This document shows, piece after piece, positions 1-64,000 of a stretch of DNA of 64,000 bases. The notes beneath the pieces are model-generated. The model worked only from the letters and a program-made list of their open reading frames with translations. It did not search any database and was not told the DNA's origin. Source of the stretch: Buchnera aphidicola (Pemphigus immunis). Its GTDB lineage: Bacteria; Pseudomonadota; Gammaproteobacteria; Enterobacterales; Enterobacteriaceae. The first letter of the stretch is position 1. Every line of letters begins with the position of its first letter. Location: contig NZ_OZ060408.1 in the NCBI RefSeq assembly GCF_964059115.1, positions 62,001 through 126,000 of the forward strand, written 5' to 3'. The position numbers and the translations under genes were made by a program.

Positions 1-111
<111 letters not shown>

Positions 112-326
112 TTACTTTACGATGTTAGGAATATAATATCAAAAAATATGGCATTATGAATTTATTTTTTATATATCTTATATTTTATTTGTATATATAT
201 ATACATAATATTTTCTTTAATATAAGATAATGAAATTAATTAATTATATGAATATTTTTATCATATATTAAATTTTTTACATAAAATACATGTGATTTTT
301 TATATTTAAATTACTTAAGGGGGAAA

Positions 327-1343
327 ATGCGTGTATTAGGTATTGAAACATCTTGTGATGATACAGGTATTGCAATTTATGATGATCGATTGGGTTTAAT
401 GATTAATTTGTTATGTAATCAATTTAATGTACATTCTAAATATGGAGGGATAGTTCCTGAGTTAGCAGCACGCAGTCATATGAATAAGACAGTCCCTTTA
501 ATTGAAAGAGCTTTAATGCAATCTGGATGTGATGTAAAGTCTATTAGTGCTATTGCTTATACAGCAGGTCCTGGATTAATAGGATCATTATTGATAGGTG
601 CTTCTATTGGTCATGCTTTGTCATTTTCTTGGAATATACCCATTATTCCAATAAATCATATGGAAGGACATTTATTATCACCAATGTTGGAAGAAAAAAA
701 AATAGAATTTCCGTTTATTGCTCTTCTTGTTTCTGGAGGACATACTCAATTAATTCAAGCATGTAAAATAGGTAGTTATAATTTATTAGGAGAATCACTA
801 GATGATTCTGTTGGTGATGCTTTTGATAAAACGGCTAAATTATTAGGTTTAAGTTACCCTGGAGGTCCTTCTTTATCTAAGATGGCAAAGTATGGTACTC
901 CTGGTCGTTTTAAGTTTCCAAGACCTATGATTAAATCTTTAGATTTAAATTTCAGTTTTTCAGGGTTGAAGACGTATGTTTCTAATTTAATTAGTAAGCA
1001 AAAAAAAGATTTTCAAACATGTGCAGATATTGCTTATGAATTTGAATCAGCGGTAATTGATATATTGGTTATTAAATGTAAAAAAGCATTAAAAACAACT
1101 GGTTTGAAGCGTATAGTTTTAGCAGGTGGAGTCAGTGCTAATGATTCTTTAAGAGAAAAAATTAAACAGATGGCTATTCGTTGTAAAAGTCAAGTTTTTT
1201 ATGTAAAACCTGAATTATGTACAGATAATGGGGCAATGATTGCTTATGTTGGTATGTTACGTTTTAAAGAAAGAAAATCTTCTACATTAAATATCTTTGT
1301 TAATCCTAATTGGTTATTAAGTGATTTAAAATCCATAAAATAA
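327..1343 (+). CDS. tsaD: tRNA threonylcarbamoyladenosine (t6A37) synthase subunit TsaD
   Basis: TsaD transfers the threonylcarbamoyl group to A37 of tRNAs that read ANN codons, working with TsaB and TsaE in the cytoplasm. The 338 residues match the usual family length. The protein opens with [14 protein letters not shown], the family's first conserved block. The metal-binding histidines sit at H111 and H115 in NHMEGHLLS, the nucleotide-binding VSGGHTQL block follows near residue 135, and [10 protein letters not shown] is near the end. A GGGGG-type ribosome-binding stretch lies just before the ATG. The gene is divergent from rpsU and convergent with ribB. I see nothing damaged in it. Confidence 0.96.
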
Positions 1344-1416
1344 AAATTTTATAATTTTTTAGAAATATTTATTTTTTATTTATATAAATTTTTCATTTTA
1401 TGAATTATTATTATGG

Positions 1417-2049
1417 TTAATAAATGTAATTTATTAAATCTTCGATAGTTAATACTGTCATATTTTTTAATTTCGCGAAATGGGTAATTTCGTGTATTTT
1501 TGCCATAGATCCATCAGAATTGGTTAATTCACATAGTATTCCATTTGGTTTTAATCCAGATATATTCATTAGTTCAATAGTAGCTTCCGTATGTCCTTTT
1601 CTTTTTAATAATCCTTGTTGATGAGCTCGTAGTGGAAAAACGTGTCCAGGACGGTTCAAATCACTAGGTTTAGCTTTATCGGATGTAGCTGTAAGAATTG
1701 TAGTTAATCTATCTTTAGCTGATACGCCTGTAGATACTCCTTGGGCAGCTTCAATCGTAACTGTAAAGTTGGTGCTAAATTTACTAGTATTATTTTTAAC
1801 CATCATAGGTAATGCTAATTGTTTTCTTTTTGATTCCGTTATACATAAACAAACAATACCACTGCCATATCTAATGGTGAGGGCTACTTGTTCTACTGTT
1901 AATGATTCACATCCAAAAATTAAATCTCCTTCATTTTCTCTATCTGCATCATCGAGTAATATAATACCTTGTCCTTGTTTTAATGAACGGATAGCATTTT
2001 TAACACGTTGTTTTTTATTTCCGAATTCATAGAGTAAGGATCGATTCAT
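1417..2049 (-). CDS. ribB: 3,4-dihydroxy-2-butanone 4-phosphate synthase
   Basis: RibB turns ribulose 5-phosphate into the four-carbon unit of riboflavin plus formate. The 210 residues cover the E. coli protein (217) with only a shortened C-terminus. The metal and substrate loop [10 protein letters not shown] is at residues 33-42, followed by [20 protein letters not shown] and GHTEATIEL, all core active-site blocks. ribE (riboflavin synthase) lies elsewhere in this window, so both ends of the pathway are present. In E. coli an FMN riboswitch precedes ribB; the AT-only spacer upstream here shows no trace of its conserved GC-rich helices, so feedback control by FMN seems lost. Confidence 0.96.
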
Positions 2050-2681
2050 GGTTAAAAACCTGTATTTATATATTGATAGATGAAGAATATGTATGTATAT
2101 ATTAAAAATATATATTATATCATTATTAATGATAAATTAATTTAATTAACAAATAATGTTAACCATATTGTCATTAATATTTTTAATTTTTTAAAAAATA
2201 ATTTATTTTTATAATTTTTAATTAATAATATCTTTTAAATTTGTTTTTAATAATAATTATTTTTTATTAGTGATAAAAATATATTATATATATTTGTGAT
2301 ATATATAATATTTTATATTAATTATATATTAATATGTAATAAAATTATATATATATTTAGACATATATTAAAATGTTTTTTATTTAATTAAATGATTTTT
2401 TGTTACGTTTGATAAACGTAATGTTTATATATGATATATATAATATATATATTATAATTGTATTATTATTTATATTTTTATCTTACATAAGATAAATCTT
2501 TATATATTTTTAATATAGTTTTATTAAAAAATATGTTTTATATAATTTTTTATTAATATTATTTTGATAAAAATTTTTTATATTTTTTTAATATATTTTT
2601 ATTATTAAAAAATTTTTAGTGATATATTCTTGCAATCATAGGTATGTAATGTATTAAATAGAAATTAACAGGATATATTTT
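2050..2681. other. AT-rich spacer between divergent ribB and cca
   Basis: 632 bases almost entirely A and T, with runs of TA repeats. No open reading frame with a recognisable product is seen on either strand. The only small structure noted is TTACGTTT-GAT-AAACGTAA at 2403-2421 (8-bp stem, 3-base loop). It must contain the promoters of both neighbours. No FMN riboswitch is visible on the ribB side. Confidence 0.7.
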
Positions 2682-3944
2682 ATGGACATATATTTGGTAG
2701 GTGGAGCTGTTAGAGATAAATTATTACATTTATCAGTTAAAGATAAAGATTGGGTAGTTGTAGGTTCTAATGCTGAAATTTTACTTAACAAAGGTTATAA
2801 ACAAGTTGGTAAGGAATTTCCTGTTTTTATTCATCCGAAAACCCGTGAAGAGTATGCTTTAGCACGGACAGAAAGAAAATCAGGGGTAGGTTATCATGGT
2901 TTTAAAGTTAATTGTTCTTCTAAAATAACGTTAGAAGAAGATTTAATTAGGAGAGATTTAACAATAAATGCTATAGCTCAAGATCAATATGGTAATTATA
3001 TTGATCCGTGTAACGGGAAAAAAGATCTTAAATTAGGAATATTGCGTCATATTTCTAGTTCATTTAAAGAAGATCCGTTACGGGTATTAAGAGTTGCTCG
3101 ATTTGCAGCTACTTTTAATTATTTAGGATTTAGAATTGCAAGAAAAACAATGTTATTTATGTCAGATATAGTTAAAAGCAGAGAATTATCTTATTTGAAA
3201 AATGAAAGAATTTGGAAAGAAACAGAAAAGGCTTTAATGACATCTCATCCACATGTTTATTTTCAGGTGTTACGTGATTGTCAGGCTTTATCTATTTTAT
3301 TTCCTGAAATAGATAAATTATATTCTGCTAATTTTTCAGTACATATAAATAATTATATTACAAATATAAATAATTTTTTTTTTATGGCTTTAGCAAAAGT
3401 GTCTAAAGTGAGTAAAAAAATAGATATAAGATTTTCTTGTTTATGTCAATTTTTAAGCATTGGTTTTTCTTCTTTGTATAATAAAAAAAAATATGAATTT
3501 TATGATAATTTTTCTGCTTCTTTAATTAAAAGATTATGTAAGCGGTTACATGTTCCTTCTGATATTCAAGATTTAGCAGTTTTGATTTCTGGTTTTAGTA
3601 ATTTTTTATATGGTATTTTTTTTCAAACTACACAGTCTATTATGATTTTTTTTGATCGTATTGATGCTTGGAGAAAACCTGAAAGAATAGATAAATTAGT
3701 AATTTTAATTAATTTTTATGCCGATTATTTAAATTTAGTAAAGTTAATTTTATCTCCAGGTGCATATTTAAAAAATATATTTTGTATAGCAAAAAGTGTT
3801 TCTATTAAATCTATTTTACAATCAGGATTTACTGGAATCGGAATTAAGTCAGAATTAACGCGTTTAAGAATTATTTTAATTAATAAATGGCGTTTATTTT
3901 TTTTAAATGATATGTATACGAATATATTAGAAAATTGTTATTAA
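2682..3944 (+). CDS. cca: CCA-adding tRNA nucleotidyltransferase with degenerate HD domain
   Basis: Cca adds or repairs the 3' CCA of tRNAs using CTP and ATP. The nucleotidyltransferase half is intact: GGAVRD at residues 7-12, the metal aspartates in KDKDW at D21 and D23, and RRDLTINAIA at 90-99. In E. coli the C-terminal half holds an HD phosphohydrolase (LCHDLGK, then HHGHG). Here the matching block reads LCQFLSIG at residues 254-261, so both the H and the D are gone, and no HHGHG-like block follows, although the helices around it (DIRF before, IKRLCKRLHVP and RIDAWRKPER after) still align. Total length 420 is close to E. coli (412). Several tRNAs in this window lack an encoded CCA, so the first half must still work. 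Confidence 0.95.
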   Translation: MDIYLVGGAVRDKLLHLSVKDKDWVVVGSNAEILLNKGYKQVGKEFPVFIHPKTREEYALARTERKSGVGYHGFKVNCSSKITLEEDLIRRDLTINAIAQDQYGNYIDPCNGKKDLKLGILRHISSSFKEDPLRVLRVARFAATFNYLGFRIARKTMLFMSDIVKSRELSYLKNERIWKETEKALMTSHPHVYFQVLRDCQALSILFPEIDKLYSANFSVHINNYITNINNFFFMALAKVSKVSKKIDIRFSCLCQFLSIGFSSLYNKKKYEFYDNFSASLIKRLCKRLHVPSDIQDLAVLISGFSNFLYGIFFQTTQSIMIFFDRIDAWRKPERIDKLVILINFYADYLNLVKLILSPGAYLKNIFCIAKSVSIKSILQSGFTGIGIKSELTRLRIILINKWRLFFLNDMYTNILENCY

Positions 3945-4010
3945 ATAGTATTAACAATAAAATATGTATTTCTATGTATATAGAAATATGGGGTTTAATA
4001 AAATATATTA

Positions 4011-4040
4011 AACATATACTTAATATATTAAGTATATGTT
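4011..4040 (+). terminator. perfect 30-base palindrome after cca, possible terminator
   Basis: The two 15-base halves (AACATATACTTAATA and TATTAAGTATATGTT) are exact reverse complements. It lies 67 bases after the cca stop codon. The stem is AT-rich and the following bases are not a clean U run, so a terminator role is an inference from position. Confidence 0.4.
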
Positions 4041-4551
4041 AATAATTATTTTAGATTTATTGTTTATTATAAATTGGCAAATAATTAATAAGAGAAAAAA
4101 ATTAAAGATAGGAAGTATTAATATAATAATATTATTATAAATATAATAGTAAAAATATAAATAAGTTTTTATAATAATAGAATTTATATTATTTTTTATG
4201 ATAGTTAATTATTAAGAGAGCATTTTAGACTTTAATTTGAAGATATTTCTGAATAAAAAACAAATACTGAAAATTTTAATAATGAAAAATTTTTTATATC
4301 ATTTGTATTTTTTATTTTTTAGATTTATTAAATAAAATTAATATTTATAATTTTATTAATTTAAATTAAAAATATATTATAAAAAGTAAAAATAAATATA
4401 AATTCAGTAATAAATATGTTCAATGATATTAAAAATAATTTTTATTAATTAAATTAATGGATGTTATTATTCATTTTTTTATAAGAAATAAGAAATAAAT
4501 TTTTGGTAAAAATATTTTTTTAATAAAAAAAGTTATCGAATATATTGATAC

Positions 4552-4584
4552 AGTTAAAACGGTATTTATCATACCGTTTTAACT
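4552..4584 (-). terminator. hairpin after crr, likely end of the pts operon transcript
   Basis: AGTTAAAACGGTAT and ATACCGTTTTAACT pair perfectly over 14 bp with a 5-base loop (TTATC). It begins 8 bases past the crr stop on the minus strand. It contains one of the few GC clusters in the surrounding spacer, which suggests it is maintained. A U run is weak, so termination strength is uncertain. Confidence 0.6.
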
Positions 4585-4592
4585 AATATAAA

Positions 4593-5096
4593 TTATATTA
4601 TTATACTCATAATTGTTGTTTTTCCTGCAATAGTATTACCAGAATATTTTTTTATTGATTTTATTTTTTCCATATTAGATATTACAACAGGAGTGATGAT
4701 AGATTTAGAGTTTAATTTTAAAAATGGTAAATCTAAAAGAATAATTTTATCTCCTACTTTAACAATGTTAGATTCTTGAATAAATTTTTTAAATCCTTTT
4801 CCTTTAAGATTAACAGTATCTATACCAAAATGAATAAATAATTCAATACCTTCATTAGATTGAATAGAAAAAGCATGCATAGTTTTAAATATTGTTCCTA
4901 TAGTGCCATTTACTGGAGCAACAATTTCATTACCTGTAGGTTCGATTGCTATTCCATCTCCAACAATTTTTTGAGAAAAAACCGCATCAGGTACATTTTT
5001 GATATCTATAATTTTTCCTGATATTGGTGATTTTACGTTAATAACTTGATTAAAATCATCTTTTTTTTTCTCAAAAAAATTTGAAAATAGTCCCAT
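4593..5096 (-). CDS. crr: PTS glucose-type enzyme IIA (IIA-Glc)
   Basis: IIA-Glc carries phosphate from HPr to the sugar-specific membrane permease. The 167 residues match E. coli (169). H74 in KTMHAFSI and the phosphorylated H89 in [15 protein letters not shown] are both present, as is [15 protein letters not shown] near residue 23. It is the last gene of ptsH-ptsI-crr, with 37 bases between ptsI and crr. In E. coli it also regulates adenylate cyclase and permeases; whether those partners remain in this organism cannot be seen here. Confidence 0.96.
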
Positions 5097-5133
5097 GAAT
5101 TTCTCCTAATACTTTTTTGGATAAGATAGTTTT

Positions 5134-6861
5134 TTAATAAAAATTTTTATTATTATTAAATTTATTTATTACATCAATTAATTCCTGAGCTGTAGCTTGA
5201 TTTAAAGCTTCTTTTGCTACTTTTTGTGCTTCTTTAAAATTTACTTTTCTTATTATTTTTTTTATAATAGGAATATTTGGGGAACTCATACTTAGTTTAT
5301 CGATTCCCATTCCTAATAGTAATATTGTAGCGCGTTTATCTCCTGCTAATTCACCACATATACTTGTCCATTTTCCTTCAAGATGAGAAGCATTGATCAC
5401 CATTTGGATTAAATTTAGTACAGATGGACTCATTGGATTGTAAAGATTAGATACGCATTTATTACCACGATCAACAGCTAACGTATATTGAGTTAAATCG
5501 TTGGTTCCTATGCTAAAAAAGTCAACTTCTTTTATTAAGTGATGACATATAATTGCAGAAGCCGGTGTTTCTATCATAATTCCGATTTCTATTTTTTTAT
5601 CAAATTCTATTTTTTTTTCAGATAATTGTGATTTTAATTTTTTTAATTCATACTTAAGAATTCTTACTTCCTCTACTGAAATAATCATTGGAAACATAAT
5701 TTTTAAATTACCAAACGCTGAAGCTCTGAGTATGGCTTTTAATTGATCATGTAAGATATCTTTTCTATCTATAGAAATACGGATAGCTCTCCAGCCTAAA
5801 AAAGGATTTTCTTCTTTAGGGAAATTCATATACGGAAGATTTTTATCTCCTCCAATATCCATTGTTCTAATAATTATAGAACCCCCATTCATTTTTTCAG
5901 CTATTTTTTTGTATGTTTGAAATTGTTCTTCTTCAGATGGTAAATTTTCACGTTTCATAAATAAAAATTCAGTACGATATAATCCTATAGATTTCGCTCC
6001 ATTTTTTTTTGCATTAGGAATGTCATTAATATTTCCAATGTTGGCCCCGAGTTCTATTTGACGTTGATCTAAAGTAATGGCCGGTAATGTTTTTAACAAA
6101 ATTAATTTTTCTTTTTTATTTATGTATTTTTCTTTTAATATTTTTATTTTATTTATTTTATCTTTATCAGGATTAATATAAATTATATTGTTGATAGCAT
6201 CAATGATAAGAAAATCGTCATTTTTAACTTTTTTTGTGATATTACCAGTTCCTACAATAGCCGGAATTTCTAGTGATCTGGCGATAATTGATGTATGGGA
6301 TATATGACTTCCTAAATCAGTAATAAATCCTAATATTTTTGTACTATTAAGTTGTGCTGTTTCTGAAGGTGTTAAATCTTTAGCTACAAGTATTACTTTA
6401 TTGTTTATATTTTTTAAATCAATAACATTTAATTTAAGAATATTACGCAATAATCTATTGCCTATATCTCTGATATCTGTTGCCCGATTTTTTAAATATT
6501 CGTCTTCTAATTTTTCTAGCGAATTAACGTGTTTTTGAATGACAATATCAGTTGCATAATCTGCAGAAATAAATTTTTCTTGAATTAGAGAAATAATTTC
6601 TTTTTCTAATTCTTCGTCTTCTAGAAGCATAATATAACCTTCAAAAATTTCTTCTTTTTCTTTTTCGAAAGATAAAATTGCTTGTTTTTTTATTTCTTTT
6701 AACTGTAGTAATGTTTTTTTTCTGCCTTCAAAAAAATTTTTTATTTCTTTAGTAATTTTTTTATAAGAAATTTTCTTCTGATTGAGAATAATATTTTCTT
6801 CTTTTAATAATATAGCTTTCCCAAAAGCAATACCTGGTGATGCTAAAATACCTGAAATCAT
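5134..6861 (-). CDS. ptsI: PTS enzyme I (phosphoenolpyruvate-protein phosphotransferase)
   Basis: Enzyme I takes phosphate from phosphoenolpyruvate and passes it to HPr. The 575 residues equal the E. coli length. The active histidine is H189 in [27 protein letters not shown] is the PEP-binding barrel signature, and the catalytic cysteine is in [10 protein letters not shown] near residue 502. The start [16 protein letters not shown] aligns with E. coli. It lies 148 bases after ptsH, with a GC-containing hairpin in between (6942-6968). Confidence 0.97.
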
Positions 6862-6941
6862 AATGTTACCTTTAGATGTAAAATAGCGAATTAAATTTAA
6901 GAATATTATTATCAGGAGATATTAACTGGAGTTTAAATATT

Positions 6942-6968
6942 CCGGAAGTATAGAAATATTACTTCCGG
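6942..6968 (-). terminator. intercistronic hairpin between ptsH and ptsI
   Basis: CCGGAAGTA and TACTTCCGG form a perfect 9-bp stem with a 9-base loop in an otherwise AT-only gap. E. coli also has a partial terminator between these two genes, giving more HPr than enzyme I. On the minus strand a modest T-containing stretch follows. I infer the same attenuating or RNA-processing role. Confidence 0.5.
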
Positions 6969-7009
6969 TATTTTCTTTATGCTAATATAAATATTGTTTA
7001 ATTTAATAA

Positions 7010-7267
7010 TTATTTTAATTCTGATATAACGTTTTCTAAATGTGTAATTGCTTTTTTTTCATCTTCACCTTTTGCAGATAAAGTAATTATACTACCTTGA
7101 ATTAATCCTAAAGATTGTAGTTTAAATAAACTTTTAGCACTTGCATTTTTTCCTTTACAAGTTACAGTAATATCAGATATGAATTTTTTTGCTTCTTTAA
7201 CAAATTGAGCAGCTGGACGAGTGTGTAATCCATTTTTTGCTGTTATTGTAATATTTTTTTGAAACAT
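7010..7267 (-). CDS. ptsH: PTS phosphocarrier protein HPr
   Basis: HPr shuttles phosphate from enzyme I to the IIA domains. Full length, 85 residues as in E. coli. The phosphorylated H15 is in [12 protein letters not shown] and S46 in [14 protein letters not shown]. The ATG is preceded by AAGGGCAATTT on the minus strand, a good ribosome-binding site. First gene of the ptsH-ptsI-crr operon, downstream of cysK in the same direction as in E. coli. Confidence 0.97.
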
Positions 7268-7450
7268 AAATTGCCCTTAATTTTATTTTACGATCAATTT
7301 ATCTGTTAAATAATTTTATTAAATACATTTATTCAAATGTTTTTAACATTTTTTATTTAAAAGTTAAAAATAATATGATTTTAAGAATAAGAATGATTAT
7401 AAAAAACAAAATTACTATAGTTTTTTATAAAATGGTATAATGTTTACATT

Positions 7451-8398
7451 TTATATTTCAGAAAATAAATCAGTGCTTAGGTATCTTTCTCCAGAAGAAG
7501 GAAGAATTACAACAATATTTTTATTTTTAAATATACTTTCTTTTTGTATTTTTATAGCTGCAGAAAGAGCTGCTCCTGAAGAAATACCAGCCAAGATACC
7601 TTCTTTTTGCATTAGCATACGTGCTGCTAAAATTGATTCTTGATATGATACAGTCATAACTTTATCTATTAAATTTAAATCTAAATTTTTAGGAATGAAT
7701 CCAGCTCCAATACCTTGTATTTTATGTGTTCCAGGTTTTATTTTTTTTCCGGAAAGAAATTGTGAAATTACTGGTGATTGATCTGGTTCAACAGCTATAG
7801 AAATGAAGTTTTTTCTTTTTTTTGTTTTTTTAATATATCTACTAATTCCTGTAATTGTTCCACCAGTTCCAACTCCCGATATTAGTACATCTATTTTACC
7901 GTTGGTATCGTTCCAAATTTCAGGTCCTGTCGTTTTTTCATGTATTTCTGGATTGGCTGGATTATCAAATTGTTGTAAAAGAACATATTTTTCTGGATGT
8001 AAAACATACATTTCTTTTGCTTTTAAAACAGCTCCTTTCATGCCTTTTTTGCCATCTGTTAAAATTAATTGAGCTCCTAATGCTTTCAGTAATTTTTTAC
8101 GTTCTAAAGACATGGTTTCTGGCATTATTAAAGTAATTTTATAATTTTGAGAAGCAGCAATGTATGCTAAAGATATTCCGGTGTTACCGCTAGTTGCTTC
8201 TAATATTTCTTTTTTTTTATTTAGTATACCTTTTTTTTCTGCATCCCATATCATATTGGCACCAATCCGGCATTTTACACTGAAACCTGGATTTTGAGAT
8301 TCAACTTTTACTATAATATAACCATTACCTATTTTTTTTAATCTGATCAATGGAGTATTACCAATTGTATAAGATTGATCTGAATATATTTTTTTCAT
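7451..8398 (-). CDS. cysK: cysteine synthase A (O-acetylserine sulfhydrylase)
   Basis: CysK makes cysteine from O-acetylserine and sulfide with pyridoxal phosphate. The PLP lysine is K42 in [17 protein letters not shown], the substrate loop [11 protein letters not shown] follows near residue 69, and the phosphate-cradle [10 protein letters not shown] is in the middle. The 315 residues end 8 short of E. coli (323), only in the tail. The neighbour order cysK-ptsH-ptsI-crr is that of E. coli. It supports the host-feeding role of the symbiont by supplying sulfur amino acid. Confidence 0.97.
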
Positions 8399-9139
8399 AG
8401 ATGTTCCAATATTGTATTATATAATATTATTTTTTATGCTGAAATATGATTGTATTAGTTAATGGTTAACTTAAAATTTTATATAGATAAAATGTTTTTA
8501 ATGATTAATAAATCTTTTTTAAAATTTATAGTAATTTAATTAAATTATCATTATTAATAAATAAAATTTATACAATATTAGTTAAGTAATAATTTGTTGA
8601 TTAAAACTATTTTTAAAATTTTATAAGAATGGTTTTAATTAAATAAATTTTATTCTTTAATAATTAAAACTATAGAATAAAAAATAATGAATTTTTTATT
8701 CTATAGTTTTAATTATTAAAGAATAAAATTTATTAAAAATTACGTTTTTATTCTTTTAATTTAATTTCAAATTAACATATAAAATAAACAATTATTTTTT
8801 ATTATTTTAAATAAACAATAAAAATATAAACTATTTTATAATTTAAGTATAGTTTAATGTTAAAACAAATAATTTTTATTAGTTAATTATATTTATTGAA
8901 GTAATAATATAGTCCATATTAAATTATTATTTAATAAATTATTAAATAATAAAAATGATATTATTAATAAATAATATTATTGATAGAATCAATTTTTATT
9001 AATTAAAAATGTATTAAAAATAAAATATAATTATTTTTCGTAACTATCAAATTTTAATATTTTATTAAATATATTACATATGTAGTTTTTTATTTTTTAT
9101 AAGTTTTATTTTTAATATTTTTATATAAAATGGTGTTTT
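8399..9139. other. AT-rich spacer between divergent cysK and ligA
   Basis: 741 bases with no readable gene. In E. coli the genes cysZ and zipA lie between cysK and ligA, so this spacer is where they would have been; I see no remnant of either. Its outstanding feature is a perfect 44-bp inverted repeat (8642-8734). Confidence 0.7.
8642..8734. repeat. perfect 44-bp inverted repeat with 5-base loop
   Basis: Left arm 8642-8685 and right arm 8691-8734 are exact reverse complements over 44 bases, separated only by AATGA. The pairing stops abruptly at both outer ends. Random pairing in AT-only DNA would not give 44 matches in a row. It lies between two genes that point away from each other, so it is not an obvious terminator for either. 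It could form a cruciform, a double-stranded RNA, or record a replication template switch. Confidence 0.9.
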
Positions 9140-11152
9140 ATGGAATTTTATAAAAATAAAGTTTTTAAATTAAGACAAAAAATTTTGTACCATAATTATT
9201 TATATCATACATTGTATGCTCCTGTTATTTCAGATGAAAAATATGATAGTTTAATACGGGAATTACAAATATTAGAGGAAAAATATAATCTATTAATTAA
9301 TACTCATTCTCCTATGCAAAAAATAGGATCCGCTATTCAAAGTGGTTGTAGGTCATTTTTTCATTTAACGCCTATGTTATCTTTAGATAATACTTTTAAT
9401 ATAAGTGATTATTTAAAATTTGAAAAAAAAACTAAAAATATTTTAAATATTAAAGATTCAATAGAAATATGTTGTGAACTTAAAATAGACGGCTTAGCAT
9501 TAAATTTAATATATAAAGAGGGGAAATTATTCAAAGCAGTTACGCGTGGAGATGGAAAATTTGGAGAAGACGTAACTAATAATGCTATAAGAATGAATAC
9601 GATTCCGTTAGTTTTAAGAGGTGATAATATTCCATATTTAATGGAAATTAGAGGTGAAGTATTTATTAAAAATAGTGATTTTTTATCGTTTAATCAAGAA
9701 TCTGGAATTAAGAAAGAAAAACTTTTTTCTAATCCGAGAAATGTAGCAGCTGGATCACTGCGTCATAATAGATCTAGTACAATAATTAAAAGGAAATTAA
9801 TGTTTTATGCATATGGATACAATGTGATTAAAGGTAAAGATGGGGTTAGTAACCATTTTGATAAATTACAAATTTTAAAAAAATGGGGATTACTTATTGA
9901 TAATCACACTGTATTATGTAGTAATGTGAAAGAAGTAAGCTTATTTTATCATAAAATAGAAAAAAAACGTTCCTTATTAGATTTTAATATAGATGGTATT
10001 GTTATAAAGATAAATAGTATTAAATTTCAGAAAATATTGGGTATTTCTAATAGATTTCCTATTTGGGCTATTGCTATTAAATTCAAATCTTTTGAAAAAA
10101 TTACAAAGGTTTTACGTGTAGATTTTCAAACAGGAAGAACGGGTATTATTACTCCTGTTGCTCGTGTGAAACCTGTTGAAATATCTGGAGTCATAATATC
10201 TAATGTTTCATTGCACAGCAAAAATCAAATAGATAAGATAGGATTATCTATAGGTGACGATGTGACAATATGTCGATCTGGAGACGTTATACCAAAAATT
10301 ATAAATGTAGTAAAATTAAATACTAATTCGAAAAGAAATAATATTATTTTTCCTAAAAATTGTCCAATATGCATGTATAAAATAATACAAAAGAAGAAAG
10401 ATGGTCATTTTTATTGTAGTGGAGGATTTAATTGTGATGGACAACGTAAAAAAGCATTTTATCATTTTTTTTCAAAAAAAGCGTTAAATGTACAAGGATT
10501 AGGATGTAAATTAATTGATATGTTAGTAGATAATAATTATGTTAAAAATCCTGTAGATTTCTTTAAATTAAAAATGAATGAATTAATAAAATTAGATCGT
10601 GTAGGTATAAAATTAGCTAAAAATATTTTACAATCATTAAATAAATCACGATCTGTAGTGTTGAGTAAAGTTATTTATGCTTTTGGAATTTGTGGAATAG
10701 GTTTAACAACGGCTATTTTACTTTCTAATTATTTTAAAAATTTAAAAAAATTAATCTATGTTAATAAATCAGATTTATTTAAAATAAAAGGATTAGGACC
10801 TACAGTTTCTGAAAATATTTTTAATTTTTTTCATAATAAAAATAAAATAAAATTTTTACGTGATTTAGAAAAAGAATTAAATATTTATCCTGATGTTACT
10901 GATCGTAGATTTAACATAGTAAACAAAAATATTTTTTTATATAATAAAATTATTGTTATTACTGGATTTTTTAATGAAATTTCTAGAAGACAATTAATTA
11001 AAAAAATAGAATATTTAGGTGGTCAAGTAGTAAATTCTATTTCTAAAAAAGTAAATTTAATAATTGTAGGTAAAAATCCTGGTTTAAAGTTAATGCGAGC
11101 TAAAAATCTAAAAATAGAAGAGATTTATAATATCGATTTTTTATTGCATTAA
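9140..11152 (+). CDS. ligA: NAD+-dependent DNA ligase
   Basis: LigA seals nicks in DNA using NAD+. The 670 residues match E. coli (671). The adenylated lysine is K115 in CELKIDGLALN, with SNPRNVAAGSLR and the later GDDVTICRSGDVIPKI of the OB fold. A four-cysteine zinc site (CPICMYK ... FYCSGGFNCDG) sits near residues 409-433, followed by helix-hairpin-helix repeats and a C-terminal BRCT domain (GGQVVNSISKKVNLIIVG). Nothing appears damaged. It follows a long spacer and has only a weak ribosome-binding site before the ATG. Confidence 0.97.
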   Translation: MEFYKNKVFKLRQKILYHNYLYHTLYAPVISDEKYDSLIRELQILEEKYNLLINTHSPMQKIGSAIQSGCRSFFHLTPMLSLDNTFNISDYLKFEKKTKNILNIKDSIEICCELKIDGLALNLIYKEGKLFKAVTRGDGKFGEDVTNNAIRMNTIPLVLRGDNIPYLMEIRGEVFIKNSDFLSFNQESGIKKEKLFSNPRNVAAGSLRHNRSSTIIKRKLMFYAYGYNVIKGKDGVSNHFDKLQILKKWGLLIDNHTVLCSNVKEVSLFYHKIEKKRSLLDFNIDGIVIKINSIKFQKILGISNRFPIWAIAIKFKSFEKITKVLRVDFQTGRTGIITPVARVKPVEISGVIISNVSLHSKNQIDKIGLSIGDDVTICRSGDVIPKIINVVKLNTNSKRNNIIFPKNCPICMYKIIQKKKDGHFYCSGGFNCDGQRKKAFYHFFSKKALNVQGLGCKLIDMLVDNNYVKNPVDFFKLKMNELIKLDRVGIKLAKNILQSLNKSRSVVLSKVIYAFGICGIGLTTAILLSNYFKNLKKLIYVNKSDLFKIKGLGPTVSENIFNFFHNKNKIKFLRDLEKELNIYPDVTDRRFNIVNKNIFLYNKIIVITGFFNEISRRQLIKKIEYLGGQVVNSISKKVNLIIVGKNPGLKLMRAKNLKIEEIYNIDFLLH

Positions 11153-11206
11153 TTTTAGTTTAAAGTGTATAAATAAAATTTATTTTTAAATATTAATATT
11201 TTAATT

Positions 11207-11279
11207 TGGGTCGTGCAGGATTTGAACCTGCGACCAATTGATTAAAAGTCAACTGCTCTACCAACTGAGCTAACGACCC
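11207..11279 (-). tRNA. tRNA-Lys (anticodon TTT)
   Basis: On the minus strand the sequence starts GGGTCGTTAGCTCAGTTGG, with anticodon loop CTTTTAA, the T arm GCAGGTTCAAATCCTGC, and acceptor end CGACCCA. The cloverleaf folds fully and matches E. coli tRNA-Lys. The 3' CCA is not encoded, so it depends on Cca. It lies 6 bases downstream of tRNA-Val and was probably co-transcribed with it. Confidence 0.96.
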
Positions 11280-11285
11280 TCAAAC

Positions 11286-11361
11286 TGGTGGGTGATGACG
11301 GACTCGAACCGCCGACTGCCTCCGTGTAAAGGAGGAACTCTACCAACTGAGTTAATCACCC
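11286..11361 (-). tRNA. tRNA-Val (anticodon TAC)
   Basis: The minus strand begins GGGTGATTAACTCAGTTGG, has a CTCC-CTTTACA-GGAG-type anticodon arm with TAC at positions 34-36, and T arm GGCGGTTCGAGTCCG. The 3' CCA is encoded (plus-strand TGG at 11286-11288). Paired with tRNA-Lys as in the E. coli valU-lysV type clusters. Confidence 0.96.
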
Positions 11362-11587
11362 TGAAGAATTATTTTTATATTTGTAACTCCTATTTTAAAG
11401 ATCAATCAGAAGCAGTCAATCTTTTTTTTTAATAAAATATCTATTTGTTTTATTTTTAATCATAATGATTTTTTTTTGATCTAAACTTTAGTCTTATTGT
11501 AAGAGAATATTAAATTATTTTAATAATATCCAATAGATAAGTGTAAGATTGTTTCTGAAATGTAAAAATAATTTTTAGAGGTAACAG

Positions 11588-12991
11588 ATGATAATTAAGA
11601 CTCGTTTTGCTCCAAGTCCTACAGGAAATTTACATATAGGTAGTATACGTACAGCTTTATATTCATGGTTATTTGCTAAACGTAATAAAGGTATTTTTGT
11701 TTTACGTTTTGAAGATACTGATTGTGAACGTTCTACAAAATTATCTATAAAAAAAATTTTAAAGGGATTAAAGTGGTTAGGATTAACATGGGATGAAGGA
11801 CCGTATTTTCAAACTCAAAGATTACAACATTACATAGATATTATTGATTCTATGATTCTCTCGGGAAAAGCTTACAAATGTTATTGTTCTACATCTAGAT
11901 TAGAAAAGTTAAGAAAAAATCAAATTTTAAAAGGAGAAAAACCGCGATATGATGGTAAATGTCGTGATATTAAAGGCAATTTTTATGGTAGTGTACCTTA
12001 TGTAGTAAGATTTCGTAATCCTGAAACAGGAAAAGTAATTTTTTATGACGAAATAAGAGGGAAAATTGTTTTTGAAAATAAAGAGTTGGATGATTTAATT
12101 ATTTTACGTAGTAATGGGATTCCTACATATAATTTTTGTGTTGTCATAGATGACAGAGATATGAAAATTACTCATGTTATCAGAGGAGAAGATCACATTA
12201 ACAACACTCCTCGCCAGATTAATATATTAAAATCATTGGGTGCAGATATTCCTATTTATGCTCATGTATCGATGATTACTGAAAATAGCGGGAGAAAAAT
12301 GTCTAAAAGAAATAATGTTATTGATGTGATGGAATATTATCAGAAAGGATATTTACCTGACGCTATTTTGAATTATATATTGAGATTAGGTTGGTCTTAT
12401 GGGAATCAAGAAGTTTTTAGTTTAGATGAAATGAAAAAATTATTTAATTTAAAGGGATTAAGTAAATCATCAAGTTGTTTTAATATAAAAAAATTGCTAT
12501 GGCTTAACCATTATTATATTAATAATTTATCTGTAGATTATATAGGAAAATGTTTAGAACATTATTTTCAAACAGAAAATATAGACATTTCAAAAGGTCC
12601 TGTTTTAACTGAAATAATTAAAATAACAGCTCGTAGATGTAATACTTTAAGAGACATGGTACAATTATCTCGATTTTTTTATCAAGAATTTGAGTATTTA
12701 AGTAATGAGGTAACAAAAAAATATTTAAATAATAATAATATAACTATATTACAAGAAATTAGAAAAATGATTGCAGATCTTTCAATTTGGAGTGTATGTA
12801 ATTTATTACAATTAGTAAAATTATTATCTATAAAATTGAATATTACTTTATCTGCAGTTGCTATGCCGATTCGTTTTGCAATTACTGGTTCAGAAATTTC
12901 TCCAAGTATTGATATTACAATGTATTTTATAGGTAAAGATCGTTTGTTATCGCGTATAGGCAAAGCTATCAATTATATAAATGAAAATTAA
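11588..12991 (+). CDS. gltX: glutamyl-tRNA synthetase
   Basis: GltX charges tRNA-Glu with glutamate. The class I signatures are APSPTGNLHIGSIRTALY near residues 8-25 and GRKMSKRNNVIDV near 235-247. The 467 residues are close to the E. coli length (471). AGAGGTAAC sits 8 bases before the ATG. It follows the divergent tRNA-Val/tRNA-Lys pair, the same neighbourhood as in E. coli. Confidence 0.97.
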   Translation: MIIKTRFAPSPTGNLHIGSIRTALYSWLFAKRNKGIFVLRFEDTDCERSTKLSIKKILKGLKWLGLTWDEGPYFQTQRLQHYIDIIDSMILSGKAYKCYCSTSRLEKLRKNQILKGEKPRYDGKCRDIKGNFYGSVPYVVRFRNPETGKVIFYDEIRGKIVFENKELDDLIILRSNGIPTYNFCVVIDDRDMKITHVIRGEDHINNTPRQINILKSLGADIPIYAHVSMITENSGRKMSKRNNVIDVMEYYQKGYLPDAILNYILRLGWSYGNQEVFSLDEMKKLFNLKGLSKSSSCFNIKKLLWLNHYYINNLSVDYIGKCLEHYFQTENIDISKGPVLTEIIKITARRCNTLRDMVQLSRFFYQEFEYLSNEVTKKYLNNNNITILQEIRKMIADLSIWSVCNLLQLVKLLSIKLNITLSAVAMPIRFAITGSEISPSIDITMYFIGKDRLLSRIGKAINYINEN

Positions 12992-13105
12992 ATAATGAAA
13001 TTAGTTAAAAGTTTGGTATTTAATTGATATCATTTTAATTATTTTAAAGTTATACTTTGTTTATTAATGAATAATATATTTATTTAATAAATAAATTATA
13101 TTTTT

Positions 13106-13178
13106 GGGGTCATAGCTCAATTGGGAGAGTATTTGCATGGCATGCAAAAGGATGGCGGTTCGACTCCGCTTGACTCCA
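13106..13178 (+). tRNA. tRNA-Ala (anticodon GGC)
   Basis: Starts GGGGTCATAGCTCAATTGG, anticodon arm TTGCA-TGGCATG-CAA-type with GGC at 34-36, T arm GGCGGTTCGACTCCGC with acceptor end TGACTCCA. It differs only at stem positions from E. coli tRNA-Ala(GGC), with compensating changes in the acceptor stem. The CCA is not encoded (TCA follows). Confidence 0.96.
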
Positions 13179-13237
13179 TCACTATAATTTTTTATATTTT
13201 TGTTTTTATACTTATTTTTTTTAAATATAAAAAATAT

Positions 13238-13258
13238 GTGCTGGAATTTCCCCAGCAC
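13238..13258 (-). terminator. GC-rich hairpin after fliE
   Basis: GTGCTGG and CCAGCAC pair over 7 bp with a 7-base loop. On the minus strand it begins 13 bases after the fliE stop and is followed by ATATTTTTTATATTT, a U-rich tail. That makes a good factor-independent terminator for fliE. It may also stop the tRNA-Ala transcript arriving from the other side. Confidence 0.7.
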
Positions 13259-13270
13259 TATGTAGTAAAT

Positions 13271-13576
13271 TTAGACTTGCATATTCATAATTTCTTGGTA
13301 ACCAGATACTAATTTGTTTCTAATTTGAACAGCTAAATGCATAGAAATAGTAGATTTTTGTAAGTCTATCATTACATCACTTAAAGATACTCCTTTTTTT
13401 TCTAACATTAAATTTTTGGAGCTTTCTTTTGCATTTTTTTGAATTAAATCTATTTTATTTAATATATTTTTAATTAAATATGAAAAATCATTAGATAATA
13501 ATTTATTTTTTTTTTCTACAGAAGTTAATATATTAAAATTTATTTTTTTAATGTTATTAATGTTATGAATAGACAT
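13271..13576 (-). CDS. fliE: flagellar hook-basal body protein FliE
   Basis: FliE joins the MS ring to the rod and is an early export substrate. I start it at 13576 (MSIHNINNIKK), giving 101 residues against 104 in E. coli; an AGAGG site lies just upstream, and a longer reading from 13612 would add 12 unmatched residues. The C-terminal part VSLSDVMIDLQKSTISMHL and VRNKLV-type NKLVSGYQEIMNMQV match the family strongly. The gene is divergent from fliF, as in E. coli. Confidence 0.93.
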   Translation of the reverse strand: MSIHNINNIKKINFNILTSVEKKNKLLSNDFSYLIKNILNKIDLIQKNAKESSKNLMLEKKGVSLSDVMIDLQKSTISMHLAVQIRNKLVSGYQEIMNMQV

Positions 13577-13808
13577 TATACCTCTACATATTAGAAATAA
13601 TATTGTTGCCAATATAATAGCATAATTTTACTTTGATAATAAAATATATTAAAACTATAGATTTTTTGTTCATCAAATTTTATTATATAAAATAAAAATA
13701 ATAACAAGAAATCATTAATAATAAAATTATTTTAAATAATCATATTAAATATTTTTGATTTATTTTGATTACTGTTAGTTTAGATGAACTATCAGACAGG
13801 AAATTTTT

Positions 13809-15617
13809 ATGAATTTTGAAAAAAACGTTAATACAAATGATAAATCAAAAGAAAAAGGAATATTTAATTATTTTTTTTATAAATTAAGTATAACTTCTAA
13901 AATATTAATAATTTTAATAATATTAATAGTAATTTTTTTTTATGTGACCTCTGTGTGGGTTAAATCTGAAAAATATAGTGTATTATATAATCGATTATCT
14001 AACAGAGATAGAGGAGCAGTTATTTCTCAATTAGTGACTATGAATATTCCTTATATATTTAATGAAAATTCAGGTTTATTGTCAGTCCCTCATGATAAAG
14101 TACAAGAAATTCGTTTTTATTTATCTGAACATGGGTTACCTAAAGGATCTGGAATCGGATTTGAGATATTAGATAAAGAAAAATTTGGAATGAGTCAGTT
14201 TAATGAACAAATTAATTATCAAAGAGCTTTAGAAGGAGAATTAGCGAGAACAATTGAAAGATTAGATTTAATAAAATCTGCTAGAGTACATATTGCGTTA
14301 CCTAAATCTTCTTTATTTATACATGAAAAAAAAGAACCAACAGCATCTATTATTTTAGATTTACAATCTGGACAACATTTAGACAGAAGACAAATAAATG
14401 CTATTTTACATTTTATTTCTAGTAGTGTATCTGGATTGACACCAAATCATGTTACTATTGTTGATCAATCTGGTAATTTATTAAATAATCTAGATTTTGT
14501 TGATAACGAAGTAAATGATATGAAGTTAAGATATAGTGAAGAATTGGAAAAACGTTATAAAAAAAGAATAGAAGATATTTTATCTCCTGTCGTAGGATCA
14601 GAAAATATTTATGCCCAAGTCACAGCACAAATAGATTTTGATAATCAGGAAAAAACGGAAGAAAAATATAAACCTAACTTTAATAGTTCTAATCAAGCTA
14701 TTCGATCTCATCAAAGCACCCACAATATAGATTATACTGGAAAAGATTCCGATATATTAATATCAAATTCTCCTGTAAATGAATCTCTTGATGTATCTGA
14801 AAATAAAATTAATGCTATTAGATCAGAAAAATTATTAAATTCTGGTAAAAAGCAAGATATGTATTTAAAAAATCATGGTAATGAAAATAAAAAATTTTAT
14901 TTTCCTGAAAACGCTAAAAAATATCGGGATGATATTGTTAACTATGAGTTAGATCACACTATTCTTCGTACTAAAGTAAATATTGGAGAGATAAAAAGGT
15001 TATCAACAGCTGTAGTAGTTAATTTTATTAAAAATAAGCAAGGAAAATATGTTCCATTACCAATTGATTTAATGAAAAAAATTGAATATTTAACTCGTCA
15101 AGCTATCGGGTATTCTAAAAAACGAGGAGATACTGTTAATGTTGTTAATTCTTTGTTTATGAATAAATCAGATATTTCTAAAATGTCCGATAAAATCAAA
15201 TTTAATATAAATAAATGTGATTTAGTTAAAAAAATAGATACAAAAAACATACATGATTTAAATAAGAAAGAAGATGAAATTAAATTTGATTTAATATGGA
15301 AAAAGTTAACTGAATCAAATTTATTAATAACTGCTTATCCTTTCGTTATTTTATTTTTGAGTGGTATTATTTTGTTAGAACTTATTGTTTTTAAAAGAAA
15401 AATAAATAAACTTAAATACTTACATGTTAATTTCTTAGATAAAAGAAAGCAAAAAGTAGAATCTAAAATTAATAAACAAGATAAGGGTTCTTTTTCAGAA
15501 GATAATGATATTATGAATGTAAGTAATGTTAAAAAAACTATCGGTAATTTATCTAGAAATGAAGAAAACATTATAGAAATGATTGTGAAAAAATGGATAA
15601 GTGATAAAAAATTATGA
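13809..15617 (+). CDS. fliF: flagellar MS-ring protein FliF
   Basis: FliF forms the membrane ring that anchors the switch and surrounds the export gate. A first membrane segment (about residues 31-48, ILIILIILIVIFFYVTSVWV) is followed by ring-building motifs such as GLPKGSGIGFEILDKEKFGMSQF and NYQRALEGELARTIERL. A second membrane segment (AYPFVILFLSGIILLELIVF) lies near residue 515, and the C-terminal tail that binds FliG ends at residue 602. It is about 50 residues longer than E. coli FliF, mainly in the lysine-rich periplasmic loop. A CAGGAAATTTTT site precedes the ATG. It overlaps fliG by 4 bases. Confidence 0.95.
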   Translation: MNFEKNVNTNDKSKEKGIFNYFFYKLSITSKILIILIILIVIFFYVTSVWVKSEKYSVLYNRLSNRDRGAVISQLVTMNIPYIFNENSGLLSVPHDKVQEIRFYLSEHGLPKGSGIGFEILDKEKFGMSQFNEQINYQRALEGELARTIERLDLIKSARVHIALPKSSLFIHEKKEPTASIILDLQSGQHLDRRQINAILHFISSSVSGLTPNHVTIVDQSGNLLNNLDFVDNEVNDMKLRYSEELEKRYKKRIEDILSPVVGSENIYAQVTAQIDFDNQEKTEEKYKPNFNSSNQAIRSHQSTHNIDYTGKDSDILISNSPVNESLDVSENKINAIRSEKLLNSGKKQDMYLKNHGNENKKFYFPENAKKYRDDIVNYELDHTILRTKVNIGEIKRLSTAVVVNFIKNKQGKYVPLPIDLMKKIEYLTRQAIGYSKKRGDTVNVVNSLFMNKSDISKMSDKIKFNINKCDLVKKIDTKNIHDLNKKEDEIKFDLIWKKLTESNLLITAYPFVILFLSGIILLELIVFKRKINKLKYLHVNFLDKRKQKVESKINKQDKGSFSEDNDIMNVSNVKKTIGNLSRNEENIIEMIVKKWISDKKL

Positions 15618-16600
15618 GTTTAAACGGTATTGAGAGAAGTTCAATTTTATTAATGTCGATAGATGTTGATTCAGCTGTAAAAGTATTAAAAAAATTAACA
15701 ATTTTGGAATCACGTAAGATTTTGAAATGCATGGTAAATATTAATAATATATCTTCTGTAGAAGTAAATAAAGTATTAAAAGAATGTGTAGATTTTATTC
15801 TTCCAAATAACTATTTTAGTTACGTTTATGGTGACTATTTATTTTCAATTTTAAAGAAAACATTAGGTGAAAAAGAAGCAACTATTTTTTTAGAAGAAAA
15901 TGTTAGTGTAAAAAATATGGATTATATTTTTGAAAAATTAAAGAATATAAATCCGAAACAGTTATTTGATTTAATAAAAAATGAGCATATTCAAATTATT
16001 ACTGCGATATTGGTGTACGTAAAAGATTATCAAGCAGCTGAAGTTCTTGATTTATTCAACGAAAAGAAACGTTCTCAAATTTTACTGCGTATTGCTACAT
16101 TTTCTGGTTTAAATCAATCTGGGAAAAAAGAATTAGTAAACATAGTTACTGATATATTGAGTCGTTACGAATACATGATAAATAATCAGAGATCTTTAAA
16201 AAAAGTGGCGAAAATTTTAACTTTAATGAAAAATCATAAAAAAAAGTCAATTATTCATGATTTATCTAATTTTAATATAGATATGACAAAAAAAATTTTA
16301 AATGAAATTTTTTCGTTTAAAAATTTAGTTAATATGCAAGATAAATATATTTGTGATTTAGTAAATCATGTAGATTTAGACACAATATGTATAGGATTAT
16401 CTCATACCGATGATTTATTAAAAAATAAATTCATAAAAAATATGTCAGAACAAGATGCGAGTTATTTACGGGGACAATTATCTAAAAAAAGTACTTTATT
16501 AACATCTGACATTACCAATGCTCAAAAATTGATACTTAAAACTATGCGATCTTTTTTAGAAAAAGAGGAAATAACCATTAAAGAAAACAAGGTAGAATAA
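15614..16600 (+). CDS. fliG: flagellar switch protein FliG (torque residues eroded)
   Basis: FliG links FliF to FliM and in motile bacteria touches the stator. The 328 residues align end to end with E. coli FliG (331). The EHPQ motif of the middle domain reads EHIQ at residues 124-127. In the C-terminal torque helix the E. coli stretch DDRSIQRLL reads QDKYICDLV, so one of two acidic residues is lost and an arginine is replaced. Ring-assembly parts look better conserved. The reading frame overlaps fliF and shares its stop/start with fliH (TAATG). Confidence 0.9.
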   Translation: MSLNGIERSSILLMSIDVDSAVKVLKKLTILESRKILKCMVNINNISSVEVNKVLKECVDFILPNNYFSYVYGDYLFSILKKTLGEKEATIFLEENVSVKNMDYIFEKLKNINPKQLFDLIKNEHIQIITAILVYVKDYQAAEVLDLFNEKKRSQILLRIATFSGLNQSGKKELVNIVTDILSRYEYMINNQRSLKKVAKILTLMKNHKKKSIIHDLSNFNIDMTKKILNEIFSFKNLVNMQDKYICDLVNHVDLDTICIGLSHTDDLLKNKFIKNMSEQDASYLRGQLSKKSTLLTSDITNAQKLILKTMRSFLEKEEITIKENKVE

Positions 16601-17289
16601 TGTCAGATATAATATCAAATAAAATATGGGAAAAATGGTATCCAGAAGAATTAGTTTCATCAAAATTTTTAAAAAAAACTACTTGTGTTATACATAAAGA
16701 TAAATTATCGAAGATAAATTTAATCAAACGTGCTGGTATTAATTTAAAAAAAAATTTTTATGATAAAAAAGAATCTAAAATATCTGAGAAAAATTATCGA
16801 AAAAAAAACATTAAAGAAGAAGATCGTAAAATTGAAATAAACAAAAGTTTGTTAGAACTTGAAAAACAAAAACAAATTGTGCAAAAAAAAATTGATATAT
16901 TTCTTTCAGAATTTGAATTAGAATTAGACAATTTAGATAAAGTTATTCCTACTCATTTAGTTCATTTGGCTTTAAAGATAGTTACAAAGATGGTAGGTGA
17001 TACTCCTTTAATAAAAACTTCTTTTATTTTGAATAAAATTAAAGAAATAATTCAGAATGAATCTATTCGTTTTTACAAACCTAAATTGATAATTCATCCA
17101 GATGATTTAGATATGATAACAAAAAATTTTGGTAAAATTTTTGATAAGCATGGTTGGAGAATATTATGTGATCATGAAATACGTTTAGGTGGTTGCAAAA
17201 TAGAGTCAGAAGGTAGTAATTTAGATGTCACTATTTCTACTCTTTGGCGCGAATTATGTCGACTTTCTTTTTTTAATGAGCATTATTAA
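16600..17289 (+). CDS. fliH: flagellar export ATPase regulator FliH
   Basis: FliH binds the FliI ATPase and docks it to the switch complex. The N-terminus (KIWEKWYPEEL) resembles the E. coli start that contains the FlhA/FliN-contacting tryptophans. A charged, probably coiled-coil segment follows (about residues 70-115). The C-terminal domain (HLALKIVTKMVGDTPL ... LRLGGCKIESEGSNLDVTISTLW-type residues) carries the family fold. Length 229 is close to E. coli (228). Start and stop codons overlap those of fliG and fliI by one base, implying coupled translation. Confidence 0.92.
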   Translation: MSDIISNKIWEKWYPEELVSSKFLKKTTCVIHKDKLSKINLIKRAGINLKKNFYDKKESKISEKNYRKKNIKEEDRKIEINKSLLELEKQKQIVQKKIDIFLSEFELELDNLDKVIPTHLVHLALKIVTKMVGDTPLIKTSFILNKIKEIIQNESIRFYKPKLIIHPDDLDMITKNFGKIFDKHGWRILCDHEIRLGGCKIESEGSNLDVTISTLWRELCRLSFFNEHY

Positions 17290-18665
17290 TGAATTTAAGA
17301 TTAAAAAAATGGTTAAAAAGAATAACTATTTTTGAAAAAAAACTTGATAATCTTCCTGTTGGTTTTAGTTATGGATATTTGACAGGTATAAATGGTATTA
17401 TTTTGGAAGTAACAGGTTTGAAGTTACCTATTGGATCTCTATGTTTTATAGAAAATTTTTTTGACGAAGATAGTAATGAAATAGAATGTGAGGTAATCGG
17501 TTTTAAAGAAAATAAATTATTATTGATGCCTGTTGAAGCAGCAATAGGGATTCAACCAAATTCGCGCGTATTTTCTAAATTAACAAATAATAAAATGGTT
17601 AATTTTACTACTTTTTTACCAGTTGGTCTTGAATTATTAGGAAGAGTATTAGATAGTTTAGGACGTCCATTAGATGGATTTAATAAGTTAGAAGTTAAAG
17701 ATTTTTTAGCTTTAACTTTTGATAAAATAAATCCTTTAGATCGTTGTCCTATTACTGATGTATTAGATACAGGTGTACGATCAATTAATTCTTTATTAAC
17801 TATTGGAAGAGGACAAAGAGTAGGTTTATTTTCTAGTTCAGGATTAGGAAAAAGTGTGTTATTAGGAATGATAGCCAGATATACTAAAGTTGATATTATT
17901 GTCATAGCATTAATAGGTGAACGGAGTCGAGAAGTAAAAGATTTTATAAATAATATTCTTGGGTCAAAAGGTTTATCTCGTTCTATAGTTATTGCTGTTC
18001 CTGCAGATTGTTCTCCATTGTTACAAATTAAAGGAGCTATTTATGCTACTCGTATTGCTGAATATTTTAGAAATAATAGATATCATGTTTTATTAATTAT
18101 GGATTCATTGACACGTTATGCAATGGCTCATCGAGAAATATCATTATCAATAGGAGAGTTACCAGCAACTAGAGGTTATCCTCCTTCTGTTTTTTCTAAA
18201 TTATCCTCTTTAGTAGAAAGAGCAGGTAACGGTAAAAATGGTTTGGGTTCTATTACAGCCTTTTATACAGTGTTAACTGAAATTAATGCAGATAATGATC
18301 CTATAGCAGAGTCAGTAAGATCATTTTTAGATGGACATATTGTTTTATCGAAAATTTATGCGGATTCAGGACATTATCCGGCTATTGATATAGAAAGTTC
18401 GATTAGTCGATTAATGCCTAATTTAGTTGATAATACTTACTATTTACAGGTTTGTTATTTTAAAAGATTAGTTTCTGTTTATCAACGTAATCAAGAATTA
18501 ATTAATGTTGGTGCTTATGTTTCAGGAAATAATCTGATACTCGATCAGGCCGTTAAAATTTGGTCTAAATTGGAAGTTTTTTTAAAACAAGATATTAAAG
18601 AATCTTATGATTATATTAATTCTTGTCAATCTTTAAAAGAATTGTTAGGTAATATCGATAATTAA
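17289..18665 (+). CDS. fliI: flagellum-specific export ATPase FliI
   Basis: FliI unfolds or delivers export substrates to the membrane gate and resembles the F1 ATPase beta subunit. The P loop is SSSGLGKS at residues 182-189; the first position is usually A or G. The Walker B strand HVLLIMDSLTRYAMAHREI and the GELPATRGYPPSVFSKL block are intact. The 458 residues match E. coli (457). The protein looks functional, which supports a working export role even though no flagellin gene is seen here. Confidence 0.96.
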   Translation: MNLRLKKWLKRITIFEKKLDNLPVGFSYGYLTGINGIILEVTGLKLPIGSLCFIENFFDEDSNEIECEVIGFKENKLLLMPVEAAIGIQPNSRVFSKLTNNKMVNFTTFLPVGLELLGRVLDSLGRPLDGFNKLEVKDFLALTFDKINPLDRCPITDVLDTGVRSINSLLTIGRGQRVGLFSSSGLGKSVLLGMIARYTKVDIIVIALIGERSREVKDFINNILGSKGLSRSIVIAVPADCSPLLQIKGAIYATRIAEYFRNNRYHVLLIMDSLTRYAMAHREISLSIGELPATRGYPPSVFSKLSSLVERAGNGKNGLGSITAFYTVLTEINADNDPIAESVRSFLDGHIVLSKIYADSGHYPAIDIESSISRLMPNLVDNTYYLQVCYFKRLVSVYQRNQELINVGAYVSGNNLILDQAVKIWSKLEVFLKQDIKESYDYINSCQSLKELLGNIDN

Positions 18666-18687
18666 TATCTTATTTTTAGGAATATAT

Positions 18688-19140
18688 ATGATAAAAAAAA
18701 GATCTATGATTGCTATTTTAAAAATATTGGAAAAAAAAAAATAGAACATATAGCGATTATGTTAAAAAGCATTATTTTAAAAAAAAAAATCTATTGAACA
18801 ATATGATGTATTAAAAAAATATCAATATGATTATAATAATCAGTTAAATAATTATGTTAAAGTTGGTATAACTGGAGTAACATGGAAAAATTATATTAAA
18901 TTTATTAAAATGTTGGAAATAGGTATAGAAGAGCAAAATAAAACAATTGTAGATTATAATAATGATTTAAAAAAATATTTTTCTCATTGGTGCCATGTAA
19001 ATAGTAAATTGAAGGGATGGGAATCTTTAGATCTTAAAATAATTTTAAAAGAATTAAAAAAAACAACAGAATTAGAAGAAATAAATATAGATGAACTTTA
19101 TAAATTAAAATTTTTAAAAAATAGAGGTATAAAACTATAA
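18688..19140 (+). pseudogene. fliJ: flagellar export chaperone FliJ, broken at two 11-A tracts (pseudogene or slippage-rescued)
   Basis: Three pieces together make a full FliJ. ATG 18688 reads MIKKRSMIAILKILEKKK then stops (TAG 18742) right after an A run at 18731-18741. In a second frame IEHIAIMLKSIILKKK runs between the tracts until a second A run at 18779-18789. After it the original frame resumes with SIEQYDVLKKYQYDYNNQL and continues to TAA at 19140. Reading 12 A in the first tract and 10 in the second gives one 150-residue protein (E. coli 147) that aligns throughout, including GITGVTWKNYIKFIKMLE. The shifts are +1 and -1, so they cancel. FliJ stimulates FliI and carries chaperones to the gate. 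Downstream sequence is not visibly decayed. Confidence 0.85.
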
Positions 19141-20370
19141 ATGTTACATATATTTAATTGTTTTAAACATATGTCAAGTTTTATTAATGTTAACTCATCG
19201 ATATTAAATAGGATATTAAATCCTATTCAATATCGATATAAAAATATTTTTTTATTACGGAAAAATATAAATGAAAATCAAATAAAAAAATATCAAGATT
19301 CCGATATATTTTTATTTGATTTTTTATTTTTTTTTCAATTAGATAAAAGAATTATTGTTCACACATCTTCATCTTTGTTAAATGATAATATTTTTTCTAA
19401 TTTTAAAATAAAAGATAGAAATTTTTACAATAATTATTGCAAAAAAAAATTATTTATTCCACTTAATAAAAAAAAGAATAAAATTAAATTAAAAGTTAAT
19501 CAATCAATAAAAAGAAACAATTTATTTTTTTATTTTAATCATAAAAAAAAAATGTTAAATAAAATTTTATCTTTTAATACAAATATTAATTTTTTAAAAA
19601 AAGAATCGGAAGTTAAGAAAAAAATATTTTTTTGCTTAAATTTTAATTTAAATAATTTTAAAAAATGTGTATCTTCAAAAAACGCTATAGTTAAAAATTT
19701 TAAGGAATCTACAGATAATATATTTTTATTAGAAAAAAAATATAATGAAATTCCTTATTTTTCTGAAGAAAATATTTTTTTTGTAAAGAAAAAGACAAAT
19801 AAGAAATTTTCTTTTAAAATTTTTAATAAAAATAATTTTATGGATTTTACTAATAAAAATAATTTTTCTTTGATTGGTAAAAAAAATAATTTAAGTTTTT
19901 TTTCTTATGTAAAATTAAATTTTTCCTATATGAATAAGATTTGGAAGAAGATAATCAATTATGAAAAGTTAAATAAAATTCATAATACAGAGTATGTTGT
20001 AGATTTTAAATTAAATCAAGAATATTTAGGTTTACTTGTTTTTAAGTTAAAAATGAATTGTAGAGATAAAATTGCTAAATTTTTTATTTTTTCTAAAAAT
20101 GATAAAATATGTACTTTTTTAAAATCATCAATTTCTTTTTTAAAAGACATTTTTAGAAAAAATAGTATTAAGTTATCAGAAATTACTATTAATAATAAAA
20201 ATTGTTCTCAATGTAAAAATTATAAAAATAAGAAACAAAATTTTAATAATTTAGTTAAGGCATCTATTTTAAAAAAAGAAAATGAAAAAATAAATTCTGT
20301 TTTTTTATACAATAGAGACAATTTTCAAAATATTTTTTTTGCTTCTAATAAAATTGATATTTATGCTTAA
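19141..20370 (+). CDS. fliK: flagellar hook-length control protein FliK (divergent)
   Basis: Assigned mainly by position between fliJ and fliM and by its C-terminal domain: LNQEYLGLLVFKLKMNCRDK (near residue 292) resembles the FliK signature in which LxPxELGxVxVxL is followed by strands. FliK measures the hook and switches the export gate's specificity. The first 280 residues are mostly lysine, asparagine, phenylalanine and isoleucine with no recognisable domain. That composition suggests weak constraint in the ruler part. The 409 residues compare with 375 in E. coli. The ATG directly follows the fliJ stop. Confidence 0.75.
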   Translation: MLHIFNCFKHMSSFINVNSSILNRILNPIQYRYKNIFLLRKNINENQIKKYQDSDIFLFDFLFFFQLDKRIIVHTSSSLLNDNIFSNFKIKDRNFYNNYCKKKLFIPLNKKKNKIKLKVNQSIKRNNLFFYFNHKKKMLNKILSFNTNINFLKKESEVKKKIFFCLNFNLNNFKKCVSSKNAIVKNFKESTDNIFLLEKKYNEIPYFSEENIFFVKKKTNKKFSFKIFNKNNFMDFTNKNNFSLIGKKNNLSFFSYVKLNFSYMNKIWKKIINYEKLNKIHNTEYVVDFKLNQEYLGLLVFKLKMNCRDKIAKFFIFSKNDKICTFLKSSISFLKDIFRKNSIKLSEITINNKNCSQCKNYKNKKQNFNNLVKASILKKENEKINSVFLYNRDNFQNIFFASNKIDIYA

Positions 20371-20457
20371 AATTTATTTAAAAAATATTTTATCATTTTT
20401 AAAATTCTTAATAAGAAAATTTTGATTTTTTAAAATAAATCGTTTAATAAACAAAGG

Positions 20458-21450
20458 ATGGTAATAAAAATTGACGTTATAAATAATATGAAACACATAA
20501 TTAATGATTATCATAACAGAAAAGATAATAAAAAACATGTTGTACAATCAAAAAAAAATCATATAAGAACATATAATATAAAAAATAATTATCATGTCGT
20601 ACAAAATGATATTAATTTACTGAAAAGAATAAACAATTTTTTTATAAATCAATTTTCTTTAGATTTAGCTAGTTATCTAAATATTAATAAAATTGATATA
20701 AAATTATATGCATGTAACGTTGAAATGTATAAAATTAATACTGAATATACAAAAAAAACAATGGTTTTAAATAGGATTGATATTAAAGAATGTAAAGATT
20801 TTGCTTATATGATTTTTTATTTTGATTTTTTATCGATGATATTTGAAAATTTGTTTGGAGGAAATATATCGAGAGAAAATATAAATGATAATAGTAAAAA
20901 TATTACTGATATAGAGTGTAAAATAATAAAAAATATTACTAAAATAGCGATAAAAGCATATGAAGAATCTATTAAAAAATTTTTCCCAATTCAAATGAGT
21001 TTGTCTAAATATAAAGTGATTTCTAATGGAGAAAACACGTTTCATTTAAAAAAAAATACATGTTTTGTTACTACATTTCATATTATAATTGGTAATTTTA
21101 AGGGTTTTTTTGAAGTATTAGTTCCTTTATTAAAAATAAAAAAATGTTTTTTATACAAAGATATTGTAAAAAAAACAAAAGGTCATACAGATATAGATAA
21201 AAAAACTATGCTGAATAATGTACATAATTTAAAATTAACGTTAACAGTGCAATTAAAAGATAGTATTATTTCTTTATCAAACATTTTAAATTTACAATTA
21301 GGAGATATAATACCGATTCAGAATCCTGAATTTGGTATTGTTTATGTCAACAATCTTCCTATTTTATTAGGTAAATATAAGATTGTAAATGGAAGACATG
21401 CCTTATGTGTTAAAGATTTGATAGGATTTGATATTAAATCAAAATTGTAA
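20458..21450 (+). CDS. fliM: flagellar switch protein FliM without CheY-binding motif
   Basis: FliM forms the middle of the C ring. The central CheC-like domain aligns (FENLFGGN near residue 136, then CFVTTFHIIIGNFKGFFEVLVPL) and the C-terminal domain that binds FliN aligns (LKLTLTVQLKDSIISLSNIL, LQLGDIIPIQNPEF). The first 45 residues do not contain the LSQxEIDALL peptide that receives phospho-CheY in motile bacteria; instead they are lysine, asparagine and histidine rich. AAAGG abuts ATG 20458 with no gap, so the true start could be a little later (next ATG 20488). Length 330 versus 334 in E. coli. Confidence 0.88.
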   Translation: MVIKIDVINNMKHIINDYHNRKDNKKHVVQSKKNHIRTYNIKNNYHVVQNDINLLKRINNFFINQFSLDLASYLNINKIDIKLYACNVEMYKINTEYTKKTMVLNRIDIKECKDFAYMIFYFDFLSMIFENLFGGNISRENINDNSKNITDIECKIIKNITKIAIKAYEESIKKFFPIQMSLSKYKVISNGENTFHLKKNTCFVTTFHIIIGNFKGFFEVLVPLLKIKKCFLYKDIVKKTKGHTDIDKKTMLNNVHNLKLTLTVQLKDSIISLSNILNLQLGDIIPIQNPEFGIVYVNNLPILLGKYKIVNGRHALCVKDLIGFDIKSKL

Positions 21451-21466
21451 TAAGGTACAGAGTATA

Positions 21467-21868
21467 ATGAATACTATAAAGGAATCACCAGAAAATAAAT
21501 TATTTAAGAAAAATAATGGAGAAAATACAGATTTCAAAGATGTTGAGAATGGTTTTGTAAGTAACGAAAAAGAAAAAAAAGATGAAAATTTGATATTAAA
21601 TACTAAAGATAATTCGGTATTATTAAAAGATATACAGCATATTATTGATGTATCAGTTAATCTTTCTGTGCAATTAGGTCAAGCTAAAATAAAAATAAAG
21701 GATTTACTTAATATATCAACAGGATCAGTGCTTGTATTAGATAAGTTAATAGGTGAATCTTTAGATATTTTTGTAAATGAATCTTTAATAGCTAAAGGAG
21801 AAATAGTAGTAGTAGAAGATAAGTATGGGATACGTATTATCAGTATTTTAAATACTTCAAAAACGTAA
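21467..21868 (+). CDS. fliN: flagellar switch protein FliN
   Basis: FliN completes the C ring and receives FliH-FliI. The C-terminal SpoA domain is clear: VSVNLSVQLGQAKIKIKDLL, GSVLVLDKLIGESLDIFVNE and AKGEIVVVEDKYGIRI. I choose ATG 21467 because AAGG lies 10 bases upstream and the length (133) matches E. coli (137); an upstream TTG at 21428 would overlap fliM and add unmatched residues. The N-terminal 50 residues are charged and variable, as in the family. Confidence 0.92.
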   Translation: MNTIKESPENKLFKKNNGENTDFKDVENGFVSNEKEKKDENLILNTKDNSVLLKDIQHIIDVSVNLSVQLGQAKIKIKDLLNISTGSVLVLDKLIGESLDIFVNESLIAKGEIVVVEDKYGIRIISILNTSKT

Positions 21869-21888
21869 AATTTTAGAGTTTATAATTA

Positions 21889-22230
21889 ATGGAAAATAAT
21901 ATTATACGACAAGTATCTCCGATACTTTCTAATGGTTTAATAGAACAGACATTATCTCAGGTTAGTTTAACGTTATTTCAGGTAATTGTATTAATAATTT
22001 TACTTAGTTGGATGATTAAAAAATTATTTTTAATGAAATCACATAAAATGAATTCATTTATTAAGATTGTATCTAAGATACCTATTGGATCGAATGAAAG
22101 TATTGTAGTAGTAGATATTCAAGATAAAAGGTTGGTGTTAGGTGTAACGAAAAATAAAATTACTTATTTACATACTTTAACATATTTTAAACCAGTAATT
22201 TCAGAAAAAAAAAATCAGAAGCTATGCTAA
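21889..22230 (+). CDS. fliO: flagellar export gate assembly protein FliO
   Basis: FliO is a small membrane protein that helps FliP form the export gate. One membrane segment (about residues 28-47, [20 protein letters not shown]) is followed by a cytoplasmic domain with [22 protein letters not shown], typical of FliO. The 113 residues are near the E. coli length (121). It overlaps fliP by 7 bases. Confidence 0.9.
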
Positions 22231-23009
22231 TTACATTAAATTCAGAAAATTTTTTTAAATTGATTTTTAAAAACGTAATTTTTTATCGTATAATTTTTAT
22301 TTTATTTTTATTTTTTTTCTCTCCTATGGCATATGCAAATATATCAGATGGTATTAATGATAATTTATCCGATGGAGGAAAAAATTGGGTTTTTTCAATA
22401 CAAGTACTAGTATTATTGACTTTTTTAACATTTATTCCTGCTATGCTTTTAATGATGACTAGTTTTACCAGAATTATTATTGTTTTTGGTCTATTAAGAA
22501 ATGGATTAGGTACACCTTATGCTCCTTCAAATCAGATTTTAATAGGATTAGCTTTATTTTTAACTTTTTTTATTATGTCTCCTGTTTTTGAAAAAATATA
22601 TCAAGAATCTTATTTACCATTTAGTGAAAATAAGATTACTATGGAAGTAGCGATTGAAAAAGGAATACCTCCTCTGAAAAAATTTATGCTGCATCAAACT
22701 CGTGAAACTGATCTTAAGTTATTTGCAAAATTAGCGAATATTTCAAGTTTTGTTAGTGAAGATGAAATACCAATGCGTATTGTATTACCGTCATTTATTA
22801 CTAGTGAATTAAAAACAGCTTTTCAAATTGGTTTTACTATTTTGATTCCTTTCTTAATTATAGATTTAGTTGTTGCTAGCGTTTTAATGGCGTTGGGAAT
22901 GATGATGGTACCTCCTTCAACAATTTCTTTACCTTTTAAATTAATGTTGTTTGTTTTGGTAGATGGTTGGTCATTACTAATTAGTTCTTTAACACAGAGT
23001 TTTTTATGA
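22224..23009 (+). CDS. fliP: flagellar export gate protein FliP
   Basis: FliP is the main channel subunit of the flagellar type III gate. An N-terminal signal peptide ([16 protein letters not shown], cleavage about residue 38) is followed by membrane segments, the family block [18 protein letters not shown] and a C-terminal [24 protein letters not shown] segment. [24 protein letters not shown] is also strongly conserved. Length 261 versus 245 in E. coli; the extra residues precede the signal peptide. Confidence 0.95.
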
Positions 23010-23081
23010 ATTAAAATACAATTATATAATGTTATTTTAATATATATAAAAATATTATTTATAATAATAATGGTGATTTTT

Positions 23082-23351
23082 ATGACTATTGAATATGTAA
23101 TGACATTATTCTATGAAGCAACAAAAATAGGTTTAATAATTTCAGCTCCGTTATTGTTATCGGTATTATTTACAGGATTAATTATTAGTTTATTACAGGC
23201 AGTTACTCAAGTAAATGAACAAACGTTGTCATTTATTCCGAAATTAATTTCTATCTTAATTACAATAATAATATTAGGACCGTGGATGTTAGGTATTATG
23301 TCAGATTACATTAAAACTATATTTTATAATATACCTCTGATTATTCGATAA
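23082..23351 (+). CDS. fliQ: flagellar export gate protein FliQ
   Basis: FliQ wraps the FliP/FliR channel with two membrane helices. Starting at 23082 gives 89 residues, exactly the E. coli length, beginning MTIEYVMTLFYEATKIGL; an ATG at 23070 would add four residues. Helix 1 is LIISAPLLLSVLFTGLIISL and helix 2 ILITIIILGPWML. LLQAVTQVNEQTLSFIPK between them is the family signature. Its stop codon overlaps the fliR start. Confidence 0.94.
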   Translation: MTIEYVMTLFYEATKIGLIISAPLLLSVLFTGLIISLLQAVTQVNEQTLSFIPKLISILITIIILGPWMLGIMSDYIKTIFYNIPLIIR

Positions 23352-24136
23352 TGATTATTTTTAATAAACCTCATTTTTTTTTATTTTTTATTAATTTTAT
23401 TTTTCCATTTTGTCGTATTTTGGCATGTATTTCTACGATTCCTATTTTTGAGAATAATTTTTTTAGCTATAGAGTAAAAATTTTGTTATCAGTAATAATT
23501 ACTTTTTTACTTATTCCATTTTTACCAAAATTAGAAATAGTTTCATTATCTTTTATTCATATATTAATTTTGATAGAACAGATATTAATAGGTATCGTTT
23601 TAGGAATGATGGTGCAGTTTATTTTGTCTGTAGGACAGATTGCAGGTGATATTATTGGCATTCAAATTGGATTATCTTTCTCTACTATTTTTGATGTAAA
23701 CAGTCATATTAATACATCGATTATATCTCGATTTTTTTATATATTTATTTCATTATTGTTGATATCTTGGAATATTCATATTTGGATAATATTAATATTG
23801 ATTCATACTTTTTATGTGATTCCAGTAGATAAATTATTTTTAAAATCTATGGTGTTTTTAGATATAGTTCAATTTTATAGTATTATTTTTAAAAATGGAA
23901 TGATGTTGAGTTTGCCTATAATAATTGTTAATTTAATATTAAATATGGTTATGGGTATTTTAAACCGTGTATTGGCTCAATTATCTATTTTTTCAATAGG
24001 ATTTCCTATAACTTTATTAATTGGAATATTTTTTTTAAATTTATTGATATTTATTATTGTTCCTCATATAAAAGATATATCTCAATTTTTAATATTTTCT
24101 TTTTTATCTTTTTTAAAAAATTTTACATCATCATAA
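23351..24136 (+). CDS. fliR: flagellar export gate protein FliR
   Basis: FliR completes the export gate with FliP and FliQ and contacts FlhB. The 261 residues equal E. coli FliR and contain six hydrophobic segments. Family blocks include the early FPFCRILACISTIPIFENN and the VQFILSVGQIAGDIIGIQIG stretch. Last gene of the fli run. flhA and flhB, the remaining gate parts, are not in this window. Confidence 0.94.
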   Translation: MIIFNKPHFFLFFINFIFPFCRILACISTIPIFENNFFSYRVKILLSVIITFLLIPFLPKLEIVSLSFIHILILIEQILIGIVLGMMVQFILSVGQIAGDIIGIQIGLSFSTIFDVNSHINTSIISRFFYIFISLLLISWNIHIWIILILIHTFYVIPVDKLFLKSMVFLDIVQFYSIIFKNGMMLSLPIIIVNLILNMVMGILNRVLAQLSIFSIGFPITLLIGIFFLNLLIFIIVPHIKDISQFLIFSFLSFLKNFTSS

Positions 24137-24229
24137 AGTATGAATATTTTTTAAAGGAAAAAAGGTTATTTTAATAATGAAATTTATTTAAATTTTAATT
24201 AATAGAAATTATTTTTTAATTGCTATTAA

Positions 24230-24272
24230 AAGAACAGACCTTAATTAGAAATATAATTAGAGTCTTGTTCTT
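24230..24272. terminator. hairpin between convergent fliR and rpmG
   Basis: AAGAACA-GAC on the left pairs with GTC-T-TGTTCTT on the right (one bulge), and the inner TAATTA stretches can extend the stem. It lies between two genes whose 3' ends face each other, so it may end both transcripts. Tails are only moderately U-rich. Confidence 0.45.
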
Positions 24273-24296
24273 ATCTTGTAAAAATAATTATATTTA

Positions 24297-24464
24297 TTAT
24301 TTTATTTTTTGTTCTTTATATAAGACTCTTTTTCGAATTTTAGGATCGTATTTTTTTAATTCTAATTTTTCTGGTTTTTTTCTTTTATTTTTAGTAGTAG
24401 TATAAAAATGACCTGATCCAGAAGAAGATACTAATTTTATTTTTTCTCTAGTATTTTTGGCCAT
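24297..24464 (-). CDS. rpmG: 50S ribosomal protein L33
   Basis: The minus strand encodes 55 residues beginning [20 protein letters not shown] and ending [10 protein letters not shown], the same length as E. coli L33 and about three quarters identical by eye. [20 protein letters not shown] is in the middle. An AGAGGTAATAT site precedes the ATG. It lies 9 bases after rpmB, the conserved rpmB-rpmG pair. Too short for usual gene-length cut-offs. Confidence 0.96.
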
Positions 24465-24473
24465 ATATTACCT

Positions 24474-24704
24474 CTATTTTTTATTTTTATGTTTTTTTTT
24501 TAAAAAAATGTGTATTCCTTTTTTATCGATTAATCGCATTCCTTTTGCAGATACTCGTAAAATTATAAATCTATTTTCTTCAGGTACCCAAAATCGATGA
24601 AAATGTAAATTAGGTAAAAATTTTCTTTTAGTTGCATTCATTGCATGTGATCTGCGATTACCGACTATGGATTTTTTCCCTGTAATTTGGCAAATACGTG
24701 ACAT
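24474..24704 (-). CDS. rpmB: 50S ribosomal protein L28
   Basis: Starting at 24704 the protein reads [20 protein letters not shown], matching E. coli L28 from its first residue; GGAG lies 6 bases upstream. A reading from 24716 would add four residues that the family lacks. [17 protein letters not shown] and [16 protein letters not shown] follow. 76 residues against 78 in E. coli. First gene of the pair with rpmG. Confidence 0.95.
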
Positions 24705-24873
24705 ATTAATCTCCATAATGTTTTATTTTTAAGATAACAAATATTTGAAATTTTTTATGAAAAATGAAAATTTCATATTAAAAAAATTTTTAAAAAAATA
24801 TATTTTATTTTATTTTTATTATTTAAGAGAATATATAGACGTTTATTTTTCTTGAAGAAACATTTTTAGAATA

Positions 24874-25416
24874 TTATTCTTTAAATTCATAATTTTTATA
24901 TTTTTCTATACTAAACATAATTTCTTTTTTAGCGGATTCGATATCTTTCCAACCAATAATTTTTATCCATTTCTCTTTTTCTATTTTTTTATAGTTTTCA
25001 AAGAAATTAATAATTTGATCACGTAATAATTTTGGTAAATCATCGATATTTTTCAAAGAATCATATTCTGGATAAATTTTAGAATGGGGTACAGCTATAA
25101 TTTTTGAATCTTCTCCAGATTCATCTTTCATTTTTAACATACCAAGAGGTCGAGATCGTATCACTGAACCGGATTGTAATGGGTAAGGTGTATATACTAA
25201 TACATCTAATGGATCACCATCTTCAGATAATGTATTATTAATATAACCATAATTACATGGATAGAACATAGGTGTTAATATGAATCTATCAACCAATAAT
25301 ACTCCTAATTTTTTTTCCATTTCGTATTTGACTGGATGGGTATGAGATGGAATTTCTATTATTACATTGATATCAAGAGGAGGTAAATTTCCTGATTGAA
25401 TTTTATTTAAAGACAT
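24874..25416 (-). CDS. ppa: inorganic pyrophosphatase
   Basis: Ppa splits pyrophosphate released by biosynthetic reactions. The 180 residues cover E. coli Ppa (176). VKYEMEKKLGVLLVDRF, FYPCNYGYINNTLSEDGDPLDVLV (residues about 52-75, holding the metal aspartates) and AVPHSKIY are the catalytic blocks. The start MSLNKIQSGNLP aligns. The gene is divergent from pmbA, separated by 336 bases. Confidence 0.96.
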   Translation of the reverse strand: MSLNKIQSGNLPPLDINVIIEIPSHTHPVKYEMEKKLGVLLVDRFILTPMFYPCNYGYINNTLSEDGDPLDVLVYTPYPLQSGSVIRSRPLGMLKMKDESGEDSKIIAVPHSKIYPEYDSLKNIDDLPKLLRDQIINFFENYKKIEKEKWIKIIGWKDIESAKKEIMFSIEKYKNYEFKE

Positions 25417-25752
25417 ATAATTATTTCCAATGATTTACTGGTGGTTAATTTGATAATAAAATTATTAATAATAATATATTTTTATAAAAAAGTGATCATT
25501 GATAGTTTTTTATTTTATGGATTATAATATTAATCGATATATTAGTAAAGTGTTGGATTTTGATTATTAAATAATTCAACTAACATTAATTATTTATAAT
25601 TAAGTAATAATTTTTTATTAAAAAATATAAATATGTTTATGTGATTATATTAATTTTAAAATATGACAACTGTGTTGTATAATATCAATATAAAATTTTA
25701 TTAATTTTATGTATTAAATATTATTTTTTAATATTTTTAACAAGGATTTAGA
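25417..25752. other. AT-rich spacer between divergent ppa and pmbA
   Basis: 336 bases with no gene or notable repeat. It should carry promoters for both neighbours, but none is distinct enough to call. Confidence 0.6.
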
Positions 25753-27099
25753 ATGTATACGTTACGAGATATTCTTTTACAAGAAGTAGTATTAAAAGAT
25801 GTAGTAAATATATGTTTAGAAAAAGCAAAAGTAAATATAGATGCAATTGAAGTAACAGTTAAACAAACAAAAGGCATTAGTGTTTCTGTTAGAAAAGGTA
25901 TTTCAGAGTATATTGAATTTAATAATGACGGGATATTGTGTATTACAGTATATAAAAATAATAGGAAAGGATCTGCTTCTTCTACAGATTTTAGTTTATT
26001 TTCAATAAAAAAAACCTTAGAAGCAGCCTCTATAATTACTAATTTTACTTCAGAAGATTTTTATTCTGGATTACCAGTTTTACATACTTTAGCTATAGAT
26101 AACATTGTAGATCTTGATTTATTACATCCTGTTATACATGATATTAACACAGCTGCCAATTTAGCTATTTCTGCTGAAAATGAAGCTTTTGCATTTGACA
26201 AACGTATTTTTAATACAGAGGGTGTGATTTTTAATAGTCATTTTTCAACGATTGTATGTGGAAATAGTGTTGGATTATTGCAAGGGTATAGTTCTAGTAT
26301 ACATTCTTTGTCGTGTTGTAGCGTAGCAAAAGAGAAAGAATGTATGCAAAGAGATTACGTTTCTACAATTTCTAGAAAATTTACCGATTTAGATTCTGCT
26401 AAATATATAGGTCAAGAAAGTGCAAGTCGTAGTATTGCTCGTTTATTTCCGAGAAAAATAAATACCATAAAATCACCAGTAATTTTTTCTTCAGAAGTAA
26501 CTCCTGGTTTTTTTTATAATTTTGTTAATGCTATTAATGGCTATAATGTTGATAAAAAATCTACTTTTTTACTAAATAAATTAGGAAAAAATATTTTCCC
26601 GAGTTTTTTAAGCATAGTTGATTGTCCTCATATACATCAAGGTTTGGGTTCTAGACCTTTTGATAATGAAGGTGTTCGCACAAAAAATAATCTTATTGTT
26701 GATAAAGGAAGATTAATTAGTTGGTTATTAGATTCTTATATTGCTCGTAAGTTAAATTTAGAAAGTACAGGTCATTCTGGAGGTATTCATAATTTATTAA
26801 TTCAAGGTATTTCAGATCTTACTTTTTTTAATTTATTAAAATATATGGGAAAAGGACTTTTAGTGACTGAATTAATGGGAGATGGTGTTAATATTGTTAC
26901 TGGAAATTATTCTCGAGGTGCATTTGGATTTTGGATTGAAAATGGAATAGTTCAATATCCAGTAAGTGAAATTACTATATCTGGAAATTTAGAGTTAATG
27001 TTTAAGAATATTATTAAAATTGGAAATGATATAAATAAAAATAGCGTTATAAAAAGTGGTTCGATTTTATTATCTGAAATGCAAATTTCTGGTTTATAA
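25753..27099 (+). CDS. pmbA: metalloprotease subunit TldE (PmbA)
   Basis: TldE pairs with TldD to form a barrel-shaped zinc protease that in E. coli matures microcin B17 and degrades CcdA; TldE is the partner lacking the metal site. The 448 residues match E. coli PmbA (450). Recognisable blocks are VSVRKGISEYIEFNNDGILCITVY near residue 50, GLGSRPFDNEGVRTKNN near 295 and ELMGDGVNIVTGNYSRGAFG near 375. CAAGGATTTAGA precedes the ATG. The gene runs toward rnpB. Confidence 0.93.
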   Translation: MYTLRDILLQEVVLKDVVNICLEKAKVNIDAIEVTVKQTKGISVSVRKGISEYIEFNNDGILCITVYKNNRKGSASSTDFSLFSIKKTLEAASIITNFTSEDFYSGLPVLHTLAIDNIVDLDLLHPVIHDINTAANLAISAENEAFAFDKRIFNTEGVIFNSHFSTIVCGNSVGLLQGYSSSIHSLSCCSVAKEKECMQRDYVSTISRKFTDLDSAKYIGQESASRSIARLFPRKINTIKSPVIFSSEVTPGFFYNFVNAINGYNVDKKSTFLLNKLGKNIFPSFLSIVDCPHIHQGLGSRPFDNEGVRTKNNLIVDKGRLISWLLDSYIARKLNLESTGHSGGIHNLLIQGISDLTFFNLLKYMGKGLLVTELMGDGVNIVTGNYSRGAFGFWIENGIVQYPVSEITISGNLELMFKNIIKIGNDINKNSVIKSGSILLSEMQISGL

Positions 27100-27151
27100 T
27101 TAAAAATGAAGTTTAGAATATTAAGTAAATATGTTTTTATAAAAAAATTAT

Positions 27152-27516
27152 AAGGAAGCTGACCTATAAGCCGGGTTCTGTATTAGACAATCATTCATCT
27201 AGGCTAGTAATCACTTATTAGCTCCAGCAGCCTACCCAGGTTTTAGTATGGGCCATACTATACAAACCTCTATTTGGCTTTGCTCCAGATGGAGTTTACA
27301 TAGCCGAAACTGTTACCAGTTTCGCGGTGCGCTTTTACCACACCATTTCACCCTTACCTAAATGTTTAAAATCATATTTCGGCGGTTTTTTTTCTGTTGC
27401 ACTGGTCGTAAGATTTCGCTTCCCAGGTATTATCTGGCATCTTTGCCCTATGGAGCCCGGACTTTCCTCTCCTACATATTTTATAAAATAGTAGCAGCGA
27501 TTGTCTGGTCAGCTTC
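27152..27516 (-). ncRNA. rnpB: RNase P RNA (M1 RNA)
   Basis: Read on the minus strand it begins GAAGCTGACCAGACAATCGC and contains the conserved GAGGAAAGTCCGGGCTCCAT block, the GGTAAGGGTGAAA stretch, AACTCCATCTGGAGCAAAG and, near the 3' end, GAACCCGGCTTATAGGTCAG. These are the conserved elements of type A bacterial RNase P RNA, which trims tRNA 5' leaders. About 365 bases versus 377 in E. coli. Both ends are estimated by alignment and may be off by a few bases. Confidence 0.96.
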
Positions 27517-27526
27517 TTTATCTTAT

Positions 27527-27553
27527 ATTATACGATCTGAGTAACAATGTCAT
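27527..27553 (-). promoter_or_regulatory. likely sigma-70 promoter of rnpB
   Basis: A perfect TATAAT (-10; 27527-27532) lies 10 bases before the expected 5' end of rnpB. ATGACA (27548-27553), one base from the TTGACA consensus, stands 15 bases upstream. The -35 box overlaps the last codons of rsmI. The -10 is strong; the short spacing makes the -35 less certain. Confidence 0.55.
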
Positions 27554-28437
27554 TCTTTAAAGTGATTTAAGGCATAATTATATAATATATTTTTTTTTAT
27601 ATTGTATATTTTTGCTGTTAATTCTATGGTTTTTTTTAGTGAAATTTCTTTTCTTATTAAATTTAAGGTATGACATATTTGTTGAGTTAACATTTTTTTC
27701 CCCGATAATTTTTGAAATCCTTCTATAATTATTACCATTTCTCCTTTGCAATTTTTTTTATCTTTTTGTAACCATGTTAATAATTCGCTTGATGTTCCAT
27801 GATAAATGGATTCCCAATATTTACTAATTTCTTTTATTAAAACTATATTGCGATTGGATCCAATTTCATTAACTATATCTGTTATGCTGTTTAGTATACG
27901 ATGAGGAGATTCATAGAATATTATTGTTCTTGTTTCTTTTTTTAATGATTGTAACAGATTACAACGTGCTATTTTTTTATTAGGAAGAAATCCTTCGTAG
28001 CAAAAACGATTGGAGGCTATTCCGGAAGCGCTCAGTGCTGCAATAGCAGCGCATGCTCCAGGTAGAGGAGTTACTTTAATTTTATTTTTGTGACAATTTT
28101 TTATCAAAATGAAACCTGGATCATTAATTACTGGAGTACCAGCATTGGATACCAATGCTATTTTTTTTCCTGTTATTAGTTTTTCAATTATTTTTTTGCT
28201 TTGTTTTTTTTCATTTTTTTGATTGATTGATATCAATTTATTAGAAATTTTAAAATTTTTCAATAATACGTGTGTATGATAAATATTTTCGGCAGCAATC
28301 ATATCTACATTTGTCAATATTGTTAATGCTCTTTGAGTTATGTCAGAAAAGTTACCTATTGGAGTAGGGACAATGTATAAAATTCCATTTAATTCTGTTT
28401 TTAAAATATGATTTATTTTATTCTTGATTGGTTTCAT
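27550..28437 (-). CDS. rsmI: 16S rRNA (cytidine-1402-2'-O)-methyltransferase RsmI with altered motifs
   Basis: RsmI methylates the ribose of C1402 in the 16S rRNA decoding centre, using S-adenosylmethionine. The 295 residues align with E. coli RsmI (286) throughout: LYIVPTPIGNFSDITQRAL near residue 20, PLPGACAAIAALSASGI near 123, RFCYEGFLP and FYESPHR. Two normally fixed motifs are changed: AAEDTRHT reads AAENIYHT (residues 48-55) and SDAGTP reads SNAGTP (97-102). Activity may be reduced or lost, though the frame is open. It lies upstream of rnpB in the same direction. Confidence 0.92.
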   Translation of the reverse strand: MKPIKNKINHILKTELNGILYIVPTPIGNFSDITQRALTILTNVDMIAAENIYHTHVLLKNFKISNKLISINQKNEKKQSKKIIEKLITGKKIALVSNAGTPVINDPGFILIKNCHKNKIKVTPLPGACAAIAALSASGIASNRFCYEGFLPNKKIARCNLLQSLKKETRTIIFYESPHRILNSITDIVNEIGSNRNIVLIKEISKYWESIYHGTSSELLTWLQKDKKNCKGEMVIIIEGFQKLSGKKMLTQQICHTLNLIRKEISLKKTIELTAKIYNIKKNILYNYALNHFKE

Positions 28438-28746
28438 TAAGACTCTTTAATATGAAGGTTAATTTAATTTATATATATCATATTGTTTATTTTTTTTTAG
28501 ACATATTTTTATTAAGGATATCTGAGTGTAAAAATAAATACGTTATTTTTTAAAGATATAATTTTAAAAATATTTTATTTATAAGATATTATTAAACAAT
28601 GATGATATGATTTAGTTATAAAGAGATAAATTTTTAATAGAAAAATAAATTTAAAATTATAAAAATTTTGAAGTATTTTATTTTTATTTATAATTTTTAT
28701 AACAGTATAGAATAATAAAATTAATTTTATTTATATGGTGTAAAAA
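28438..28746. other. AT-rich spacer between divergent rsmI and fabB
   Basis: 309 bases, no gene, no clear repeat. Promoters for both neighbours are expected here but not distinct. Confidence 0.6.
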
Positions 28747-29970
28747 TTGAAAAGAGCAGTAGTTACTGGAATAGGAATTATTTCTAGTATTGGAAATAGT
28801 AAAAAAGAAGTATTGTTTTCGTTAAAAAATGGGTTATCAGGAATTGTTTTTTCTGAAGAAATGAAAAATATTGGTATGCGTAGTAACGTATGGGGAAACA
28901 TAAAATTAGATAAAAAATGTTTAATTCCTTATAAATTATTTCGTTTTATGAACGATGCTTCATTATATGCCTATTTATCTATGAAGGAAGCATTGCAGGA
29001 TGCAAATTTAACTCCAGATATATATGAGGAAAATTTGAGAGTTGGTTTAATAGTAGGTTCAGCTGGCGGTTCTCCTAAAAATCAAATTTCTGGTGTTGAT
29101 TCTATACGTGGTTTTCGAGGTTTAAAATCAGTAAGTCCATATGTAATTATTAAAACTATGACTTCAAGTGTTTCAGCTTGTTTGTCAACAATATTCAAAA
29201 TTCATGGAATAAGTTATGCTATAAGTTCAGCATGTTCTTCTTCTTCCCATTGTATTGGAAATGCAGTTGAATTAATAAAAATGGGTAAACAAGACATTAT
29301 TTTTGCAGGAGGTGCTGAAGAAGTAACTTGGGAATTAGGATTTCAGTTTGATGCTATGGGAGTTTTATCAACGAAATATAATAGTGATCCTACAAAGGCA
29401 TCTCGTGTTTTTGACGCAGATCGAGATGGTTTTGTTATTTCAGGTGGAGCAGGCATATTAGTGATTGAAGAATTAAATCATGCATTATCAAGGAGAGCTT
29501 GTATATATGGAGAAATAATAGGGTATGGTGCTACATCTGATGGGAATAGTATTTTTTTATCTTCTGGAAATGGAGCTATACGTTGTATGAAGTTGGCTTT
29601 GAAGGAAGTAACTTTACCAATCGATTATATAAATGTACATGGTACTTCTACAAAACTAGGAGACATTAATGAATTAAATGCTATTTATAAGGTGTTTAGA
29701 ACACAAGGTATTCCGTATATTTCTGCTACTAAATCTATGACAGGACATGCTTTAGGTGCTTCAGGTGTACAAGAAATTATTTATAGTTTATTAATGTTGA
29801 AATATAATTTTATTGCTCCCAGTATCAATATTTTTGAGTTAGATCCTATTATAAAAAATTTACCTATTGTTACTTGTACTATGTTAAAAAAAATTATTAC
29901 GGTGATGTCTAATAATTTTGGATTTGGTGGTACTAATGTTTCTTTAATTATAAAAAAAATTAATTTTTAG
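28747..29970 (+). CDS. fabB: beta-ketoacyl-ACP synthase I
   Basis: FabB elongates fatty acids and is the form needed for unsaturated chains. The Cys-His-His triad is present: C163 in ISSACSSSSHCIG, a histidine in NVHGTSTKLGD and another in TGHALGASG. The 407 residues match E. coli (406). The start codon is TTG: translation as MKRAVVTGIGIISSIG aligns perfectly with E. coli, and the only nearby ATG upstream (28735) runs into TAA after two codons. Only a weak ribosome-binding site is seen. Confidence 0.96.
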   Translation: MKRAVVTGIGIISSIGNSKKEVLFSLKNGLSGIVFSEEMKNIGMRSNVWGNIKLDKKCLIPYKLFRFMNDASLYAYLSMKEALQDANLTPDIYEENLRVGLIVGSAGGSPKNQISGVDSIRGFRGLKSVSPYVIIKTMTSSVSACLSTIFKIHGISYAISSACSSSSHCIGNAVELIKMGKQDIIFAGGAEEVTWELGFQFDAMGVLSTKYNSDPTKASRVFDADRDGFVISGGAGILVIEELNHALSRRACIYGEIIGYGATSDGNSIFLSSGNGAIRCMKLALKEVTLPIDYINVHGTSTKLGDINELNAIYKVFRTQGIPYISATKSMTGHALGASGVQEIIYSLLMLKYNFIAPSINIFELDPIIKNLPIVTCTMLKKIITVMSNNFGFGGTNVSLIIKKINF

Positions 29971-30252
29971 TTTTTGTATTAGATTAAGTGAGTAAATTGA
30001 TTATTTTAAATAAATTAAATTTTTAATAGGATTGTAATTACAATAAATAATGTATTTTATATATGTAGAAATATTTATTGCAATATAGTAAGAAGATATA
30101 TTTTATCTTTTAGTTTATAGAAATTTTTAAAATTAATTTTTTATTGGTATATAAATTTTATTTTTTATATTTATATTTTATATATTTTTATTTTTAATTT
30201 TCATAAAATAATTTTATTAAAATTATTATAATAATTTATTAGGAGTATGGGA

Positions 30253-31206
30253 ATGAATCAATTAGAAGCGTTAAAGAAAATGACTACAGTGGTGGTAGAT
30301 AGTGGTGATATAGAATTTATTGCTAAATTTATTCCTGAAGATGCTACTACTAACCCTACTTTAATATTACAAGCAATGTTTTTAAAACATTATCAGAAAT
30401 TAATTGATGAATCAATCCATTATGCAAAAAAAATAGGAGGTGATTATAAAAATAAGATAGTTAATGCTACTGATAAAATTGCAGTATCTCTTGGTATAAA
30501 AATTTTAAATTTTATATCGGGAAAAGTATCTATTGAAGTGGATTCTCGTTTATCTTTTAACAAAGAATTGTGTATAGAAAAAGCTTATAAATTAATTAAC
30601 ATGTTTGAAGAAGAGGGTTTTGATCGTTCTAGAATTTTAATTAAATTAGCTGCTACTTGGGAAGGAATTAAAGCTGCAGAAGAATTAGAAAAAGATAATA
30701 TTCGTTGTAATTTAACTCTTTTGTTTTCTTTTGTTCAAGCACAAGCGTGTGCAGAAGCAGGTGTTTATCTTATTTCTCCTTTTGTGGGAAGAATTTATGA
30801 TTGGCATAATAAAATTACTCCTCTAAGAACTTATAGTTATGAAAAAGATCCAGGTGTGATGTCTGTACATAGGATATATAATTATTATAAGGAAAATGGT
30901 TATTCTACAATTGTAATGGGTGCTAGTTTTCGAATAAAAGAGCAAATTTTAGGTTTAGCGGGTTGTGATCGTTTAACTATATCACCTATTTTGTTATCAA
31001 AATTACAATCCAGTACTGATATAGTAGAACGTAAATTATTTGATATTAAAAATAAATTTAATCCTACTAGTATAAAGGTGACAGAATCAGATTTTCGTTG
31101 GTTACATAATCAAGATATTATGGCTGTTGAAAAATTATCTGAAGGTATTCGTCAGTTTGGATATGATCAAATTAAACTAGAAAAAATGGTAGCAGATAAA
31201 TTTTAA
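30253..31206 (+). CDS. talA: transaldolase (TalA type)
   Basis: Transaldolase moves a three-carbon unit between sugar phosphates in the non-oxidative pentose phosphate pathway. The Schiff-base lysine is in [11 protein letters not shown] near residue 131. Wording such as [20 protein letters not shown] and EAFRW-like [20 protein letters not shown] is closer to TalA than TalB. AGGAG ends one base before an upstream ATG (30247), too close to use, but 7 bases before ATG 30253, so I start there (317 residues). It forms a tandem with tkt. Confidence 0.95.
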
Positions 31207-31295
31207 TGTATGTATATATTTTTAGTATTAAATTATTAAACTGAAAATTATTTTAGAAAAAATATTATTATTTATTAATTTTTATAAGGATAATT

Positions 31296-33287
31296 ATGTA
31301 TTCAGAAAGAGATTTAGCAAATGCAATTAGGGTGTTAAGTATGGATGCAATTCAAAAAGCTAATTCAGGGCATCCTGGAACACCGATGGGTATGGCTGAT
31401 ATCGCTGCAGTTTTATGGAGAAATTTTTTAAAGCATAATCCTACAAATCCTTTATGGTATGATAGAGATCGTTTTGTTTTGTCTAATGGTCATGGATCTA
31501 TGTTGTTATATAGTCTTTTACATTTGACAGGATATGATGTATCTATTGAAGATTTAAAAAATTTTAGACAGATGAATTCTAAAACACCTGGACATCCTGA
31601 GATTGGATCTACTCCTGGGATAGAAATTACCACTGGACCATTAGGTCAAGGTTTAGCATCAGCAGTAGGTATGGCAATAGCTGAACGTACTTTGGCATCT
31701 TATTTTAATCGTTCTTATTATAATATTGTTGATCATTATACATGGGTTTTTATGGGCGATGGATGTATGATGGAAGGTATATCTCATGAAGTATGTTCCT
31801 TGGCTGGGACTTTAGGATTAGGAAAATTAATTGTTTTTTATGATAAAAATGGAATATCTATAGATGGTGAAATAAATGATTGGTGCAACGATGATACTGC
31901 TTTGCGTTTTAAATCTTATCATTGGCATGTTGTCAATAATGTAGATGGTCATGCTCCTGAAGAAATCAGGAATGCCATTATAGAATCTAAAAGTGTTATA
32001 GATCGTCCATCTATTATTATTTGTAATACAATAATTGGTTTTGGTTCTCCTAATAAATCAGGAACAGAGGAATCACATGGTGCTCCGTTAGGTGAGAAAG
32101 AAATATTTTTAACAAGAAAAGTATTAAAGTGGAGCTATGAACCCTTTCAGATACCTGATGAAATTTATGAAAAATGGAATGCTACAGATATTGGGAAATC
32201 TAGAGAAGAAATATGGAATAAAAAATTTAATGAGTACAAGATTCATTATCCTGATTTGGCAGAAGAATATATTCGTCGCATGAAAAGAGATTTGCCAAAT
32301 GATTGGAATGAAAAAATTAATACATTTTTAGAAAAATTAAAGGAATATCCTGAAAATATAGCGACCAGAAAAGCTTCTCAAAATATATTGGAAATTTTAG
32401 GTAATTTATTACCCGAATTAATAGGAGGATCTGCTGATCTTGCTCCTAGTAATTTGACTATGTGGTCGGGTTCTTTGTCAATTAAAAATCATTTATCTGG
32501 AAATTATATTCATTATGGTGTAAGGGAATTTGGGATGACTGCAATTTCTAATGGTATTGCACATCATGGAGGTTTTATACCATATAGTGCTACTTTTTTA
32601 ATATTTGTTGAGTATGCGCGAAATGCAGTTCGTATGGCAGCATTAATGAAAACTCAACAAATTCTCATATATACTCATGATTCCATTGGTTTAGGGGAAG
32701 ATGGTCCAACACATCAACCGATAGAACAACTAGCGAGTTTACGTTTCACACCTAATATGAGCGTTTGGAGACCTAGTGATCAAATAGAAACAGTTATTGC
32801 ATGGAAATACGCTGTAGAAAGGAAAAATGGACCAACAGCTTTAATTTTATCACGTCAAAATTTATTTCAGTTTTCTAGAACTAAATTGCAAATAAATAAT
32901 ATAGAGCGAGGTGGATATATTTTTTATGAAAATGTTACTTTTCCTGATTTAATTATTATATCTACTGGTTCTGAATTAAAAATTGCATTAGATGTTGCTA
33001 AAATATTAGATTCTATTGGTTATAAGATCAGAGTGGTATCAATGCCTTCGACGGATGTATTTGATCAACAAGATTTATTTTATCGTGAAAATGTTCTTCC
33101 TTCTGTTGTTTCTCAACGGGTTGCTATTGAAGCTAGTATGAAAGATTTTTGGTATAAATATGTTGGTTTAAAAGGTTTAATTATTGGAATGGATACATTT
33201 GGTGATTCTGCTCCTGCTGAACAATTATTTAATAAATTTGGTTTTAGTGTGGAAAATATAGTAAAAAAAATAAAGTTATTTTTTTAG
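31296..33287 (+). CDS. tkt: transketolase
   Basis: Transketolase transfers two-carbon units using thiamine diphosphate, linking talA and gnd to make ribose 5-phosphate and erythrose 4-phosphate. The 663 residues match E. coli. [19 protein letters not shown] near residue 22, the cofactor block [18 protein letters not shown] near 155, and [17 protein letters not shown] near 465 are all present. An AAGGATAATT site precedes the ATG. It lies 89 bases after talA, probably in one transcript. Confidence 0.97.
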
Positions 33288-33321
33288 TTTTTATATTTTA
33301 TTTTTTATCTTTTGATGTTTT

Positions 33322-33359
33322 TTCAATATATTTGGATAATTTTTATCCAATATATTGAA
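33322..33359 (+). terminator. hairpin after tkt
   Basis: TTCAATATATTTGGATAA pairs with TTATCCAATATATTGAA, 17 bp with one bulged T and a 3-base loop. It starts 35 bases after the tkt stop and is followed by a weak T-containing stretch. It probably ends the talA-tkt transcript. Confidence 0.55.
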
Positions 33360-33514
33360 TTAGATTTAATTTAAATAATTAAAGTAGTAAAAAATTATAT
33401 GTTATTTTATTTTTTTATATAGTTAAATTTTTAATAATATTTTTTTTATTGTGTTTTAATTTTTATTAAAATTAATATTTTTATATATTCTGATTTAATT
33501 TTAAAGGATATCTT

Positions 33515-34642
33515 ATGTTTTGTCCAATTATTAATTTAGCAAAGGAACTTATTAATATTCCGTCTATTAGTCCTCTTGATTTAGGATGTCAAAACATTAT
33601 TGCTAAACGTCTTTCTAGTATAGGTTTTACAGTAGAAATAATGAATTTTAAGGATACTTGTAATTTATGGGCTACTAGGGGTAAAGGGAAAACATTAACT
33701 TTATTAGGACATACTGATGTTGTACATCCAGGTAAAATTTGTCATTGGAATAGTTTGCCATTTGAATCTGTTGTGAAAGACGGAATGTTATTTGGTAGAG
33801 GCTCTGCTGATATGAAAGGTGCTTTGGCAGCTATGGTAGTGGCTGTAGAGAGGTGTATTGCATCTGTTCCTAAACATAATGGAAGACTATCTTTTTTAAT
33901 TACTTCAGATGAAGAATCAAGTGCGGTCAATGGTACTAAAAAAGTTTTAGAAAAGTTAAATTTACGGAATGAAAAAATTGATTATTGTTTAGTAGGAGAA
34001 CCGTCTAGTTCTAATATATTGGGAGATGTTATTAAAAATGGCCGTCGAGGATCTATGACAGCAAATCTTACCATTTATGGAATTCAAGGACATGTTGCAT
34101 ATCCTCAGTTTGCTAAAAATCCAATACATTTTATTGTTCCTTTTCTTTCATCTTTAATATCTACTGAGTGGAGTATTGGAAATATAAATTTTCCATCTAC
34201 TAGTATGCAATTAACTGATATTAGATCAGGAAAAGGAGGAAATAATATTATTCCTGGAGAAATTTTCATACAATTTAATTTTCGATTTGGGAATGATATT
34301 ACTTCTGATAATATTAAAGATATTGTTAATGAATTATTGTCTAAGCATTTATTGAAATATACTATTAATTGGAACATTTCCGCTAAACCTTTTCTTACTC
34401 GATCAGGTAATTTATTAAATACAGTTAAAAAAGTAGTTAAACATGTTGGTGGTATTATTCCAAAAGTATTGACAACAGGTGGTACTTCTGATGGTCGTTT
34501 TTTTTCGATTATGGGAGCACAAGTAGTAGAATTAGGTTTAATTAATAAGACTATTCATAAAGTTAATGAATATACCAAAGTTGTTGATTTACAGTTATTA
34601 ACTAAAATGTACGAGAATATTATAAAAGATTTAATTTTTTAA
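33515..34642 (+). CDS. dapE: succinyl-diaminopimelate desuccinylase
   Basis: DapE frees LL-diaminopimelate in the lysine and peptidoglycan pathway, using two zinc ions. Metal and catalytic blocks are LLGHTDVVHPG near residue 66, GRGSADMKGALAAMV near 97, SDEESSA near 132 and GEPSSSN near 163; IIPGEIFIQFNFRF and TGGTSDGRF follow. The 375 residues equal E. coli. AAAGGATATCTT precedes the ATG. dapA faces it from the other side. Confidence 0.97.
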   Translation: MFCPIINLAKELINIPSISPLDLGCQNIIAKRLSSIGFTVEIMNFKDTCNLWATRGKGKTLTLLGHTDVVHPGKICHWNSLPFESVVKDGMLFGRGSADMKGALAAMVVAVERCIASVPKHNGRLSFLITSDEESSAVNGTKKVLEKLNLRNEKIDYCLVGEPSSSNILGDVIKNGRRGSMTANLTIYGIQGHVAYPQFAKNPIHFIVPFLSSLISTEWSIGNINFPSTSMQLTDIRSGKGGNNIIPGEIFIQFNFRFGNDITSDNIKDIVNELLSKHLLKYTINWNISAKPFLTRSGNLLNTVKKVVKHVGGIIPKVLTTGGTSDGRFFSIMGAQVVELGLINKTIHKVNEYTKVVDLQLLTKMYENIIKDLIF

Positions 34643-34683
34643 AAAATATATTTGAATTTATTTTTTATCTATATGAAATATAT

Positions 34684-34706
34684 CAGAGTATCAAAATGAT
34701 ACTCTG
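34684..34706. terminator. hairpin between convergent dapE and dapA
   Basis: CAGAGTATCA and TGATACTCTG pair perfectly over 10 bp with a 3-base loop. It lies 41 bases past the dapE stop. TTGTTAATAG follows on the plus strand. Position and symmetry suggest an end signal for dapE. Confidence 0.55.
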
Positions 34707-34894
34707 TTGTTAATAGATAATAAATAATTTTTATTATATAGATATTAGGATTAATATTTTTTTAGATTATTTTTAAAATAAAATTTTATATTATCAATTT
34801 TAATGGATTTTACAGTTAAATTTTATTTTTATAAAAGTAATAAGAATTATATTAAAATTTAATTATAGTATATAATAAGCATTGTAATAATTTT

Positions 34895-35776
34895 TTAAGG
34901 GTACAATTTTAGGTCTTCAAGTATTTGTTTTAAAATAGTTTTTGTAGAATTTGAAATTTTTGTCATAGGTAGACGAAGTGTATCAGTTTTTATCAATCCT
35001 AATTTTTTTGCTGCCCATTTAACTGGTATAGGATTTGGTTCTTTAAATAGTACTTTATGTAGGGGCATTAAACGTTGGTTAATGAGACGAGCAGCATTAA
35101 AATCTTTTTTTAATGCTAATGAACATATTTTTTGTATTTCTAATGCAGCAATGTTAGCTGTTACTGAAATTACTCCATTTCCGCCTAGCTGCATAAAATC
35201 TAAAGCTGTTTCATCATCTCCACTAAAAATTATGAAATCATCTTTAACGTATGGTTTTATTAAATGAATTCTTGACAAATCTCCAGTAGCTTCTTTAATG
35301 CCTATTATATTTTTTAATTTGGCTAATTTAATTACTGTTTTAGGAAGTAAATCACATCCTGTACGAGCTGGAACATTATAAAGAATTTGAGGTAAATTGC
35401 TATTTTCAGAGATAGATTTAAAGTGTTGATATAGACCTTCTTGAGTAGGTCTATTATAGTAAGGAGTTACTGTTAAACAAGCTTTTATACCTGATTTTTC
35501 GAATTTTTTAGTTAATAAAATACTTTCAGATGTTGCATTAGATCCTGTACCTGCAATGACAGGAATTCTTTCATCAGCTAAATCAAGAGTTAGCATAATT
35601 ACACGACTATGTTCTTCTGGATTCAGTGTAGCTGATTCTCCAGTAGTTCCAACGGCAACGATTGCCGAAGTGCCATTTTTAATATGATAATTAATTAATT
35701 TTTTTAAGCTTTGTTGACAAATTTTTCCTTTTTCATCCATTGGTGTAATTAAAGCTACTATGCTTCCTTTAAACAT
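34895..35776 (-). CDS. dapA: 4-hydroxy-tetrahydrodipicolinate synthase
   Basis: DapA condenses pyruvate with aspartate semialdehyde, the entry to lysine synthesis. The Schiff-base lysine is K161 in [10 protein letters not shown]44, T45, Y107, Y133 and R138 are at the same numbers as in E. coli ([26 protein letters not shown]). 293 residues versus 292. In E. coli gcvR and bcp lie beside dapA; here bcp is the divergent neighbour and gcvR is absent. Confidence 0.97.
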
Positions 35777-36192
35777 TTTATTTTCTCTCTTTAAAATAAT
35801 GATATTTAATGACTATAGAAAAGTTGCTGTTATAGAATTATATAATAAATTTAAGTATTTTTTAATTTGATTTTCGTAGAGATATTAAATAAAAATTATT
35901 TTAATATATTTGTTTTATATAACATTTTTTTTTTTCGCTAGTACAGATATTTATATTTATTTTTTAAAAATAAATTTTACTTTTTATTATAATATAAGAT
36001 CATATCTTATCTTTTAAAATAATTAAATTGATATTCTTTGAATATGATTATGTTTTATGTATTAAAAAATAATTTTATTCAGATAGATATTTTAGAAAGT
36101 ATTATTTTAATAATAAAAAATACTTTTATGTAACAATCCCATTTTTTAATGAAAATATAAATAATATTAATAAAAATAAATAAGGACATAGA
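35777..36192. other. AT-rich spacer between divergent dapA and bcp
   Basis: 416 bases with no recognisable gene. In E. coli gcvR, a regulator of glycine cleavage, occupies this position between dapA and bcp; I see no trace of it. Confidence 0.6.
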
Positions 36193-36654
36193 ATGAATAA
36201 ACTTCACCCAGGAGATTTTGCTCCTGAATGTATTTTACTTGATCAAGATAATCAATTAGTTAATTTAATTGATTATCTTGGAAAAAAAGTTTTAATGTAT
36301 TTTTATCCTAAAGCTATGACTCCTAGTTGTACAATACAAGCGTGTAATTTAAGAGATCACATAGAAAGTTTCAAGAAATTTAATGTTGAAATTTTAGGAA
36401 TTAGTATTGATACACCTGATAAATTATTACGTTTTTCGGAAAAAGAGATGCTAGATTTTACATTATTGTCAGATAAGGAACATGTAGTTAGTAATAATTT
36501 CGGGGTATGGGGAGAAAAAAAATTCATGGGAAAGAAATATTATGGAATACATCGTACTACTTTTTTAATTAATGAACTAGGTAAGATTGAAAAAATTTTT
36601 AAAAATTTTAAAGTGGAAATTCATCATTTAATTATATTAAAATATCTTCAATAA
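36193..36654 (+). CDS. bcp: thioredoxin-dependent thiol peroxidase Bcp
   Basis: Bcp is a peroxiredoxin that reduces hydroperoxides with thioredoxin. The peroxidatic cysteine is C46 and the likely resolving cysteine C51 in YPKAMTPSCTIQACNLRDH. GVWGEKKFMGKKYYGIHRTT is a second signature. The 153 residues are close to E. coli (156). A TAAGGACATAGA site precedes the ATG. Confidence 0.96.
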   Translation: MNKLHPGDFAPECILLDQDNQLVNLIDYLGKKVLMYFYPKAMTPSCTIQACNLRDHIESFKKFNVEILGISIDTPDKLLRFSEKEMLDFTLLSDKEHVVSNNFGVWGEKKFMGKKYYGIHRTTFLINELGKIEKIFKNFKVEIHHLIILKYLQ

Positions 36655-36683
36655 GTAAAATAAATACAGATATAAGATTTGAT

Positions 36684-36709
36684 GCTACTAAAATTTTAAA
36701 TTTAGTAGC
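36684..36709. terminator. hairpin between convergent bcp and aroC
   Basis: GCTACTAAA and TTTAGTAGC pair over 9 bp with an 8-base loop. It lies 30 bases after bcp and 17 bases from the aroC stop. It likely serves both transcripts; U tails are modest. Confidence 0.5.
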
Positions 36710-36725
36710 AAATTATTTAATAATA

Positions 36726-37814
36726 TTAAATATTTTTTTTACTAAGTAAATTGTCATTACTGCATTGTCCACGATATCTTAGTAAATGATCCATTAAAAC
36801 TATAGCTACCATTGCTTCTGCTATTGGAACTGCTCTTAGACCGACACAGGGATCATGGCGTCCTTTTACAACAATTTTTTCTTCTTCATTTAAATTATTT
36901 ATAGTATTTCCTGGAATACCTATACTAGATGTTGGTTTTAATGCTATTTTAGCAACGATATTCTCTCCGTTACTGATTCCTCCTAAAATTCCACCTGCAT
37001 GATTAGTTATAAAACCTTTCTTATTTATTTCGTCTCGATGTTGGCTACCTTTTTGAGTAATTACAGAAAATCCGTCTCCGATTTCTATACCTTTTACTGC
37101 ATTTATACTCATAAGCGCGTGGGCAAGATCTGCATCTAGTCTATCAAAAACTGGTTCTCCTAATCCGATGGGAACGTTATGGGCTATTATTATTATTTTT
37201 GCTCCTATAGAATCATGTTCTTTTTTTAATTTTTTCATATAATTTTCGAGAACAGGAACTTGATGAATATTGGGGCAAAAAAAATCATTATTTTCTACTT
37301 CTTGCCAAGATTGAAATTTACATGGAATGTTACCTAATTGAGATAAATATCCTCTTATTTTTATTTTATATTTTAAATTAAGATATTTTTTTGCTATTGC
37401 TCCAGCAGCAACTCTCATAGTTGTTTCTCGAGCAGATGATCTTCCTCCTCCTCTGTAATCTCTTAGTCCATATTTTTTCTCGTAAGTATAATCCGCATGT
37501 CCAGGTCTAAATATATTTTTAATTTTTTCATAATCTTGTGAACGTTGATCGGTGTTATTGATCATTAATCCCATACTTGTTCCGGTAGTTACTCCATTAA
37601 ATATACCTGACAGAATATTAATTTGATCTTTTTCACGACGTTGGGTTGTATATTTTGATTTTCCTGGTTTTCTACGATTTAGTTCTTTTTGTAAATCATC
37701 AGTAGATAATGGGAATCCAGGAGGAATACCATCTATAATACAACCTAATGAAGGGCCATGTGATTCTCCAAATGTAGTTATGGTAAACATTTTTCCAATT
37801 TTGTTTCCAGCCAT
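36726..37814 (-). CDS. aroC: chorismate synthase
   Basis: AroC makes chorismate, the branch point to phenylalanine, tyrosine and tryptophan, using reduced FMN. The signatures [18 protein letters not shown] near residue 17, [20 protein letters not shown] near 130 and [18 protein letters not shown] near 330 are present. 362 residues, as in E. coli (361). AAGGAAAATAC precedes the ATG. Central to the symbiont's aromatic amino acid supply. Confidence 0.97.
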
Positions 37815-38158
37815 GTATTTTCCTTATATTTTTAGATGATAAAATTATAATTTAAAGTATGGATTTGATAATTAGTTAATTTGATAAAAGTAAAGTTAAA
37901 TATTTTCAATAAGTGTATAAGACTGATTTTTTATATTTTTTATATAATATAATATTTTATTATATAATTATTTTTGTTGTTTCGGTGTCAATAGGTTAAA
38001 TAATATATAATGTAAATATTTTATTGACTTTTTAGCTGTTTACAAATTATCTTGAATAATATCTATTTATTAAATAAGGAGGTATTGCTAAAATTATAGT
38101 TTATTTTAAATCAGAATATAGATTTTATAGGTAATTATTATTTTAGTGATTTAAAATT
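37815..38158. other. spacer between divergent aroC and smrB, with an orphan Shine-Dalgarno sequence
   Basis: 344 bases without a recognisable gene. In E. coli prmB lies upstream of aroC here and is absent. TAAGGAGGT at about 38085-38093 is the most complete ribosome-binding sequence I noticed in the window, but it is 65 bases before the smrB ATG and precedes only tiny frames (TTG with 4 codons, ATT with 16). Confidence 0.55.
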
Positions 38159-38692
38159 ATGAGTAAAAGTAGTTCTATTATCTTCGAAGATAATTTTATT
38201 TTTAATCAGTTTATTAATGGAACAAAAAAAATAGTACAAGATACTATATATCATTCTCGGATCAGTAAACAAGGAAATTGTAATTTTTTAAGAAGGAAAA
38301 TTCATGAAGCAGAAGCGCATGCTCATTATTTTTCATCATATAGTTTACAGACTAAAATAAATGATGGTTCAGGGTGTTATGTACGTAACGATACTAATAA
38401 AAAGGAGTTATATGATTTAAAAAAAGGGAAATATAATCCTGATATTTTTCTTGATTTACATGGTTTAACACGATATGAAGCAAAGAGAGAATTAGGGAAA
38501 TTAATAGCTATTTGTAGAGAAAAACATTTTTTTTGTGCAGGAATTATACATGGTCATGGTAAACATATTTTAAAACAAGAAACTCCTTTATGGTTATCTA
38601 AACATCCTGATATAATAGCATTTTATCGTTCATCAAAAGTATTTGGAAATGGAGCTGCTATTATTTTTTTAATTGAAATAGATAAAAATTAA
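38159..38692 (+). CDS. smrB: ribosome rescue endonuclease SmrB (Smr domain)
   Basis: SmrB cuts mRNA between collided ribosomes in E. coli. The Smr domain is intact: DLHGL at residues 99-103 and the HGHGKHIL block at 131-138, followed by KQETPLWLSKHPDIIAFYRS. The 177 residues match E. coli (183) including the N-terminal ribosome-docking part (GTKKIVQDTI). The gene has a poor ribosome-binding site at ATG 38159; the strong one upstream is out of reach. Confidence 0.93.
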   Translation: MSKSSSIIFEDNFIFNQFINGTKKIVQDTIYHSRISKQGNCNFLRRKIHEAEAHAHYFSSYSLQTKINDGSGCYVRNDTNKKELYDLKKGKYNPDIFLDLHGLTRYEAKRELGKLIAICREKHFFCAGIIHGHGKHILKQETPLWLSKHPDIIAFYRSSKVFGNGAAIIFLIEIDKN

Positions 38693-39251
38693 ATCATATT
38701 TATTTTTAGTAAAAATTTTTTATAATTTTTAAAATTTATATTTTTTTAAAGGATCAAATGTATTTAAAATATGCTTATTATATAAAATATAACTATATTA
38801 TGAATAGTTAATTTTTTATTTTTAAAATATTTTTAAAATAAAAATATTGTACAAAGTGATACATTTAATTATTTTTTATAGTTATTAATTTAAATTATTA
38901 ATAACATTTTTTGTAGAAAATATTTTTAAATATAAAATGTTATTTTTATAACATATTTATTTTAGTCTGAAATATGTAATATTAATTATTTTATAATTAA
39001 TATTACATATGATAATATAAATATTATATTTTAAGTAAGTAATGTAAATTTTTTATGGTTTATAATTTGTGTAATATAGACATATTTTTTTATTTTATTA
39101 ATATTGAAAAAGTTATATTTTTATATTAAAAATGAGTATATAAGAATATATTTTTAATGTTCGATGTTGTATTTTCTATAAAATTATTTTTAGAACAATA
39201 GAATATTATTTTCATGTATGTAAAATGGTGAGATAATTACATTTGTTATCT
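38693..39251. other. AT-rich spacer between smrB and tRNA-Arg
   Basis: 559 bases, no gene seen. It contains a perfect 17-bp hairpin at 38972-39010. The promoter of tRNA-Arg should lie near its end but is not distinct. Confidence 0.6.
38972..39010. repeat. perfect 17-bp inverted repeat
   Basis: ATATGTAATATTAATTA and TAATTAATATTACATAT are exact reverse complements with the 5-base loop TTTTA. It lies 280 bases past smrB, far for a terminator. All but two of its base pairs are A-T, so chance is less excluded than for the longer repeats. Confidence 0.6.
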
Positions 39252-39325
39252 TATCCCTTTAGTTAAATGGACATAATAAACTCCTCCTAAGAGTTAGTTG
39301 CAGGTTCAATTCCTGCAAGGGATAA
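39252..39325 (+). tRNA. tRNA-Arg (anticodon CCT)
   Basis: TATCCCT at the 5' end pairs perfectly with AGGGATA at the 3' end. The anticodon arm is AACTC-CTCCTAA-GAGTT with CCT at 34-36, and the T arm GCAGGTTCAATTCCTGC matches E. coli tRNA-Arg(CCT). The discriminator is A and CCA is not encoded. The first pair is T-A where E. coli has G-C. Confidence 0.95.
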
Positions 39326-39629
39326 TTTATGTTATATTTTTAGTATTTAAGCATAAAATATATTTTTTAGTGAAAAATTTGATCTTTAGTATTTATAAAT
39401 TTATTTTAATGATTTTTTAATAGGTATTATTTATTAAAATATATATATTATAATTAGTATTATTTACTATTATGTTTCAAATAAATTATTTTATGATAAA
39501 GTTTATATTCTTTTTTATAAATTATTGATAAATGAGAGCATTTAATTTAAAAAATCTTTTTAGTCACTTAAGATTTTTTAAATTAAATGCTCTCATTTAT
39601 CAATAATTTATAAAAATGGGATTTAATTA
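39326..39629. other. leader region of the his operon, no attenuator peptide
   Basis: 304 bases between tRNA-Arg and hisG. No short frame with consecutive histidine codons is present, so the classical his attenuator is missing. The last 118 bases are dominated by a 47-bp perfect inverted repeat (39512-39616). Confidence 0.7.
39512..39616. repeat. perfect 47-bp inverted repeat just upstream of hisG
   Basis: Left arm 39512-39558 and right arm 39570-39616 are exact reverse complements over 47 bases around an 11-base loop (TTTTAGTCACT). The right arm ends 13 bases before the hisG ATG, and no U run follows, so it does not look like a terminator. If transcribed, the hairpin would sit against the hisG ribosome-binding region (GGGATTTAATTA). 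It could control translation, protect the transcript end, or be a structural DNA element. Confidence 0.92.
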
Positions 39630-40529
39630 ATGATAAATAATAATCGTTTACGAATAGCTATGCAAAAAAGTGGTAGACTTAGTGATGATTCTAGAAAATT
39701 ATTAACTAGATGTGGTTTAAAAATCAATTTAAATCAACAACGTTTAATTGCTTTTGCTGAAAACATGCCTATTGACGTTATGAGAGTTCGTGATGATGAT
39801 ATTCCAGGTTTAATTATGGATGAGGTAGTAGATTTGGGTATTGTAGGAGAAAATGTTTTAGAAGAAGAATTGCTAAGTCGTCAAGCTCAGTTGCGAAATG
39901 GTTTTTATACTATTTTAAAACGTCTTGATTTTGGTATTTGTAGATTATCTTTGGCTATACCGATAAATGAAAAATATAAAAATATTAAGAATTTAAGTAA
40001 CATGAGAATAGCTACTTCATATCCTCATTTATTAAAAAAATATCTTGATAAGAGAAGTATTTTATTTAAAGTTTGTATGTTAAATGGTTCTGTAGAAGTA
40101 GCACCGCGGGCAGGTTTAGCTGATGCTGTATGTGATTTAGTTTCTACAGGAGCCACATTAGAAGCTAATGGATTACAAGAAGTAGAAGTAATTTATAAAT
40201 CTAACGCATGTTTAGTATGTCGTCCAGGTCTTCTCTCAGATTTTAAAAAAGAAATTATTAGTAAATTAATGACTCGTATTCAAGGAGTAATCAAAGCTAG
40301 GGGATCTAAATATATAATGTTACATGCTCCTATTTGTAAATTAGAAGAAGTAGTTTCTTTATTACATGGAGCAGAAAAACCAACGGTATTAAAGTTAGCA
40401 GGAGATAAAACTAAAGTTGCAATGCATATGGTAAGTAGCGAAACTTTATTTTGGGAAACTATGGAGAAATTAAAATCTTTAGGTGCTAGTTCAATTTTAG
40501 TCTTACCTATTGAGAAAATGATGGAGTAA
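39630..40529 (+). CDS. hisG: ATP phosphoribosyltransferase
   Basis: HisG starts histidine synthesis by joining ATP to PRPP and is the feedback-controlled step. 299 residues, exactly the E. coli length, from [19 protein letters not shown] to LPIEKMME. The PRPP loop [14 protein letters not shown] is near residue 170, and the C-terminal regulatory domain ([21 protein letters not shown]) that binds histidine is retained. First gene of hisGDCBHAFI. Confidence 0.97.
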
Positions 40530-40534
40530 ACTTT

Positions 40535-41842
40535 GTGAAAAATATTTTAAAAATAATTAATTGGGAAGAATTAAGTTTTTTTGAAAAAAATAAAATTTTT
40601 ATCAGACCAGTTTTTTCCCGATCTAATAAAATAAAAGAATCAGTAAAAAAAATAATTTCAGATGTTAGAATATTAGGAGATGTAGCATTAAAAAAATATT
40701 CGCAAATATTTGATAATATGAATATAGATAATTTTGCAATTAGTCGAGATAAAATCTCTGGATCTCATTATAATGTAAGTCAAAATAAAAAAAATGCTAT
40801 TTTATCAGCAATAAAAAACATTGAATATTTTCATTTAGCACAAAAAATGGATTCAATTTCTATCGAAGTACAACCTGGTATTTATTGTCAACAGTTAATC
40901 AGACCAATAGAATCGGTAGGATTATATATTCCAGGTGGTTACGCTCCTTTAGTATCGACAGTATTAATGCTATCAGTACCTGCGAAAATTGCTGGATGTT
41001 CGAATATTATTCTTTGTTCTCCACCTCCTATTACTGATGAAATTTTGTATGCAGCAGATGTATGTGGTGTACATAAGATATTTGAAATTGGTGGAGCGCA
41101 AGCAATTGCTGCTTTGGCTTTTGGTACAAATGAAATCCCTAAAGTGAATAAAATATTTGGACCTGGTAACGAATATGTTACTGAATCTAAAAGGCAAGTA
41201 AATCAATTATTAGATAATTTGGCTATTGATATGTTAGCAGGTCCTTCAGAAGTGTTAGTGATTGCTGATGCTAAATCTAATCCTGTTTTTGTTGCTTCAG
41301 ATTTATTAGCTCAAGCAGAACATGGACCTAATTCTCAAGTAATTTTATTAACTCCTAGTTTAAAATTAATTAATTTAGTGCTTAAAGAGTTAGAAAATCA
41401 ATTGTTTCAACTACCCAGATCAGATTTAATAAAAAAATCATTATCTAAAAGTTTTATCATTTTTACACATGATTTATTAGAATGTATTAATATTTCTAAT
41501 TTATATGCACCTGAACATTTAATAATTAATACTGTTAACGCTCAAGATTTGTTATGTGATATTATTAATGCTGGTTCCATATTTCTAGGTCAATGGTCTT
41601 CAGAAACAGTAGGAGATTATGCTTCAGGACCCAATCATGTTTTACCTACTTATGGATGTGCCTCTGTATATTCAGGTTTAAGTTTAATAGATTTTCAAAA
41701 AAGAATTAATGTGCAAACATTAACGAAAGAAGGATTTTTAAATATTTCATCTACTGTTTTAACTTTGTCTAATATAGAAAAAATGGAAGCTCATAGTAAT
41801 TCTATAAAATTACGACTCGATTTTATAAAAGGGAAAAAATGA
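40535..41842 (+). CDS. hisD: histidinol dehydrogenase
   Basis: HisD oxidises histidinol twice to histidine with NAD+ and zinc. The start is GTG (40535), 5 bases after the hisG stop. Signatures are GGYAPLVSTVLMLSVPAKIAG near residue 130, LAGPSEVLVIADAKSNPVF near 235 and the zinc/catalytic stretch LLAQAEHGPNSQVILLT. 435 residues against 434 in E. coli. It overlaps hisC by 4 bases. Confidence 0.97.
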   Translation: MKNILKIINWEELSFFEKNKIFIRPVFSRSNKIKESVKKIISDVRILGDVALKKYSQIFDNMNIDNFAISRDKISGSHYNVSQNKKNAILSAIKNIEYFHLAQKMDSISIEVQPGIYCQQLIRPIESVGLYIPGGYAPLVSTVLMLSVPAKIAGCSNIILCSPPPITDEILYAADVCGVHKIFEIGGAQAIAALAFGTNEIPKVNKIFGPGNEYVTESKRQVNQLLDNLAIDMLAGPSEVLVIADAKSNPVFVASDLLAQAEHGPNSQVILLTPSLKLINLVLKELENQLFQLPRSDLIKKSLSKSFIIFTHDLLECINISNLYAPEHLIINTVNAQDLLCDIINAGSIFLGQWSSETVGDYASGPNHVLPTYGCASVYSGLSLIDFQKRINVQTLTKEGFLNISSTVLTLSNIEKMEAHSNSIKLRLDFIKGKK

Positions 41843-42918
41843 AACTAAAAATTATAAATTTAGTTCGTAAAAATATACAGAAATTAGTTCCCTATCAGTC
41901 AGCTCGTAAAATTGGTGGAAAAGGAGAAGTATGGTTAAATGCAAATGAGTCTCCTATGTCGAATCAGTTTACTTTGCAAGAAACTTATTTTAATCGTTAT
42001 CCTGAACCTCAACCTAAATCATTAATTATGAGATATGCTGATTATGTTGGAATATCATCCAATAATATATTAGTGACACGTGGAGCTGATGAAGGAATAG
42101 AATTATTAATGCGTGCTTTTTGTGAACCTAAAATAGATTCAATTATTTATTGTCCTCCTACTTATGATATGTATGTTATTAATGCCAATATATTCGGTGT
42201 AAAAGTGTGCAGTATTCCAATGTTAAAGAATTGGCAATTAGATGTTAAATCTATTGAAAAAAAAAATATTGGAGTAAAGTTAATTTATATTTGTAGTCCT
42301 AATAATCCAACAGGAAATATTATTCATAGTCAAGATATTTTTCTTATTTTGAAAATTTTTTCCAATACTGCATTGGTAATAGTAGATGAAGCTTATATTG
42401 AATTTTGTGAAAACAAAAGTATTGTTTCTTGGTTACAAAATTATCCTAATTTGGTAATTTTAAGAACACTATCAAAAGCATTTGCTTTAGCAGGATTACG
42501 TTGTGGTTTTGTGTTGGCTAATACAGAAATTATTCGTATTTTATCTAGAGTAATTGCTCCTTATCCATTGCCAACACCAGTAACTGATATAGCCTATCAA
42601 GCTTTATCTAAAAAAAATATTGGTATAATGAAAAATAGAGTATTAGAATTATGTTCTAATAAAATGTGGTTGATCAAAGAATTAAAAAAAATTAAATATG
42701 TTAAAAAAATTTTTAAAAGTGATAGTAATTATATTTTGGTACATTTTATTAATGCTGATAAAATTTTTCTTTTTCTTTGGGAACAGGGAATTATTGTTAG
42801 AAATCAGAATTTTAAAATATTCTTGAATGAATGTATACGTATATCAATAGGTAATTTTAATGAATGTTTAAAGTTAATAAATGTATTAAAATTATTTGTT
42901 ACAAACAGTAAAGGATAA
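41839..42918 (+). CDS. hisC: histidinol-phosphate aminotransferase
   Basis: HisC is a PLP enzyme of the histidine pathway. WLNANESPMSNQF near residue 31, SPNNPTGNI near 155 and the PLP lysine in RTLSKAFALAGLRCGF near 213 are present. The 359 residues match E. coli (356). A run of 10 A at 42257-42266 lies inside the open frame, a useful contrast with the broken fliJ tracts. Confidence 0.97.
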   Translation: MKLKIINLVRKNIQKLVPYQSARKIGGKGEVWLNANESPMSNQFTLQETYFNRYPEPQPKSLIMRYADYVGISSNNILVTRGADEGIELLMRAFCEPKIDSIIYCPPTYDMYVINANIFGVKVCSIPMLKNWQLDVKSIEKKNIGVKLIYICSPNNPTGNIIHSQDIFLILKIFSNTALVIVDEAYIEFCENKSIVSWLQNYPNLVILRTLSKAFALAGLRCGFVLANTEIIRILSRVIAPYPLPTPVTDIAYQALSKKNIGIMKNRVLELCSNKMWLIKELKKIKYVKKIFKSDSNYILVHFINADKIFLFLWEQGIIVRNQNFKIFLNECIRISIGNFNECLKLINVLKLFVTNSKG

Positions 42919-42922
42919 ATTT

Positions 42923-43990
42923 ATGCCTGAAAAAGTTTTATTTATTGATCGTGATGGTACTCTCATTTCTGAACCAGAAACAAATTATCAAATAGACAGT
43001 ATTGAAAAAATTATATTAGAGCCAAAAGTGATATCTGCTTTATTATCATTAAAAAAATATAGTTATAGATTTGTTATGATTACTAATCAAGATGGTTTAG
43101 GAACAGATAATTTTCCATATTCTTCTTTTGAAAAACCCCATAAATTTATGCTAGAAATATTTAAATCTCAAGGTATTACTTTCGATAATATTTTAATATG
43201 TCCTCATAACGTACATGATCGTTGTTGTTGCAGAAAACCTAAAATAGAAATGGTCAAACCTTGGTTAAATGATAATTCTTTAAAAAAAGAAGTCAGTTAT
43301 GTAATAGGTGATAGACAAACGGATATAGAATTAGCAGATAATATGGGTATCAAAGGAATTTTATATAATAGAAATAATTTTAATTGGTCTAAAATAGCAA
43401 AAAAGATTATTTCAAATAATAGATTTGCTAAAGTTTTTCGTAAGACAAGAGAAACTGAAATTCATGTCGAAGTTTGGTTGGATAAAAAAAATAAAAGTAA
43501 TATCGATACTGGATTAATGTTTTTTAATCATATGTTAGAACAAATTTCTGTTCACAGCGGTATTTCTATGAATATTCTTGCAAAAGGAGATATTTGTATT
43601 GATGATCATCATACTATAGAAGATACCGGGATATGTTTAGGTCAGTCTTTGTTGAAAGCATTAGGTAATAAAATTGGAATTAATAGATATGGATTTTCTT
43701 TGCCAATGGATGAAAGTGTGGCAACATGCATTTTGGATATTTCAGGACGTCCTTATTTAAATTTTCAAGCTCAATTTAAAAATCAATCTGTAGGAGATAT
43801 GACTACAGATATGGTTGAACATTTTTTTTACTCATTATCTTATGCAATGAAAAGCACAGTGCATATTCGTTCATCAGGTAATAATGATCATCATCAAATT
43901 GAAAGTATTTTTAAAGTTTTTGGAAGAGTATTAAAAGAAGCTATTCGTATAGAAGGAAATAAAATATTTAGTTCGAAAGGAATTTTATAA
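42923..43990 (+). CDS. hisB: histidinol-phosphatase / imidazoleglycerol-phosphate dehydratase
   Basis: A fused enzyme catalysing two steps. The N-terminal HAD phosphatase carries VLFIDRDGTLISEP and a zinc loop (CPHNVHDRCCCRKPK); the C-terminal dehydratase carries FFNHMLEQISVHSG, DDHHTIEDTGICLG and NDHHQIESIFKVFGR. I start at ATG 42923 (MPEKVLFIDRDG), just after AAGGATAAA and 4 bases past hisC; a reading from 42896 would overlap hisC without matching the family. 355 residues as in E. coli. Confidence 0.96.
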   Translation: MPEKVLFIDRDGTLISEPETNYQIDSIEKIILEPKVISALLSLKKYSYRFVMITNQDGLGTDNFPYSSFEKPHKFMLEIFKSQGITFDNILICPHNVHDRCCCRKPKIEMVKPWLNDNSLKKEVSYVIGDRQTDIELADNMGIKGILYNRNNFNWSKIAKKIISNNRFAKVFRKTRETEIHVEVWLDKKNKSNIDTGLMFFNHMLEQISVHSGISMNILAKGDICIDDHHTIEDTGICLGQSLLKALGNKIGINRYGFSLPMDESVATCILDISGRPYLNFQAQFKNQSVGDMTTDMVEHFFYSLSYAMKSTVHIRSSGNNDHHQIESIFKVFGRVLKEAIRIEGNKIFSSKGIL

Positions 43991-44580
43991 TGAATATTAT
44001 AATAATCGATACTGGTTGTGCTAATTTGTATTCTTTAAGATATGCTATACAAAGATTAGGTTATAATCCTATTATAACTAGAGAAATAAATCTTATATTA
44101 AATGCAGATAAACTATTTTTACCTGGAGTAGGAACACCTAAGACAGCTATGCAACAATTACATTTATCCAATTTAATTAAAATTATTAAAAATTTTACAA
44201 AACCTGTGATGGGTATTTGTCTCGGAATGCAACTGTTATGTTCATATAGTCAAGAATGTCAAGGTCTTAAAATGTTAAACGTTATTGATACTGTTGTATC
44301 CAAGTTAAAAGTGGATAAGTTATCTATACCTCATACAGGATGGAATGAAATTATAATAAATAATAATTCAACATTATTTAGAAATATCAGGAATAAATCT
44401 CGATTTTACTTTGTACATAGTTATGCTGTAGAAATTAACAAGTATACAATAGCAAGTTCATATTATGGAACATTTTTTAGTGCTATTGTTAAAAAGAATA
44501 ATTTTTTAGGAGTACAATTTCATCCTGAAAAATCAGGTGAATCTGGTGCACAATTAATAAAAAATTTTTTAGAGATATAA
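43990..44580 (+). CDS. hisH: imidazole glycerol phosphate synthase, glutaminase subunit
   Basis: HisH releases ammonia from glutamine and channels it to HisF. The nucleophile cysteine is in MGICLGMQLLCSYS near residue 77, and the His-Glu pair in GVQFHPEKSGESG near 177. 196 residues, E. coli length. The ATG shares its A with the hisB stop. Confidence 0.97.
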   Translation: MNIIIIDTGCANLYSLRYAIQRLGYNPIITREINLILNADKLFLPGVGTPKTAMQQLHLSNLIKIIKNFTKPVMGICLGMQLLCSYSQECQGLKMLNVIDTVVSKLKVDKLSIPHTGWNEIIINNNSTLFRNIRNKSRFYFVHSYAVEINKYTIASSYYGTFFSAIVKKNNFLGVQFHPEKSGESGAQLIKNFLEI

Positions 44581-44584
44581 TATT

Positions 44585-45325
44585 ATGATAATTCCGGCAA
44601 TAGATTTAATGAATTCTAAAATTGTGCGATTGTATCAAGGTAATTATTCTAAAATAAAATATTATAAAGATGATATTTATAATAAATTATTAAACTATCA
44701 TGATATTCAAGAAATTAAAATTGTTCATTTAGTAGATCTTAATGGAGCTAAGGATCCTAATCATAGGCAGATTCAGTTATTAAAACAAATATTAGCCAAA
44801 GTTAATATACCTTTACAAATTGGTGGTGGTATTAGAACGGAAAAGGATATTGAAGTGTTATTTCGAGCAGGAGTTAAAAGAGTAGTTATTAGTTCTTCTG
44901 CAATTATAAACCCAAAAGAGGTAAAAAAATGGTTTAATGTTTATGGTGGAAATGCAATTGTTCTTGCTTTAGATGTTTTAATTAACGAAAAGAATGAAAA
45001 AGAAGTTTTAATTAATGGTTGGCAAAATTACTCTAAATTAATTTTAGAAGATATTATTAATGAATTTTCTGAAGTGGGATTGGAACATGTTTTGTGTACA
45101 GATATATCTAAAGATGGTACTCTATTAGGTCCTAATTTTGTTTTATATAAAGAAATATCAAGTTTATTTAAACATATTAAATTTCAATCTTCAGGTGGAG
45201 TAAGTACGTTGCATGACATTTCTTGTCTTAAATCATGTGGAATATATGGAATAGTGATAGGACGAGGTTTGTTAGAAAATAAATTTACTATATCAGAGGC
45301 AATTCAATGTTGGCAAAACGCATAA
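44585..45325 (+). CDS. hisA: phosphoribosyl-formimino-AICAR-phosphate isomerase
   Basis: HisA performs an Amadori rearrangement in a half-barrel-duplicated TIM fold. The two catalytic acids are in [17 protein letters not shown] (D7-type position) and [13 protein letters not shown] near residue 175, with phosphate loops [10 protein letters not shown] and [10 protein letters not shown]. 246 residues versus 245. It overlaps hisF by 19 bases. Confidence 0.97.
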
Positions 45326-46083
45326 TTCCTTGCTTGGATGTCAAAGATGGTTTAGTAGTTAAAGGTATACAATTTCGTAATCATAAAATTATGGGTGATA
45401 TAATTCCGTTAGCTAAATATTATGCGAAAGAAGGTGCTGATGAATTGGTTTTTTATGATATTACTGCCTCACCTACTAATAGATTAGTGGATAAAAAATG
45501 GATAGAAAAAATTGCAGAAGTAATTGATATTCCATTCTGTGTAGCAGGAGGAATTAATAGTATAAATGACGTAGTAAATATCCTTAAGTTTGGAGCTGAT
45601 AAAGTTTCTATTAATTCACCTGCAATAAAAGATTCTAGTTTAATAAGCAGAATATCAGATCGTTTCGGAGCACAATGTGTAGTAGTAGGAATTGATTCTT
45701 GGTTTGATAAAAAAAAAGATATTTATCAAGTATATCAATATACAGGAGATGAAAATAAAATATTTAAAACAGAATTGGATACTTTTAGATGGATAGAAAA
45801 AGTACAAACACTTGGTGCTGGGGAAATCGTTTTAAATATGATGAATCAAGATGGAATGTGTTGTGGTTATGATATACGTTTATTAAATCGAGCACGAGAA
45901 ATATGTACAGTTCCTTTAATTGCCTCTGGAGGAGCTGGTAAAGTTGAACATTTTTATGATGTATTTAATGATGCAAACGTAGATGGCGCTTTAGCTGCTT
46001 CAGTTTTCCATAAAGGAATTATAAAAATAAGAGAACTAAAAGAATTTTTATTAAATAAAGGTATTGTGATTCGAGAATGTTAA
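45307..46083 (+). CDS. hisF: imidazole glycerol phosphate synthase, cyclase subunit
   Basis: HisF closes the imidazole ring and releases AICAR, which feeds back to purine synthesis. [20 protein letters not shown] holds the first catalytic aspartate (D11), and [14 protein letters not shown] the second near residue 180; in E. coli the latter reads NSDGV/QDGV-type. The 258 residues match E. coli. It forms a complex with HisH, encoded two genes upstream. Confidence 0.97.
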
Positions 46084-46691
46084 ATAAAAAAGCGTATTTA
46101 AAAATTAATTGGAATAAAATTCGAGATATGTTACCAGCAATTATTCAACATAGTGTATCTGGTGAAATATTAATGCATGGATATATGAATAAAGAGGCTT
46201 TAGATAAAACTAATCAGGAAAAAATAGTTACTTTTTATTCGCGTACAAAAAAACGTTTATGGACTAAAGGAGAGAGTTCAGGTAATTATTTGAAAGTAGT
46301 TAATATCAGTTTGGATTGTGATTATGATTCTATTTTAATATTGGTTATACCACAAGGTAATACTTGTCATTTAGATCGTAGTAGCTGTTTTGTATCTTAT
46401 ATGATTCCAGATTTTACTTTTTTATATTATTTGGAAAATATTTTAAAGAAGAGAAAAAAAAATAATAAGAATCTTTCTTATACAAATAATTTATATTCTT
46501 CAGGTACTAAAAGGATAGCTCAAAAAGTTGCTGAAGAAGGTATAGAAACTGCACTTGCGGCTGTGACAAATGACAGGGAAGAGTTAATTAATGAATCTTC
46601 AGATTTGATATTCCATTTACTGGTTTTATTACAAAATCAATCTTTAGATTTTAATTTGGTAATATCTAATTTGCGTAAAAGAAATAAATAG
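46077..46691 (+). CDS. hisI: phosphoribosyl-AMP cyclohydrolase / phosphoribosyl-ATP pyrophosphatase
   Basis: A fused enzyme for steps two and three. The N-terminal HisI domain has [18 protein letters not shown] and the zinc-type cysteines in LDCDYDS and [12 protein letters not shown]. The C-terminal HisE domain has [19 protein letters not shown] and [14 protein letters not shown]. 204 residues versus 203 in E. coli. Last gene of the operon, overlapping hisF by 7 bases; a separate gnd promoter probably follows. Confidence 0.96.
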
Positions 46692-46911
46692 TATTTATTT
46701 TGATATAAAAATTTTTTTGTTACAGCATTAAATATTTAATTATTTTTATATTTAATTTTTATTTAGATTTCTTATTTACTTTTATAATTATATAATAATA
46801 TTATTTTTATATTTTTATTTAAATAAAAAATTCATTAATTTTTAAAAATCTATTGATTATTAAAATATATATTATTATTTATATATTTATTTTTAGAAAA
46901 TAGGAGTGAAA

Positions 46912-48321
46912 ATGTTAAAAAATAATATTGGTGTTATAGGTTTATCAGTGATGGGTAGTAATTTAGCACTAAATATAGAGAGAAATCATTATACGGTTTC
47001 TGTTTTCAATCGTTCTTCTGAAAAAACAAATCAATTAATGCAAAAAAGTATAGATAAACGAATTTATCCATATTTTTCAATAAAAGAATTTGTTAATTCC
47101 TTAAAAAAACCTCGTTGCATTTTGATTATGGTAAAAGCAGGATTGCCAACAGATGAAACAATTGAGTCTATTATTCCTCATCTTGAGATCGGTGATATTC
47201 TTATCGATGGAGGTAATTCTTTTTATAAAGATACAATACGACGTTGTAGTGAATTATCTCGAATAGGTTTAAACTTTTTTGGAGCAGGTATTTCTGGTGG
47301 TGAAGATGGAGCATTAAACGGACCGTCTATTATGTTAGGTGGAGAAAAAAAATCTTATGATTTAATATCTCCTATATTAAAAAAAATAGCAGCAAAAGCT
47401 AATGATCGAGAATCTTGTGTAGATTATATTGGTCCTGATGGAGCTGGTCATTACGTAAAAATGGTTCATAATGGAATAGAATATAGTGATATGCAATTAA
47501 TATCAGAGACATATTTTTTATTAAAAAACATTTTATCAATGAGTAATAAAGAATTAGAAAATACATTTGATAATTGGAATAAAGGTGAATTAAATAGTTA
47601 TTTAATTAGCATCACTAAAGAAATATTTAAGAAAAAAGATGGTTCAGGAAAATATTTAATAGATTTAATTTTAGATCATGCAGATAATAAAGGAACAGGT
47701 AAATGGATTAGTAAAAGTGCTTTAGATTTAGAAGAACCACTTTCTTTGATTACAGAGTCTGTTTTTTCGCGTTATATTTCTGCTCTTAAGGAACAACGAG
47801 TCTATGCTTCAACAGTTTTATCTGGACCTGAAATAAATAAATTATCTTTAAATAAAAAAGATTTTATTGAAAAATTAAGAAAAGCTTTATATTTAGGGAA
47901 AATTATATCTTATGCTCAAGGTTTTTCTCAACTTAAATCGGCTTCTAAAAAATATAAATGGAATTTATCATATGGAAAAATAGCAAAAATATTTCGTGCA
48001 GGATGTATTATCCGAGCTAAGTTTTTACAAAAAATTACTGATGCATATGTAGAAAAAAATGATATTGTTAATTTATTATTAACTCCATATTTTAAAAATA
48101 TTGCTAATGAATATCAAAATTCTCTTCGGAGTGTTGTATCTTATGCTGTAATTAATGGAATTCCTATTCCAACGTTTTCTGCTGCGATTGCTTATTATGA
48201 TAGTTATAGAACAGCTATTTTGCCAGCTAATTTACTGCAAGCACAAAGAGATTATTTTGGAGCTCATATGTATAGACGTATCGATAGAGATGGTTTTTTT
48301 CATACTAATTGGTTGGAATAA
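46912..48321 (+). CDS. gnd: 6-phosphogluconate dehydrogenase
   Basis: Gnd makes ribulose 5-phosphate and NADPH in the oxidative pentose phosphate pathway; ribulose 5-phosphate is also the RibB substrate. The NADP-binding [16 protein letters not shown] is at the start, the catalytic lysine in [15 protein letters not shown] near residue 183, and [13 protein letters not shown] near 365. AGGAG is 5 bases before ATG 46912; a GTG two codons earlier overlaps that site and is unlikely. 469 residues versus 468 in E. coli. It follows the his operon, as the two are near each other in enterobacteria. Confidence 0.96.
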
Positions 48322-49156
48322 AAATATTCTGATAAAAATATTAAATATATTTAATGAAATATATTTACGACACGTATTGAATAATTAATATTTTTATTCT
48401 TTAGTACCAGAGATAAATATAGACTCAGGTACTAAAAAGATTAACAAGATAATATCTTATTTTAGCTAAATAAAAATATTAATTTTTTTTTATATTAAAA
48501 AATAAAATATAAAGTAGTTTTTATAAAGATTATTTTTAAAGTGATTTTGTATAATATATGTAAATTTTTTTACAATTATTGATTAATGATATTGAATATT
48601 TGATTAATAAATTTAGTATTTTTATTTTTCATAGTGAAACTATTAATCATGATATTTTTAATTTACGTTAAAATTTATTTATTTTAGTAACAAAAAAATA
48701 AACAATGTGTAAATTTTAGTGAATGTAAAAAATTAGATTTTTAAGATTTCATTACGAGTTATAAAATTTTTATTTCGATATATTTTTTTAAAGATAATTA
48801 TTTTGGTATTAGGTATTATTTTTACGGTTATAAAATTTATAAAAGTTTAGTTTTTTTAGAGTTTAGGATTATTTTGAACTAATTTAGGTAATGATCGATT
48901 TAAATTTATAAATTTTGGGTAGAAAGAAAAGTTTTATAATTTTTTGATGTTAACAAATTAATTTTGATGTTTAATTTAAATATTTTATATCTAATTTTAT
49001 GGATATAAATATAAATTCTTTTTTTTATAATAATTGTGATGAGTGTATATATTTAAATTATAAGATGTTGAAGGTGGTAAGATTTTTAAGATTAAATTAA
49101 TTATTGATATAATTTATATATATTTTTATTACAGTATTTTTCTGAGAGATTTTAAA
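48322..49156. other. long spacer between gnd and metG
   Basis: 835 bases, the longest gene-free stretch in the window. No frame gives a recognisable protein. Parts (about 48780-49090) hold more G than the purely A/T spacers elsewhere, which could reflect a slowly decaying gene. From memory, dcd (dCTP deaminase) lies between gnd and metG in some Buchnera, but I cannot read dcd motifs here. TTTAGTACC and GGTACTAAA near 48400-48437 form a 9-bp stem with a long loop, possibly the end of the gnd transcript. Confidence 0.6.
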
Positions 49157-50776
49157 ATGAGTTTTTTAAAAAAAAAGATGTTAGTAACTTGTGCATTACC
49201 GTATTCAAATGGTTCTATTCATCTTGGTCATTTATTAGAGCATATTCAAGCTGATATTTGGGTTCGTTATAATCGAATGATAGGTCATGAAGTATGGTTT
49301 ATTTGTGCTGATGACGCTCATGGTACAGCTGTAATGTTAAAATCAAAAAAACAAAACATTTTACCTGAAGAATTAATTTTTAAAATTTATAAAGAACATA
49401 AATATGATTTTTCAAGTTTTCAAATATCTTATGATAATTATTATTCAACACATAGTAAAGAAAATTACGATTTAGTACAAAAAATATATAATTTATTAAA
49501 TAGTAGTGGTTATATTAAGGAACGTACTATTTCTCAGTTATATGATGATAAAGAGAAAATTTTTTTACCTGATCGTTTTGTAAAAGGATTTTGTCCTTCT
49601 TGCAAATCTGAAAATCAATATGGGGATCATTGTGAAGTATGCGGTACTGTTTATGCGGCTATAAATTTAATTAATCCTCTATCTGTTTTATCTAATTCTA
49701 TTCCTATAGTACGTACTTCTGTTCATTTGTTTTTTAATTTACCATTTTTTAGTGATTTTCTAAAAAAATGGATTTTTTCTGGAGTATTAGATAAATATGT
49801 TTTAAATAAAACTAAGGAATGGTTTAAAATTGGTTTAAAACAATGGGATATATCTAGAGATGAACCTTATTTTGGATTCAAAATTTTAAATTATTTAAAT
49901 AAATATTTTTATGTTTGGCTAGATGCTCCCGTTGGTTACATGAGTACGTTTAAAAACCTTTGTAAAAAAAGAACAAATTTAAATTTTGATGAATTTTGGA
50001 ACAGAAATTCCGATTGTGAGTTATATCATTTTATTGGCAAAGATATTATTTATTTTCATACTTTGTTTTGGCCAGCAATATTAGAAGCAACTGGATTCCG
50101 TAAACCTACAAAGATTTTTGTACATGGTTATGTGACCATTCGTGGAAATAAATTATCAAAATCTAAAAATGATTATATATTAGCATCAGATTGGTTAAAA
50201 TATTTAGATTCAGATAGTTTACGATATTATTATGCATGTAAATTATCTAATAATATTCAAGATATTGAATTTAATATTTATCAATTAGTAGAAAAAGTTA
50301 ATACAGATATTGTAAATAAAGTTGTTAATTTAGCTTCACGTAGCGCTAGTTTTATCAATAAAATTTTTTTTGGAAAACTTTCTGATCAATTAAGTGATAT
50401 AGAATTATATATGAGATTTATTTCTGAATCTAAAAATATAGAGGATCTTTTTAATAATCGTGAATTTTCTTTAGCTATGAAAAAAATTATGATATTGTCA
50501 GATGTTGCTAATAAATATATAAATGATCAAAAACCATGGACATTATCCAATGAAAAATATAATCAATTACATATGATTGCATCTATGGGAGTAAATTTAT
50601 TTAGGGTAATTATGACTTGGTTAAAACCGGTAACACCATCTTTAGCAGAGAAATCAGAATTTTTTTTAAAAATAAAATTAGATTGGAAAGGTATAAAAAA
50701 ACCTTTATTAAATCACACTATCTCTAAATTTAAAATTTTATATAAAAGGATTGATATCAATAAAATTAAATTATAG
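49157..50776 (+). CDS. metG: methionyl-tRNA synthetase (no C-terminal dimer domain)
   Basis: MetG charges initiator and elongator tRNA-Met. The class I motifs are SIHLGHLLEH at residues 20-29 and NKLSKSKND near 333, with a zinc knuckle (CPSCKSENQYGDHCEVCG) near 145. At 539 residues it lacks the roughly 130-residue C-terminal tRNA-binding/dimerisation domain of the E. coli enzyme (677). The catalytic core and anticodon domain remain, and E. coli truncations of this kind are known to be active monomers. Confidence 0.96.
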   Translation: MSFLKKKMLVTCALPYSNGSIHLGHLLEHIQADIWVRYNRMIGHEVWFICADDAHGTAVMLKSKKQNILPEELIFKIYKEHKYDFSSFQISYDNYYSTHSKENYDLVQKIYNLLNSSGYIKERTISQLYDDKEKIFLPDRFVKGFCPSCKSENQYGDHCEVCGTVYAAINLINPLSVLSNSIPIVRTSVHLFFNLPFFSDFLKKWIFSGVLDKYVLNKTKEWFKIGLKQWDISRDEPYFGFKILNYLNKYFYVWLDAPVGYMSTFKNLCKKRTNLNFDEFWNRNSDCELYHFIGKDIIYFHTLFWPAILEATGFRKPTKIFVHGYVTIRGNKLSKSKNDYILASDWLKYLDSDSLRYYYACKLSNNIQDIEFNIYQLVEKVNTDIVNKVVNLASRSASFINKIFFGKLSDQLSDIELYMRFISESKNIEDLFNNREFSLAMKKIMILSDVANKYINDQKPWTLSNEKYNQLHMIASMGVNLFRVIMTWLKPVTPSLAEKSEFFLKIKLDWKGIKKPLLNHTISKFKILYKRIDINKIKL

Positions 50777-50845
50777 TCACATGAAATGTTTTAGTATATG
50801 TATAAAATTTAATTCTTTTCTAAAAATTTTGGATATTTTATTGTT

Positions 50846-52153
50846 TTATTGTTTAGTAATATAGTTACACCAAGATAAATACCAATAGTGATATACTTTA
50901 ATGTTTTTATTTTTTATGGTAAAAATACCAAGAGCACCAATGAAACGATTATTATAAAATAATAAGGGAATATTTTCTCTTTGCCATATTGGTATATTTA
51001 GTAATTGCCATATTTTTTTTAATTTTTTTTTGTGTTTTTGTCCTTCAATAAGGAAGCTACCATTAGCTTGAAAACGAATGTTGACCAATTCTTTTTTTTC
51101 TGGACTAGGTAATTTAACTCCCATTTTATCTTGAGTTACATATCCTAATTGATTGGGAAGTGCTAAAGATGTTTGAGTTTTATGCCAAAAAATTATTCTA
51201 TTTTTTAAGGAAGGTAAAATTGGTTTTAATAAATATAATTTTTTTCTATATCTTCTAATTTCATATTTTTTAAAACTTATTTTAGGTGATGCAGATTTTT
51301 TGCTATTAATAATATCTGTGAATATTTTATATAGTCCTTTATAGGAAGGCATATTAACGTGATGTAAAGAGATCCAATGTCTTAAAATGATATTAAGTAT
51401 TTCTTTTTTTAGATATTTAAGATTAGTAATATTTAATGTTTTATCTGTGCATACTGTTTTTTTTATAATATCAGTTGTAAAATAATTTAACGCTTCTTCT
51501 TGTTCACTACAAATTTTGGCACTCCGTGTACAATTTTTTATAAATTTTGGCCATCTTTCTTTTAATATCGGTATTATTTTTCTTCTTAAAAAATTACGAT
51601 CGTAATTTGTATCCCAGTTACTGTTATCTTCTATCCATTTTAATTTATTTTTTTTAGCCCATTTTTCTAATGTGTTTCGATCTATTTGTAATAACGGTCT
51701 AATATGGATTATATTATCTATTTTTTTGTAAGTGGACATACTAGAAAGACCTTTTGGTCCACTTCCTCTTTTTAAAGCTAATAAAAAAGTTTCACATTGA
51801 TCATTTAAATTATGAGCTGTTAATATTATTTCTTTAGGTAGTAGATTTTTATATATTTCTTTATATCTCATGGATCTGGCTTTTGATTCTATATTATTTT
51901 TTTTTAAATTAAGATTAACATTTTTTATAACAATAGGAACGTTATATTTTTTACATTCTTTTTTGCAATGATCGCTCCAATTGTCAGAATTAATATTTAA
52001 TTTATGGTTAATATGTATCGCACGGAAAAAAATTTTTTTTGTTTTTTTTAATTTTAATAACAGATGTAAAAGAACTGTAGAATCTAATCCTCCGCTATAA
52101 CATATTAAAAAATATTTTTTTTTATACAACATTTTTTCTAATTCTTTTATCAT
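50846..52153 (-). CDS. tilS: tRNA(Ile)-lysidine synthetase
   Basis: TilS modifies C34 of the CAT-anticodon tRNA-Ile to lysidine, changing its codon from AUG to AUA, which is essential in an AT-rich genome that uses many AUA codons. The ATP loop SGGLDS is at residues 20-25; HNLNDQCETFLLALKRGSGPKG and RRKIIPILKERWP follow. 435 residues versus 432 in E. coli, so the C-terminal domains are kept. It faces metG tail to tail. Confidence 0.95.
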   Translation of the reverse strand: MIKELEKMLYKKKYFLICYSGGLDSTVLLHLLLKLKKTKKIFFRAIHINHKLNINSDNWSDHCKKECKKYNVPIVIKNVNLNLKKNNIESKARSMRYKEIYKNLLPKEIILTAHNLNDQCETFLLALKRGSGPKGLSSMSTYKKIDNIIHIRPLLQIDRNTLEKWAKKNKLKWIEDNSNWDTNYDRNFLRRKIIPILKERWPKFIKNCTRSAKICSEQEEALNYFTTDIIKKTVCTDKTLNITNLKYLKKEILNIILRHWISLHHVNMPSYKGLYKIFTDIINSKKSASPKISFKKYEIRRYRKKLYLLKPILPSLKNRIIFWHKTQTSLALPNQLGYVTQDKMGVKLPSPEKKELVNIRFQANGSFLIEGQKHKKKLKKIWQLLNIPIWQRENIPLLFYNNRFIGALGIFTIKNKNIKVYHYWYLSWCNYITKQ

Positions 52154-52202
52154 GATTTATATCACTTATTATTTTTCGTAAAATATTTATTTTTTAATAA
52201 TA

Positions 52203-52279
52203 TGGTACGTCCGAGTGGATTTGAACCACCGACCTTCACCTTGTCATGGTGATACTCTAACCAACTGAGCTACGGACGT
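52203..52279 (-). tRNA. tRNA-Val (anticodon GAC)
   Basis: The minus strand reads ACGTCCGTAGCTCAGTTGG, anticodon arm TCACC-ATGACAA-GGTGA with GAC at 34-36, T arm GGTGGTTCAAATCCACTC and acceptor end CGGACGT. It matches E. coli tRNA-Val(GAC) with G1 replaced by A and a compensating 3' change. The CCA is encoded. An initial reading as tRNA-Asp was dropped once the loop was aligned. Confidence 0.95.
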
Positions 52280-52870
52280 ATATAAAATTATTTATAATAT
52301 TTTTGATGATATTAAAAATATTATTCTATATAAAATGTAAGAAATATTGTTATTTTAAATACAAATTATTTTTCAATATATTAATAGCAACGTTGTTATT
52401 TTATATTTGATATAATAAAAAAATTATTAAATAGATATATTTATTATTTTTATTTAAAAATAATTTGTAAAGATATTTTTTATCTAAATAGTAATTTTGT
52501 TTATTTGTATAGTTTGCAGGAGATATTGAATATATTTTATTTTTATTAACATGAATATATATAATAGTTCAGTTATTAAATATATGATATAATATATTTT
52601 TTATTTATGATATCATAGAAATTATTAATTATATAATAATATTTTTATATTTTACAAATAAAATTATAGATTACATAATTTTTTTTAAATTTTTATATGA
52701 TATTTTTTATTATTAAATAATAAAAATTAGTTAAAATAATTTATCAATAAAAAATTAATTTTAATTAAAAATATTGACTGATAGTAAAAATAAATTTCGA
52801 TATATTATTAAATTTTATTTTTTAAAAAATAGTAAATATCTTTATTTTAAATTAGGATTGATATTATTAT
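52280..52870. other. AT-rich spacer between tRNA-Val and ribE
   Basis: 591 bases, almost entirely A/T, no gene seen on either strand. Contains the 12-base palindrome TATGATATCATA at 52606-52617, which may be chance. It should include promoters for the tRNA and for ribE. No FMN riboswitch elements. Confidence 0.6.
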
Positions 52871-53476
52871 ATGTTTACTGGCATTATTAATGGTATTGCG
52901 ACAGTTTCCAGTATTGAAGGAAATAGTGTTTTTTTTACGTATGGTATCAAATTTAACATATTTTTGTTAAAAAAATTAAAAACAGGAGATTCAGTAGCAA
53001 ATAATGGTTGTTGTTTAACTGTTAAATACATTAAAAATAATATTGTTTTTTTTGATGTTATTAAAGAAACTATAGATTGTACTAATTTTTCTTTATTAAA
53101 ATTGGGCGATAATATTAATATCGAAAGATCTGCGAAATTTGGAGATGAAATAGGAGGACATATAATATCTGGACATGTAATTACTACAGCTATTATTACA
53201 GATATTTTTTTATCTAAAAAAAATAGAGTAATATGTTTTTATATAAATAAAAAATATATTATGAAATATATATTGCATAAAGGATTTATTTCTGTTGATG
53301 GAGTGAGTTTAACTATAGGAAAGGTAGTTAATAATACATTTTATGTACATTTAATTCCAGAAACAATATTGTTAACAACGTTAGGAAATAAAAAAATAGG
53401 TGATACCGTTAATATTGAAGTTGATTATTATACAAAATTGTTAATAGATAATTCAGAGAAAATATTAAATAAGTAA
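52871..53476 (+). CDS. ribE: riboflavin synthase alpha subunit
   Basis: The enzyme turns two lumazine molecules into riboflavin. The duplicated lumazine-binding barrels are clear: MFTGIINGIATVSSIEG at the start, NGCCLTVKYI, then GGHIISGHVITTA and GVSLTIGKVVNNTFYVHLIPET in the second half. 201 residues versus 213 in E. coli; the loss is at the C-terminus. RibB and this enzyme together indicate the symbiont makes riboflavin. Confidence 0.96.
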   Translation: MFTGIINGIATVSSIEGNSVFFTYGIKFNIFLLKKLKTGDSVANNGCCLTVKYIKNNIVFFDVIKETIDCTNFSLLKLGDNINIERSAKFGDEIGGHIISGHVITTAIITDIFLSKKNRVICFYINKKYIMKYILHKGFISVDGVSLTIGKVVNNTFYVHLIPETILLTTLGNKKIGDTVNIEVDYYTKLLIDNSEKILNK

Positions 53477-53882
53477 TTTTTTAAAAAAAATAATAATATT
53501 AAGTTTTTTATTATTAATTATTTTTAATTTGAATTGAAATTAATGTTAATTTTTAACAATAAATATTTAAATAAAATTATTTAATATATATATTATATTT
53601 GATTGTTATTGGTATTGATTACATAAAATAAAAAAATGATAGATATTGTTTATGTATAAAGTATAAACGATTTTAATTTTTTGAATTAAATTTATTCAAA
53701 CAATTAAATAAAATTTAATATTTTAAATTTGATCAATATTAAAAATTAATATATTTTTATATATTTGAAAAATATTTAAAAATTTTGGCTGTTAGTTTGA
53801 TTAAACATATTTGATGTATTTAATATATTTTATATATTATTTGCGTGTACATTTCTTTTATTTTTTGATTATTTTAAAAATT
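53477..53882. other. AT-rich spacer between ribE and cnu
   Basis: 406 bases with no supported gene. A frame opens in it upstream of cnu (from 53811), but its 24 codons are hydrophobic A/T translations that the family lacks, so I treat them as non-coding. Confidence 0.6.
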
Positions 53883-54098
53883 ATGACAACACAAGATTAT
53901 TTATTAAAATTTCGTCGTGTTAATTCTTTAAAAAGTCTTGAAAAACTTTTTGATCATCTTAATTATTCTTTATTAAATGATCATGAATTAATCAATATGT
54001 ATAGGGCAGCTGATCATCGTAGAGCTGAATTAGCTTCTGGTGGTCAATTATTTGATTTAGGTTGTGTTCCTAAATTTATATGGCATTACGTATTATAA
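53883..54098 (+). CDS. cnu: OriC-binding nucleoid-associated protein Cnu (YdgT)
   Basis: Cnu is a small Hha-family protein that binds H-NS and, in E. coli, a site in oriC. From ATG 53883 it gives 71 residues, exactly the E. coli length, starting [20 protein letters not shown] and including [20 protein letters not shown]. It is conserved at about three quarters of positions by eye, which is high for this genome and argues for real function. In E. coli it also lies just upstream of the rsx genes. Confidence 0.95.
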
Positions 54099-54267
54099 AA
54101 ATAATATTTTATAATATAAGATTATAAAAAAATATAAATTAGTAATTTATTATTAATAAAAAATAATATTGGTATTATTAATAGTATAACATTCTTAATG
54201 TTAGGAACATTTAATATAAAAATTTGTTTATTTACTTTTCAAAATATTATTCATTTTTGAGTTTAAT

Positions 54268-54849
54268 ATGATAGATTACTGTGTAATGTTTATTAGTAAT
54301 ATATTGATAAATAATTTTATTTTAGTGCAATTTTTAGGTATTTGTCCTTTTATTGGAGCGTCAAAAAGAATTGAATCAGCAATAGGAATTAGTTTGGCTA
54401 CTACTTTTGTTATTACTATTTCTGTAATGTTTTCTTGGTTGGTAAACTATTATATTTTAGTACCATATAATATGGTATATCTTCGTATTATAATGTATAT
54501 GTTAATTATTTCGGTTAGTGTGCAAGTTATAGAAATTATAATTAAAAAATTGAGTTTTTACTTTTATAGATTATTAGGTATATTTTTACCTTTAATTACT
54601 ACCAATTGTGTTGTTTTAGCTATTCCTTTATTAAATTTAAAGTTAAATTATAGTTTTATTCCAGCAGTTATATACGGATTTAGTTCTTCTATTGGTTTTT
54701 CATTGGTAATGATATTATTTTCGAGTATGAGAGAACGTATTTTTTTGGCTGATGTACCTTTACCGTTTAAAGGGTCACCTATTGCGTTAGTTACTGCTGG
54801 ATTAATGTCGATGTCATTTATGGGATTTAATGGTTTAATAAAATTTTGA
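54268..54849 (+). CDS. rsxA: Rsx electron-transport complex subunit RsxA
   Basis: RsxA is a six-helix membrane subunit of the Rsx/Rnf complex, which moves electrons between ferredoxin-type carriers and NADH and in E. coli keeps SoxR reduced. [21 protein letters not shown] at residue 10 and LIVTNCVV-like [14 protein letters not shown] near 115 are the conserved repeats. 193 residues, E. coli length. The stop codon overlaps the rsxB start. Confidence 0.96.
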
Positions 54850-55400
54850 TAACACATATAATTAGTATTATTTTTATTTTTAGTTTTTTTAGTATAATAT
54901 TGGGATTAATTTTATACTATTTTTCTTATAAATATAAAATAAAACAACATTCTATTGTAGATAAAATAGAAGATATTTTACCACAGAGTCAATGTGGTCA
55001 ATGTGGATATCCAGGTTGTTTACCTTATGCAAAAGCTATTTTTAAAAATAAAGAAAAAATTAATAAATGTCTTCCAGGTGGTAAAGATGTATTTTTAAAA
55101 TTGCAAAATTTGTTAAATATAGATACTACTGAATATAATACAAATTTTTTACCAGTAAAGATTATTCCTACAGTAGTGTTTATTGATGAACAAAATTGCG
55201 TTGGTTGTGCTAAATGTCGTGAAATTTGTCCGGTAGATGCAATAATAGGTTCATTAAATTTAATGCATACTGTGTTAACTGATTTTTGTACAGGTTGTAA
55301 TTTATGTATACCCGTTTGTCCCCTTGATTGTATTCATACTAAAAGTATTGTTCATGAAAATAAAAAATTGTTTAATAGGTTTGAAAAAATCGATTTTTAA
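54846..55400 (+). CDS. rsxB: Rsx electron-transport complex iron-sulfur subunit RsxB
   Basis: RsxB carries three iron-sulfur clusters. After one membrane helix, [16 protein letters not shown] plus KCLPGG give the first four cysteines (near residues 49-79), then [16 protein letters not shown] and [16 protein letters not shown] give two 4Fe-4S ferredoxin sites. The start is TTG at 54846, overlapping rsxA; no in-frame ATG exists before the cluster region. 184 residues versus 192 in E. coli, shorter only at the tail. Confidence 0.93.
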
Positions 55401-57039
55401 TTTTTTTTCTATTTTATATTTTAAAATAAATAAGGTAGTTATTTTTTTTTTTAAAAAAAAGAAACAAGATTTCCATGGTGGAATAGATTTTCTATTTATG
55501 AAAAAAAACATAAAAACATTACCAGAGAAAATAATATTACCAGGAGATCAATTTGTCGTTTATCTAAATTTTTATACTTTTGAAAAGGTTCAATTAAGAG
55601 TACAGATAGGAGATTATGTTTTTAAAGGACAATTATTAGTTGAAGGAAATAAACATATAGTTCCTATACATGCTCCTACTTCAGGGAAAATTATTGATAT
55701 AAAGAGATATTTATATGATCTTATTTTAAATAAATATAGAATAGATTTTTTTTTAATTGCAGATGGAAAAGATATTAGTACAAAGTTATTTCCTATACAT
55801 CATTATAAAAAAATAAAGCGTGAAAATATCATTAAATTAATTTATAAAAATGGAATAGTTGGTTTAGGAGGAGCTCAGTTCTCTACTACTCGTAAATTAC
55901 GTATAGCTCTTCATAATAATATAGATACTTTAATAATTAATTCTTTAGAAAGTGAACCTTATATTACAGCTGACAGATGGTTAATGGAAAATTATATATC
56001 TGATGTTTTAAAAGGATGTGAAATTATTCAATGGATATTAAGAGTAAAAAACGTAATTATTGCGATAGCAGATGATCAAGATGATTTTTTTATAAAAATA
56101 AAAAAAGAAGTATTAAATTATCCTGGTTTTAAGTTACGTTTTATAAAACAAAAATATCCTTCAGGTAGTAGTAAACAGTTAATTAAAATTTTAACTGGTA
56201 AAGAGATTCCTCATAATGGACATGCGACTAATTTGGGAATAGTAATGTATAATGTTGGTACTGTGTATGCTGTAAAAAAAGCTATTATAGAAGGAGAACC
56301 GTTGATTAGTCGTGTAGTTACTATAACGGGAAAGGCTCTTACATATTCTGGTAATATGTGGGTGAGGTTTGGTGTATCTATTAGTGATTTATTGATTCAT
56401 CTTAATTATTTTAATTTAAAAAATAAATTAGTAATAATAGGTGGACCATTAATGGGTTCTGTAATTTCTAATATTCAGACTCCTGTATTAAAAAGTACAA
56501 ATTGTATTTTAATACCTTCTGATGATGAAATCAAAAAAAAAGAATTAGAACAATCTTGTATTCGTTGCGGTAAATGTTCTAATGGATGTCCAATGAAGTT
56601 ATTACCTCAACAGCTTTATTGGTATTCTAAAGGTTTGAATCATGATAAAACAAAAGAATATAAAATTAAAGATTGTATTGAATGTGGAATATGCGAACAA
56701 GTATGTCCTAGTAATATTCCACTACTCAATTATTTTAAAAAAGAGAAACGTATATTAAAAGAAATAGAGATTTTTAAAATAAAATCTAAAGAAGCAAAAG
56801 ATAGATTTCAAAAAAAACAATTTAGACTAAATAGTAAAAAAATAATATCAAAAAAAAATATATTTTTTGATTCTGCTGCTAATTCTAAAAAAAATGATGC
56901 ATTTGAAAATATTTTTAAAGAAGATTTGATAAAAAAATCTATTTTGAAAAAAGAACAAGAAGCAAGAAAAAAAAGTATTCTTGATGCTATTGAAAGAGTA
57001 AAGAATAAAAAAAATGGGTTAAGATTAAATATTAAATAA
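55354..57039 (+). CDS. rsxC: Rsx electron-transport complex subunit RsxC (start uncertain)
   Basis: RsxC binds NADH, FMN and two 4Fe-4S clusters. DFHGGID, HAPTSGKIIDI, GLGGAQFSTTRKLR, CIRCGKCSNGCPMKLLPQQLYW and CIECGICEQVCPSNIPL are present in the E. coli order; the C-terminal coiled tail is short. The start is unclear. ATG 55354 lies inside rsxB and puts DFHGG at residue 38 rather than about 15. There is no ATG, GTG or TTG between 55384 and that block. ATT at 55441, 5 bases after AAGG and followed by an 11-T/8-A run, would give MFFFKKKKQDFHGG. Confidence 0.88.
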   Translation: MKIKNCLIGLKKSIFNFFSILYFKINKVVIFFFKKKKQDFHGGIDFLFMKKNIKTLPEKIILPGDQFVVYLNFYTFEKVQLRVQIGDYVFKGQLLVEGNKHIVPIHAPTSGKIIDIKRYLYDLILNKYRIDFFLIADGKDISTKLFPIHHYKKIKRENIIKLIYKNGIVGLGGAQFSTTRKLRIALHNNIDTLIINSLESEPYITADRWLMENYISDVLKGCEIIQWILRVKNVIIAIADDQDDFFIKIKKEVLNYPGFKLRFIKQKYPSGSSKQLIKILTGKEIPHNGHATNLGIVMYNVGTVYAVKKAIIEGEPLISRVVTITGKALTYSGNMWVRFGVSISDLLIHLNYFNLKNKLVIIGGPLMGSVISNIQTPVLKSTNCILIPSDDEIKKKELEQSCIRCGKCSNGCPMKLLPQQLYWYSKGLNHDKTKEYKIKDCIECGICEQVCPSNIPLLNYFKKEKRILKEIEIFKIKSKEAKDRFQKKQFRLNSKKIISKKNIFFDSAANSKKNDAFENIFKEDLIKKSILKKEQEARKKSILDAIERVKNKKNGLRLNIK

Positions 57040-57118
57040 TAGAAATATAAATATGTATACATTAATTATTTTAATAATATATATATAAAATATTGATATA
57101 AAAATAGAACATTATTCA

Positions 57119-58180
57119 ATGATAAATTTTAATGATATATATCAAAAATATAGTACTAAACAGATGATGTTTTGTGTAGTAATAGCATGTATTCCAGGAA
57201 TTACTATTCAGTTTTATTATTGTGGATACGGGATAATATTACAAATATTGATAGCGATCATTACTGCGGTTTTGTCAGAATTGTTGATTTTAATAATCAG
57301 AAGAAAATTGGTTAAAAATATTTTAACGGATTATTCAGCGATTGTTACCGCTGTTTTATTTGGTATTAGTCTTCCTCCTTTTTTACCGTTTTGGTTAAAT
57401 ATAATTGGTACGTTTTTTTCTATAGTTATAGTTAAACAATTATATGGAGGTTTAGGTCAAAATTTATTTAACCCTGCTATGGCTGGTTATGTGTTTTTAT
57501 TAATATCTTCTCCTGTTTTTATGACGAGTTTTAAAGTACCTTATGATCAATCATTGAATCCTCCTAGTTTAAGAAAAACTATAAGTATTATTTTTTATAA
57601 CTATAATTATTCTAAAGATATAATTGTAGAGTCAATTAAAAGAAATAATAACTTGACTCAAGCTACACCTTTAGATTCGTTCAAAACGAATATTTATTTA
57701 AAAAATAAAAATATACAAAATACAAATTCTAGATATTGGTATTCGTTAATATGTGATTTTTCTAAAGTAAATTTTATTTGGAAATGGATTAATATAGGAT
57801 ATTTTTTAGGAGGTATTTTTTTATTGTGGATGAATATTATTTGTTATAGAATTCCTTTCTTTTTTTTATTAGTTTTAACTTTGTTATCTACTTTAGGTTG
57901 TTTTTATGATTCCGAAAGATTAGTTTCACCTTTAACTAATTTATTTTCTGGAGCTACTATGTTAGGTGCATTTTTTATTGCTACTGATCCTGTGACTGTT
58001 CCTACTACTAAAAAGGGACGTATTATTTTTGGTATATTAATTGGATTTTTAGTTTGGTTAATTCGTAGTTTTGGAGGTTATCCGGATGCTGTTGCTTTTG
58101 CAATATTGTTAGCTAATATTACAGTACCGTTGATAGATTATTACACTGTACCTCAAGTATATGGATATAATAAGGAATAA
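57119..58180 (+). CDS. rsxD: Rsx electron-transport complex subunit RsxD
   Basis: RsxD is a membrane flavoprotein of the Rsx complex. Multiple helices; VKQLYGGLGQNLFNPAMAGY near residue 110, QATPLDSFKT near 180 (the region of the covalent FMN threonine in the family), SGATMLGAFFIATDPVT near 278 and the end DYYTVPQVYGYNKE. 353 residues versus 352 in E. coli. It precedes rsxG by 2 bases. Confidence 0.95.
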   Translation: MINFNDIYQKYSTKQMMFCVVIACIPGITIQFYYCGYGIILQILIAIITAVLSELLILIIRRKLVKNILTDYSAIVTAVLFGISLPPFLPFWLNIIGTFFSIVIVKQLYGGLGQNLFNPAMAGYVFLLISSPVFMTSFKVPYDQSLNPPSLRKTISIIFYNYNYSKDIIVESIKRNNNLTQATPLDSFKTNIYLKNKNIQNTNSRYWYSLICDFSKVNFIWKWINIGYFLGGIFLLWMNIICYRIPFFFLLVLTLLSTLGCFYDSERLVSPLTNLFSGATMLGAFFIATDPVTVPTTKKGRIIFGILIGFLVWLIRSFGGYPDAVAFAILLANITVPLIDYYTVPQVYGYNKE

Positions 58181-58182
58181 TT

Positions 58183-58821
58183 ATGTTTCTTAATATTTTT
58201 AAAAAAGTATTAATTTTTGGTTTTTTTGCTTTTTTAACATCAGGTATAACTTCTATTGTTTATGAGTTAACAAAAAATATGATAGACCTACAAATGAAAA
58301 GGAACAATAGGAAAATTTTAGCAGATGTTTTACCTTTATATTTATATGATAATAATGTTCAAAATGAGTGTTATTTTATAAAAAATCAAGTTTTAGGAGA
58401 TACGTTTAATCATCGATTATGGATTGCTAAAAAAAATAATAAAATAAAAGCAATAGCTATTGAGATAACTACAAGAGAAGGTTATTCTGGTTTTATTAAA
58501 ATCTTGTTGGGAATTGATATTTATAGCAACATTCTGGGTGTACGAGTTATAGAGCATCATGAAACACCGGGCATAGGAGATAAAATTAGTGTTGATGTTT
58601 CTAATTGGATAACACATTTTTCAGGGAAACATATATTTGGTTTAAAGGATTCTAATTTTAAATTAAAAAAGTATGGTGGTCAAATTGATCAGTTTACTGG
58701 TGCAACGATTACTCCTCAAGCAATGGTAAATATTATAAAAAAGGTAGTAGTTTCAATGGTAAAAATATCATCTATGATATCACAATGTAACATTTGCGAG
58801 AGAAATCATGAAGTTAAATAA
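58183..58821 (+). CDS. rsxG: Rsx electron-transport complex subunit RsxG
   Basis: RsxG has one N-terminal membrane helix (about residues 9-27) and an outside-facing domain that binds FMN covalently at the threonine of TGATIT; here QFTGATITPQAMVN near residue 170 is intact. HHETPGIGDKI and GGQIDQ also match. 212 residues versus 206. It overlaps rsxE by 14 bases. Confidence 0.95.
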   Translation: MFLNIFKKVLIFGFFAFLTSGITSIVYELTKNMIDLQMKRNNRKILADVLPLYLYDNNVQNECYFIKNQVLGDTFNHRLWIAKKNNKIKAIAIEITTREGYSGFIKILLGIDIYSNILGVRVIEHHETPGIGDKISVDVSNWITHFSGKHIFGLKDSNFKLKKYGGQIDQFTGATITPQAMVNIIKKVVVSMVKISSMISQCNICERNHEVK

Positions 58822-59488
58822 ATCTTTATTAATCTTTAAGGTATGGAGAAATAATTCTACTTTAGTGCAATTTTTAGGATTATGTCCTGTATTAGCAGTA
58901 ACTTCTACAGCAATTAATGGATTAAGTTTAGGTTTTGCTACCACTTTGGTTCTTGTATGTACTAATACTACTATTTCATTTTTTAGAAAATTCATATCTA
59001 AAGATATACGAATACCTATTTATATGATGATTATTTCGTCTATGGTAAGTTGTATTGACATGTTATTGCATGCTTGCGCATTTAATTTATATAATTCATT
59101 AGGTATTTTTATTTCTTTAATAGTTACTAATTGTATTGTATTGGGAAGAGCTGATTCTGTAGCAATAAAAAATACTCCTTTTTTTTCATTTTTAGATGGT
59201 TTATATACTGGTGTGGGGGCTAGTATAGCGATGTTTTTTTTGGGATCTGTACGAGAAATATTGGGTACTGGGATGTTATTTAATGGTTCTGAAAAATTAT
59301 TTGGTAATTGGATTAGTTTTTTTTACGTTCAAGTGATAGATCAACATTATACTCTTTTATTAAGTTTATTTCCATCAGGAGGTTTTATAATTTTAGCATT
59401 ACTTTCAGCATGTAAATATTTTTTAGATAATAGAAAAAATATTAATATTAATTGTGAAATTTATAAAAATTGTTGTAAAGATATTTGA
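58808..59488 (+). CDS. rsxE: Rsx electron-transport complex subunit RsxE
   Basis: RsxE is the second six-helix subunit, homologous to RsxA. WRNNSTLVQFLGLCPVLAVTS near residue 13, IRIPIYMMIISSMVS and IVTNCIVLGRADSVA near 112, then LGSVREILGTGMLF. 226 residues versus 231 in E. coli. With rsxA-B-C-D-G this completes the E. coli gene order, and nth follows as in E. coli. Confidence 0.95.
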   Translation: MKLNKSLLIFKVWRNNSTLVQFLGLCPVLAVTSTAINGLSLGFATTLVLVCTNTTISFFRKFISKDIRIPIYMMIISSMVSCIDMLLHACAFNLYNSLGIFISLIVTNCIVLGRADSVAIKNTPFFSFLDGLYTGVGASIAMFFLGSVREILGTGMLFNGSEKLFGNWISFFYVQVIDQHYTLLLSLFPSGGFIILALLSACKYFLDNRKNININCEIYKNCCKDI

Positions 59489-59504
59489 ATTGAGGATATT
59501 TTTT

Positions 59505-60134
59505 TTGAATAAAAAAAAACGTTATGATATTATGAAAATTTTTAGTAAAACAAATACGTTATTTCGTACAGAATTAGTATTTTCTTCTTCATTTGAGTGT
59601 TTAATATCGGTAATTTTATCAGCAAAATCTAAAGATGAAAATGTTAATAAAGTAACTAAAAATTTATATTTTATAGCTAATACTCCCGAAAAGATTTTAT
59701 CTCTTGGTATAAATAAATTGAAACATTATATAAAAAAAATAGGATTATATAATAATAAAGCAAAAAATATTATTAATACTTGTTTTATTCTGTTATTGAA
59801 ACATGATGGTCAAGTTCCTAAAGATCGTAAAAATTTAGAAAAGTTACCTGGAGTAGGAAGAAAAACAGCAAATGTAATATTAAATTTAATTTTTAATTGG
59901 AGTACAATTGCTGTGGATACTCATGTTTTTCGAGTATCTCATAGAACTAATTTTGCAATAGGTAAAACAGTTCAAGAATTAGAAAAAGAGTTGTTAAATC
60001 ATGTTCCAATTTATTTTATGTTAGATTTTCATAGTTGGTTAGTAAAACATGGTCGTTATGTATGTACTGCTATCAAACCGAAATGTAAAATATGTTTTAT
60101 TAAACATTTATGTGAATTTAAAAATAAAGTATAA
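59505..60134 (+). CDS. nth: endonuclease III (base-excision repair glycosylase/lyase)
   Basis: Nth removes oxidised pyrimidines from DNA. I start at TTG 59505 because GAGG lies about 9 bases upstream and the protein (MNKKKRYDIM...) then aligns position by position with E. coli; ATG 59454 lies inside rsxE. The catalytic K120 in LPGVGRKTA and D138 in AVDTHVFR have E. coli numbering, and the 4Fe-4S cysteines (C-X6-C-X2-C-X5-C in CTAIKPKCKICFIKHLC) are kept. The DNA-probing stretch SAQATD reads SAKSKD (residues 39-44), so Q41 is lysine. 209 residues versus 211. Confidence 0.94.
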   Translation: MNKKKRYDIMKIFSKTNTLFRTELVFSSSFECLISVILSAKSKDENVNKVTKNLYFIANTPEKILSLGINKLKHYIKKIGLYNNKAKNIINTCFILLLKHDGQVPKDRKNLEKLPGVGRKTANVILNLIFNWSTIAVDTHVFRVSHRTNFAIGKTVQELEKELLNHVPIYFMLDFHSWLVKHGRYVCTAIKPKCKICFIKHLCEFKNKV

Positions 60135-60258
60135 TAAATAGTATTTTACTTTTTATTAAAATTATTTATATTTTTAATATATAAATTTTGTATTTAATTG
60201 CTAAAATATTTTGATTTTATTTAAAAAATAGCCATGATTCATAAATCATATATTTTAT

Positions 60259-62478
60259 ATGGATATCTTTGTGTTTATTATACAAGTTGTACTTTTTTTA
60301 CCAATAAAAAAATTTTTTGAATATACTTGTCCTAAAGAAATAATTCCTATTGTTGGTAGTCGTGTATCAGTCCCATTTGGAACGCGAAAAGTAATAGGTA
60401 TGATAGTATCTTTTTACTATCAAATTGGTACAGTACAATTTAGATTAAGATCTATTTATTCTATTATTGATAAATCTCCTATTTACACTCAAAAATTATG
60501 GAAAACGTTAAAATTATCTTCTATTTATTATCATTGTTCAATAGGACATATTTTATGTCATATTTTGCCTACTTTTTTAAAAAAAGGGAAAGTAATTTTT
60601 CCTATACAACTGTATAAATGGACAGTTACTAATAAAGGAAAGAAAATAGATATTAGTATTTTAAAGAGAACTCCAAAACAACATTATGCTTTGTCGGTAT
60701 TGCGTCATCATTCAGTTTTTCAAAATGAATTTAAAAAATATAATTTATCTAATTATGTTTTAAAAAAATTAAAAGATAAATTTTTATGTGATGTATATAT
60801 TTCATCTCATTGGTTTACTAATAGTAAAAAAAAATTTTTAATAAAAGATTTTGATATAAAATTAAATAAAAAAGAATATCTTACCATTGAAAGAATTTTA
60901 AATAAAGGAAGGTATTTTACTTCTTGGTTATTAACAGGTATGAAAAGTACGATAAAACGACAAATATATTTTAATTTAGTATTAAAAATTCTTGAAAGAG
61001 GATTACAAATATTAATTTTAGTTTCAAATGATAATGTTGTGGATCAGGTTATTTCTTTATTTCAAATTTATTTTAATGTACCAATTGATGCATTTTATTC
61101 TGGTACGACTAATTATCAAAAGTTTTCAATATGGTTTAGGGCAAAAAATAATGAAACAGCAGTGATTATAGGTACTAAGAAAGCTATTTTTATTCCTATA
61201 GCTAAATTGGGAATTATTATTATAGATGAAGAACATAGTGTTTCTTATAAAAATAAAAAAGGATGGTGTTATAATGCCAGAGATATAGGAATTTTAAGAG
61301 CTTATCAAGAAAAAATTCCCATAGTATTAGAATCTGTATCGCCTACTTTAGAAACGTTAAAAAATGTTATAAACAAAAAATGTCAACATGTTAATTTACA
61401 TCGAGTTATTTTAGATAAGAAAAAAATAATACAGAAAATAATTGATATTAAAAGTGAAAAGTTAAGAGGAGGCTTATCTATTACTTTAATTAATTCAATT
61501 AATCAACATATTTATAATAATAAAACTGTATTGTTAATTATTAATAATAATAATTGTATTTTTTTTGTTTTATGCTGTAAACATTGCAATTGGATAGCTA
61601 AATGTAATTTATGTAATGAATATTATTATTTTAATGAACATTATCAAGATTTATGTTGTAAATTTTGTTTTGTTAGGTTTTCTGTTCCTTTATTTTGTTT
61701 TAATTGTGGATCTGGAGATTTAATTTCTCGTAGTTTTGGTATAGAAAATATGAAAGTGTCTGTTAAAAGAATATTTTCTAATATACCTGTATTGTGTATT
61801 AATTATATAAGTACAAAATTAAAAAAAAATGTTAATAAAAATGCTTTGCAGCATATGTCGCAAAAAGGAGTTATAATATTAATTAGAGAAAAAGATATTT
61901 ATAGTGTACGTTTATTTGTTAATATAACTTTAGTGGCAATGGTTTTAATTGATTCTTATTTTACGTCTATGACATTTCGTTCTATAGAACGATTTGCTCA
62001 ATTTTATACTCATTCTATTAATTTATTGGATAATTATTCTAAATATTTTGAAGTTTTAATACAAACTACATATCCTAATGATGCTGATTTAAATCAGTTG
62101 ATACAAGAAGGTTATTCTAACCTATCCATTAATTTGTTAAAAAAAAGACAGTTTTTAAAATTACCTCCATTTACTTATCATGTTATGATTTATGTTAAAA
62201 TAAAAAAATCTTGTAAGATAGAAAATCTTTTTTTAATTCTGCAAGATATTATAAAAAATAATAAAAAAGAAAGTAATATAAATATTTGGATGATGGGTAC
62301 TTGTCCTGATTTTTATCAATCTAAAAATGGAAAATACTATGTTCATAAGTTATTATTACAGAGTTCTTCTCGTAATGAATTACATAATGTGTTGCAATTT
62401 AGTATTGATTTTATAAGTATAATTCCTATGTTTCGAAAAATAAAATGGAAATTAGATATAGATCCTATTGATATTTAA
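60259..62478 (+). CDS. priA: primosomal protein PriA with eroded helicase motifs
   Basis: PriA recognises stalled forks and reloads the replication machinery. The 739 residues align with E. coli PriA (732), including the N-terminal fork-binding domain (LPIKKFFEY, GSRVSVPFG, YYHCSIGHILCHILPTFLKKG). All eight zinc cysteines remain (C440/443, 449/452, 467/470, 480/483). The ATPase is damaged: the P loop GVTGSGKT reads GMKSTIKR (227-234), motif III GSATPALE reads ESVSPTLE (358-365), motif V around residue 540 and the QVAGRAGR arginine motif after ERFAQFYT (about 585-592) are gone. DEEH (323-326) survives. Open frame and conserved ends indicate it is still under selection. Confidence 0.93.
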   Translation: MDIFVFIIQVVLFLPIKKFFEYTCPKEIIPIVGSRVSVPFGTRKVIGMIVSFYYQIGTVQFRLRSIYSIIDKSPIYTQKLWKTLKLSSIYYHCSIGHILCHILPTFLKKGKVIFPIQLYKWTVTNKGKKIDISILKRTPKQHYALSVLRHHSVFQNEFKKYNLSNYVLKKLKDKFLCDVYISSHWFTNSKKKFLIKDFDIKLNKKEYLTIERILNKGRYFTSWLLTGMKSTIKRQIYFNLVLKILERGLQILILVSNDNVVDQVISLFQIYFNVPIDAFYSGTTNYQKFSIWFRAKNNETAVIIGTKKAIFIPIAKLGIIIIDEEHSVSYKNKKGWCYNARDIGILRAYQEKIPIVLESVSPTLETLKNVINKKCQHVNLHRVILDKKKIIQKIIDIKSEKLRGGLSITLINSINQHIYNNKTVLLIINNNNCIFFVLCCKHCNWIAKCNLCNEYYYFNEHYQDLCCKFCFVRFSVPLFCFNCGSGDLISRSFGIENMKVSVKRIFSNIPVLCINYISTKLKKNVNKNALQHMSQKGVIILIREKDIYSVRLFVNITLVAMVLIDSYFTSMTFRSIERFAQFYTHSINLLDNYSKYFEVLIQTTYPNDADLNQLIQEGYSNLSINLLKKRQFLKLPPFTYHVMIYVKIKKSCKIENLFLILQDIIKNNKKESNINIWMMGTCPDFYQSKNGKYYVHKLLLQSSSRNELHNVLQFSIDFISIIPMFRKIKWKLDIDPIDI

Positions 62479-62739
62479 GAAACATAATAATTTTTATAGG
62501 TTATATATATTGAGTTAAAAGATTCTTTTGTTAATCTTAATTTATTTATATATATAGTAGTAAAATTTATAAATAATTTATTTTAAATAAACATTAATTT
62601 TTTAAATAAATAGTATTTATACAAGATTAACAATAAAGTGTTTTTAAAATTTTGAGTTAATTAACGGCAATATTTTTTTTTAATAAGAGTGATAAATAAA
62701 ATTTTATATTTAATAGCGTTATGTTAATATGGGGATTTT

Positions 62740-64000
62740 ATGTTATATGAAAAATTAATTAATGAGTTAAAAGAAAGAAAATCTGTAGCACAGTTGACAG
62801 ATGAAAAAGGATTATTAAAGTGTATGTTACGAGGTTCTATTGTGCTTTATTGCGGATTTGATATTACTGCCGATAGTTTACATATAGGTCATATTTTACC
62901 TTTACTTTCTTTAAAAAGATTTCAATTATTAGGACATAAACCAATTGTTTTGTTGGGTGAGGCAACAAGTTTAATAGGAGATCCTAGTTTTAAAACTACA
63001 GAAAGAAAATTCAATAATGTGGAAGATATTATTTTATGGAGAAAATGTATTTCTAAACAAATTTCTTTTTTTCTTGATTTTAATCATGGTACGAATAGTG
63101 CTGAAATTGTCAATAATAAAGATTGGTTTGGTAAAATTAATTTATTAAAATTTTTACGTGATGTTGGAAAACATTTTTCAGTAAATAGGATGATAAATCG
63201 AGAATCGGTAAAAAGAAGAATTCTTTCTAATAATCAAGGAATATCTTTTACTGAATTTTCCTATAATTTATTACAAGCATATGATTTTTCGGTATTATAT
63301 AAAAAATATGCAGTAGTTTTACAAATTGGGGGGTCAGATCAATGGGGAAATATTGCTTCCGGTATTTTTTTAACTCATCGATTATTTAATAAAAAAGTTT
63401 TTGGATTAACTTTACCTTTATTAATACAAGATAATGGTATTAAATTTGGAAAAACGGAAACAGGAACTATTTGGTTAGATCCTAAAAAAACAAGTCCTTA
63501 TAAGTTTTATCAATTTTGGATTAATCGATCAGATGAAGAAGTTTTTAATTTATTAAAAATGTTTACTTTTTTAACTATTGAGGATATTAAAAATATAGAA
63601 AAAGAAAGTATAAGAAATCATGATTTTTACTTTCCAAAAAGGATTTTAGCAGATAATATAACTGGTTTAGTACATGGGGAAAAAGGAGTATCTGCTGCTA
63701 AAAGAATTTCATCTTTTTTATTTTCTCAATCTTTAGATAATTTAATTTTATCTGATTTTAAACAATTGAAACAAGATGGTATACCTTTTGTTAAATTGTT
63801 AGGAAATGAAGATTTACAACAAGCGTTAGTCAATTCTATTTTAGCTCCTTCTCGTGGTCAAGCTCGTAATATGATTTCTTCTAATGCAATATATATTAAT
63901 AATTATGTTCAAAGAGATATTAAATATTTTTTTAAGGATTCTGATAAAATTTTTGGAAAATTTACTTTATTACGTCGTGGTAAAAAAAATCATTGTTTAT
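62740..64000 (+). CDS. tyrS: tyrosyl-tRNA synthetase (last few codons beyond window)
   Basis: TyrS charges tRNA-Tyr. From ATG 62740 there are 420 complete codons and no stop; E. coli TyrS has 424, so only the tail is missing. HIGH appears in [17 protein letters not shown] near residue 47 and the KMSKS counterpart is KFGKTETGT near 230. The C-terminal S4-like domain ([17 protein letters not shown]) is present. Two normally fixed spots differ: GFDPTADS reads GFDITADS and GGATGLIGDP reads [10 protein letters not shown]. Confidence 0.95.

Follow-up and report, generated by a model that had tools for sequence, protein, structure and literature searches.

The PriA proteins of Buchnera have lost their helicase motor, and what remains is under purifying selection. 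Active motor motifs are absent from the priA-bearing Buchnera genomes in our survey, the former motif positions are under a constraint similar to that on other lobe positions, and PriA and DnaT are kept or lost together in almost every genome. Judging from sequence comparisons, Buchnera PriA is probably a pseudohelicase retained to recognize forks and to act as a loading platform.

A PriA homolog without motor motifs

The window, a 64,000-nucleotide stretch of the Buchnera aphidicola (Pemphigus immunis) genome, contains an open reading frame (ORF) that matches the NCBIfam PriA profile PRK05580 with 607 bits, and Escherichia coli PriA (8fak_H) aligns to its residues 8 to 738 (E value of 1.1e-139). 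The homology is full length, covering the 3'-end-binding domain (3'BD), the winged helix, two lobes, the zinc region, and the C-terminal domain (Table 1). AlphaFold predicted a confident fold that matches known PriA structures, a result that was partly imposed because the input alignment was rich in the family; matches to Mfd, RecG, UvrB, and other non-PriA structures (VIA-align) were dismissed as reflecting the shared helicase fold only. We consider GTG 60271 a likelier start than ATG 60259 because it is where relatives begin and because the database protein is 735 aa long; this GTG is codon 5 of the ORF and is aligned with the ATG start of relatives. The gene order nth-priA-tyrS is common to the Buchnera genomes that we compared (G000, G001, G444, G153, G033, and G220).

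Table 1. Positions in the window of the priA ORF and of its domains and motifs
Feature	Position	Strand	Remarks
priA ORF, motorless PriA	60259..62478	+	Open frame, 739 aa; likely start GTG 60271
3'-end-binding domain (residues 1-108)	60259..60582	+	Equivalents of F16 and Y18 retained; E in place of D17
Winged-helix domain (residues 109-181)	60583..60801	+	Absent from 9 other Buchnera ORFs and the G443 split gene
Helicase lobe 1 (residues 209-415)	60883..61503	+	In the window's genus, omega of 0.055
Former Walker A, GMKSTIKR (residues 227-234)	60937..60960	+	Retains Lys 233 but not the P-loop TGSG or the last Thr
Motif II, DEEH (residues 323-326)	61225..61236	+	Intact in window; Asp lost in 27/27 sister-genus ORFs
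Former motif III, ESVSP vs GSATP (residues 358-362)	61330..61344	+	Motif alignment
Cysteine-rich zinc region (residues 440-483)	61576..61707	+	8/8 Cys
Former motif V (residues 540-553)	61876..61917	+	Motif alignment
Former motif VI, HSINLLDN vs QVAGRAGR (residues 585-592)	62011..62034	+	Motif alignment
C-terminal domain (residues 638-738)	62170..62472	+	Domain and E. coli PriA alignment

Five motifs are eroded in the window: Walker A (GVTGSGKT to GMKSTIKR), motif III (SATP to SVSP), motif IV (FLNRRG to IINNNN), motif V (ILIGTQMLAKGH to ILIREKDIYSVR), and motif VI, where QVAGRAGR has become HSINLLDN and both arginines are gone. The marks of an active superfamily 2 motor, a Walker A of the form GxTGSGKT and motifs V and VI with their arginines, are thus missing from the window PriA. 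The initial annotation of this DNA had reported the altered Walker A, the erosion of motifs III and V, the replacement of the arginine motif by SINLLDN, and the retention of eight zinc cysteines, all of which our alignment bears out. Its statement that the fork-binding N-terminal parts also align holds at the level of the fold; the 3'-end pocket residues D17 and K61 have changed to E and R, respectively. Across the 39 Buchnera ORFs that are full length or lack only the winged helix, D17 is altered in every one (E in seven) and the eight zinc cysteines are present in every one.

Two elements of the nucleotide-binding site persist. The lysine at position 233 (60955 to 60957), equivalent to the Walker lysine K230 of E. 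coli, is present although the surrounding P-loop is gone; it is kept in 38 of the 39 ORFs and is R in the remaining one. While Walker A is lost in all Buchnera PriA examined, Walker B is intact in the window, and its DEEH is kept in three of four ORFs of the window's genus. These two remnants would favor a residual activity in which PriA of that genus binds or slowly hydrolyzes ATP as a switch, but the loss in the window of the P-loop TGSG, the following threonine, motif V, and the two arginines of motif VI, together with the loss of the motif II aspartate in the sister genus (Table 1), makes such a switch very improbable. We do not claim that the ATP cleft is packed with hydrophobic residues, as AT-rich codon drift could yield a similar pattern.

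Distribution of motorless PriA

Our sample comprised 76 Buchnera genomes placed in a tree, although other Buchnera species surely exist; genomes were assigned to Buchnera when groEL, efp, and dnaC lay together on a stretch of about 4 kb and by tree placement, with three of them having no EFP ORF match. The priA gene is present in 52, a remnant in one (G021), and neither in 23. Absence was scored from a one-query search in which 28 misses were deduced from genomes missing among the matches listed, and it was rechecked with the window PriA as the query in eight genomes; a priA profile search at an E value of 1 in 26 genomes, including two that are not in the tree (G295 and G362), matched only G021. 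All 52 priA-bearing genomes lack the motor motifs, and motor loss is therefore a trait of all priA-bearing Buchnera examined and not a peculiarity of the window strain. The same loss recurring throughout the alignment across Buchnera lineages that the initial annotation had proposed places it beyond chance. The motor was probably gone before the living Buchnera lineages split, a single ancestral loss being the simplest account.

The 52 copies include 30 full ORFs, 9 in-frame losses of the winged helix, and 13 genes split by frameshifts. The nine winged-helix losses are in sister-genus Buchnera (L084 to L088, L136 to L138, and L038), with ORFs of 662 to 693 aa. Twelve of the split genes consist of long open pieces separated by a single frame change, and G430 has several breaks; an initial reading of "many stops" in sister genes as pseudogenization was accordingly dropped. 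The breaks fall between about residues 101 and 218, in the winged helix and linker, in 10 of 13 cases, and elsewhere near residue 560 (G427), near residue 262 (G443), and at several places (G430). Runs of 7 to 15 A or T occur at every junction, and in the 30 full ORFs, A/T runs of 8 or more are found at 8.4 per kb between residues 101 and 218 compared to 3.1 per kb elsewhere, so that slips are expected to cluster in this region. Splits near long A/T runs in the stretch joining the N-terminal domain to the helicase lobes were seen in many lineages (L074, L077, L078, L081, L082, L036, L131, L127, L152, and L126). These frameshifts may be assembly errors, may be rescued by slippage, or may be real losses, and we therefore counted split genes both as present and as lost; one Buchnera study is reported to have found no transcription error restoring a frame (PMC5574713).

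Small-genome symbionts of genus g117 (L153, L154, L156, and L157) and G008 (L144), which we judged to be non-Buchnera, also carry a motorless PriA with zinc cysteines. Assignment of g117 to Buchnera was abandoned, two g117 genomes having RecA and no match for DnaC or DnaT. Motor loss may be recurrent.

Selection on priA

We estimated omega (dN/dS) with codon models on fixed trees for 4 genomes of the window's genus and for 12 of 18 full-length sister-genus genomes, evaluating the omega 1 null at three kappa values. Whole-gene omega was 0.071 in the window's genus and 0.119 in the sister genus, and that of the individual domains, linker aside, was 0.019 to 0.103 and 0.079 to 0.134, respectively (0.055 to 0.134 for the helicase lobes), with likelihood ratios against an omega of 1 above 60 for domains other than the linker. 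The linker itself had an omega of 0.247 in the sister genus and did not converge in the window's genus, where it has 27 codons. Control values for the same two groups were 0.059 and 0.054 (EFP), 0.010 and 0.013 (DnaC), and 0.056 and 0.118 (DnaT). The 40 columns of the former motifs had omega values of 0.046 and 0.108, next to 0.065 and 0.122 for the other lobe columns; by likelihood ratio, the motif-column and whole-gene values also lie far from 1. Close pairs weigh more here because long branches saturate; with ORFs taken from stop to stop, including a few codons 5' of the start, YN00 gave 0.12 to 0.21 for the 6 of 8 pairs that were computable, and the cruder NG86 gave 0.19 to 0.51 for all 8. 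In a neutral simulation, 1 percent of ORFs were still free of stops after 50 substitutions and none of 300 after 100, and the window priA differs from its nearest relative at 172 sites. Selection therefore acts on the entire protein. The body of Buchnera PriA, former motif positions included, is under purifying selection.

Constraint has also been redistributed among the domains. Where the winged helix is present in Buchnera ORFs, the 3'-end domain evolves at 0.76 to 0.94 of the gene mean, compared to 1.53 in free-living PriA, and is thus relatively more conserved, whereas lobe 1 is alike in both (0.78 to 0.83 versus 0.76), and lobe 2 (0.92 to 1.12 versus 0.64) and the zinc region (0.84 to 1.06 versus 0.75) are relaxed. 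The corresponding fractions in the set without the winged helix are 1.09 (3'-end domain), 0.87 (lobe 1), 0.88 (lobe 2), and 1.12 (zinc region).

These data bear on the possibility that priA is a decaying relic, functionless and open through inertia on its way to loss. Its loss from 24 of the 76 genomes, the 13 frameshifted copies, the further 9 without a winged helix, and the two genomes with DnaT and no PriA all fit such a course, and sister-strain frameshifts were one of two signs of decay that the initial annotation had named. The other, a dN/dS near 1 across the gene, as expected of a pseudogene under relaxed selection, was not found: omega values of 0.02 to 0.13 in all domains but the linker with their likelihood ratios, the low values in close pairs by YN00 (though higher by NG86), the 30 full ORFs across lineages, and the specific coupling to DnaT described below make a relic quite improbable, and simple decay was rejected on omega, close pairs, and the neutral simulation. 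The annotation's view that the motor was lost and the rest retained is therefore upheld by the selection data, with the addition that motif II and Lys 233 are intact as well.

Coupling of PriA and DnaT

PriA and DnaT states agree in 74 of the 76 Buchnera genomes: 52 encode both, 22 neither, 2 DnaT only (G021 and G133), and none PriA only, such that DnaT is found in every priA-bearing genome and in 2 of the 24 others. DnaT was scored with its own DnaT-DnaC query, and adjacency was checked. DnaC is present in all 76 genomes. With E. coli queries in 30 Buchnera genomes, DnaC was found in 30 and DnaT in 24, while PriB, PriC, and RecA were found in none at an E value of 0.1, a search in which a diverged PriB might be missed. 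A loss-only two-trait model that starts from a root with both genes preferred dependence between PriA and DnaT (LR of 20.9, P = 2.9e-5), also when split priA genes were counted as lost (LR of 9.3, P = 0.0098). Joint loss is placed at about four points (g45; G255 and G325; g138 and g11; g88 and g155), a count made uncertain by weak support at several deep nodes of the tree, which was built from three proteins including DnaC; G153, a genus-mate of G255 and G325, keeps both genes.

The association is specific. In a control set of 30 genomes drawn from the 76 (priA present in 12, split in 4 of these, and absent from 18), DnaT was present in 12 of 12 priA-bearing genomes and 2 of 18 others (Fisher P = 1e-6; LR of 16.2, P = 3e-4), and Nth, RsxC, CysK, MutS, and RecC had no association with priA (Fisher P = 0.26 to 0.69; phylogenetic P = 0.13 to 0.54). 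These control genes were scored by hand, with weak or displaced matches (MutY-like in the case of Nth, short in the cases of CysK and RsxC) taken as absent, as was the MutS of G211, which is broken. Two 400-kb genomes with no clear match to Nth, RsxC, CysK, or MutS (G086 and G215) retain PriA and DnaT.

The shared losses of PriA and DnaT suggest that PriA survives as a docking platform for the restart of DNA copying, the role proposed in the initial annotation. The platform reading draws on the absence of the motor from all 52 copies, the conserved zinc cysteines, the low omega, the coupling to DnaT, the mostly changed PriB dock, the predicted fold, and a precedent in Deinococcus radiodurans (see below); against it stand the 13 frameshifted copies, the weaker P value when these are counted as lost, the relaxation of the zinc region and lobe 2, and the uniformly altered D17. 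Under this reading, the 3'-end domain, the DNA loop of lobe 1, the zinc region, and the C-terminal domain would clamp an abandoned fork, DnaT would dock directly onto PriA with no need for PriB, and DnaT would then hand DnaC-DnaB over to the lagging strand. Having no motor, PriA would serve only forks whose lagging arm is already single stranded, or else would depend on another helicase. The PriB dock on PriA is mostly changed in the 39 Buchnera ORFs, with His483 kept in none, Thr482 and an acidic residue at position 438 in one each, and Ser481 in 12; of the PriA-PriB-DnaT preprimosome, PriB itself had no match in the 30 genomes searched.

Alternatively, PriA may have been repurposed as a passive binder of forks or single-stranded DNA (ssDNA) that, for example, shields forks, blocks the replicase, or takes part in initiation in a cell without RecA, and not as a DnaT loader. 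The former motif positions, constrained like the rest of the lobes and carrying new residues, would fit this, as would three motorless PriA proteins from outside Buchnera (G122, G371, and G008) in genomes with no detectable DnaT or DnaC, of which G122 and G371 retain RecA. Likewise, Moranella endobia is reported to have priAB and to lack dnaT and dnaC (PMC3620526), and PriA therefore need not act via DnaT everywhere. These cases also tell against the platform role as a general rule for motorless PriA. In Buchnera, the close match of DnaT and PriA states, with DnaT never absent where PriA is present, renders repurposing unlikely.

Comparison with known systems

A motorless natural PriA is already known: that of D. 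radiodurans has failed Walker motifs and no ATPase or unwinding activity, was called a pseudohelicase in 2015, and still binds ssDNA, forks, and DnaB (PMC4504706). Buchnera PriA is likewise a natural PriA with a degraded Walker A motif; however, the Walker lysine is replaced by arginine in D. radiodurans and kept in Buchnera, where the P-loop and motifs V and VI are lost, and priB and dnaT have no clear homologs in D. radiodurans, whereas Buchnera has kept DnaT. As Buchnera is a proteobacterium, its motor loss is presumably independent. The E. coli K230R substitution, as recounted in the D. radiodurans study, turns the motor off and retains primosome assembly (PMC4504706). It is a single laboratory change, in contrast to the five eroded motifs and the additional lack of detectable PriB and PriC in Buchnera. 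The initial annotation had likened the window PriA to a natural counterpart of this mutant, an equivalence that fails at the residue itself, since the K230-equivalent lysine is kept and D. radiodurans is the closer parallel. The K230R allele is named priA300.

In E. coli, PriA is described as clamping forks, a pore being formed by the swing of its zinc region, and the docking site for DnaT as comprising lobe 2 of PriA together with its C-terminal domain (PMC10175261, PMC13377028). The PriA domains, DnaT, and DnaC of the preprimosome portrayed there are common to Buchnera, which differs in the missing PriB, the mostly changed dock residues, and the absence of a motor. A literature search covering mainly open-access papers found nothing on motor loss in Buchnera PriA or on co-loss of PriA and DnaT; as far as it shows, the Buchnera-wide motor loss with DnaT kept, the selection on dead lobes, the co-loss, and the DnaC lead described below are new. 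These findings speak to the standing question of whether the PriA motor is needed outside the laboratory: selection on a motorless PriA and the absence of DnaT from 22 of the 24 PriA-less genomes suggest that being a platform is, by itself, reason enough to retain PriA. They also make testable a natural minimal restart pathway of PriA, DnaT, DnaC, and DnaB that would operate without PriB, PriC, and RecA.

DnaC in genomes without PriA

The E. coli alleles dnaC809 (E176G) and dnaC820 (K178N) are described as bypassing PriA (PMC11087952), and DnaC residues 174 to 180 were inspected because of these alleles. In the 52 PriA-bearing Buchnera, T175 is found in 51, E176 in 52, and R178 in 51, the exception at 175 being G220, which has a split priA. 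Among the 22 genomes with neither PriA nor DnaT, position 175 differs in 14, E176 in 4, and R178 in 8, 3 of which have K as in E. coli; PriA-less G160 and G387 have N178, as in dnaC820. When 242 four-residue windows are ranked by how far change in PriA-less lineages exceeds that in the others, residues 175 to 178 come first (16 versus 2 parsimony events, nominal P = 0.002), with no window significant after correction for all windows; positions 176 and 178 (8 versus 1 events together) were preselected, while 175 (8 versus 1) and the window edges were not. Relative to the dnaC809 and dnaC809,820 alleles (PMC11087952), the excess of change is greatest around the same residues, but E176G itself was absent from the PriA-less Buchnera examined, there was no excess at the bypass sites 184 and 225 or at site 84, which blocks the pathway, and the PriA-less genomes G255 and G325 and those of g138 have no change at 175 to 178. 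We regard the excess as a lead and not a result.

A tentative scenario, which we consider possible but doubtful, is that the Buchnera ancestor lost PriB, PriC, RecA, and the PriA motor and used a bare PriA-DnaT-DnaC loader, after which about four lineages would have dropped PriA and DnaT, several of them altering DnaC at its known priA-bypass site (175 to 178) to load DnaB alone; Buchnera would then have reached in steps, in nature, what geneticists achieved with E. coli in the laboratory. Such a natural escape from PriA-DnaT restart via DnaC is also testable. The 175-to-178 region can be seen in PriA-less DnaC loci such as L229, L231, L236, L239, and L240.
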